From a virus: a DNA stretch of 34,864 nucleotides. This document shows, piece by piece, positions 1-34,864 of this stretch; the stretch's first letter is position 1; each line of letters opens with the position of its first letter. Made by a program: the position numbers and the translations under genes. The stretch covers positions 1 through 34,864 of the IMG/VR virus record IMGVR_UViG_3300047552_002041. The stretch is one strand, 5' to 3'. Below the pieces are notes generated by a model. It ran no database searches. It was given only the letters and a program-made list of their open reading frames with translations, and was not told the origin of the DNA.

Positions 1-131
1 GGCAACGCCTTCAGGACCTTGAGGTCCGATTTCGCCTTGAGGACCAATTGGGCCAGCAGGACCAACATCGCCTTGCGGACCAGCAGGACCAGCAGGTCCT
101 TCAATGCCCTGAGGACCAGGCACGCCACCAG
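1..131. repeat. Terminal redundancy, left copy
   Basis: These 131 bases repeat 34734-34864. The first 126 are identical, position 127 is A against G at 34860, and the last four match again. The difference is synonymous (GGT/GGC glycine in the fibre gene). The reading frame of the collagen-like gene runs through the joint without a break, so this is most simply the overlap of a circular assembly rather than two separate genes. Confidence 0.85.
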
Positions 132-189
132 TGACATTCACTGTCGTGAAGGCCGCTGGAACGGTAACTTGAATTACATCGAGTGCCAT
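1..189 (-). CDS. Collagen-like tail fibre, N-terminal part (continues at 34733)
   Basis: ATG at 189-187 overlaps the stop of the upstream gene (TAATG). The protein starts [20 protein letters not shown] and then enters Gly-X-Y repeats ([16 protein letters not shown]). The frame is open at the window edge and is the same frame as the gene ending at 31818. Joined across the circular end the product would be about 1034 residues. The short N-terminal segment probably attaches the fibre to the tail tip; that role is inferred from its place after the J-type gene. Confidence 0.85.
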
Positions 190-593
190 TAGACCTCCCG
201 CGTTACTTCGCGATTGACGGTGAAGGTGCCCTTGTCGATGAGCAGAACATCACCATTCGTATTTACGACCTCGTAGTCATAGACTGCCTCGAGGGATTCT
301 CCACTGACCTTTACACCTGTACCAATGCCATAAGCCGTATCTTCAGGCAGAAGAGTATTTGTGAATTGACCAGTAACGCCGCCATTGCTAATCTTGCCGT
401 TCTCAGTCGTGAGCGTGAGCAGCTTCGGCGTGCTGTTGAAGGTAGCACGAACATGCATGCGTGCTGTGTAGCCCGTGATGTCCAGCGGCGCTCCTTGGTC
501 ATCGAGCAGAGTGTAGGCCCACGAGACTGACTTGCCCTGCTCAATCGTGATATTCCCGCTGTCATCTCGCGAGAAGTTCATTACTGTTGCCAT
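189..593 (-). CDS. Small tail-tip/fibre-attachment protein (hypothetical)
   Basis: 134 residues, between the J homologue and the collagen-like fibre. Visible features are a beta-rich composition and a segment of the form '[20 protein letters not shown]', resembling N-terminal domains of small baseplate or fibre-associated proteins, in which an extended 'D..G.P.DLTGYT..M.VR' stretch is common. The product is likely structural. ATG 593 has a GGGG stretch about 8 nt upstream; ATG 581 (MNFSRDDSG) is an alternative start. A GTCTAAATAC motif lies just upstream in the 42-nt gap after J. The family resemblance is from memory and the exact function is unknown. Confidence 0.75.
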
Positions 594-618
594 TGTAAAT
601 ACCCCATTTCGTCTTTAT

Positions 619-629
619 GTATTTAGACT
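619..629 (-). promoter_or_regulatory. AGTCTAAATAC motif (putative late promoter element)
   Basis: On the minus strand this reads AGTCTAAATAC and sits in the short gap between the J homologue and the gene starting at 593. It is one of eight occurrences of a CTAAATAC/G core on the late strand. TAAATA could act as a -10 element; no good -35 is visible. Confidence 0.45.
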
Positions 630-635
630 TTGTCT

Positions 636-3600
636 TTAGATGGCAAATGTGAGCTGGTCCAGATGAATCTCCCAGCCGATATCACCAGTTGCTGTGAAGC
701 CAGACAATGGCTGACCAGACGAATCAAGAAGCTGAATGCTAATCCAGAGATACACATCATCCGTGCTACCTTGGCCCCAACTTGGCAGTGGCAGCGTAGT
801 CCTGAAGGTCTTGCCTGAGCTGCCATCAATTGTTCTGTTGAACATCGGCACAACATTGGCGAAGTCTCCGCTGGCGTCGATATCACCTGCATCCGGTGGC
901 GTGTCATTCATGCGAACAACAACTGCTGCCCAAGCTGGAGTCGATGAGAACACACGGCATGTGAGTGAGACCTGCGCATTCCACGCAGTGTTCAGACCAT
1001 TTGCTGGCGGCGATGGATTGACAACTGGAATCGTCGCCATACCAAGGCCGTCAAGACGAGCATACATCGGATTCGTGCCAGCTGTGCCAGCCATGTTGCC
1101 TGCGTGCTGGTCCAGAAGACCGGTCGAGTCAAAGGAGACTGAATACCACCCATCCCAGTTCCGAACACCGCCTGGATTCGAGACAAAGGAGCCATCAACC
1201 GTAATCGCATCAGCATTCAGAGTTCCACGAATCTCAGCGGCATCAATGACCATCTTGCCAGAGCCTGCAGTTCCGTCGCCCTTAGCAATGACCCAGCCAG
1301 CAGTTCCATTGGCAGTGACCACGCCATCGACGATTGTGCCATTGAAGTCATCGCTGGCAATGTAGTCGCTAATCTTTGCGCTTGTAATCGTCGAATCAAC
1401 CAGCTTCGAGCCAGTGATGGTCGTATCAGCAATTTGTGTAGCCGTGATGGTGCCAGCAGTAATTTTGTCAGCAACGATGGCGTTTGCAGCAATTTTGTCC
1501 GTCGTGATTGCATTCGCAGCAATTTTGTCTGACTCCACAGCGCTTGCATTGATTTTGCCTGCAGTTACTGCATTCGCCGTAATTTTGTCTGCCGTGACCG
1601 CGTTAGCAGCAATTTTGTCTGCCTCGACGGCATTTGCCGCAATGTTTAGCGCAACTACTGAATCTGCAGCGAGCTTGCCAGCAACGATGGAGCCAGCAGC
1701 AATCTTGTCTGCAACGACTGAGCTTGCAGCAAGTAAATTCGTTGTGATGCCTCCATCAACGATGAGCTTGCCTGCATTCATCTTGCGAAGTGTGACATCA
1801 CCGAGCTGACCAAAGTCTGAGAAGCCATCGCCATCAATGTCACCAGGACCACCAAAGCCAACTGATACCTGCGTGTAGGTCATCTTCAGACGAACGCGCT
1901 TCACAGAGGTGTCAGTCGGCGTGAAGGTCATTCTAACCCATCCGCTTGTGGCAAGACCGATGTTAGCTACCGTCGTCCAAGGACCATCAGCAGAAGTGCC
2001 AGTCTGAATGTCTGATGTGAAGGAGCCACTACCAGAGATGAGGTCAATGCTGCCCTCAATAGTGCCTGGATAAATGCCACGGTCGTTCTGATACACCAGC
2101 AGCAGAACTTCAACGCCGCTGGTGTCGAATGGCTGATTGTATGCAACAGCCGTTGAGCCTGAGGTTTTGCGCAGAAGCGCGTAGTTCAGACCTGACACAC
2201 CAATGAGCTCTGATGAAGCGTCAGCCGTCCATTCAGTTACCTTGCTGAAGTGCGCATACGGCGAAGTCCCAGGCGTCGTTGTGCGATACTTCATAGCGCC
2301 GTTGATGGCGTAGTTGTTGATGTCGGTAATCGTGAGCTTGTCGTAGGTTACCTGCCCATCACCAATCTTCTCAGACAACACAGAGCCAGCACCGAGCTCT
2401 GCTGAGCCGACTGCGCTTGCCGCAATGTTAGAGGACTGCACGGTGTCTGTGCCGATTTGCGTCGAGGTCAGCGTGCCAACAAGGTCGATGGTACCAACTT
2501 CGGCAGTCCAAGACCCGCTGTGGTAGCGATAGAGCTTGCCGTCTGTGGTGTTGTAGAACAAATCACCTTCAGCGCCCGTGAGTGGCAATGTTGCGCCGCT
2601 TGGAATGCCAGCACTTGCCAGCATCGTTGCGCTCAGTTCAGCACTGAAGTTCAAGTCAGTCTTACCGAAGGCGTCATAGGCAGCGACCTTGTAGTAGAAG
2701 GTGCTGCCAGTCAGCGCGGTATCAGAGAAGTAAGACGCGGTCGTGTCAGCGATGAGGTTAGACGGACCAACCACAAAGCCAGGCGTAGCGCTACGATGAA
2801 CCAATACGCCACCGAAGTCTGTGTCTGTAGGCTTGTCCCACAGAATCTTGATTGAGCCGACACCACCAACTGCGCTGGTATTGGCAAGTGGGTCTGGTAC
2901 AGGATTGCTGAAGGTCTTCGTTGCTGCATCACCAAGAAGCTTGTTGCCATCACGCGGAGTAACAACGATGGTGACTGACCGACGAGGACCAGCATCAAAC
3001 AGGTTCTTGTCGTAATCATACACATAGGTCTGCGTTAGACCTGGCAGAACGCCTGGAAGATATTCAGTTCGAAGAATAGACGCGCCATCCTTGACCTCGA
3101 CCTTGAAGTCTCCAACAGCGCTTGGCTTCGAGCCATTGCTTGTTGGATTCACGAAGGTGACAGCGAGAGTGCGGCCACCGAAGGTTGTGCCGCTCGTATT
3201 CTGCACGAAGAAATCAGTGACCGCATCTAAGTCTCCGCCAGGTGCTTCAGTTGTTGCGACGGTGTAGGTGCCGGTCAAAGGCAGTGACAGTACATCCTTG
3301 TACGAGACTGCGAAGACCTTGACAGAGGTCACGCCAGACGAGACATTCTGAATCTCGTAGTTCGGCACAGTTGAAGTAACTGTGACAACCTGTCCATCAT
3401 TGACTCGGTAGGTCACCTGATAACGAGCCACAACTGTCGAGACTGACGGAGTCCAAGACAGAACGAGTGAGCGCTTCAGGGAGTTATCCACATTGAGGAC
3501 GCGCTCAGTGAAGACCAAATTCGTCGGCTTCTGAACAGTCGTGCTCAGTGGGTCACTGAAGACCTTCGGTGGCACCACAACGCCTGTCTCAATGCGAGCA

Positions 3601-5405
3601 TACTTCGCCGCATCATAGAACGCAGCCTCAATCTGGTAGATGCCACGAGCCTGCTCGCTGACACGAGTAACACGGAAGTCTCGTGGAGACACACCAGCCG
3701 TGCTGAGAATGAACGGAGCCATTGCATCAGCAGCGCCACTAAGTCCTGTGACGGTGATTGTGTCGCCAACTGCAGCGGTGACTGTTCCAGACTCAAGAGC
3801 ACCATTTACACGCACATCGATGCTGCTTGTGCCGGAGATGGAGACTGGTCGGTCAAGCACAATCTCGCCAACAGAGGAGCTGATGACACGACCACTGTAG
3901 ATTGTTGGCGCATACTGCTCGTCGTGAATGCGAATCACTTCGTTTGGCAGGACCAACTGACCCTCAAGACCAGTCGTGAAGGTAACCGTCTCAGTGCTGT
4001 TCAGCAGAGTATCGAGATACCACTTGCCGTAGCGAATAGCCTGCGCCTCACCAGTGCAGCCAAAGGCAGCAATGTTCGCTGGATTGTAGCCATACTTCGC
4101 AATTGCTACAGTATCCTCAACTGAAGACACGCGCTGCTGGTAACGACTCGATGGGTCATTCCAAGTCACATTCACGACGGTGTTGCGCTGCTGCAGCGCC
4201 GTGCCGACATACTTGAACTCACCGATGACATTCGCCTTCGTGAAGAGATGCGTGTAGTCAGTTGGCCGGTCCTGCAGAACAGTAATCTGTCCGCCCATCC
4301 ACATCACCTTCGCGTTCATCACTGAAGCGACCTTGTTCAACAGCTCAGGCGCGAGCTCACCATTGTTGATGCTGAAGTTGAAGCTGAAGCGCGGAGCAGA
4401 GGTGAGAACGCCGGACTTGTTCGTGAAGCTCAGCAGCTCGCTGTTGTAGAGCGAGGCGGAGTAGAACGAGTAGGCATCGACGAGTGACTCGTCAAGTCCG
4501 AGACCATAGCGCGTGTTCGTAATCAGGTCGTACAGAATCCACGCTGGGTCATTCGTCCAGTCATTCTTGAAGAGGCCGTCCCAGACGCCTGTGTAGGCGC
4601 GAGTGCGCACATTGTAGTTCGTCGGGACCTGAACAATCAGTCCATAGACCTCAGCACTTCGAACCGGAATAGCGCTTGAATTCACTGCGGCTGCATCAAG
4701 CTGAATAGCGCCGTAGGCCACATTCGGATAAGTCACATTCGCAACTGGCTGCAGCTCAGTGTGGAATGCCCAGAAGGTGTTGTTTCGCAGTGATGAGGCA
4801 GCACTGTCGGCAGTGACGCGAGAGACACGCACATCCCAGAGACCACTGCCAGAAGGACGGTTGATGCGGAAGGTCTCTTGGTAGGCGCTTGTAATCTTGT
4901 CGTTGTAGGTGATTGAGCGCGCCTTCTGCCAGACTCCACTTGAGGAGAGCTTCACCTCAACAAGCAGCTCAACTGCGGCACCACGAAGCTCGTTGTTCGT
5001 TGTGTCCTGCTCGTACAGACCTTGTGGCAGAGCAATCGTGAGACCAATCACTGTCGTTGCAGCATCACCAACGGTCTGAATGACGGGTGCCGCATTCGTA
5101 ATCTCAGTATTGACAGTGACTGGGTCGCCTGCCTCTTCGAAGCCCTTTACCGTGTCCTGAACTGGCAATCCAGAGCGATACTCAAAGGCAACCTTGCCGC
5201 CGAAGTTGAAGGAGCCATCGCCATTCTGCAGTGGAGTCTGGTTCAGGTAGATTGACTTCGCACCTGCGACTGGACCAACAATCGGTCCTTCGCCCCATGC
5301 CTCAAGCGAGCTAACGATGACATTAGCGCGAAGAGTATTCTCTGACTCGCGGAAGGTCTGACCACCGCCACCCTTACCACCGCCGTGTCCAATGATGTCT
5401 TTCAT
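636..5405 (-). CDS. J: Central tail tip / host specificity protein, lambda J-like
   Basis: 1589 residues, the expected successor of the I homologue. The N-terminal 350 residues have the typical J opening (a Gly-rich stretch 'GHGGGKGGGG', then 'EGPIVG', 'SIYLNQTPLQN', later 'DPAWILYDLITNTRYGLG'). From about residue 620 there are fibronectin III-like modules ('SLVLSWTPSVSTVVARYQVTYR', another near 'GGVGSIKILWDKPTDTDFGG'). Around residue 1190 is a DIDGDGFSDFGQLGD loop resembling Ca-binding dockerin-type loops. Residues about 1220-1345 are strict 10-residue repeats (ADKIAANAV type), likely a fibre stalk, followed by a beta-rich C-terminal domain probably contacting the host. The start is supported by AAGGACTTGAC upstream of ATG 5405. 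J proteins form the trimeric tip and determine adsorption. Confidence 0.95.
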   Translation of the reverse strand: MKDIIGHGGGKGGGGQTFRESENTLRANVIVSSLEAWGEGPIVGPVAGAKSIYLNQTPLQNGDGSFNFGGKVAFEYRSGLPVQDTVKGFEEAGDPVTVNTEITNAAPVIQTVGDAATTVIGLTIALPQGLYEQDTTNNELRGAAVELLVEVKLSSSGVWQKARSITYNDKITSAYQETFRINRPSGSGLWDVRVSRVTADSAASSLRNNTFWAFHTELQPVANVTYPNVAYGAIQLDAAAVNSSAIPVRSAEVYGLIVQVPTNYNVRTRAYTGVWDGLFKNDWTNDPAWILYDLITNTRYGLGLDESLVDAYSFYSASLYNSELLSFTNKSGVLTSAPRFSFNFSINNGELAPELLNKVASVMNAKVMWMGGQITVLQDRPTDYTHLFTKANVIGEFKYVGTALQQRNTVVNVTWNDPSSRYQQRVSSVEDTVAIAKYGYNPANIAAFGCTGEAQAIRYGKWYLDTLLNSTETVTFTTGLEGQLVLPNEVIRIHDEQYAPTIYSGRVISSSVGEIVLDRPVSISGTSSIDVRVNGALESGTVTAAVGDTITVTGLSGAADAMAPFILSTAGVSPRDFRVTRVSEQARGIYQIEAAFYDAAKYARIETGVVVPPKVFSDPLSTTVQKPTNLVFTERVLNVDNSLKRSLVLSWTPSVSTVVARYQVTYRVNDGQVVTVTSTVPNYEIQNVSSGVTSVKVFAVSYKDVLSLPLTGTYTVATTEAPGGDLDAVTDFFVQNTSGTTFGGRTLAVTFVNPTSNGSKPSAVGDFKVEVKDGASILRTEYLPGVLPGLTQTYVYDYDKNLFDAGPRRSVTIVVTPRDGNKLLGDAATKTFSNPVPDPLANTSAVGGVGSIKILWDKPTDTDFGGVLVHRSATPGFVVGPSNLIADTTASYFSDTALTGSTFYYKVAAYDAFGKTDLNFSAELSATMLASAGIPSGATLPLTGAEGDLFYNTTDGKLYRYHSGSWTAEVGTIDLVGTLTSTQIGTDTVQSSNIAASAVGSAELGAGSVLSEKIGDGQVTYDKLTITDINNYAINGAMKYRTTTPGTSPYAHFSKVTEWTADASSELIGVSGLNYALLRKTSGSTAVAYNQPFDTSGVEVLLLVYQNDRGIYPGTIEGSIDLISGSGSFTSDIQTGTSADGPWTTVANIGLATSGWVRMTFTPTDTSVKRVRLKMTYTQVSVGFGGPGDIDGDGFSDFGQLGDVTLRKMNAGKLIVDGGITTNLLAASSVVADKIAAGSIVAGKLAADSVVALNIAANAVEADKIAANAVTADKITANAVTAGKINASAVESDKIAANAITTDKIAANAIVADKITAGTITATQIADTTITGSKLVDSTITSAKISDYIASDDFNGTIVDGVVTANGTAGWVIAKGDGTAGSGKMVIDAAEIRGTLNADAITVDGSFVSNPGGVRNWDGWYSVSFDSTGLLDQHAGNMAGTAGTNPMYARLDGLGMATIPVVNPSPPANGLNTAWNAQVSLTCRVFSSTPAWAAVVVRMNDTPPDAGDIDASGDFANVVPMFNRTIDGSSGKTFRTTLPLPSWGQGSTDDVYLWISIQLLDSSGQPLSGFTATGDIGWEIHLDQLTFAI
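1366..1745 (-). repeat. 30-nt periodic coding repeat in the J homologue
   Basis: AATTTTGTC-type words recur every 30 nt (for example near 1461, 1491, 1521, 1581, 1611 and 1701). They encode about twelve 10-residue repeats of the form 'A(I/V)xADKIAAN'. Such decapeptide repeats are common in fibre stalks of tail tip proteins. Confidence 0.85.
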
Positions 5406-5414
5406 GTCAAGTCC

Positions 5415-6299
5415 TTATCCGTGGTCGTATGGAACATAGACGGGCACGCTTGTGAGAACCGTCGTCTGGTCAAAGTTGTTCGCAGTGCTTGTGCAGTTCA
5501 ACAGCACCGTAATCGTGAGGTTGTCTGAAGTCGGAGCGAAGGTGAGGTCACCATTCGATGCAACTGTAATCGTGTAGCCAGTGAGCGCATAGGTGCCTGG
5601 AGCGCGTGTGACACCGTCAATGACGAAGTCAGCCACGGCAGGATTCACAAGACCGAAGTCATTCGAGAACACATTCATGCCTGCGCTGCTGCCAGTCTCA
5701 ACGGCGAGTGAGTTGTCAATGCCGATTGCTTGACGACGAGCCTCAATGTTCTGGCTGAGCGTGTAGGAGCCAGCGAGAAAGCGTCCATAGATGAGCTGCA
5801 CGCGACCACCTTGAGCGTCGCGGTTCTCTGGCCCGTTGAACAGCGAGCTCGTTTGCTGCTTCTTCGCTGCCTCATCTGAAGCTGGTACATCAGCAAGACT
5901 TGTGATGACCGTTGAGATGGCGTATGAGATGGCTGCTGTGATTGCCACATAGGCGACGGCGTAGGCGATGTAGTAAGCCGTCGTGCCTTGAGCGAAGAAG
6001 TAAGCAGCAGTCGCTGCGGCACCTTCTGCCACATTGCCAACCTTACCAACGCCGACATGAAGCTCCTCGTAATCGCCGAAGTTGAAGGCGAGTTCGTTCT
6101 CTGTCAGAAAGGCAACCTTCTCGCCCTTGACCTTCATCACGCACAGGTCTTGATGCTTGATTAGCTCACGCCGAAAGGTCGGATGCAGCATCGTGAGGCC
6201 AGCGAAGAGCTCACGAAGATTGTTCGCCTTGAACTTCCACGGTCCAGGACCGAAGGACTTTGCCAACGGGCCATGAAGATAAACAAGTTTAGGTGCCAT
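5415..6299 (-). CDS. I: Tail assembly protein, lambda I-like
   Basis: 294 residues between the K and J homologues. The N-terminal half fits the lambda I family: a beta-grasp-like start (MAPKLVYLHGPLAKSFG), 'HPTFRRELIKHQ', then an Ala/Tyr-rich hydrophobic stretch (about residues 95-135) and 'DRAQGGRVQLIYGR'-like sequence (here DAQGGRVQLIYGRFLAGS). The C-terminal 100 residues look like a beta-sandwich domain ('VADFVIDGVTRAPGTYALTG'). Its ATG overlaps the end of the K homologue by 11 nt. Lambda I takes part in assembling the tail tip before J is complete; that role is taken from the family. Confidence 0.9.
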   Translation of the reverse strand: MAPKLVYLHGPLAKSFGPGPWKFKANNLRELFAGLTMLHPTFRRELIKHQDLCVMKVKGEKVAFLTENELAFNFGDYEELHVGVGKVGNVAEGAAATAAYFFAQGTTAYYIAYAVAYVAITAAISYAISTVITSLADVPASDEAAKKQQTSSLFNGPENRDAQGGRVQLIYGRFLAGSYTLSQNIEARRQAIGIDNSLAVETGSSAGMNVFSNDFGLVNPAVADFVIDGVTRAPGTYALTGYTITVASNGDLTFAPTSDNLTITVLLNCTSTANNFDQTTVLTSVPVYVPYDHG

Positions 6300-7032
6300 A
6301 GTATCTCACTGCAAGTGCCTCAAATCGTGCCCAGTCGCTGCGCTTTTGAAGGCAGCTCTTGCGCTTGACGAGGTGATGAAGAATGGTGTTCGGGCCGGTA
6401 AGGACTGATGCGTGACAGATTACTGCTGACCGAATCTTGTAGAGCAGAACATCGCCGGTTGTTGCTTTATTCCGTGGTATCGCTTTGAAGCCAGCGTTCT
6501 CGAAGTTCTTCGAGTAGTGGTCCTCGCCGACTTGCCACCAGTCGAAGCTCCGTGGAAAGTTCTTTATCTCAATGCCACGCTCAAGAAGGTAGTAGTCACG
6601 AACGATGCTGTAGCAATCTTGAACGCCGCTAATGAATTCTCTGTTCATCAGTGGCTCACGGCGATTGTCATCCATCCAAAGAACTGGGCTGATGTCCTTG
6701 CCGTCTGTGGAGACAATACCCCATGGAATCGTATCGGCAATCCACTCGACCATGTCTTGATGAGACGGCCATTCTGGAGGATGTTCTGGAGGCTTGAGCG
6801 GGTCATATGGATGACTGTGAAGAATCGCCTGAATTGGCGCTTCTCGAGACAGGTGCAGCAGAGTCGAGGACCTGATTCTAAACGAAGTGAGTTGTTTGTC
6901 TGACTCGTTGCTGCACCTGATGTATTTAGACCCTTGCAATACCCCACACGCTTCTTTAGGGTATTCGCTTAGAACATGCGCTCTAAACTCAGAAAGAGCC
7001 GCGGTATCGAGAGAGACCGGGAGCATAGACAT
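6289..7032 (-). CDS. K: Tail tip assembly protein, lambda K-like (JAB/MPN plus NlpC/P60)
   Basis: About 247 residues. The N-terminal part is a JAB/MPN metalloprotease-like domain: Glu in 'YPKEACGVL', then 'ILHSHP' and 'WPSHQD', giving the H-x-H...S/D metal site. The C-terminal part is an NlpC/P60-like peptidase: 'GVQDCYSIVRDYY' carries the candidate catalytic Cys and 'VICHASVLTG' the candidate His. This two-domain layout is that of lambda K, which helps assemble the tip and may cut peptidoglycan. The start is uncertain between GTG 7038, ATG 7032 and ATG 7026; AAGGAC lies upstream. It overlaps the L homologue by about 40 nt. Confidence 0.92.
   Translation of the reverse strand: MSMLPVSLDTAALSEFRAHVLSEYPKEACGVLQGSKYIRCSNESDKQLTSFRIRSSTLLHLSREAPIQAILHSHPYDPLKPPEHPPEWPSHQDMVEWIADTIPWGIVSTDGKDISPVLWMDDNRREPLMNREFISGVQDCYSIVRDYYLLERGIEIKNFPRSFDWWQVGEDHYSKNFENAGFKAIPRNKATTGDVLLYKIRSAVICHASVLTGPNTILHHLVKRKSCLQKRSDWARFEALAVRYYGT
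6922..6932 (-). promoter_or_regulatory. GGTCTAAATAC motif inside the K homologue
   Basis: The minus strand reads GCAAGGGTCTAAATACATC here, nearly the same extended word as at 12190 (GCAAGGGTCTAAATACCTC). It lies in coding sequence (G-S-K-Y-I), so it may be fortuitous, but the extended match with the site at 12190, in another gene and frame context, is notable. Confidence 0.3.
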
Positions 7033-7525
7033 TTCCACCGATGTTGTCCTTCAGGTATTGCCGACGCGGCAGAATGATGCTGCTCTTGTCCAGCGCTGAG
7101 GCGAGCTGCCAAGTAATCTTCGAGGCCGTGTGCTCAACCTTTTGCTCGACGAAATACAGCTCAGTAGGACTGCGAGCAAACGGGTCAGCATCTGGCATTC
7201 CGTCAAGATACTTCTCGTAGGTGAAGAATCTTCGAACAGACATGCCAACGAGGTCGCCAAGGGCGACGATGCCGGCGAGGAAGGTGCTCGTCACATTACT
7301 GACCTGAATTGTAGGACGCGGCATTGTACCACTTGTTGATGCCTCGAAGCCCATTGATGCGACTGGAAAGGCAGTGTAGGTTACGCCATTGAAGGTCACG
7401 CCATCAGGTGCAGGATACGGCGTGAGGTAATAGGTGTCGCCGCCAATCGCAGTGGCATCAAACTCGTAGAGCTCAATGAGCGGCGATGTTTGGTTCAGTT
7501 GAGTGAGTTCAGCGTTGTAGGTCAT
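6989..7525 (-). CDS. L: Minor tail protein, lambda L-like
   Basis: 178 residues between the M and K homologues, starting at an ATGA overlap with the M homologue. Family features include 'SPLIELYEFDATAIGGDTYYLTPYP' at the start, 'TPYPAPDGVTFNGVTYTAFPVASMGFE', and the late 'QLASALDKSSIILPRRQY' stretch. Lambda L is longer (232 residues) and ends in a cysteine-rich segment that binds an iron-sulfur cluster. This protein has no cysteine and stops soon after 'LPRRQY', so the cluster domain is absent. It probably still forms part of the tail tip. Confidence 0.9.
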   Translation of the reverse strand: MTYNAELTQLNQTSPLIELYEFDATAIGGDTYYLTPYPAPDGVTFNGVTYTAFPVASMGFEASTSGTMPRPTIQVSNVTSTFLAGIVALGDLVGMSVRRFFTYEKYLDGMPDADPFARSPTELYFVEQKVEHTASKITWQLASALDKSSIILPRRQYLKDNIGGNVYAPGLSRYRGSF

Positions 7526-7863
7526 TTGACTTGTCGAAGCGAAAGAGAGATGTTGTGCAGGTCACCGGAGCTCCACGATTCAGAGTAGCCATCTGGCGTC
7601 ATCTTGTAGGTCTTCTCGGTCTCGCCTTGAGGCGTCCAAGTGATGATGCCAGTGGAGCCAACAGAATCAAGCATTGCTACAAGCGTGTCTCGCTCTGAAG
7701 TCGTCAGATTACTCCAACGAAGACTCCAAGTCTCGAGGATACTGTTGATGCCGTCAGGTGTCTCTTGTGAGTAGCCATCGCCGAACTGCGCCTGAATGAT
7801 GCGCTGCTTCTTAGTCCGGCTTGAGGACTGGTCAATCATGTCTGTGAGAACGAGTGCTGTCAT
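7522..7863 (-). CDS. M: Minor tail protein, lambda M-like
   Basis: 113 residues from ATG 7863, chosen over an upstream in-frame start at 7911 because GAGGAG lies 6 nt before it and because it follows the tape measure stop by one base. 'IIQAQFGDGYSQETPDGIN' and 'LETWSLRWSNLTTSERDTL' are typical of the lambda M family (phage minor tail protein). M proteins connect the tape measure complex to the distal tail. Confidence 0.92.
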   Translation of the reverse strand: MTALVLTDMIDQSSSRTKKQRIIQAQFGDGYSQETPDGINSILETWSLRWSNLTTSERDTLVAMLDSVGSTGIITWTPQGETEKTYKMTPDGYSESWSSGDLHNISLSLRQVK

Positions 7864-7864
7864 G

Positions 7865-10369
7865 TTATGCTCCTCGGCGCAGAATGCCACCGTATCGTGT
7901 TGCCTCACCAATTCGGCCGTCAGCGACTTCCTTCATGGTCTTCATCAGCTCTGCACGCAGTGCCGCAGCAGTCTCATCATTCGTTTGACCGCCCTTGACA
8001 TTGATTTGAATCGTGCCAATCTGAACACCACCGCCAGAAGAACCACCTGCCGCTGGGTTGTATTTCTTCGGAATCACCGCCTCGCCTTCGTGCAGAATTG
8101 CATTGAAGCCGTCATAAGGCACATAGTTCGTGCCAGTCGCCATCTTCTTGCCGCCGGAGAGTGAGGTCATCACTGAACCCCAGAAGGAGCCACCACTTGT
8201 AGCGCCAGTAAGTCCGGCCATGAGCGGCTTGATGACGGTAATCTGAATGAACAGACGAGCCAGGTCAGCGAGCAGCGATTGAATGAAGCCCTTGAATGAA
8301 AGCTTGCCAGTCGTCGTGAGCGTCACAAGCGCCTCTTCGAGACCATTGAAGGCAGTCTCACCAATGCGCTGCATGTTCGAATACTGCTCAGTCGCTTCCT
8401 TGATTACAGGTGTCTGACGAGCCATGTTCTCTTCGATGACGAGCTGATTCGCAGCAAAGACCTCCATCGTGATGGCGCCAGCTTCGAAGTCCTTGATGAG
8501 CTGCGACATCTGGTCACGGTAGCGCTGCAGAGGGTCAGCAACTGAAATGTAGCCCTGAATGCGCGCCTGAAAGAGGTCACTCTCCTTCTTTATCATCTGG
8601 TCGATGAGCGCAAGGTCCTCGTAGTAGCGCTGCCGGTCTGCCTCTTGAAGGGCATAGACTTGAGCATCAGTAAGTCGTGGGTCCTTTGGCTTATCAGCAC
8701 CACCCTTTGCTGGCGGCTTCGCAGCATCTGACTTCGCCTTCAGCGTGGCTGCAGCACCGGTTTCATTGACGGATGCAATCTCGCCAAGACGGAACTCGCG
8801 AGCAGATGCCTCCTTGATTGCTGCAATCTTTGCGTGTGCAGCATCATAGTTAGCCTTGGCCTTCGCAAATGCAGCCTCATTCGCCTTACCAAAGCGGCCA
8901 GCATAAAGGTCCATCTGGGACTGCGCTTGTGCCGCCTCAGCAGTGGCAATTGCCAGCGGTGTCGAGGCAGCCTCACGAGCAAGACGGAACCCAGCCAGTG
9001 CTCGACGAATAGAGTTCAGCAGCGATGAGACCATGTTGGCGACTGACTCGATGATTGTGCCCGCATTACGAGCAATCTCATTCGAAAGACCTTGCCAACC
9101 AAGCTTCAAGTCAGTCATCGCCTTCTCTTGCTTACCACCGGCATCAACCAAGTCCTTAGTGACTTCAGCACCGAACTTTGAGACACGACCGTTGTAATCA
9201 CCAAGAGCTGTGGCTGCCTCACGAATTGCTGGAATGTTCTCACGGAAGGAGCCACCAAGAAGCTGCTGAACTGCGGCAGTCGCCTTAGTTGTGCGACCAA
9301 GCTCGTCGTAGTTCTTGATAATGATGCCAGCAACTTCGGTCTCTGACTTGCCAGCGACATCCTCCATGGTCATACCCAACGACTCAAAGGCGTATCTTGC
9401 ACGCTCATTGTCGTCGTCGAACTTGTTCATGGACTTGCTCAGGCGGTCATAGGTGCCTTGAAGCGAGGTGACTGTGGTGCCATTCTCGTTCGCAAGTGTC
9501 GTAAGACCAGCAAGACGGTAAGTCGTGAGACCAAGTTTGTCCGCCATCTCGCCTGCCTCATCGGCAGCAGCACGAGCACCCATGGCGATTGTCTCAAGAC
9601 CAAGGTAAAGGACGCCTGCTGCAGCGGCAGTAGCTGAGAGCGCAGTTACTGCAACACGACCAAAGCTTGCGACCGCAGTCTCTGCAGTGCCGATATCACC
9701 AGCAAGAATCTTGAATGCATTAGCGCGCTCAGCGCTGATTGCAGCACGCTCAGCAGCACGAGAGACTGCGAGGTCAGAACCAGCAGGAGCACGCTTAGGG
9801 CCACTTGCTACGGCTTGGTCATACGCATTCTGAAGTTGTTGTGCCTTGGCGAGCGATTGTGCATACGCCTGAAGCTTCTCATTCGCAGCACTCGCCTTAG
9901 ACGAATACGATTGAAGTGCAGCACCACCAGCAACGAGAGCGGCGGTATTCGAGCCAGAGGCGACGGCTGTCGTCTCCATCTTCTGTGCGAGTGCTGAAGA
10001 TTCGGTTGAGAGGAGCTTGTGTCCGCCAAGAACGCCGGCGATTGCTGTAGCAATGCCATCGAACTTGTTTGCCAGCGCTCCAACTGGCCCGTCCATACCC
10101 TTCAGAACATCAAAGGCGCCGCCGAAGCTGCTTAGCGATGAGGTGCTCTTGTTGATGCTGCCGCTAAGACCATCGGCGCTGGTTGAAGTCTTGTCAATGC
10201 CAACTGCGGCGCTCTTTGCAGAGGCTTCAAGCTTGTCAATGTCCTTCGTTAGGTCATTGGCGCCTTTGCCTGCCTTGTCGGTGTTCTTGTCAAGTTCGGC
10301 GAGCTTCTTGTTCGCCGCATCGAGCTCATTTGTCTTTGCTCGAAAGATTAGTTCTGCCAGAGTTGCCAT
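7865..10369 (-). CDS. H: Tail tape measure protein
   Basis: 834 residues from ATG 10369 (MATLAELIFRAKTNELDAA), preceded by AAAGGACAATC; a longer in-frame start at 10408 lacks this signal. The N-terminal 100 residues are helical, with heptad-like Lys/Asp-rich coiled coil ('KKLAELDKNTDKAGKGANDL'). An Ala-rich hydrophobic stretch lies near residue 255 ('VAVTALSATAAAAGVLYLGL'). The C-terminus has the Gly-rich and 'VQIGTIQINVKGGQTNDETAAALRAEL' pattern found in lambda-type tape measures. Its length sets tail length, in the family estimate about 125 nm. The start overlaps the end of the chaperone long form by 44 nt, as in lambda GT/H. Confidence 0.95.
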   Translation of the reverse strand: MATLAELIFRAKTNELDAANKKLAELDKNTDKAGKGANDLTKDIDKLEASAKSAAVGIDKTSTSADGLSGSINKSTSSLSSFGGAFDVLKGMDGPVGALANKFDGIATAIAGVLGGHKLLSTESSALAQKMETTAVASGSNTAALVAGGAALQSYSSKASAANEKLQAYAQSLAKAQQLQNAYDQAVASGPKRAPAGSDLAVSRAAERAAISAERANAFKILAGDIGTAETAVASFGRVAVTALSATAAAAGVLYLGLETIAMGARAAADEAGEMADKLGLTTYRLAGLTTLANENGTTVTSLQGTYDRLSKSMNKFDDDNERARYAFESLGMTMEDVAGKSETEVAGIIIKNYDELGRTTKATAAVQQLLGGSFRENIPAIREAATALGDYNGRVSKFGAEVTKDLVDAGGKQEKAMTDLKLGWQGLSNEIARNAGTIIESVANMVSSLLNSIRRALAGFRLAREAASTPLAIATAEAAQAQSQMDLYAGRFGKANEAAFAKAKANYDAAHAKIAAIKEASAREFRLGEIASVNETGAAATLKAKSDAAKPPAKGGADKPKDPRLTDAQVYALQEADRQRYYEDLALIDQMIKKESDLFQARIQGYISVADPLQRYRDQMSQLIKDFEAGAITMEVFAANQLVIEENMARQTPVIKEATEQYSNMQRIGETAFNGLEEALVTLTTTGKLSFKGFIQSLLADLARLFIQITVIKPLMAGLTGATSGGSFWGSVMTSLSGGKKMATGTNYVPYDGFNAILHEGEAVIPKKYNPAAGGSSGGGVQIGTIQINVKGGQTNDETAAALRAELMKTMKEVADGRIGEATRYGGILRRGA

Positions 10370-11109
10370 GATTGTCCTTTGCGTAGTGCTCTTGAATGAT
10401 GATGGCATCTAACTTGCGAATGACATCAATCTCCCACGGACTTAGCTGCTCACCTGTGACGGCCATGTAGGCTTGAAGCTCGGTGAAGGTAATCGGGAGT
10501 GGTCCGCTGAAAGAGTATGAGCGGGTGCTTGAGAGGTCATAGAGATGCCCTAAGAGATATTCAGAACCAGGCTGAACCTCAACTGGGTCAAGGTCAGCGT
10601 ATTGAACACGCAGCACCTCTTCAGGAACTTTCGCCTTGCGCTGCTGCTTGCGAGCGCTCTCAAGACTGGCACGGACTGTTGTGTCACCTGCAGGAGCGCT
10701 TAGTCTGCACTCCTGCCGAACACGAGCTTCAAGCTTCTGCCTTACTTCCTCGAAAGAAGTTCAGGCGATTGACGATGAACGCCTCGACCTGCTCCTTCAT
10801 GAACGCAAGCTCTGGATTCGCCATGAGCTGCACGGCAACCTTTGGTGAGTAGGTCAGCTCAGTACCATCGTCGTTCTCAAGGCCTGTCCAACCAACGATG
10901 CACGATGCGGCGAGCTCAGCATTTGCCGAGTCCGCCTCATCAATCGTCATCTTCTTGCCATCCATGAAGGACTGACCGAACTTCTTCGCGGCCTGCTTGT
11001 ATTGAACGGAGTCCTTGGAGACGACCTTCAGAACGATACCTGAGGCGTCTCCATTTGGAAGAACAATCGGCAGCTCAACGGTGCGAGGTGCCAGTGCTGA
11101 AAGTTTCAT
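10326..11109 (-). CDS. Tail assembly chaperone, long form (GT-like, by +1 frameshift)
   Basis: A second frame, one base ahead of the short chaperone, is open from before the short form's stop to 10326. It has no clear start of its own (a GTG at 10616 lies in mid-domain). Shifting at TTC TTT CGA (10758-10750) would fuse 119 residues of the short form to 141 residues beginning EEVRQKLEA, about 260 in total. The added part has 'LPITFTELQAYMAVTGEQLSPWEIDVIRKLD', with the tryptophan-containing helix typical of the T part of G/GT chaperones. Position immediately before the tape measure agrees. The frameshift is inferred from sequence. Confidence 0.75.
10729..11109 (-). CDS. Tail assembly chaperone, short form (lambda G-like)
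   Basis: 126 residues, starting at a TAATG overlap with the tail tube gene. It begins MKLSALAPRTVELPIVLPNG and contains 'VKSKDSVQYKQAAKKFGQSF'-like chaperone sequence (here VVSKDSVQYKQAAKKFG) and 'AASCIVGWTGLENDDG', common in siphophage chaperones that bind the tape measure and tail tube before assembly. The stop lies in the frame left behind by the +1 shift described for the long form. Confidence 0.88.
   Translation of the reverse strand: MKLSALAPRTVELPIVLPNGDASGIVLKVVSKDSVQYKQAAKKFGQSFMDGKKMTIDEADSANAELAASCIVGWTGLENDDGTELTYSPKVAVQLMANPELAFMKEQVEAFIVNRLNFFRGSKAEA
10750..10758 (-). other. Programmed +1 frameshift site, TTC TTT CGA
   Basis: In the short chaperone frame the codons read AAC TTC TTT CGA GGA. 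The following frame is one base forward. A tRNA-Phe (anticodon GAA) pairing with TTT can re-pair on the overlapping TTC one base on, and CGA is commonly a slowly decoded codon. After the slip the next codon is GAG. No -1 heptamer of the lambda type is present in the right relative frame. Confidence 0.65.
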
Positions 11110-12014
11110 TATGCGCTGCGGGTGATGGTGAGTGATGTGCCAGCGACCGTGTCGTAATCAGCTTGGAAGTCAAGCTGAGCAAGAACCGGACCTGTGTCTG
11201 CACGGACGATGCTGCCAGCAGTGTATTTCACATTTGGCAGCGAGAAGGTAAGCGTTTCAGCCGGAGTTCCAGCGCTCAGCACGAAGGCCAGCGTCGAGGC
11301 AGTGCTGTTGTAGAACTTGTTGTAGAGCGTGGCATCTTCGAACAGAGCCGTGACCTGACCAGTGATTTGAACACGGCCAAGGTTCATGCTGCGATACGAG
11401 CTATTGCCAAGCACGCGATTGCCAGTCACATTGTTCGTGAGGTTCAGGCTGATGGCAGTCATGATGGCGCTTGGAGAGCCAGCCTCGCTGATGGTGCCTT
11501 CCTCGTGGAAGAACACGGACTTTGTGGTGATTGGCGTCAGTACAGAAGCGACGGTTGCGCCCCATTCAGCAGTGCCCTTGCCCATCAGACCGAATTCGGC
11601 AGTGATGAGGTTCTCTGGCGTGATGGACATCGCAAGAGTGTTGAAGGTGATGCCATTGAAGACACGGTAAGAGCCGATATCCACAAGGCCTTCTTCAACT
11701 GCGAAGGAGCGCTTCGTGTTGCCAATCTTCAGGGCATTGCCGGTCCAGGTGCCACCCATGACGGCCTCGAGAGCCCAGTCAAAGTTGTCAGCGACCATTT
11801 CGACGGACATGCCGCCCTCGACGCCCTTGTTTCCACGACGGGAGAAGGATGTCTGACGGTCAGCACGAATTGTCTGCGAAGACAGTTGTTCGGCAGTCAG
11901 CTCCGGGTCAAAGGTGATGACCTCGAATGCCTGCATTGTCGGCGTAGCAGGAGTAACACCGAAGGTCGATTCGGCGATGAAGGAGTATTGACGACGGCTG
12001 TTTTGAGCGCTCAT
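11109..12014 (-). CDS. Major tail tube protein
   Basis: 301 residues. It begins MSAQNSRRQYSFIAESTFGVTPATPTMQAFEVITFDPELTA-like sequence, the typical opening of the siphophage tail tube family in which 'TFGVTPATP' is followed by beta strands. 'SRRGNKGVEGGMSVEM' and the C-terminal 'TGPVLAQLDFQADYD' also fit tube proteins. Located between the tail terminator and the tail chaperones. Strong ribosome site AAAGGACCTCAA before ATG 12014 fits high expression. Subunits stack as hexamers to form the tube through which DNA passes. No C-terminal Ig-like domain is visible. Confidence 0.9.
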   Translation of the reverse strand: MSAQNSRRQYSFIAESTFGVTPATPTMQAFEVITFDPELTAEQLSSQTIRADRQTSFSRRGNKGVEGGMSVEMVADNFDWALEAVMGGTWTGNALKIGNTKRSFAVEEGLVDIGSYRVFNGITFNTLAMSITPENLITAEFGLMGKGTAEWGATVASVLTPITTKSVFFHEEGTISEAGSPSAIMTAISLNLTNNVTGNRVLGNSSYRSMNLGRVQITGQVTALFEDATLYNKFYNSTASTLAFVLSAGTPAETLTFSLPNVKYTAGSIVRADTGPVLAQLDFQADYDTVAGTSLTITRSA

Positions 12015-12029
12015 TTGAGGTCCTTTCGA

Positions 12030-12419
12030 TTAGTAAATGCAGTTCCACCGCACGAGCACTGGAAGCAGGTAGTGAGGTTCGTTTCTCTGGCCTGGGTCTC
12101 TCCAGACGCTGTTGATGACAACCTTCGTTGTCGTCCCAAGAATCTGTCCCCGAAAGTGGTCGATGAGTGCATCCGCAACCGCATTAGAGGTATTTAGACC
12201 CTTGCCAAAGGTGGTAAAGATGTCAATCTGGTAGAGGCCTGATTGTGAATAACGCCCATTGACGCCGACGGTTGATTGACGAGCTTCAATAGGCAAAAGC
12301 GTAGCACGGATGTATTGTGCCGATGTGACTGGAATCGATGTGTTCTCAAGCTGAAGCGGCAGCGTAGTGCCAGCCTTCAGGTGGTCATCAAGCAAAGTCT
12401 GAATTGTTCCGATGCTCAT
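12030..12419 (-). CDS. Tail terminator-like protein
   Basis: 129 residues, starting at an ATGA overlap with the GIY-YIG gene. Sequence such as 'TIQTLLDDHLKAG', 'PVTSAQYIRATLLP', 'RYSQSGLYQIDIFTTFGKG' fits the small tail terminator family (lambda U-like, DUF4128 type) that caps the tube end and joins head to tail. Gene order (neck, terminator, tail tube) agrees. The intervening endonuclease separates it from the neck gene it would normally follow. Confidence 0.85.
   Translation of the reverse strand: MSIGTIQTLLDDHLKAGTTLPLQLENTSIPVTSAQYIRATLLPIEARQSTVGVNGRYSQSGLYQIDIFTTFGKGLNTSNAVADALIDHFRGQILGTTTKVVINSVWRDPGQRNEPHYLLPVLVRWNCIY
12190..12200 (-). promoter_or_regulatory. GGTCTAAATAC motif upstream of the tail tube gene
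   Basis: Exact GGTCTAAATAC on the minus strand, inside the tail terminator gene and 176 nt before the tail tube start. Flanking bases (GCAAG before, then CTC) match the copy at 6922. It could give an internal late promoter for the highly expressed tube gene, or may be coincidental coding sequence. Confidence 0.4.
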
Positions 12420-13063
12420 TGTGCTGCCTCCAAATACCAGCCCTGTTTGAAATCAGGCCCTGGCTGAGTAGAAGAGCGCTTTCTTACCACGCCATTATTC
12501 CACCAGACTGTTGATGACATGAATTCGCTCAAGTAAGCTTTGTGACGGCTTGAAAGGGCTGGCTTCTTGACACCAGTAAGACCGGCGGAGATTCTCGCTT
12601 TAGTCTGAGCTGTGCGTTTCAAACCTTTACCACCTTCGCTGATGGCGTCCTTGTGTGCTTGTGGCAACTTTCGGCCTTTTAGCGCCGCTGAGGAGTTTTG
12701 ACCGATTTTACGCTTTGCTTCTTCTGACATTTTGACACCACAGGCTCCTTCACCGCCGTCGGTGAGGTTGTAGAGAGTGCCAGTTCCGAGGTCTCGGCGC
12801 CCAAACTTTGCGATTGTCTTGATTTCAAGGGCGAGGGCTTCTTCATCTGAAGCACATGGAATTATCTCAATCTTGATTTCTCGACCCTTGGCAATCGACG
12901 AATGAAGATGGTTGTGCCAGTGCGTGCTTCTGTTTGCTCTTGCACTCTTGCGCCATTTCTTCGTGTGCTCAAGAAATCTGTTGTTGAAGCCCTTGCCCAC
13001 ATACTCAGCAACACCGTTGATGAAGTAGATGTAGATGTAGAAGAATCGTTGAAGTTCGCTCAT
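12416..13063 (-). CDS. Free-standing GIY-YIG homing endonuclease with NUMOD3-like repeats
   Basis: 215 residues. The N-terminal nuclease domain has 'FYIYIYFINGVAEYVGKG' (GIY-YIG variant), then basic residues for catalysis ('NNRFLEHTKKWRK') and a Glu in 'EEALALEIKTIAKFG'. 'LYNLTDGGEGACGVKMSEEAKRKIG' and the following repeated 'S..AK.KI'-like units ('KDAISEGGKGLKRTAQTKARIS') resemble NUMOD3 DNA-binding repeats. It overlaps both neighbours by ATGA (13063-13060 and 12419-12416), so translation of the head-tail genes can pass through it. Probably a mobile gene copying itself between related phages. Confidence 0.92.
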   Translation of the reverse strand: MSELQRFFYIYIYFINGVAEYVGKGFNNRFLEHTKKWRKSARANRSTHWHNHLHSSIAKGREIKIEIIPCASDEEALALEIKTIAKFGRRDLGTGTLYNLTDGGEGACGVKMSEEAKRKIGQNSSAALKGRKLPQAHKDAISEGGKGLKRTAQTKARISAGLTGVKKPALSSRHKAYLSEFMSSTVWWNNGVVRKRSSTQPGPDFKQGWYLEAAQ

Positions 13064-13347
13064 TTTCTAACTTTCTGTGCGGCAATCTGTGCAATTGCAT
13101 CTGATTCTAACACAGTAAGTGCTAACATTCGTCGTGGCTCCATCCTGGATGTTCCACTTTCGACCCAACCGGCGTAATCTGCACTGTTCTTCACAACGAG
13201 CTCACTTGCTGTTACCTCACCCTCCCAGCTGCGCTGAAGATTGCCAGTAATCACAGGCGTCCGACGCTTGACTCGCTGAAGGAATTCAGTCATGAACTCG
13301 TCCTTGAATTCAGTCGTGACAGTAAGGAGCTCGCGAATTGCGCTCAT
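13060..13347 (-). CDS. Neck/minor structural protein, HK97 gp10-like
   Basis: 95 residues. 'FLQRVKRRTPVITGNLQRSWEGEV' followed by 'NSADYAGWVESGTSRMEPRRML' is the signature of the HK97 gp10-like family (short RTPV-TG-L helix, then 'YA..vE.Gt....aq.ml'). These proteins belong to the neck or head-tail joining complex. Start overlaps the previous gene by 4 nt. Confidence 0.9.
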   Translation of the reverse strand: MSAIRELLTVTTEFKDEFMTEFLQRVKRRTPVITGNLQRSWEGEVTASELVVKNSADYAGWVESGTSRMEPRRMLALTVLESDAIAQIAAQKVRK

Positions 13348-13664
13348 TTCAGCGTCACTCGGTAAGTGAGAACAGTATCCGCTGGCTTCGCCTCTGTCAC
13401 TGAGGTAATCAGCAAAGTCTCTTTCTTCGTCTTGAGCTGGTCGCCAACAAGCGGCGCTGCGCTGAGAGTAAGAACCATTGTGCGCTTCGGTGCTGCGGAT
13501 TGAGCCTGAGCAGAGGTCGGCGATGCGCTCTCGTCCTCAAGGGTGCGACTGACCGCGACAGCATAGCCACTTGCAACCTTCGTACCATCACGCAGGACAG
13601 TGCAAGCAGCACCGAACTTGGTGACGAGCTTCTTGGCAAGAGCGGCGAGCTTATCGTAATCCAT
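13344..13664 (-). CDS. Head closure / stopper-like protein
   Basis: 106 residues. It starts MDYDKLAALAKKLVTKFGAA and ends in beta strands with 'LVGDQLKTKKETLLITSVTEAKPADTVLTYRVTL', the pattern of small head-closure proteins ('g..v....g..y.I..v.p..p.g....y...l'). Located between adaptor and neck genes, TAATG/ATGA coupled on both sides. An Ala/Ser-rich insert lies in the middle (about residues 46-60). Identification rests mostly on order and general pattern. Confidence 0.75.
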   Translation of the reverse strand: MDYDKLAALAKKLVTKFGAACTVLRDGTKVASGYAVAVSRTLEDESASPTSAQAQSAAPKRTMVLTLSAAPLVGDQLKTKKETLLITSVTEAKPADTVLTYRVTLK

Positions 13665-14194
13665 TAGGCACCACGCGTCATGTTGATGTTAGAGGAGGCG
13701 CTTCGTGAAGCACCAAGCACTGGACCAAGAATGATGTCAATCTTCGTCCAGTTCGAGTCCTTATCCACGAAGGCACTTGCGAACTTGTAGGTCGTGTTGA
13801 TTGCTCCGCTGATGGCTTCAGTCTTCTCAGTGATTGCTGGCTCATGAGCAGCATAGGCATCGAACTCGGCAGAAAGCATCAGCGCCAGCTCAGCGGTTGC
13901 CTCTTTGACCTCAGTCGGAATCGTCGATGATGTCCAGTTCGTGAGGTCACCATAGCCGTTGTAGTTGTAATACGCATCGATGCTCGTAGTAAAACGAGGC
14001 CAAAGCAGCGGTTGTGACGAAAGTGTTTTGGTTCCGAGATACCGCATGCCGTATCTGCGGTCGAGGGCTTTGGTAGCTTGATTGAGAAGCGCTTCTGCTT
14101 GACTTGCGTCAAGTTGGTCCAGCCCCTGGTCTGCCAAATACGAATTCGCATCCGCTACTGAAATGTATGAAGTGGTGCCGACAGCGAATGCCAT
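13664..14194 (-). CDS. Head-tail adaptor (DnaT-like connector family)
   Basis: 176 residues. 'SYISVADANSYLADQG', then 'EALLNQATKALDRRYGMRYLGTKTLSSQPLLWPR' and 'IPTEVKEATAELALMLSAEF' are characteristic of the adaptor family that databases often label DnaT-like. It forms a ring under the portal. GGAG lies 5 nt before ATG 14194. It is separated from the capsid gene by a terminator-type hairpin. Confidence 0.88.
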   Translation of the reverse strand: MAFAVGTTSYISVADANSYLADQGLDQLDASQAEALLNQATKALDRRYGMRYLGTKTLSSQPLLWPRFTTSIDAYYNYNGYGDLTNWTSSTIPTEVKEATAELALMLSAEFDAYAAHEPAITEKTEAISGAINTTYKFASAFVDKDSNWTKIDIILGPVLGASRSASSNINMTRGA

Positions 14195-14214
14195 AGTGTC
14201 TCCAACAAATGAGA

Positions 14215-14246
14215 ATGGGGACGAAGGATTGAACCTTCGCCCCCAT
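14215..14246 (-). terminator. Hairpin after the major capsid gene
   Basis: The minus strand forms ATGGGG-G-CGAAGG-TTCAAT-CCTTCG-T-CCCCAT, a stem of about 12 pairs with one internal mismatch, 30 nt after the capsid stop. A T run is weak (ATTCTCATTTG). It likely terminates or reduces transcription after the capsid gene, giving more capsid than connector. A smaller CCCTTTAGGG dyad precedes it. Confidence 0.65.
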
Positions 14247-14276
14247 CAGGATTGCCACCCTAAAGGGGCTCAGAAC

Positions 14277-15170
14277 TTAGACGGTCGTTGAAACGAGTTT
14301 TGCAATCGCCTTCGTGGAGTGAATCACGGTGTTGGCATACATCTTGACGCGCCAGATATCGGAGTCCTTCGTCTGATGGACGCCGACATACTCAGCATCA
14401 ACACCAGCAGCACCAGCCGTGATTGCAGCAACACCGTCCTCACCGAGGCACATTGCGTACAGACCTTGCTGCGAACCAGCTGCGACACCATCCACATCGG
14501 CTGTAATCCAGTCATTGGCGACAACTGGAATGCCGTCGTAGGACATCACTTGACGACCAGCAACTTCCATCATCGTGACACCACCGAGAGCGCGCATCAG
14601 GCTCTTGATTTTGTTGCGACCCTTCTGAGTAGCAACGATGACATCAGCCCGACGGAGAGTCACAGCGCTGACGAGCTCATCGAGCATGTCCAGCGTGAGA
14701 GCAGCATCAGCCTTGTCGAGAAGCTGACCAGCGAAAGCAAGGTCAGCCATGTGCGTGTCCAGACCAGTCATTTGGTCGTTCAGGCCAGTGCCGAGAACGA
14801 ACTGCTGAGCGAACAGACGAGCAACAGACTTGGCACCACGGGAGAGCTGCGAAGCAACCACACCGCCGTCAGTCACTTGACCGACATTCTGCGCCTGAAT
14901 GAGCTTGTTGATTTCGACCTGAGCACCCAGAGTCGTCAGCGGCAGGCTGAGCGGAGTGTAGGTCGATTGGCCAGGCGTGAAGGCTCCACCGATGGCGAGG
15001 TTCTCAGCCGTCACCAGAGCGTCTTCGCGATTCCAAGCGTAAGCATTGCCAGAAACCGGAATGAACGGCAGAAGGGAGAACAGCTCATCAACGGTGATGA
15101 TTTCCTCGGCGAGAGCAGCTTGCTTGTCGTCAAGACCGAGATACTTTGCATTGGCAAGAGTCACAGACAT
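14277..15170 (-). CDS. Major capsid protein (HK97 fold)
   Basis: 297 residues. 'LAEEIITVDELFSLLPFIPVSGNAYAWNRE' near the start, 'GAQVEINKLIQAQN' and 'SLMRALGGVTMMEVAGRQVMSYDGIPVVANDWI' in the middle, and 'WRVKMYANTVIHSTKAIAKL' near the end are typical of HK97-fold capsid proteins. The scaffold gene is directly upstream. GAAAGGACATAATC before ATG 15170 is a strong ribosome site. A GGTCTAAATAC motif 73 nt upstream and a terminator hairpin downstream suggest separate strong expression. No protease gene is seen, so maturation cleavage is uncertain. Confidence 0.93.
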   Translation of the reverse strand: MSVTLANAKYLGLDDKQAALAEEIITVDELFSLLPFIPVSGNAYAWNREDALVTAENLAIGGAFTPGQSTYTPLSLPLTTLGAQVEINKLIQAQNVGQVTDGGVVASQLSRGAKSVARLFAQQFVLGTGLNDQMTGLDTHMADLAFAGQLLDKADAALTLDMLDELVSAVTLRRADVIVATQKGRNKIKSLMRALGGVTMMEVAGRQVMSYDGIPVVANDWITADVDGVAAGSQQGLYAMCLGEDGVAAITAGAAGVDAEYVGVHQTKDSDIWRVKMYANTVIHSTKAIAKLVSTTV

Positions 15171-15195
15171 GATTATGTCCTTTCAGAATTAGTTA

Positions 15196-15234
15196 GGGGT
15201 TCATCCCCGTTTGGATTTCAACGAACCCCGTTCG
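15196..15234 (-). promoter_or_regulatory. Hairpins in the capsid gene leader
   Basis: Between the late motif (15243) and the capsid ATG the transcript can form CGAAC-GGG-GTTCG (15222-15234) and GGGG-ATGAA-CCCC (15196-15208). They may stabilise the capsid mRNA 5' end or end upstream transcription; neither is followed by a long T run. Confidence 0.45.
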
Positions 15235-15242
15235 TTTCAGAA

Positions 15243-15253
15243 GTATTTAGACC
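15243..15253 (-). promoter_or_regulatory. GGTCTAAATAC motif before the capsid gene
   Basis: Exact minus-strand GGTCTAAATAC in the 98-nt gap between the scaffold stop and capsid start. Its place before the most strongly needed structural gene supports a promoter role. Confidence 0.55.
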
Positions 15254-15268
15254 CCCGTTTTAGGAGGC

Positions 15269-15925
15269 TCATCGTTTCTGCGTCTTCAGAGCGGCGAATC
15301 CAGCAAGGCGCTCACTGGTGCTGCGAGTTGGCGTCGATGGAGACATGCCACGAGTCCGGCTGAAGGCGCCAGTGCCCTGAGACTTCTTGAACAAATGTGG
15401 TGCTTTCGTCTTCAAATCCGCGAGGAAAGTGTCGATTGTGAGCAGAGAACCACTGGAATCACCTTGGCCATCAACTGGCACAATCTTGTCCTCTTCGACC
15501 TTGAAGGCACGACGAACCCGAGCATTCACATCCTCGAGGGCAGATTCCTCGACGCCGTGAGTCATGGACGCTTTACTCACCTCATTGTTGATGAGCAGGT
15601 CATTCAGGCGAGATGAGGTAGTCGTGACCTTTGCCTCAAGCTCCTTCTTGGCGTTCTCTGCTGCCTGAATGGCGGCAGCGCTGCGCTGCTTGACGAGTGA
15701 TTCGATAGTCTCGCGGACTTTTTCTCCGGTTTTTGCGTCCGCTATCAACCCAATCCCATCGAGCTCTTCGAGCTTCTGCTTCAAAATCACATTCTCAGCT
15801 CGAAACTCATCAAGCTTTGATTTTGCCACGACACCATTGACTTTCAGAACGAACTTACCGCCTTCGCCAGGCTCATAGAAATCCTTGAGATTCTCTGGGA
15901 CCGTGTCTGTGATGAATTCCAACAT
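15269..15925 (-). CDS. Capsid scaffold protein
   Basis: 218 residues directly upstream of the capsid gene. Start is MLEFITDTVPENLKDFYEPGEGGKFVLKV-like, found in siphophage scaffolds; the middle (about residues 30-110) is a predicted coiled coil ('LDEFRAENVILKQKLEELDG', 'KKELEAKVTTTSSRLNDLL'); the C-terminus is basic ('PHLFKKSQGTGAFSRTRG'), as needed to bind capsid protein. AAGGAG lies 6 nt before ATG 15925. No catalytic protease motif is visible. Confidence 0.85.
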   Translation of the reverse strand: MLEFITDTVPENLKDFYEPGEGGKFVLKVNGVVAKSKLDEFRAENVILKQKLEELDGIGLIADAKTGEKVRETIESLVKQRSAAAIQAAENAKKELEAKVTTTSSRLNDLLINNEVSKASMTHGVEESALEDVNARVRRAFKVEEDKIVPVDGQGDSSGSLLTIDTFLADLKTKAPHLFKKSQGTGAFSRTRGMSPSTPTRSTSERLAGFAALKTQKR

Positions 15926-15955
15926 TTCAATCTCCTTCCACCCCTGGTGGATTAT

Positions 15956-15974
15956 GGCAACTCCCTAAGTCGCC
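15956..15974 (-). promoter_or_regulatory. RNA hairpin GGCGACT-TAGGG-AGTTGCC before the scaffold gene
   Basis: A 7-pair stem (with one G-U on the minus strand) and a TAGGG loop, nearly identical to 20082-20100. It is followed by a second hairpin CCACC-AGG-GGTGG at about 15938-15950, then AAGGAG and ATG 15925. Likely a translation or RNA-stability element. Confidence 0.5.
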
Positions 15975-15981
15975 GGTTGAG

Positions 15982-16581
15982 TCAGACTTGCTGACTATTC
16001 TTTTCAGCGCGCCACCGAATCCAATAAGCCTTCAGCTTCTGGCTTTGTGCTTCGCGCTTTTCAGCATCGCTCCATCGCTCATTTTGCTTCGCCTTCTGTG
16101 CGAGGCGGCGCTCTTCATTATTCCACCTTGTGGTTTGAGCCTTTGATTGATTCGCTTTGTATTGAGGTTTGGCCCTGGCTTCTGCAAGCCTATTGAGTCT
16201 TTTCTCTTTAGAGGCTTCATAGGCTTTAGCCATATTTTCTTTTCGTGCAGGTGTTAGGACCCATCCGCCTTCACCTTCACCACCATTTGTGAGATTCAAC
16301 AATGGTCCAAGCTTCAAGTCTTTTCGGCCATACTTGTTGATTGCTTCCATTTCGACAAGGCAAGCGAGTTCGTCATCAACACCTTGGCACAAGAACTCGA
16401 TGATTGGTTCAACACCATTTTGACGCATCTTCTTGAGGCGCTCAGTAAATGGGTGCTTGTCGCTTCGCCCCAAGTGCGCCTTTACTCGCCGACCTTTACC
16501 CTTACCAACATAGATTCGTTCTGGCTCACCACAGATGTCGAGACGAGACGGGTCTCTGTAGCAGTATGCGTAGTATTCCAT
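15982..16581 (-). CDS. Free-standing GIY-YIG homing endonuclease
   Basis: 199 residues between portal and scaffold, overlapping the portal stop by one base. N-terminal 'YYAYCYRDPSR...ERIYVGKGKGRRVKAHLG' is a GIY-YIG variant ('YAYCY ... YVG'), followed by 'ELACLVEMEAINKYGRKDLKLGPLLNLTNGGEG', containing the catalytic Glu region. The C-terminal 90 residues are highly charged with W-x-(E/D) repeats ('TRWNNEERRLAQKAKQNERWSDAEKREA'), probably the DNA-binding part. The second protein of this type among the head genes; similar in design to the one at 12416 but with a different tail. Confidence 0.92.
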   Translation of the reverse strand: MEYYAYCYRDPSRLDICGEPERIYVGKGKGRRVKAHLGRSDKHPFTERLKKMRQNGVEPIIEFLCQGVDDELACLVEMEAINKYGRKDLKLGPLLNLTNGGEGEGGWVLTPARKENMAKAYEASKEKRLNRLAEARAKPQYKANQSKAQTTRWNNEERRLAQKAKQNERWSDAEKREAQSQKLKAYWIRWRAEKNSQQV

Positions 16582-17927
16582 TAGACTGACACACTAACTG
16601 CCGTTGTTTGAGCCACGATTGATTCGGCAACAACGCCACGCCGCTTGGCTTCAGACACCAAATCGGCGTTCGTAATAGCACCAGCAGTCTTCAACGAGAT
16701 GACAGAATCCATCGAGCCTTCTGGCGGCGCTTGCTCTTGTCCAACGGTGTCCGTGAAGTTCTTGTTCAGTTCCACGGTGATGGTTCGACCAACTGCTTGT
16801 CCATAGACCTCAAGCGCCATGTTCAAAGCTGTCTCAAGCGCATTCGACATTGTCACGATTGACGCAGTCTCAGCACCAGCACGAAGACGAGCTGCCTCAG
16901 CAGTCTCTTGCTGAGCGTTGATGGAGATGAGTTCAGCACCAGCATCGCTCATCTGCTGCTCAACCTTTTCCTTCTCAGCGAGAATTGCACCAAGGCCAGC
17001 GCCACTGAACTCAACGAAGCCTGCCTTGCCGTCCTTCTCGAGATGCAGCGCCTGCTTGGTGCTGCCAATCACGATGTCTGAAGGCGTGTTCCCATCTTGG
17101 TCACGATAAAGGTCGCCGCTGATTGTGAAGGTCGGCATGCCAAGAAAGTGCAGGCCATGGTAGTGGTCACTGGACAGACGGTAATGCGCGCTCTGAAGGC
17201 CAGCGAGAACATACATCGTCGGATTGTAGAGCTCATCGCTGTTGTCATACGCCGTTGCCCACCAGTAAGGGATGTAGTTCAGTGGCGCGCCGTTGATGAG
17301 CATCTGCACTGGCTCAGTGCAGACGAACTTCTTGCCGTCTTGTACCCACTCACGAGCGCAGAAGGTGCCGTAAAGCGCCTCATCCACATTGGAGTCCTCA
17401 TTGGCGATGAAGAGCTCCTTCCAGCGCTTGTATTCAATCTCCTCGTATGGGTTCTTCGGATTCTTCTTGGTCTCGCAGGTCTCGAGAATGATGAAGTCGT
17501 CGCACCAGTTGATGACATTCTCGGAGGCGTAGTAATCCAGGTAAGGCAAGCCTGAATCCTCGTCAATATCCACCCCAATGAGAACGCGACCACCAAGAGC
17601 CGTGTCCATGATGAGGTCCTGAATGAAGCCGTCAAAGCTCAGCGAGTCCTCAGCAAGAACTTCCTCAGGCTGCGCTCCAGTCATCGTGAGCGGATTACGC
17701 ATCATGACGCCAATGAGATTCTGCGTTGCCATCTCAACAGCATTCAGAATCGGCGCGCGCTTAGCATACGCCTCATACTCGGCGTCGTTCTGGCCCTTCA
17801 GCCGAGGCAGATGCCGCTCATTGCGCATCTGGCCGAGAAAGCAGTCATAGGTCTCTTGTACCTTCTGCTGGTGCGCTGGATAAGAAGGCTTCTTTACTGA
17901 TGGGTCCAGCTGTGTCGATTGTGCCAT
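16581..17927 (-). CDS. Portal protein (DUF4055 type)
   Basis: 448 residues between terminase and scaffold. 'RLKGQNDAEYEAYAKRAPILNAVEMATQNLIGVMMRNP', 'GGRVLIGVDIDE', 'YASENVINW', 'YWWATAYDNSDELYNPTMYVLAGLQSAHYRLSSDHYHGLHF' and the C-terminal helical region ('ETAEAARLRAGAETASIVTMSNALETAL') fit the DUF4055 portal family. Twelve copies form the vertex pore for DNA packaging. CAGGAGAAACAAA precedes ATG 17927 and a GGTCTAAATAC motif lies just upstream. Confidence 0.93.
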   Translation of the reverse strand: MAQSTQLDPSVKKPSYPAHQQKVQETYDCFLGQMRNERHLPRLKGQNDAEYEAYAKRAPILNAVEMATQNLIGVMMRNPLTMTGAQPEEVLAEDSLSFDGFIQDLIMDTALGGRVLIGVDIDEDSGLPYLDYYASENVINWCDDFIILETCETKKNPKNPYEEIEYKRWKELFIANEDSNVDEALYGTFCAREWVQDGKKFVCTEPVQMLINGAPLNYIPYWWATAYDNSDELYNPTMYVLAGLQSAHYRLSSDHYHGLHFLGMPTFTISGDLYRDQDGNTPSDIVIGSTKQALHLEKDGKAGFVEFSGAGLGAILAEKEKVEQQMSDAGAELISINAQQETAEAARLRAGAETASIVTMSNALETALNMALEVYGQAVGRTITVELNKNFTDTVGQEQAPPEGSMDSVISLKTAGAITNADLVSEAKRRGVVAESIVAQTTAVSVSV

Positions 17928-17947
17928 TTTGTTTCTCCTGTGATTTT

Positions 17948-17958
17948 GTATTTAGACC
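17948..17958 (-). promoter_or_regulatory. GGTCTAAATAC motif before the portal gene
   Basis: Exact GGTCTAAATAC on the minus strand in the 31-nt gap between large terminase and portal, followed at 10 nt by the portal ribosome site AGGAG. One of the best-placed copies of the putative late promoter. Confidence 0.55.
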
Positions 17959-19230
17959 TTAGAGGCCACGCAAACGAATAGGATTGCTGTTGCGTGGGTC
18001 AAAAGGTCTCAGCAAGAAGACGCCGTAGCCAAGAGCATCAATTGGTCCTGAGATGTCTGTGCCTGCCTGCTCGATAAATGTCTTCTTATCCGGAATGCCT
18101 CCAACGAAGCCCTGACGAGACAGGCACTTCACGAGAATTGGGCATGTTTGCCGATTCACGAAGAGATTACGAACATCAAGAGCATTGCAGAACTGCAGAT
18201 TCACTGCCGTTACTCGATGGTCAATCTCCGGTGCTGAGCGCATGATGTTGTGCTTCACTCGAGCTTGAGCGATGTATGAGCCGACTTGAGTCATTGCTGG
18301 GTCACAAGTGATGACAGCACTGTCCTTCCAAGGCTGCAAGGCGATTTTATCGAGCACTGCCTTGGTGTCCTTGAGCTTCATCCACTCGCCGACGACATAG
18401 AGCTTCTTCTCACGCTCAAGAATCAAAACAGCGCTGGTGCCGCCTAAGTTGATGTCAAACGAAACGAGGACACGCTCACCTGGCAGCAGATTAGCGATGG
18501 TCAGCGTCGTGTTGTTCTGAACTGGGTCATAACAATCGTAAGCCAAACCATCCGCGTTGAACATCAGCTCGCCATCAACCCAGGCCTTGCGCTTGTTCAG
18601 CGGAATCGTTGAGAGAATACGCGCCTTGTATTCATCGCTAATCATCGTGTTCTGCAGCATCGACCAGGTGTAAAGCTTTTTCTCCGGTGTTGCATTCTCA
18701 ACGAAGAACTCGCCAAGGGCGCCGTTCAGCTCTGGCGCTCCAGTGATGTTGATGCATGGTGGTCGTCCATGAGCTGGATTACTGCAGCGGAACAGAAGCT
18801 CCTCAAGGAAGTTCGTTGCATCTTCGTGGCGTGCCTTGTCAATCTCATCAACGAAGCCGCCGGCGAGAGACAGACCGTTCATGCGCTCATAGTTCTCGAT
18901 GGTCACATCGAGAATGAGCTTGCTGGTGACGCCACCCCAGTTGATGAGCAGTTCAGATGGCGCCTTTACCTCAAGCCCCTTGATGTCAAGCTTCCACTCT
19001 TGTGCGAGCTCACGGTAGATTGGCAGCAGATTCCGGCGAGTCATGCCGTAGGTTGGAGATGCAACAACGAACTCGTGACCACGATGAATGCTTGAGGCGA
19101 TGATTGACTTCGCGCAGGTAATCATGCGAGACTTGCCAGAGCGCTTGCCGCCAGAGACGCCGACGATTGGTGTCTCAAAGTCAAACAGCGCTTCTTGCTG
19201 ATACTCCATGGCCTGCACATCAAGCTTCAT
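17959..19230 (-). CDS. terL: Terminase large subunit
   Basis: 423 residues. Walker A GGKRSGKS (about residues 27-34), Walker B 'GGFVDEID' (about 124-131), C-terminal nuclease acidic residues in 'VSFDINLGGTSAV', 'VITCDPAM' and 'ISGPIDALGYGVFLL' (RNase H-like fold). ATG 19230 is preferred over TTG 19236 because AGGAGG lies 9 nt upstream. It overlaps the end of the small subunit. The protein packages DNA through the portal and cuts it. Confidence 0.95.
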   Translation of the reverse strand: MKLDVQAMEYQQEALFDFETPIVGVSGGKRSGKSRMITCAKSIIASSIHRGHEFVVASPTYGMTRRNLLPIYRELAQEWKLDIKGLEVKAPSELLINWGGVTSKLILDVTIENYERMNGLSLAGGFVDEIDKARHEDATNFLEELLFRCSNPAHGRPPCINITGAPELNGALGEFFVENATPEKKLYTWSMLQNTMISDEYKARILSTIPLNKRKAWVDGELMFNADGLAYDCYDPVQNNTTLTIANLLPGERVLVSFDINLGGTSAVLILEREKKLYVVGEWMKLKDTKAVLDKIALQPWKDSAVITCDPAMTQVGSYIAQARVKHNIMRSAPEIDHRVTAVNLQFCNALDVRNLFVNRQTCPILVKCLSRQGFVGGIPDKKTFIEQAGTDISGPIDALGYGVFLLRPFDPRNSNPIRLRGL

Positions 19231-19693
19231 TGTCAAGCTCCTCCTGCTCGGACTTGCTTAGACGACGGCCAGCAGGCTTCGGCACTGATGCAGTCCATTC
19301 GACGGCAGTTTGAACTTGAGCGTCCTTGACTGGGTCCTCAGACATGCCGGCATAGTTCTTCGCAGCAAATTGAAGAATTTTATCAGAGGTCTGAGCGCGC
19401 TTGATGACAAGAGCCTTCAGTCTTGGAGCAATCGAAGCTTTGCCGAGCTGAAAGTCCTCCTTGAAGTTATCATAGAAGGAGGTGTGATTCACGCCAAGCA
19501 TAGCGCTAATCTCAAGAGCTGTGCTGCCAGCTGCGGCGAGCTTGTAGATGCTTCGCCGATTGATGACGAGGTCTGGTCGCTTATTGCGCTTCAGCGTGAC
19601 CCACTCATCAAGCGTGTTCAGCTTGGCGAGGTCCTCTTCATCAACGCCCTCAACTGGGAACATCGTCTTTGAAAGTTCTGCTGGTGGCGTCAT
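19220..19693 (-). CDS. terS: Terminase small subunit
   Basis: 157 residues. A helix-turn-helix ('IYKLAAAGSTALEISAMLGVNHTSFYDNF', about residues 49-77) followed by helical 'RLKALVIKRAQTSDKILQFAAKNYAGMSE' is typical of small terminases, which recognise the packaging site. Overlaps the large subunit and is ATGA-coupled to the HNH gene upstream. Confidence 0.88.
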   Translation of the reverse strand: MTPPAELSKTMFPVEGVDEEDLAKLNTLDEWVTLKRNKRPDLVINRRSIYKLAAAGSTALEISAMLGVNHTSFYDNFKEDFQLGKASIAPRLKALVIKRAQTSDKILQFAAKNYAGMSEDPVKDAQVQTAVEWTASVPKPAGRRLSKSEQEELDNEA

Positions 19694-20055
19694 TTCTTGA
19701 CCTTTTTATCAACACCAGCGAGCTTGAACGGCAGTATCTTAGCAGTCTTGCGCTTTGGCTTCTTTGGTGCTGCAAGTGGATGCAGCAGTGGCAATGAGTC
19801 CTTCGTCAGATACTGATGAAGGCCTTTAGCAAAGGAAAGGACATCGAAGTTCCCGTAGCGATGACCTGACTCGGTCTTGCCGAGCACGCTGTTGCAGCTG
19901 CGGTGAATCAGGCCACGAAGAAGGCCGCTCGAGTGAGAATGGTCAGAACACGCCTCTGAAAGCTCCATCGGTCTGCCACACAGGCGACACAGATTGCTCT
20001 TAGCGTATTCTTTGATGCGCCACTCTGATAGCTGACGCCGATTTAGTTGTTCCAT
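19690..20055 (-). CDS. HNH endonuclease, endonuclease VII-like
   Basis: 121 residues. 'CRLCGRPMELSEACSDHSHSSGLLRGLIHRSCNSVLG' gives the endonuclease VII (PF02945) pattern: C-x2-C, D-H-x-H, R-G-L-(I), x2-C-N, L-G. The usual Cys in 'RGLIC' is His here but the later Cys is kept. A basic C-terminal tail (KKPKRKTAK...KKVKK) may bind DNA. Position next to terminase suggests either help in packaging (HNH genes often sit beside terminases) or a mobile gene. Two hairpins with an identical loop precede its start. Confidence 0.9.
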   Translation of the reverse strand: MEQLNRRQLSEWRIKEYAKSNLCRLCGRPMELSEACSDHSHSSGLLRGLIHRSCNSVLGKTESGHRYGNFDVLSFAKGLHQYLTKDSLPLLHPLAAPKKPKRKTAKILPFKLAGVDKKVKK

Positions 20056-20074
20056 TTGGGCTCCCTGAGTCCAA
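20056..20074 (-). promoter_or_regulatory. Hairpin TTGGACT-CAGGG-AGCCCAA at the HNH start codon
   Basis: A 7-pair stem with one mismatch whose 3' base touches ATG 20055. The Shine-Dalgarno-like AGGGAG lies in the loop and 3' arm, so folding may control translation of the HNH gene. Confidence 0.5.
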
Positions 20075-20081
20075 GATTGAT

Positions 20082-20100
20082 GGCAACTCCCTGAGTCGCC
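20082..20100 (-). promoter_or_regulatory. Hairpin GGCGACT-CAGGG-AGTTGCC upstream of the HNH gene
   Basis: Second hairpin with the same CAGGG loop, 7 nt upstream of the previous one, and nearly identical in sequence to 15956-15974. The pair forms a tandem repeat of stem-loops in the leader of the HNH gene. Confidence 0.5.
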
Positions 20101-20103
20101 GAT

Positions 20104-20117
20104 GGTCTATTTAGACC
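20104..20117. promoter_or_regulatory. Perfect palindrome GGTCTATTTAGACC
   Basis: Inverted repeat GGTCTA-TT-TAGACC. The minus strand contains the late motif GGTCTAAATA and the other strand mirrors it. It begins at the last base of the stop of the gene 20117-20413. It could be a bidirectional promoter element or a protein-binding dyad. Confidence 0.5.
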
Positions 20118-20413
20118 TAATGTTTAGTACCAAATGGAAATTTCGAAGAGCCGATGTTTCGACCGTTGTGACGCCATAGAATCGACTCAGGCGTGATGTT
20201 CAGATACTTGCAGCGCATGGTGACAATCTGCTGAAGGTCCTCAAGAGCCATACCGAGATGAACTGCGCTGACCTCAAAGACAAACGCAAGTGGCGATGTT
20301 GGAAAGGCGCCCTGCCATGGGTCTCGATTGATGCGATTGATTTCAGCAACACGCGCTGCCTCTCGCATCTCGTAAAGCTCTTCAGGTGAAATCTGGTCAA
20401 AGCGTCTTGGCAT
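20117..20413 (-). CDS. Hypothetical protein (98 aa)
   Basis: Starts at a TGATG overlap with the preceding gene. The protein has a charged helical start (MPRRFDQISPEELYEMREAA) and a 'LEDLQQIVTMRCKYLNITPESILWRHNGRN' segment that could be a helix-turn-helix. Position two genes before small terminase suggests a late-operon regulator or packaging accessory, but nothing specific is recognised. Confidence 0.7.
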   Translation of the reverse strand: MPRRFDQISPEELYEMREAARVAEINRINRDPWQGAFPTSPLAFVFEVSAVHLGMALEDLQQIVTMRCKYLNITPESILWRHNGRNIGSSKFPFGTKH

Positions 20414-20589
20414 CAGACCTCCGTTGTCATTGCTGAGTAGCGCTGAATGTCATGCAGGTGCTTCGCGAGCTCAAGGTCACGAGCTGTTGAGTGCTTCGTG
20501 TTCAGAAGCTTGTCACAGGCTCGAATCTCATCAAGAATGAGCGTGTGCAGTATCGCCAGGTCATGCTGAAGCTTCTCGAGCTCGGTCAT
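20413..20589 (-). CDS. Small helical protein (58 aa)
   Basis: Found by reading the minus strand: ATG 20589 overlaps the previous stop (ATGA) and its TGA overlaps the next ATG. Sequence starts MTELEKLQHDLAILHTLILD and continues 'EIRACDKLLNTKHSTARDLELAKHLHDIQ', a probable coiled coil. Tight coupling on both sides supports a real gene. Function unknown. Confidence 0.7.
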   Translation of the reverse strand: MTELEKLQHDLAILHTLILDEIRACDKLLNTKHSTARDLELAKHLHDIQRYSAMTTEV

Positions 20590-21050
20590 AGCTTCCCTGA
20601 CAAAAACGAGGTGATGCCCTCGTCATTAGGGTCGGTCTTTGGCGCTGGCTGAAGCAGATTCATCATGCGACTGCGCGCCTCAACAATCTTTGCACCGATG
20701 GCATGAATCTCCTGCTGAGACTTCGCTGCCCAGGTAGCGCGCTTCTTCTCAGCGATTGCTTCGAGCTCCTCTGGAGTGCGATTTGCATGCGCTGCCTTTG
20801 CCTTCGCTCGAAGCTTCGTTGTGCGCTGCTCTGCAAGTTCAGGCGTCTCACGAATCTTCTGCTGTACGCTCTTGTGCAGCGTTCCGTTCTTGAGACGAGT
20901 TTCTGCTGCCTTCTGAAGACGACGAGCACGCCGTTCAGGGTCGTCCCATGAGGCCTGGGAGCCGATGGACTGATTGGCACGAGTTCGAGCTCGAAACTCT
21001 GGGTCGTTCCATTTAGCGTGCATGCTCGCTGAGTTCTTACTCTGCGTCAT
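20586..21050 (-). CDS. Putative DNA-binding protein with homing-endonuclease-type repeats
   Basis: About 154 residues from ATG 21050 (AAAGGA upstream). It contains repeated W-x-D-P-E-x-R units ('KWNDPEFRARTRANQS', 'SWDDPERRARRLQKAAETR') and strongly basic Ala-rich helices. Such repeats occur in C-terminal DNA-binding parts of phage GIY-YIG and HNH nucleases (compare the tail of the gene at 15982). No nuclease domain is visible, so it may be a remnant or a stand-alone DNA-binding protein. It lies upstream of terminase in the late operon. Confidence 0.65.
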   Translation of the reverse strand: MTQSKNSASMHAKWNDPEFRARTRANQSIGSQASWDDPERRARRLQKAAETRLKNGTLHKSVQQKIRETPELAEQRTTKLRAKAKAAHANRTPEELEAIAEKKRATWAAKSQQEIHAIGAKIVEARSRMMNLLQPAPKTDPNDEGITSFLSGKL

Positions 21051-21483
21051 CATTGTCCTTTGCACCGAAGAGGTGAGTTGGTCTGATTGGGTGAATAAAG
21101 ACTGGCCACTCGCCAAGACCGTGCTTCTTGTACCGCTGGTAGAGGACGAGGGTGGCTGCGGTGTATTCCATTACGGAGAGGCAAGTGCAATCCACCCGGA
21201 AATTTTGACCGGGTGAGATGGCATTTTGAGCATTTTGCTCGTCCTGTAGCGTGTCCCTGCTTGAACATTTGTCATCGTTTGTAGTAGCTTTTGACGAGCA
21301 GGAGTGAGCATCGTTTTTTGAGGACTCGCCTAAGTCAGGTGTCTTTAGAAGACTGAGTTCGTTCTGGACTTCCGTCTCGAGCTCCTTCAGCAGGTCCAGG
21401 AACTTCGTCGGAACTACGAGCTCCGTCTGGTGCAGTGCTTGTTCGAACGCCGAAGATTGCGTCCCAGTTGGTTCGGTAGTCAT
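21037..21483 (-). CDS. Hypothetical protein (148 aa)
   Basis: From ATG 21483 (MTTEPTGTQSSAFEQALHQ); the frame extends further upstream but without a good start. The middle ('TKFLDLLKELETEVQNELSLLK') is helical, followed by a Ser/Asp-rich linker and a C-terminal segment 'VDCTCLSVMEYTAATLVLYQRYKKHGLGEWPVFIH'. Weak ribosome site (GGTG). It overlaps the next gene by 14 nt. No family recognised. Confidence 0.6.
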   Translation of the reverse strand: MTTEPTGTQSSAFEQALHQTELVVPTKFLDLLKELETEVQNELSLLKTPDLGESSKNDAHSCSSKATTNDDKCSSRDTLQDEQNAQNAISPGQNFRVDCTCLSVMEYTAATLVLYQRYKKHGLGEWPVFIHPIRPTHLFGAKDNDDAE

Positions 21484-21538
21484 GTGATGCGGCACCAGTT
21501 GTGATGCGCTTTCCAGTGATTGAGTTACGAGCTGGCAT
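21335..21538 (-). CDS. Possible small protein with 'YRTNWDAIFG' motif (67 aa)
   Basis: From ATG 21538. The first 30 residues, MPARNSITGKRITTGAASHD then YRTNWDAIFG, resemble small phage proteins that end in a 'YRdNWDrIFG' type motif. The remaining 37 residues are low-complexity and lie over the start of the gene at 21483 in another frame. Only the first half looks selected. It overlaps the end of the 41-codon gene upstream by 14 nt. Confidence 0.45.
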   Translation of the reverse strand: MPARNSITGKRITTGAASHDYRTNWDAIFGVRTSTAPDGARSSDEVPGPAEGARDGSPERTQSSKDT

Positions 21539-21650
21539 GTTCTTTGACGACAGGGTGACGAGTGACAACTGTGTTGTGCCAATCTGGCTTCTGCTCGTTG
21601 TTCTTGAGCTCGTTGTATTCCTTGAGGTCCTGCTTCGCTTGGTCAGTCAT
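21525..21650 (-). CDS. Small leader protein of the late operon (41 aa)
   Basis: Minus-strand ORF from ATG 21650 with AAAGGACTTAC upstream; protein begins MTDQAKQDLKEYNELKNNEQ and ends KEHASS. Hydrophilic and charged. It is the first gene after the late-strand motif at 21672, so it begins the minus-strand operon. Function unknown. Confidence 0.65.
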   Translation of the reverse strand: MTDQAKQDLKEYNELKNNEQKPDWHNTVVTRHPVVKEHASS

Positions 21651-21671
21651 GTAAGTCCTTTGTTGTTCTCT

Positions 21672-21682
21672 GTATTTAGCTG
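21672..21682 (-). promoter_or_regulatory. CAGCTAAATAC motif at the head of the late operon
   Basis: Minus strand CAGCTAAATAC, 22 nt before ATG 21650. It is a diverged copy of the GGTCTAAATAC series. An adjacent TGTAAC box (about 21686) belongs to the GTTAC-box family seen at early promoters. Confidence 0.45.
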
Positions 21683-21746
21683 AATTGTAACATCTTGTTC
21701 AGGGACTACTTTTAGGTTCGGGTCAGTAATTCGTCCTGAATTTGCC

Positions 21747-21775
21747 TTCACATCAGTAAATAGAAGTGATAGAAT
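21747..21775 (+). promoter_or_regulatory. Early promoter of the replication gene
   Basis: TTCACA (21747-21752), 17-nt spacer, TAGAAT (21770-21775): five of six and five of six matches to sigma70 consensus. The start of transcription would be near 21782, one base before the leader hairpin begins. It drives the plus-strand early genes. Confidence 0.7.
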
Positions 21776-21782
21776 GTAATCT

Positions 21783-21891
21783 GAGTTCTGTTAGAAGTCG
21801 TCGGCAATGTCGGCCAGACTTCAGTGATGCAATGTCACCCATTCTCTTGGGCCGACGCCTTCTAACAGAGCTCCTCCGTCTGGCCGCGGAG
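21783..21891 (+). ncRNA. Structured leader RNA with loop-loop complementarity
   Basis: Arms 21783-21805 and 21851-21873 pair over 23 positions with one G-U and one mismatch. A second hairpin, CTCCG (21874-21878) and CGGAG (21887-21891), encloses an 8-nt loop TCTGGCCG. That loop is complementary to CGGCCAGA (21811-21818) in the large loop; with the adjoining base the match is nine. The first hairpin begins at the predicted transcript start and the second ends 22 nt before the gene's ATG. Kissing-loop or pseudoknot leaders of this kind control initiator synthesis in IncB/IncI-type plasmids; the analogy is inference. Confidence 0.65.
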
Positions 21892-21906
21892 AATCAAGAG
21901 AATTGG

Positions 21907-21930
21907 ATGAGCGATGAAATTAGAACTTAG
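21907..21930 (+). CDS. Possible 7-residue leader peptide (MSDEIRT)
   Basis: ATG 21907 opens a seven-codon frame that ends at TAG 21928-21930, overlapping the replication gene start at 21914 in another frame. AAGAG lies 6 nt upstream, a better spacing than for ATG 21914. Translation may be coupled; it may also be chance. Confidence 0.25.
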   Translation: MSDEIRT

Positions 21931-23074
21931 ACAGAAGCCTGTCTTCACACGAGCTACCTGGAAGGTTGCCGACCGAGTGCTGAATCTCGGCTATGAGATG
22001 ATGTTCTCTCGTGGTGGCCGCAAGAGATTGCGAGCCGAAGAGCTTCGAGCAATCACAGGACGAGGGCCTTCAGAGAAGTTCTTCAGGTCCATGTTCAGAA
22101 CTCACGGCGGATACAAGGTCGGCGAGCACTCCTATGCCTACGAACCGACTGAGAAGTTCTGGGAATTCGAGGCGGAAGTTACCACAATAGAATGTTCTCA
22201 CGAAGGCGGAAGTTACCATAATAGAATTCTCCCTGGGTGCGAGGCGGAAGTTACCACCATTAGATGGAGCGAGCGACGAGCGAAGGACCGACTGCTGCTC
22301 TTTGCTTCTTCTCTTGGCTTTGACTTCTCTGTTCATCCGCCAGCTCGAAGGGATTATGCCTCAGTCATTGACAATCGCTGCTATGACTGGTGGGTGAATC
22401 TGCGAGGTGACAATCGTGACAGACTGTTCTTGAGAACCTATGGCGACGGCTGGAACTACGACATCAAGTCAGCGAAGCCGACGATTCTGCTTCAAGATTA
22501 TGACAGACTGGACTTGAGTCACATCCCGGCTGCACTTCGAGGACGAGCTGAACTGCCGTTCTGGAGAGAGCTAGTTCAGAACAAGGACGAGTTCAGACGA
22601 GGACTAGCAACTGAACTGAATGTGCCGATTTTGACGGCCAAGGACATCGCTCAGCGGCTGCTGAACAATTCAGCACCAGTTCTTCACTATGCCAACGGCT
22701 TCGTTGAGGATTTCGGGTGGGACTTGACTAACAGAATCATTCAGTCCCGAATCTGTCAAGGACTGATGAGTGACTACAGGTTCTTCTCAGACCAGATGCG
22801 ATGTGCTAAAGTCACCTACAGAGGTAATGGGGACAAGTCTCTTCGTAAGGGACAAGCTTCAACCTCGAACTACAACATCGGCGAGAACGAAGTGATGAAT
22901 GTAATTGAGCCACTCGTCACAGCGCCGACTTGGTTCATTCACGACGGCTTCTTCTCAGCTCAAAGACAGGAAGTTACCATAATAGAAGAAGCAATCCTCA
23001 AGGCGACAGGACGAGTAGTAGAAGTAAGTGAAGAGAGAATCCAAGCCAGTCGTGTCGCACTCTCCTCCGTCTAA
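21914..23074 (+). CDS. Replication initiator-type protein with iterons in its gene
   Basis: 386 residues; an in-frame stop at 21908 fixes the start at ATG 21914. The first 90 residues are basic and helical, possibly winged-helix DNA binding. The gene contains three iterons (codons about 86-118) and a fourth near its end, the arrangement of lambda O and many plasmid Rep genes. The C-terminal two thirds hold 'NYDIKSAKPTILLQDY', 'FWRELVQNKDEFRRGLATELNVP', 'AKDIAQRLLNNSAPVLHYANG' and 'TWFIHDGFFS' followed by a helix. This order loosely recalls motifs A, B and C of family A-type polymerases (D..., K/R..., HD). The polymerase resemblance is weak and unproven. It is the only replication candidate in the genome. 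Confidence 0.7.
   Translation: MKLELRQKPVFTRATWKVADRVLNLGYEMMFSRGGRKRLRAEELRAITGRGPSEKFFRSMFRTHGGYKVGEHSYAYEPTEKFWEFEAEVTTIECSHEGGSYHNRILPGCEAEVTTIRWSERRAKDRLLLFASSLGFDFSVHPPARRDYASVIDNRCYDWWVNLRGDNRDRLFLRTYGDGWNYDIKSAKPTILLQDYDRLDLSHIPAALRGRAELPFWRELVQNKDEFRRGLATELNVPILTAKDIAQRLLNNSAPVLHYANGFVEDFGWDLTNRIIQSRICQGLMSDYRFFSDQMRCAKVTYRGNGDKSLRKGQASTSNYNIGENEVMNVIEPLVTAPTWFIHDGFFSAQRQEVTIIEEAILKATGRVVEVSEERIQASRVALSSV
22171..22265 (+). repeat. Iterons 1-3, probable replication origin
   Basis: Three direct repeats of 23 nt at 22171-22193, 22205-22227 and 22243-22265. Consensus GGCGGAAGTTACCA followed by (C/T)AATAGAAT or CCATTAGAT, starts 34 and 38 nt apart. They lie inside the initiator gene, as in the lambda origin. 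Repeats 1 and 3 are read in one frame (EAEVTTI) and repeat 2 in another (GGSYHNRI), so DNA rather than protein sequence is conserved. Confidence 0.8.
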
Positions 23075-23127
23075 TGGTGGTAACTTCCGGTAACAAGGTT
23101 ACATCAGAAACCGGTAACTCCGGTAAC
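22967..23127 (+). repeat. Further iterons and GGTAAC boxes at the end of the initiator gene
   Basis: A fourth copy, CAGGAAGTTACCATAATAGAA, at 22967-22987 within the gene; an inverted copy at 23072-23089 (reverse complement CGGAAGTTACCACCATTA) at the stop codon; then GGTAAC at 23079, 23089, 23113 and 23122 and GGTTAC at 23097. The cluster runs into the promoter of the next gene, so the same protein may act on replication and transcription. Confidence 0.7.
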
Positions 23128-23140
23128 CATTCGTTCTCTG

Positions 23141-23146
23141 TATGAT
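23141..23146 (+). promoter_or_regulatory. Promoter of the gene at 23162 (TATGAT)
   Basis: TATGAT at 23141-23146 with no good -35; the two GGTAAC boxes at 23113 and 23122 occupy the -35 area. The start would be near 23153, leaving a very short leader before ATG 23162, which has no visible Shine-Dalgarno sequence. Confidence 0.45.
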
Positions 23147-23161
23147 TTACACAATCTCGCG

Positions 23162-23893
23162 ATGAACCTGAACTCCATTCTTCGAAGTCTTCGCCGTCCA
23201 GTCAGCGATGCTCTTACCGCGCTTGTGCTGCTGGAGTCATCAGAGAAGAGCCTGCGTGTAGCGGAACTTCTTGAGGAGCTGCACTTTCTGGTCACAGATA
23301 CACCAAGACTACAGAAGGTCAAGGCCCCGCAGAAGAACCTCAGTGTAATCCCGCCGATGGATTACAAACCGTATCCGCGCCTGGACATCTCCAGTCTTTA
23401 CGCTGATGACGACGATGCTGAAGAAGATGCCGACGAAGGTCGCAGACTTGCAAGTCCAAGCACGCACACCGAAGACTTTGACCGTGCCTGCAGATTCGCT
23501 CTTTACATCACGCACCACAAGTGCGGCTGGTATTACATCGGGCGCGGCCAAACGGCGCTTCTTGAGGCTGGAAAATACACTGGCTCTGGCGTGTATTACA
23601 ACGCTCTTCGCTACGAAGTTCCAGACGGATGGACTACAGAGATTCTCACTAAAGGATTGACGCTCGACGAAGCCATCGAGGGAGAGCGGAGGCTTCTTGA
23701 CCCTATTGACGACGACTTGTGCTTGAATCTCCTTTACCCGAGTGGCGACAAGTGGCAGCGCCGAAAGAATCCGTGGAAGCGATTCATTGTCTCTTGCAGA
23801 CATCACTGGCTCAAAGACTCGAAGGCGTATCTTCGAGACTGCGCTTATGCTGAAGTTGAGCCGGACCCTGCGTTCTTGGATGGGAGCTTGTAA
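23162..23893 (+). CDS. Protein with a GIY-YIG-like nuclease domain
   Basis: 243 residues. Residues about 112-180 hold 'FALYITHHKCGWYYIGRGQTALLEAGKYTGSGVYYNALRYE' and 'LDEAIEGERRLLDP'. This matches the phage GIY-YIG subtype with 'iYIG...Y.GSG..l..ai.kyg' and a catalytic Glu in 'EA...E'. The N-terminal 50 residues are helical; residues about 80-100 form an acidic linker (DDDDAEEDADE). The position next to the origin and the unusual N-terminus suggest it may have a phage role rather than being a simple homing enzyme. Expression seems to start with almost no leader. Confidence 0.65.
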   Translation: MNLNSILRSLRRPVSDALTALVLLESSEKSLRVAELLEELHFLVTDTPRLQKVKAPQKNLSVIPPMDYKPYPRLDISSLYADDDDAEEDADEGRRLASPSTHTEDFDRACRFALYITHHKCGWYYIGRGQTALLEAGKYTGSGVYYNALRYEVPDGWTTEILTKGLTLDEAIEGERRLLDPIDDDLCLNLLYPSGDKWQRRKNPWKRFIVSCRHHWLKDSKAYLRDCAYAEVEPDPAFLDGSL

Positions 23894-23918
23894 CATTGTA
23901 TCTCCCGAACCTAAATGT

Positions 23919-23951
23919 AACTGAGTTCAGAAGTTCGAACTGAGTTATGAT
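23919..23951 (+). promoter_or_regulatory. Early promoter P1 with direct repeat AACTGAGTT
   Basis: TATGAT at 23946-23951 in the context GAACTGAGTTATGATGG. AACTGAGTT occurs twice, 19 nt apart (23919 and 23938). TGTAAC boxes lie upstream at about 23890 and 23916. The -35 is poor, suggesting activation. It drives the gene at 23998. Confidence 0.5.
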
Positions 23952-23997
23952 GGCATCACGGTGTAAGAAATGGTTCTGCACCCAACTGGAGAGACTT

Positions 23998-24159
23998 ATG
24001 AACGACGAACTGCTTGAACGAATCGCCTCTGCTCTCGAACTTCTCGCTGGTGGCATCTGCACACATGGCGGCGAGTTCAACAGCATTCAGACCTCGATGC
24101 GAACCATCGCTGAATCGCTGGAACGCATTGCCGACGCGCTGGAAGCCAAGGCAGACTAA
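23998..24159 (+). CDS. Small helical protein (53 aa)
   Basis: Starts at ATG 23998, preceded by GGAGAG. An upstream in-frame start at 23947 overlaps the promoter -10 and is rejected. Sequence shows two similar amphipathic helices, 'LLERIASALELLAGG' and 'ESLERIADALEAKAD', suggesting dimerisation. Function unknown. Confidence 0.65.
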   Translation: MNDELLERIASALELLAGGICTHGGEFNSIQTSMRTIAESLERIADALEAKAD

Positions 24160-24168
24160 GCACCCAAC

Positions 24169-24188
24169 GGCAGAGCTTCGGCTCTGCC
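24169..24188 (+). terminator. Strong stem-loop GGCAGAGC-TTCG-GCTCTGCC
   Basis: A perfect 8-pair stem with a UUCG tetraloop between two genes. It has no T run, so it may be an attenuator, partial terminator or mRNA-stabilising element. Confidence 0.55.
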
Positions 24189-24209
24189 TCAACACAACCG
24201 AGAACACCA

Positions 24210-24437
24210 ATGACACAAGAACAACGCCGCAAGAACCACACCCCAGAGACGAAGGCCAGGATTCGTGAGGGCAAGCTACGGTTTCAAGAGAAGCTCGTCA
24301 CCACCGTCGGCAACATCGAAGAGCTCACGCTTCGCGCTCAAGGTCTGAAGACCGACGAAGGTCTCGCGCTCTGTCTCGAATCTCTGCTTCATCGCGTGGA
24401 TGAGCTGAAGGTGCTGCTGAAGATTGGAGTCGAATGA
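24210..24437 (+). CDS. Hypothetical protein (75 aa)
   Basis: Starts MTQEQRRKNHTPETKARIREGKLRFQEKL: strongly basic first 30 residues, then an amphipathic helix ('ALCLESLLHRVDELKVLLKIG'). The 'TPETKARIREG' phrase resembles the helical NUMOD3-like motif 'S.E.K.KIre', so it may bind DNA. Its stop overlaps the next start (ATGA). Confidence 0.6.
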   Translation: MTQEQRRKNHTPETKARIREGKLRFQEKLVTTVGNIEELTLRAQGLKTDEGLALCLESLLHRVDELKVLLKIGVE

Positions 24438-24928
24438 TGCTGTCACTCATCTCCTTTGAGGCGCTGATGAGCGAGACGCAAGGTCTTGCCGCAGTTCGTC
24501 GAAGATACATCGAGAGATTCTTCGAGGACGATGAGGTCTTTCCATTCTCGATGAATCTGATTCTGCGAGAGCCGTACAATCCAGCAGGTCCAGCGAAGTT
24601 CATCTATGCTGGCAATGGCGAGGCCGTGGATGAGTCTCGACAGCTCGAGACCTGGCGGATGATGTCGTCAATCTTCCCATACCTCGAGGTCGGCAAGTCC
24701 TATCACTTTCTGTGCGCTCGAGAGAAGAAGGACAAGAAGACGAACTACTACCCACTGCTCCTCGTGGAGGATGTACCGCTCTCGAAGGCGAAGTCTCGCT
24801 CCATCAAGCTGAAGAATCTTGCCGAGGCCTCGCCGCAAGACTACCTCATGGAGTGTGAAAGAGCGAACAAGGAGTTCTTAGGCAGAGTGACGCCGAAGAC
24901 ATCGAAGTCATCGACACTACGATTTTGA
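24434..24928 (+). CDS. Hypothetical early protein (164 aa)
   Basis: Starts at ATG 24434 (or 24437, better spaced from GGAG). Beta-rich central part: 'FPFSMNLILREPYNPAGPAKFIYAGNG' and 'YLEVGKSYHFLCAREKKDKKTNYYPLLLVEDVPL', ending in a basic tail. The strand pattern with basic loop could be an OB-like fold and hence a nucleic-acid-binding protein, but no family is recognised. Confidence 0.65.
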   Translation: MMLSLISFEALMSETQGLAAVRRRYIERFFEDDEVFPFSMNLILREPYNPAGPAKFIYAGNGEAVDESRQLETWRMMSSIFPYLEVGKSYHFLCAREKKDKKTNYYPLLLVEDVPLSKAKSRSIKLKNLAEASPQDYLMECERANKEFLGRVTPKTSKSSTLRF

Positions 24929-24929
24929 G

Positions 24930-25100
24930 CTGGACTGGTTCATAGCTCGTGAGTGATGAGTGGGGAACGAGCAGCCATGCGGTTGGACGCGTGGTATGCG
25001 TGTGGTAGTCCAGTGATAAATCACCACGCCCTCTTCCGAGGTAAGAGTTGAATCACTCAAGGCCGGTCAAACAACCGCCGGCACCTTCCCCTCAGTGGGG
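24930..25100 (+). ncRNA. Candidate structured RNA in a 174-nt intergenic region
   Basis: Directly after the 164-codon gene. Stem A: CTGGACT (24930-24936) with AGTCCAG (25007-25013). Inside it are hairpin B, GCTCGT (24945-24950) with ACGAGC (24967-24972), and hairpin C, CCATGCG (24975-24981) with CGCGTGG (24988-24994). The hairpin B loop region TGAGTGAT (24950-24957) is complementary to ATCACTCA (25052-25059), a possible pseudoknot. GCGTGGT (24989-24995) can alternatively pair with ACCACGC (25023-25029). GCCGG/CCGGC and CCCC-TCAGT-GGGG hairpins follow. The G-U pair in hairpin C favours the plus strand. It is not a tRNA and no group I core was found. Confidence 0.5.
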
Positions 25101-25102
25101 CG

Positions 25103-25615
25103 TTACAAGAGACCTGCTGCGCGGAGAAGGCCTACTCGTCTTTTGCCACAGCGAATAAGAGACACAAGAGAATGCGAGATTCCGTATCTCAGCATCAAAA
25201 CTTTTGGCGGTTCAGATGAAGTAAAGACATCAACGACCCAATCGGCGTCTTGGTCTTTTTTGTGGGTGCTCAACACCGCTTCGTTGAACTTATGCAACGA
25301 GGATTCAATGTCCCAATCGCTATTCAACAGCGTTTCACCACTTTTTATCGCCTTGTAGCGATGAAAGTGCTCTCGTTCTCTCCAATCACGCGTGGCTTCA
25401 ATTTGCCTCATCACAAAGGCTTGTTCGCCGTGAGTTGCCCAAGCTTCGTTGAATCTTTCTGTGTGGCTCTTTGTTCTTGCCGCCATGCGGTGCCCACGAA
25501 CTCTGGACTTTAGGTTCGCACTGCCGCCGATGTATCTTTGTCCTGTCGTGGTGCAGACTACTTCATAGACTCCTGGAGCCTTTGGAAGATTCTTTGATGA
25601 GAGACATGACGCCAT
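25103..25615 (-). CDS. GIY-YIG homing endonuclease, opposite strand in the early region
   Basis: 170 residues. 'PGVYEVVCTTTGQRYIGGSANLKSRVRGH' is a clear GIY-YIG domain start (GVY, YIG, Arg), with 'WREREHFHRYKAI' supplying the Glu region. C-terminal 'VLMLRYGISHSLVSLIRCGKRR' resembles a helix-turn-helix specificity domain. It is the only minus-strand gene in the plus-strand early block, consistent with insertion. Weak ribosome site; TATGAT at about 25650 (minus strand) could be its promoter. Confidence 0.92.
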   Translation of the reverse strand: MASCLSSKNLPKAPGVYEVVCTTTGQRYIGGSANLKSRVRGHRMAARTKSHTERFNEAWATHGEQAFVMRQIEATRDWREREHFHRYKAIKSGETLLNSDWDIESSLHKFNEAVLSTHKKDQDADWVVDVFTSSEPPKVLMLRYGISHSLVSLIRCGKRRVGLLRAAGLL

Positions 25616-25656
25616 TTGGAACTTCTGTTGTTACGGTTTTACAAATGTATCATAGA

Positions 25657-25670
25657 CTACACCAGTGTAG
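25657..25670. promoter_or_regulatory. Dyad CTACAC-CA-GTGTAG
   Basis: A perfect 6-base inverted repeat in the divergent gap between the GIY-YIG gene and the gene at 25751, flanked by GTTAC boxes (about 25630 and 25675). It could be an operator. Confidence 0.4.
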
Positions 25671-25705
25671 AAAACTGTTACAGGTTGAGATGTGCCAGGC
25701 GCCTC

Positions 25706-25745
25706 GAACTGAGTTAGAATGACTCTGTCATCAACCAAACGGAGT
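25706..25745 (+). promoter_or_regulatory. Early promoter/leader cassette, copy 1 (P2)
   Basis: GAACTGAGTTAGAATGACTC, then CTGTCATCAACCAAACGGAGT. TAGAAT at 25715-25720 is the -10; GAGT and ACTC flank it as a small dyad. CGGAG acts as ribosome site 6 nt before ATG 25751. The same 39 bases recur at 26623. No sigma70 -35 is visible. Confidence 0.65.
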
Positions 25746-25750
25746 AATTC

Positions 25751-26140
25751 ATGAACCGCCAACAACGCCGTCAAGCTGCCCGCAGTGCCAAGAAGGAAGG
25801 CGCCATTCACACCGCCACCCTGGGCTCCGCCAAGTTCGTGGTCACGATGGCGCAGAACACCAAGACCGGCGAAAGTCGTCTTCAGGTGACGCCGAACTCG
25901 ATGCCTATGATTGACATGTTCGCCACGATGGGCGACGCCTCTGTCTGCGAATACATGGTCGAGACCTATGTCCATCGCGACGATGACCTGGCGCCGATGG
26001 AGATGATGCACTTCACGAACTGGTGCCTCGGCCTTCAGAACTCGAAGTTTGGCAGCCACATGCAAGCCTTCGTCCGCGGCACCTCCACTCTCGAGGAAGC
26101 CAAGGCCGTCATCGAAGTTGCCAAGGCCCATCTCGCTTGA
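25751..26140 (+). CDS. Hypothetical early protein (129 aa)
   Basis: Begins with a basic helix MNRQQRRQAARSAKKEG, then beta segments ('TATLGSAKFVVTMAQ', 'GESRLQVTPNS') and a C-terminal helix ('LEEAKAVIEVAKAHL'). Strong CGGAG ribosome site and duplicated promoter suggest high early expression. No family recognised. Confidence 0.7.
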   Translation: MNRQQRRQAARSAKKEGAIHTATLGSAKFVVTMAQNTKTGESRLQVTPNSMPMIDMFATMGDASVCEYMVETYVHRDDDLAPMEMMHFTNWCLGLQNSKFGSHMQAFVRGTSTLEEAKAVIEVAKAHLA

Positions 26141-26141
26141 T

Positions 26142-26193
26142 ACGACTTCAGGCAGGCGTTACACCTGGTAGCCAACCTGCCTGACGCAGTCGT
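26142..26193 (+). terminator. Two-part hairpin between early genes
   Basis: ACGACT (26142-26147) with AGTCGT (26188-26193) encloses TCAGGCAGG (26148-26156) with CCTGCCTGA (26176-26184). The loop carries a GTTACACC box. No T run follows, and the next promoter's -10 lies 3 nt beyond. It may terminate the previous transcript or act as an operator. Confidence 0.5.
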
Positions 26194-26195
26194 GT

Positions 26196-26201
26196 TAAGA
26201 T
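26196..26201 (+). promoter_or_regulatory. Early promoter P4 (TAAGAT)
   Basis: GTGTTAAGATGC gives the -10; downstream CCAACCAACTCGGAATTC resembles the leader of P2 and P3 (CAACCAAACGGAGTAATTC). A GTTAC box lies 38 nt upstream of the -10, the same distance as at P2. Confidence 0.45.
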
Positions 26202-26233
26202 GCATCTACGCCAACCAACTCGGAATTCAAATC

Positions 26234-26491
26234 ATGTCTGCCTTCTGCATCAAGTCCATGACTGAAGACGAGCTCACCCTCCAGGTGAGCGGCACAGACT
26301 ACTGGTACTCCATCGGCACATCGCCATTCGATGTGGCCATAGCCCGTCTGACGCCTGAACACTGGTTCGACGGCGATGTCACCGACGAAGGCATCGAGCT
26401 GCTGAACTCTGACAAGAAGTTCTTCTTCGAGTTCGTCATGGCCTGCAACGAGTTCGAAGAGATGAACGGCGATGAGCCACTCTTCAACTAA
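26234..26491 (+). CDS. Small acidic protein (85 aa)
   Basis: ATG 26234 chosen because the frame's earlier start (26192) overlaps the promoter -10. Sequence MSAFCIKSMTEDELTLQVSG... is strongly acidic ('DGDVTDEGIELLNSDKK', 'ACNEFEEMNGDEPLFN'). Small acidic early proteins in phages can be DNA mimics or inhibitors of host defence, but this is only a possibility. Confidence 0.6.
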   Translation: MSAFCIKSMTEDELTLQVSGTDYWYSIGTSPFDVAIARLTPEHWFDGDVTDEGIELLNSDKKFFFEFVMACNEFEEMNGDEPLFN

Positions 26492-26500
26492 GGAACCACA

Positions 26501-26629
26501 ATGAAGCTCCTTCTGATTGTCCTCCTCGTCCTCTTTGTGTCGAGGTGCGGACTTTGGGTGCAGGCGGAGATGAATGCGAGCCGCAAGGCAACTGTTACAT
26601 CTTCGTTACACCTGAAGGCACAGAACTGA
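26501..26629 (+). CDS. Small membrane peptide (42 aa)
   Basis: ATG 26501, AAGGAAC 5 nt upstream, stop at 26627-26629. Sequence starts MKLLLIVLLVLFVSRCGLWV and ends in a polar tail; a single hydrophobic segment (residues 2-14) with a Cys at 16. Could be a membrane anchor or a lipoprotein-like peptide, though the Cys context (VSRC) is not a standard lipobox. It overlaps promoter P3. Confidence 0.55.
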   Translation: MKLLLIVLLVLFVSRCGLWVQAEMNASRKATVTSSLHLKAQN

Positions 26630-26663
26630 GTTAGAATGACTCTGTCATCAACCAAAACGGAGT
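26623..26663 (+). promoter_or_regulatory. Early promoter/leader cassette, copy 2 (P3)
   Basis: Repeats the cassette at 25706 with one extra A. TAGAAT at 26632-26637. Two GTTACA boxes (about 26594 and 26605) lie upstream, inside the 42-codon gene. CGGAGT precedes ATG 26670. Confidence 0.65.
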
Positions 26664-26669
26664 TCTGAA

Positions 26670-27176
26670 ATGGGTAAGCAAGCACGAATCAACGCCGCCG
26701 CCAAGGCAGCCACCCGCATCTTCGCTGGTGTCGCCCTTCACGACAACATCGCCATCCGCATGAGCTTCTTCGGCGAGATGAGCATCCTCGCCACCTTCAA
26801 GCCCTCCACTGTGGAGAAGCTCAAGGCGGACAACAAGACTTCGGACGAGTGCTTCGAAATCATCGAGAAGTGCATCCCGAACCTCAACGCCGCCCGCAAC
26901 ATCGGCTCATCTCGAGCCCTGTCCGCCCAAGAGAGCCAAGCGGTTCAAAACTCCCTCCAAGGAGTCTGCTGCGCAGTCCTGAAGATGCAGCTCAACGATG
27001 TGTATCGTGCTCCTCTGATGGAGATGACTGGTGTCGTCCTTCACACGGAGCTCAAGGATGTCGATGGCAACATCGGTTGGGACTTGCTCAGCTCTGGCCA
27101 GGCGATGCTGAACATCACCAAGGGTGTGCAGTCCGCCATCGACAAGAAGGACTACAACATCTTCGCCGCCTTCTAA
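26670..27176 (+). CDS. Hypothetical early protein (168 aa)
   Basis: Starts MGKQARINAAAKAATRIFAG, with a basic helix like that of the gene at 25751, which shares its promoter type. Largely helical; two adjacent cysteines in 'LQGVCCAVLKMQL'. No family recognised. Followed 11 nt later by the next gene with a strong ribosome site. Confidence 0.7.
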   Translation: MGKQARINAAAKAATRIFAGVALHDNIAIRMSFFGEMSILATFKPSTVEKLKADNKTSDECFEIIEKCIPNLNAARNIGSSRALSAQESQAVQNSLQGVCCAVLKMQLNDVYRAPLMEMTGVVLHTELKDVDGNIGWDLLSSGQAMLNITKGVQSAIDKKDYNIFAAF

Positions 27177-27187
27177 GGAGCAACATC

Positions 27188-27442
27188 ATGGCATCTCTCA
27201 AGCAGCAGTTCGAGCGCCTGAATAAGCGCCTCACCAAGCTCGGCCTCTATGGGCAGTTCTACGGTGATTCGATGAACGAAGGCCTCCTCTACGGTGGCCT
27301 CGAAACCTTCACTGGTGACGACGAGGAGAAGCACGAACAAGCCCAACAGTGGCTCATCAACGAGGACTTCTCCGACAAGGAGTTCGCCAAGTGGGCAATC
27401 GCCATGGGCTGGGACTTCGTTGAAGCGATGGGGGAAATGTGA
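27188..27442 (+). CDS. Hypothetical protein (84 aa)
   Basis: ATG 27188 with AAGGAG 7 nt upstream. A longer reading of the same frame (from 26849) is antisense to nothing useful and overlaps the preceding gene in another frame, so it is rejected. Basic N-terminal helix ('LKQQFERLNKRLTKLG') then acidic, Trp-containing C-terminus ('DKEFAKWAIAMGWDFVEAMGEM'). Function unknown. Confidence 0.65.
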   Translation: MASLKQQFERLNKRLTKLGLYGQFYGDSMNEGLLYGGLETFTGDDEEKHEQAQQWLINEDFSDKEFAKWAIAMGWDFVEAMGEM

Positions 27443-27813
27443 TGAAGAAGATTCTGATTGCCTCCGCCCTCTGTGCCTCGATGTCTGCTCAGGCAGGCGA
27501 TGCCAAAACCTGCGCCACCATCGGCTCATTCGTCTCCGTCTCTCAAGAACTCCGTGTTGGTTTGGCTCTTCGTGGAGTCTCCCACACAAGAGAGAGTCTC
27601 ACGACGCTGATGCAGGACGGCAACATCAAGAGCTTCGCTGAAGGGAAGCTCACCGAGATGCAGTTCAAACTCGGCATGTGGCTGAACGAGGTGTCCGCCA
27701 TCTTCATCTACGAGTATGGCACGAACACCACTGAGCCGGCGGTGTTGAGCAAACTTGCCTTCGACCGCTGCATGGTGACTCCGGCAAAGCCTGCCTCTGC
27801 TCCTCAACCCTGA
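27442..27813 (+). CDS. Secreted/periplasmic protein A (123 aa)
   Basis: Signal peptide MKKILIASALCASMSAQA followed by Gly/Ala (cleavage probably after AQA). The mature part has two cysteines ('KTCATIGSF', 'FDRCMVTP') that could form a disulfide, and a helical middle. GGGGGA lies 7 nt before ATG 27442; GTG 27439 is an alternative. Its signal sequence is nearly identical in DNA to that of the next gene. Possible roles include superinfection exclusion or lysis control; neither is shown. Confidence 0.7.
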   Translation: MKKILIASALCASMSAQAGDAKTCATIGSFVSVSQELRVGLALRGVSHTRESLTTLMQDGNIKSFAEGKLTEMQFKLGMWLNEVSAIFIYEYGTNTTEPAVLSKLAFDRCMVTPAKPASAPQP

Positions 27814-27823
27814 AAGTGATGTG

Positions 27824-28159
27824 ATGAAGAAACTTCTGATTGCCTCCGCCCTCTGTGCCTCGATGTCTGCTCAGGCAGCACCTCAAACACCGAAGCAGAT
27901 TCACGAGAGCTGCTCAGTGCTCTCAAGTGCCGTCACCACCTTCGTGAGGGACTGGCACAACAAGAAGCCCCTGCATCAGGTGAATGCGGACTTGCTGGTT
28001 GTCACAGATGACGCTCAGGCAGCTCGCTTGCTGATGGGTGTCGCAAATACCACCTACGAGCACATGGAGAACACGCTCGGCGACAAGATGGAGATTGGCG
28101 CCAGGCTGCCAGATGCCATCTACAAGCTGTGCTTCGACAAGCGCAGCAAGGCTCGGTAA
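27824..28159 (+). CDS. Secreted/periplasmic protein B (111 aa), paralogue of A
   Basis: Signal peptide MKKLLIASALCASMSAQAAP. Two cysteines ('HESCSVLSSAV', 'IYKLCFDKRS') at similar places to protein A, and a helical middle. The first 57 nt nearly match those of the previous gene, while the mature parts have diverged. It is the last early gene, ending 3 nt before the end of the opposite-strand gene at 28163. Confidence 0.68.
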   Translation: MKKLLIASALCASMSAQAAPQTPKQIHESCSVLSSAVTTFVRDWHNKKPLHQVNADLLVVTDDAQAARLLMGVANTTYEHMENTLGDKMEIGARLPDAIYKLCFDKRSKAR

Positions 28160-28162
28160 CCC

Positions 28163-28387
28163 TCAGTGCAGGTCATAGTAACCAAGCACCTCTTCTAAGC
28201 GCTGATACAGCGCTTGTACCCTTCGCGAGAGCTCCTTCGGGAGCTTTCGTTGTATCAGGACCTCGCACAAATCTCGCGCATCACAGAGAATTTCCTCTGT
28301 GTCTGGCAAGTCCAGCTCAATCCCACCCTTCAGTGGAACTTCGAAGTCGTCGATGTCCAGCTCGTCTGTGTCTAACTTCGTCATCAT
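28163..28387 (-). CDS. Hypothetical protein at the end of the late operon (74 aa)
   Basis: GGGAG lies 5 nt before ATG 28387. Acidic N-terminal half ('DTDELDIDDFEVPLKGGIELDLPD') followed by a helix ('LPKELSRRVQALYQRLEEVLGYYD'). It is the last gene of the late strand after the lysis-type genes. No family recognised. Confidence 0.6.
   Translation of the reverse strand: MMTKLDTDELDIDDFEVPLKGGIELDLPDTEEILCDARDLCEVLIQRKLPKELSRRVQALYQRLEEVLGYYDLH
28202..28258 (+). terminator. Large hairpin at the end of the early transcript
   Basis: CTGATACA (28202-28209) pairs with TGTATCAG (28251-28258), enclosing AGAGCTCC-TTCG-GGAGCTTT (28228-28247), followed by TCGTTGT. It lies in the coding region of the opposite-strand gene, 40 nt after the last early gene. 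A likely terminator of early transcription. Confidence 0.55.
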
Positions 28388-28496
28388 TCAGCTCCCTTCG
28401 GAGTGTGTCTTTTGAGCGTCTGTCAGTCTTGTGCTTCATTCGGCCTGGCTTCGTGTGAATCAACTCCTCGTGGAGAAGTCTTGCGCGCGGTTTCAT
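28317..28496 (-). CDS. Possible small basic protein coupled to holin (59 aa)
   Basis: ATG 28496 overlaps the holin stop (ATGA). Begins MKPRARLLHEELIHTKPGRM, then 'KHKTDRRSKDTLRRELNDD'; very basic. The last 20 residues overlap the gene at 28387 in another frame. Small basic proteins of this general look often end lysis or fibre blocks in siphophages. Real status uncertain. Confidence 0.45.
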   Translation of the reverse strand: MKPRARLLHEELIHTKPGRMKHKTDRRSKDTLRRELNDDEVRHRRAGHRRLRSSTEGWD

Positions 28497-28921
28497 TTCA
28501 GTCTCTTCATCTTCTCAGCAGTACGAAGTCCAGCAAGTCCAAGCAGGCCCGCGAGCAGCTCCCACAGATTGTCGTCAAGGCCAGGCAGCTCAACAGGCAT
28601 CGCGTGTCCGGTGATGAGAATGTAAGCAGCTCCGCCGATTGGACGGAGCAGGTACTGATAGCACAGCGCCGCAGAGCACACCCACCCGATTGATGGACGC
28701 CAACCAGACACGAAGAATTTATCTGACTTCGCCTCAATCGCATTGATGTCCGTCTGAGCGGTGATGAGCTTCGTCTCATTCGCCATCACGGCGAGCTCCT
28801 TGTCCAGCGCCATCTTCATGAGCTCCTGCTGAGCAGCAAGCTTCTGCGCTGGGTCAGGAATCAGACGGTCAATGAGCTTGCCACCGAAGTCAAGAATACC
28901 ACCAAGAGCAGCGAGGCTCAT
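28493..28921 (-). CDS. Holin of the GTA 3-TM type
   Basis: 142 residues. Fits the GTA_holin_3TM family (PF11351): N-terminal 'LGGILDFGGKLIDRLIPDPAQKLAAQQELMK', then 'DKFFVSGWRPSIGWVCSAALCYQYLLRP', with membrane segments around residues 75-105 and 120-138. The protein would form pores in the inner membrane at lysis. It overlaps the upstream gene by ATGA. Confidence 0.85.
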   Translation of the reverse strand: MSLAALGGILDFGGKLIDRLIPDPAQKLAAQQELMKMALDKELAVMANETKLITAQTDINAIEAKSDKFFVSGWRPSIGWVCSAALCYQYLLRPIGGAAYILITGHAMPVELPGLDDNLWELLAGLLGLAGLRTAEKMKRLK

Positions 28922-29352
28922 GCTACCCCCAGCAGTGCGCCAATCTTAGAGCCGAGCAGCGTCCAAAGAACAGAGATGACGAGCAGCGCGCCATAGACAC
29001 GCATCTCAAGAGATTTCAGACGCTTGTCAGACTCTTCGCTCACGCGTCGATGCTCAATCGCAATCTTCTCAAGCCGCTCCTCCATCTCTTGTTTCGCCCT
29101 TGTCGCCTCCATTGCGAGCTTCTCAGCCGCCTTTGTTTGAGCTTCCACGATGCGCACCAACCCTTCGATGGACATTGCTTGCTTGATGGTCGTTTCACGA
29201 ACATCCCGAACATCAGCCTTTACTGATTCCCACATGTGCATTTCGTCATTGACATGCTCCTTCAGAAGCTCGTCAATGCCGAACACCACTGTTTCTACCT
29301 TGATGAGTCTGTCGCGGGATTCGCGACGCTCTGAAATGTCTTCTGGTGTCAT
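28918..29352 (-). CDS. Coiled-coil protein with C-terminal membrane anchor
   Basis: 144 residues. A long charged helix (residues about 40-115: 'ETTIKQAMSIEGLVRIVEAQ', 'KQEMEERLEKIAIEHRRVSEES') followed by a hydrophobic segment 'MRVYGALLVISVLWTLLGSKIGALLG' at the end. Adjacent to holin, so possibly a lysis accessory (holin-like or spanin-like), similar in plan to XhlA-type proteins. AAGGGA lies 5 nt before ATG 29352. Confidence 0.7.
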   Translation of the reverse strand: MTPEDISERRESRDRLIKVETVVFGIDELLKEHVNDEMHMWESVKADVRDVRETTIKQAMSIEGLVRIVEAQTKAAEKLAMEATRAKQEMEERLEKIAIEHRRVSEESDKRLKSLEMRVYGALLVISVLWTLLGSKIGALLGVA

Positions 29353-29361
29353 GATTATCCC

Positions 29362-29568
29362 TTAGAACATGATGAAGAACTGAGCCGCGTTGAAAGCTGG
29401 TGGTTCCGGTGGAGTTCCACCGGCGAATGGCTGAGCGACGAACGGCATCCCAAGATAAACGATGTCCAGACTTCCTGTATTTAGGTTCTTTGCTTCAACT
29501 TGAAGAAATGGCGCCCCGAGATACACGAAGTCAAGCGTCTTGATTTCAGTGTCTGTTGGAAGTGCCAT
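29362..29568 (-). CDS. Small virion-associated protein with internal repeat (68 aa)
   Basis: Starts by TAATG overlap with the tail gene upstream. Contains the repeated phrase 'LDFVYLGAPF' and 'LDIVYLGMPF', 26 residues apart, and a Pro-rich segment before the end. Similar short repeats occur in small tail or capsid decoration proteins of siphophages. Function not established. Confidence 0.65.
   Translation of the reverse strand: MALPTDTEIKTLDFVYLGAPFLQVEAKNLNTGSLDIVYLGMPFVAQPFAGGTPPEPPAFNAAQFFIMF
29477..29487 (-). promoter_or_regulatory. AACCTAAATAC motif before the lysis genes
   Basis: A diverged copy of the late motif inside the 68-codon gene, 125 nt before the gene at 29352. Weak candidate for an internal promoter of the lysis block. 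Confidence 0.25.
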
Positions 29569-31799
29569 TATGCTTGACTCACTGAGAAGTCATCGAAGAC
29601 CATTGGGCCAGTAGCACCGCCGGACGCAGCGATGATTGCATCGGCGAAGAACTCCACGACGCCTGTAATCAGCGGAGTGAAAGTAAGCGTAAGCTCTTCA
29701 AACCCAGACTGCGATGCAACTGTCGTCGAGACTGAAACATCTGCTGCAAGAACCGTGCCGGACCTGTCAGAGGCTCGCAGCGCGCCTGCGGAGAGTGGAG
29801 CCGCAATGTTTTGAGAGAGCGCCCAAACCTTAGCAGTGACGAGAGAGCCGCCAGAGACTGCGATTTTACCAAGCGGTAGAGAGACTGTAGTTGATGCCGG
29901 CCCATTCACGCGCCAAGCATAACCTGACGGAGTGTGCCGATTAGATGTGTAAGCATCAGCAAGAGCATTTGAACCGGCGGCGGATGCGCTGGCTGAAAGA
30001 TAAAGGCGATTGACTGTCGAGTCTCCACCAACATTCATTACCGAAGTTTCTCCGGACGAGACCTTGAAGTTGTTGATGATGCCAACTGAGGAGCCAATGA
30101 AGCGCAAAGACCCAAAAGAGACCTTTACATTCGGTGTGAAGGTTCCACCAATGATTGTGCTATCATAGCATATTTGCCCAGACGGCTGCATGGCTGTCGT
30201 GCCGCCAGTGATAGTGGCACCTGTGCAGGTAAGCGTGGAGTTGCAGAGATTGTAGCCAATCGCAGCGGCCAGAATAGGGTTCGACGCTACAGTTGTAAGC
30301 GTAATCGAGCAATTCACAAGAGGAGCATTGCCATTGCCGAAATTCAGAAGGGTCGTCGGAGAGCTCAATACCGCGCCGTTTGTGTTCTTTACGGTGCCGA
30401 GAGTTATTGTGGCGCCGTAGAGCTGAAGGAGGGAGAGTGTGCTATTGTTATTCACTGCGCTTTGAATCGAGATTACGAAATTTCGTGCGTAATCAGAGCT
30501 ACCATTGCCACTAATAGAACCGACGCCGCTATTAGAACTCACATTTACAAACGAGAAGGCTGTTCCATCTGTGCCACTTGAAACACCAAGGGCCGAGTTG
30601 TTATAGCAAATGTTGGTAATGTTGTAAGTGCTTGGTGTCGTGGCATTAGCACCAAGACTAAAGCCAGTTCCGCTGCCGATGATGTCATCCACTGTAATAA
30701 ACATTGCTGGATGGTTCGCGGTAAAATTCAAAGCAGTCGAGCAGCGCACAAGACTGATGTCGCTAATAGTTGTCCCACCGCAGCCGTTGAGGCCATACGC
30801 CTGGCAGTTGATGTAGTCAATGTAAGTCTTGCCAGTCTGCGTGCTCATGTCAGTAGTATTCCAACCGCCAGTGATGGATTGGCCTCCGGCTGAACCGCTC
30901 ACATTACCAAAGGCTGTTGAGCCGAAGGATGTTGGAGCTGCTGGGCGGACGCAGTCGCGCTTGTATGTCGTAACTGTTTCCGTTGTGCCCGCGTAAAGTG
31001 ACACATTCGTAGCACTTGACAAGGTAGTATTACGCTCATCAAGAACTACCGTAGTCCCATTGATGCTTCGAATCGGCGCCCATGGCTCTGTGCCTGACCC
31101 ATCATTCTTGCTAATCAATGACCGCAGCGAGATGGAGTCAGCCGCAGTTGGGTCCTTGCACGCGATGATGTTGTCAAGCTGAAGCGTAACAGCGCCAGTG
31201 TCGGTAGCGCAATACAGAGCGATGGACTGCACATTCGACCCCATGTTAGCGCCAAGGTCGATTGTGAAGGCGTGCCACTGGTTCAGCAGCCCAAGAGCTG
31301 GAATGTTGAAGGAGTAGCGCTCAATCGTTCCAGCTGCATCATCGCAGAGCGAAAGGCGATAAACTCCAGCTGCAAGAACAGTGCCTGATGACTGCCGAAT
31401 CCAGAACGAGAGCTGACGATAGCCAGTGAAGTTCTGCGTGCCAATGCCCTTCCACGCAACAAGGCCTGTCGCGAAGCTCGCGCCGATTGCAAGCTGCATT
31501 GCATTAGTGCCTTCTTTAGCCGTTGTAGTTGTCGTGCTTGTCACATTAGAACCAACAGACCAAGTCGCTTCACCCATCTCAACAGTCTTCACAAGACCGG
31601 CTGGAATCGTAACTGTAGCAGAGCCTTGAGTCCAAGTCGCAGACCCAATGCTCGTCGGGTCAGGAGACTTCATGACTCTAATTGTGTGCGGCCCGCCTGC
31701 AGCCGCAGTCGCTGATGTTAGCGTTTTCTTTCGATTGGCAAAAGATAGCCCATCGTTCGCGTCATTGCCACCTTCAACATCAACATAAATTGTTGCCAT
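29568..31799 (-). CDS. Probable receptor-binding tail protein (beta-helix type)
   Basis: 743 residues after the collagen-like fibre. The start MATIYVDVEGGNDANDGLSF is the typical opening of right-handed beta-helix proteins of the pectate-lyase type. Residues about 75-205 form a jelly-roll/CBM-like insert ('YRQLSFWIRQSSGTVLAAGVYRL'). The middle has many short beta turns with Asn/Thr/Gly ('TYNITNICYNNSALGVSSG'), fitting parallel beta-helix coils, and the end is a beta-sandwich-like domain. It may bind or digest a host surface polysaccharide. AAGGA lies 9 nt before ATG. Confidence 0.72.
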   Translation of the reverse strand: MATIYVDVEGGNDANDGLSFANRKKTLTSATAAAGGPHTIRVMKSPDPTSIGSATWTQGSATVTIPAGLVKTVEMGEATWSVGSNVTSTTTTTAKEGTNAMQLAIGASFATGLVAWKGIGTQNFTGYRQLSFWIRQSSGTVLAAGVYRLSLCDDAAGTIERYSFNIPALGLLNQWHAFTIDLGANMGSNVQSIALYCATDTGAVTLQLDNIIACKDPTAADSISLRSLISKNDGSGTEPWAPIRSINGTTVVLDERNTTLSSATNVSLYAGTTETVTTYKRDCVRPAAPTSFGSTAFGNVSGSAGGQSITGGWNTTDMSTQTGKTYIDYINCQAYGLNGCGGTTISDISLVRCSTALNFTANHPAMFITVDDIIGSGTGFSLGANATTPSTYNITNICYNNSALGVSSGTDGTAFSFVNVSSNSGVGSISGNGSSDYARNFVISIQSAVNNNSTLSLLQLYGATITLGTVKNTNGAVLSSPTTLLNFGNGNAPLVNCSITLTTVASNPILAAAIGYNLCNSTLTCTGATITGGTTAMQPSGQICYDSTIIGGTFTPNVKVSFGSLRFIGSSVGIINNFKVSSGETSVMNVGGDSTVNRLYLSASASAAGSNALADAYTSNRHTPSGYAWRVNGPASTTVSLPLGKIAVSGGSLVTAKVWALSQNIAAPLSAGALRASDRSGTVLAADVSVSTTVASQSGFEELTLTFTPLITGVVEFFADAIIAASGGATGPMVFDDFSVSQA

Positions 31800-31817
31800 C
31801 TTAGAATTCCTTTAGAT

Positions 31818-34800
31818 TCAAAATCCGCGAACCATGGCGACAACATCGAACTTGCCAGCCGTTGAGTTGTAGATTACGCCAATCATGTCCTTCTTGCTTG
31901 GCGTAGTTGTCAGAGTAGTGCTTGTGATGTCCGTTCCAAGGCGGAAGCCAGAATCAAGCGTAAGCGTTCTGCCGCCAACTCCATCTTGAATGAGCTCAAG
32001 CACAATGCGCTGACCATCTTGAGCGTCAGACAAAGTGAGCGTCGTGTTCGCAGTCATCGAGATACGAAGAGTATCAATCGATGCAACTGAGACACTCGTC
32101 GTAGCGGTCGAGGCAGTAGCACTTCCAGTTCGTTTTCCCGGATACACCGCATCCACATACTGTCTTGGTGCAGCAACAAGCGCCGAGCTCGGGTCTCCCG
32201 CAAGCGTAAGGTCACCTGTCATCGTGCCACCAGTAAGGGAGAGCTTCTCAGTGTCCAGTTCATTCAGCGCTGCCTGCACATCAGTTGCGACGATGTTGCC
32301 TGCAGGAGTGTTGATGATGGCGGATGCTGGATGGTCCGGGTCAGTGAGACCACTAAGAGCACCGTGGTCAGTCTGCGCAGTCGCAGTAATTGAGGCACGA
32401 GTTCCAACAACACGCGTCACTGTCTCAACGCGAATCTTCGGCGTTGAGGCATAGCCAGTGTTGAAGCGAACAGTGACCTGATACAGCGGAGCAATCTCAG
32501 CAAACGGCATCGAACCAAAGGCAAGACTCGACACATTCTCAGCATTCGCAGCGCCAAGAGTTGCGTGCTGTACCTGACCAGGAATGATGATGATGGACTG
32601 ATTCGCAGAAGCGCTATGAGCTGTAGATGCAAGTGCTGGAACAGCAAAGACGAAGTAATTGACATAATTGTTGTTCGTCAGATTGCTAAGTTGCCAGACT
32701 CCGCCTGTGAATTGGTTGAAATACACGCCAGTACCGTTGTAGAGATACGGCACGGTGTTTGTGCGCGTAATCTCCCAAGTGCCGCTTGCGCCGCTGCGAT
32801 ACATCATTGCATACGGGCCGGCATCAGGACGAGCTTGAGTTGTAGTGCGAAGGTCCTCATCAGCAAGAGTGCCGCTGGCAACAGCATAGCTGATTGCCGC
32901 ATCAGTTTGCGTCAGAAGAGTGTAGCCACTGATTGCGAAGCCATCGACGATTTGTGTTCCATCGATGTCATGTAGGCGCTGATGCATGAACACATCACGA
33001 CCGGCAGTGTGCAGCTCATTCAGTGGCACGCCACGAGAGTTCGTCGCATCCCAGAAGACATAGCACGCAGGTGCAGTCTGCGCCAGATTCCACGCTGTCT
33101 GACTGGTGACGAGCGTGCCAGTATTGTCAAAGTAAATGAAGTGCCCACCAGCAAGAGCGCTGTGCGCCAGAGACTGAGCGCCAGTCTTCGTGTATTTCAC
33201 GCCATCAACGAAAAAGTCAAAGGTAGCACCAGTTGGCGTAATCGTAACTGTTCGCGTTGTCTCGTTGTAGGACAAAGTAACGAGATGATTGCCATTCGCA
33301 TCCAGTGGAAAGCCAGACATGCGGGTCTTGCCAAGAATCGCGTCATCGTTCGTCCAAAGGCCACTTGCTGCCTCATAGGTGAGCGTCTCGCCATCAGCCG
33401 GCGCTGTAAGCAGAATGTCATGAATCTCGTCGAGCTCGAAGCCTGCATCAACCTTGACATAGATGCTGCCAACCGTCGCGTGACTGCGAACAACGATACC
33501 AATCATCACTGCATGTGCTGGTGCAACTGGATGAGTAGTTGTCAGCGAGCCTGCCGTAGCACCAAGATACACCAGCGCTCCCTCAGCAAAGGCTGAGGTG
33601 TCGATGTCCCGAACAAGACCTTCAGTTGTGACGAATCCTTCAGAGTTGTCGGCGATGTCCTCAGTGGCAATGCCAAAGGTCGTCGATGACAGCGGCTCAG
33701 TGGTGTTCGAAGCCTTTGCAACAGTGACGCGATTGCCTTGAGCGCCAGTGAGATACACAGGCATGCCATTCAGAATCGCTGAGCCGGAGTTGTTGAACAC
33801 GCGCTGTACAAGCTCCTGACCAACCTGAAGCGTGACATTGCTGCCCTTCAGACCAACATCAAGCGTGCCATCCGTGTCATTCCACTTGATGCGACCAGCT
33901 TGACCAGTCGGCAATGCTGTCGTGTCGAAGTCAATGTAGTCAGGTGAAGAGATGCCACCTGTGATGTTCGTCAGCGATGTGATGTCATCATTCGCGCCAG
34001 TAATAGCGCGAGCCACCCAGGTCGTGTTGTAATCAATTTCATCAGTCTTCGCCAGAACTTGTCCAGCAATGCCGCCAATTGGTACGCCTGGGCCAGTAAG
34101 ACCAATCTCGCCTTGAGGTCCAATCTCACCCTGCGGCCCAATCGGTCCCTGCAAACCTGTCGGACCTTGTGGCCCAATCAGCGAGGTAAGCCACTCTGCT
34201 TCAGTGCCGACGAAGCCATTCGTTACTGCGACTTGATATGCAGAGTCACCATCTGCACCATCTGCACCGGCAGGTCCAGTCGCTCCTGTAGCACCTGTAG
34301 CTCCTGTCGCGCCAATCGGACCTTGAGGACCAACAATCTGCCCAACAGACGCCCATGCAGAGCCAGACCAGGTGTAGAGGTCGCCGTCCTCTTCAACGAT
34401 GTACGAATCACCGATAGTGTTCGGACCAACCGGCAGGTCCGCGATGAGCAGCACCGAACCAAGAAGCTGAATGCCAGCACCAGTTGCTCCAGCCGGTCCC
34501 TGAGGACCAACAGGACCAGTCGGACCAGCAGGACCAACATCGCCTTGAAGTCCCTGAGGACCAGCAGGACCAACAGCGCCTGTGGCTCCAGTAGGACCAA
34601 TCTCGCCCTGAGGCCCCATCTCACCCTGAGGCCCAACCGGTCCTTGCAAGCCCGTCGGACCTTGCAGGCCGTCAGCGCCAGCAGGTCCCATCGGGCCAGT
34701 GTCGCCTTGAGGTCCAACCGGTCCCTGAATACCGGCAACGCCTTCAGGACCTTGAGGTCCGATTTCGCCTTGAGGACCAATTGGGCCAGCAGGACCAACA

Positions 34801-34864
34801 TCGCCTTGCGGACCAGCAGGACCAGCAGGTCCTTCAATGCCCTGAGGACCAGGCACGCCGCCAG
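31818..34864 (-). CDS. Collagen-like tail fibre, main part (joins 1-189)
   Basis: Open at the window edge. The first 130 residues here are Gly-X-Y repeats (GPQG, GPAG, GATG), then a globular insert ('[20 protein letters not shown]'), more Gly-X-Y, and beta-rich domains including '[22 protein letters not shown]' and '[29 protein letters not shown]', the latter a fibre phrase seen in many phage tails. The C-terminus ends in beta strands. The bases at 34734-34864 repeat 1-131. Trimeric fibre projecting from the tip; receptor role inferred. Confidence 0.9.
34734..34864. repeat. Terminal redundancy, right copy
   Basis: Matches 1-131 with one difference (G at 34860, A at 127). Removing one copy gives a circular map of about 34,733 bases. 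Confidence 0.85.

Follow-up and report, generated by a model that had tools for sequence, protein, structure and literature searches.

A kissing-loop leader RNA preceding a putative replication gene in two distantly related uncultivated phages

The window, which is the whole 34,864-base uncultivated virus record analysed here, carries a structured RNA leader immediately 5′ of an ORF on the plus strand (21914-23074, 386 aa) encoding a putative replication-type protein that matches no family. The same leader precedes a homologous ORF in a second virus record, L004. The pairing between its two loops is kept in both despite sequence change, which argues that the leader is probably a real control element in two distantly related uncultivated phages. 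We consider it a cis-acting structured leader RNA that would control translation initiation, either in response to the encoded protein or by simply setting the initiation rate, and give this reading a probability of about 0.5.

Fold of the leader in the window

Lambda-like tail, portal and terminase genes are located on the minus strand of the window. On the plus strand, a sigma-70-type promoter (TTCACA-17 nt-TGaTAGAAT, 21747-21775) with an extended -10 TG and 10/12 matches was found, where 0.5 sites this good are expected by chance per 600 nt. The predicted +1 at about 21782-21783 is the first base of a long stem, stem I, whose 5′ arm (21783-21805) begins at G21783 and whose 3′ arm is at 21851-21873. 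The 23 positions of stem I include one U.G pair and one U/C mismatch. No other hairpin in the window is of comparable strength.

The initial annotation had described a 23-position stem at the predicted transcript start, a large loop holding a sequence exactly complementary to the next hairpin, and a second hairpin ending 22 nt before the ATG. The stem and the second hairpin were recovered as described. The kissing sequence does lie inside stem I, but the loop is really a multiloop with small hairpins. These are mini-hairpin a (GUC-GGCCA-GAC, 21809-21819), whose loop is the kissing partner and which is the same element in the MFE folds of the window and L004, hairpin b (GUGAU-GCAAU-GUCAC, 21824-21838) and a weak third hairpin. 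The second hairpin (CUCCGU-CUGGCC-GCGGAG, 21874-21891), indicated by both the fold and the loop complementarity, abuts stem I, and 22 nt separate its 3′ end at 21891 from the ATG at 21914. The MFE of the leader was -57.1 kcal/mol (z -4.3), and 0 of 200 shuffled sequences were equally stable. The leader had no match above gathering to an Rfam covariance model; permissive Rfam searches returned sub-threshold matches only, mostly to microRNA hairpins.

Predicted loop-loop contact

A stretch of 9 nt, CGGCCAGAC (21811-21819) in the first loop, is complementary to GTCTGGCCG (21878-21886) in the second loop, so that the exact complement claimed before is present. Each of the two sequences occurs once. 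The segment at 21878-21886, GUCUGGCCG, comprises the loop and closing pairs of the second hairpin, and is the complement of loop a with its flank. Because CGGCCAGAC lies in and beside mini-hairpin a, the contact joins two hairpin loops. A 9-nt match to loop 2 was found in 3 of 10,000 shuffled first loops (P about 3e-4). Both kissing loops were predicted to be unpaired with a probability of at least 0.95 in the window and in L004, and the energies of the kissing duplexes were -17.1 and -13.4 kcal/mol.

A descriptor was built for a long hairpin followed closely by a short one, with 7 nt or more of complementarity between their loops. Of 131 long hairpins in the phage loci compared, only six fitted it. 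One was that of the window and one that of L004; two others belonged to a conserved element unrelated to the leader, and the last two to a repeat array.

The leader is conserved in one relative

L004 is a 38-kb virus record and the sole relative with the leader among the matches listed. Its protein of 343 aa, 26-28% identical to the ORF product of the window, is also the sole full-length relative among those matches. The two records have in common a terminase (31%) together with a small number of further genes. The gene upstream of the leader differs between them while the leader is the same. Homologue searches covered viral contigs (queries P0001, A1, the L004 protein, the L009 fragment and A6), genome contigs, phages, plasmids, terminase relatives by profile and the DNA pattern of the leader. 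Beyond L004, the matches listed held only a leaderless C-terminal fragment of a third ORF homologue (L009, 1-465), which is without a leader because the contig begins inside the gene; the leader DNA-pattern search listed the stem-loop in the L004 record and in no other relative.

The order of elements in L004 is TAGAAT, 6 nt, a 23-position stem (4516-4538/4580-4602) with two inner hairpins, a second hairpin and the ORF, which begins 16 nt after the second hairpin. The first stem base is again the predicted transcript start, with a poor -35 box. The inner hairpins are the mini-hairpin AGUC-GGGG-GACU followed by GCAUC-GGAA-GAUGU. The loop of the second hairpin (GGGC-UCCCCC-GCCC) complements that of the mini-hairpin (CGGGGGA/UCCCCCG); taken alone this 7-nt match is weak (P about 0.04 against G-rich shuffles). 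When L004 was folded alone the same helices were obtained (MFE -64.4 kcal/mol, z -4.7). Its stem-loop is unique among the long hairpins of the L004 genome and, as in the window, the strongest of its genome.

Paired changes were counted on a hand-set structure because MAFFT misaligned the short leaders. With stem I in register, 12 pairs were unchanged, 8 had changed on both sides in a compensatory manner, 1 had changed on one side and 2 were broken in one of the two sequences, and hairpin b had 3 both-sided changes; these counts come from two sequences and fall short of a full covariation test. The changed positions of the two stem I arms coincide more often than by chance (P 7e-4), and the effect was lost on sliding the register. 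The kissing pairs differ but stay paired, being GGCCA/UGGCC in the window and GGGG/CCCC in L004, so that the loop pairing is both kept and covarying in a related phage. On the plus strand G.U pairs are present and A.C are absent, which suggests that the selected and conserved molecule is probably the plus-strand RNA. Some primary sequence is also common to the two leaders (TAGAATG, GUCGG, UUCAGUG and GGATGANCNATG), which argues that they are probably homologous rather than convergent.

The encoded protein

The ORF product, probably a replication protein, had no match in Pfam, PHROG, NCBIfam or PDB, none in the plasmid search, and no known RNA-binding domain. AlphaFold2 models were of low confidence (pLDDT 38 and 49), and Foldseek gave no significant match with them. 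In one of these low-confidence models the N-terminal part contains a helical/beta-wing region, for which the matches to winged-helix regulators were weak and fell short of significance. Polymerase-like motifs (YDxxxxxPT..., HDGFF) were read in the protein by eye and carry no weight as evidence; HDGFF also occurs in the L009 fragment.

The 19-bp sequence GGAAGTTACCANNATWAGA occurs five times at 22174-23088, four times in direct and once in inverted orientation, against 0.04 expected in the window. The copies are confined to the ORF and the sequence just after it. These possible iterons resemble in placement the origin iterons inside lambda O. In the L004 homologue of the ORF, no repeats of this kind were found. 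The ORF of the window could be the replication gene or initiator.

Proposed control of translation initiation

The ribosome site was mostly unpaired in the folds of both the window and L004 (mean unpaired probability 0.54-0.67, calculated without the pseudoknot), and GGATGANCNATG is common to their ribosome-site regions. The mostly open site suggests that the default state is probably ON. Since kissing loops and ribosome sites are both predicted to be free, the picture is one of a folded leader next to an accessible ribosome site, not of a mask. We propose that stem I carries two small hairpins and that the kiss of loop a with the second-hairpin loop would form a compact body at the 5′ end of the mRNA. 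This body would end directly before the ribosome site, 16-22 nt 5′ of the start codon. It would control translation initiation and probably also shield the 5′ end from decay. Shut-off of the default ON state would come from a factor that binds the folded body and blocks initiation. The most likely factor would be the encoded protein itself, acting autogenously as T4 gp32 and gp43 do, rather than an antisense RNA. This candidate is suggested by the weak winged-helix-like model, the five 19-bp repeats in the ORF and the phage precedents (PMC3014915). Only analogy speaks for autogenous control against simple cis tuning.

In T4, gp32 acts on a pseudoknot and gp43 on a hairpin of their own leaders, both being phage replication genes operated by protein (PMC3014915). 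The leader of T4/RB69 gene 32 is pseudoknotted and lies upstream of the ribosome site of a replication-protein gene, and the predicted pseudoknot before the putative replication gene of the window may be compared with it. The T4/RB69 pseudoknot is however of another type: it is small and H-type, contains AU-rich UUAA repeats, lies 67 nt upstream and is bound by a single-strand binding protein (PMC3014915), whereas the window has a large stem with a loop-loop kiss before a protein without family match, no single-strand binding protein family being matched either. T4/RB69 gene 43 encodes the DNA polymerase, which reads an operator hairpin located 5′ of its own start codon (PMC3014915); the position is similar here. 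This operator is an 18/16-nt hairpin-loop without pseudoknot, unlike the window leader, and binding by the window protein is a proposal. By analogy, we favour the view that the logic of the leader would be closer to the T4 gene 32/43 operators than to a plasmid switch.

It had been suggested that a phage using such a device would be unusual. It is uncommon, but not unprecedented, because the pseudoknotted leader of T4 gene 32 controls a replication gene (PMC3014915); a 2010 review regarded it as possibly the sole viral pseudoknot of such use (PMC3014915). Very few systems are known in which a structured leader regulates a phage replication gene, and a conserved kissing-loop leader attached to an unclassified protein would represent a further RNA family. 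Tentatively, the 5′-end kissing complex might define a new phage leader RNA family and be an operator whose fold is read by a replication protein of a new type to limit its own synthesis. The leader may give a handle on replication control in lambda-like phages without recognised replication genes, and would offer a compact natural switch for testing.

Alternative explanations

The strongest rival, clearly less probable than the reading favoured above, is a passive leader acting in stability or ribosome standby. The 5′ stem at +1 would stabilise the mRNA or be an RNase III site, and the kiss would merely tune ribosome access with no regulator. In favour of such a leader, the first stem base coincides with the predicted +1 in both genomes, the stem has sufficient length for RNase III, and the ribosome site is mostly open in both predicted folds. 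A passive leader does not account, however, for the compensated conservation of both small hairpins and of the contact between the loops.

The initial annotation had likened the leader to those of IncB/IncI-type plasmids. In such a switch, formation of the pseudoknot turns on initiator translation, and the pseudoknot is in turn blocked by an antisense RNA from the opposite strand of stem I, which here would set copy number or lysis timing. The sequence of ColIb-P9 was used as a positive control for the loop complement and the promoter scan. In the repZ leader of this IncI-alpha plasmid, loop I (TGGCGG, 326-331) complements 6 nt (CCGCCA, 436-441) in the hairpin before repZ. In the window, likewise, the loop of a long stem-loop I can pair with that of a later hairpin just before the gene. 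This geometry speaks for a plasmid-type switch, as does an ORF of 32 codons (21832-21930) that overlaps the gene start by 16 nt, compared with 12 nt for RepY in ColIb. The arrangement differs in that stem I of ColIb-P9 lies within a leader of ~300 nt, with 75-80 nt between it and its partner, while here the stem is at +1, branched and abuts hairpin 2. The antisense Inc RNA is expected to start just beyond stem-loop I of ColIb-P9, and a relaxed sigma-70 consensus scan recovered a minus-strand promoter there, with its TSS at about 365. Applied to the window and L004, the same scan gave no minus-strand promoter in the vicinity of stem I, and in neither was a terminator for an antisense RNA found in the regions scanned. 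In the IncI/IncB/IncK group (ColIb) the ribosome site is reported to be masked until the pseudoknot forms and translation to be coupled to RepY (PMC8383071, PMC10724649), whereas masking was not seen in the window and L004 folds. Moreover, the 32-codon ORF has no SD and no counterpart in L004 in length or frame, and no match to a Rep family was obtained for the encoded protein. With no antisense promoter found near stem I, no masking in the predicted folds, a RepY-like ORF in the window only and no plasmid relative of the protein, the leader is not to be filed as IncI/IncB-type. What stands of the plasmid comparison is a structured leader with intramolecular loop-loop pairing, a fold that may be similar to IncI/IncB; the antisense switch as mechanism is not supported, and we regard it as unlikely.

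Slightly less likely still is an RNA that serves replication or transcription, either as a primer or origin RNA or as a put-like antitermination element that travels with RNA polymerase. The element does sit at the transcript start, and the iteron-like repeats in the window ORF mean that transcription crosses a possible origin. Against this, L004 is without such repeats, no terminators were found in the regions scanned, and the conserved closeness to the start codon suggests translation. Finally, a window-only switch, in which CCCATTCTCTTG (21838-21849, 3′ part of loop I) pairs with the ribosome-site segment CAAGAGAATTGG (21895-21906), shuts translation and competes with the kissing state, is very improbable: the two can pair at 11/12 positions, with -17.7 kcal/mol for the best duplex (P about 0.01 in the window), but the window MFE fold leaves the pairing unused, and it was dropped as main mechanism because L004 does not have it (P 0.26).

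Other elements

Two minus-strand ORFs of the window matched PHROG families, a GIY-YIG homing endonuclease-like ORF (25103-25615) and an endonuclease VII-like ORF (19690-20055). A different conserved hairpin pair, CTTTTAGATGTGAGCC...GGCTCACGGCTGAAAG, was noticed on the minus strand of L017, L019 and L020 (about 7.2-8.6 kb, locus coordinates). It was judged an element separate from the leader. It has no Rfam match, adjoins an ATG on the opposite strand and has covarying loop complements (TCGCACG/CGTGCGA and TCGCATG/CATGCGA). L012 and L093 contain an array of palindromic CCCCAGCNGCTGGGG-type repeats.
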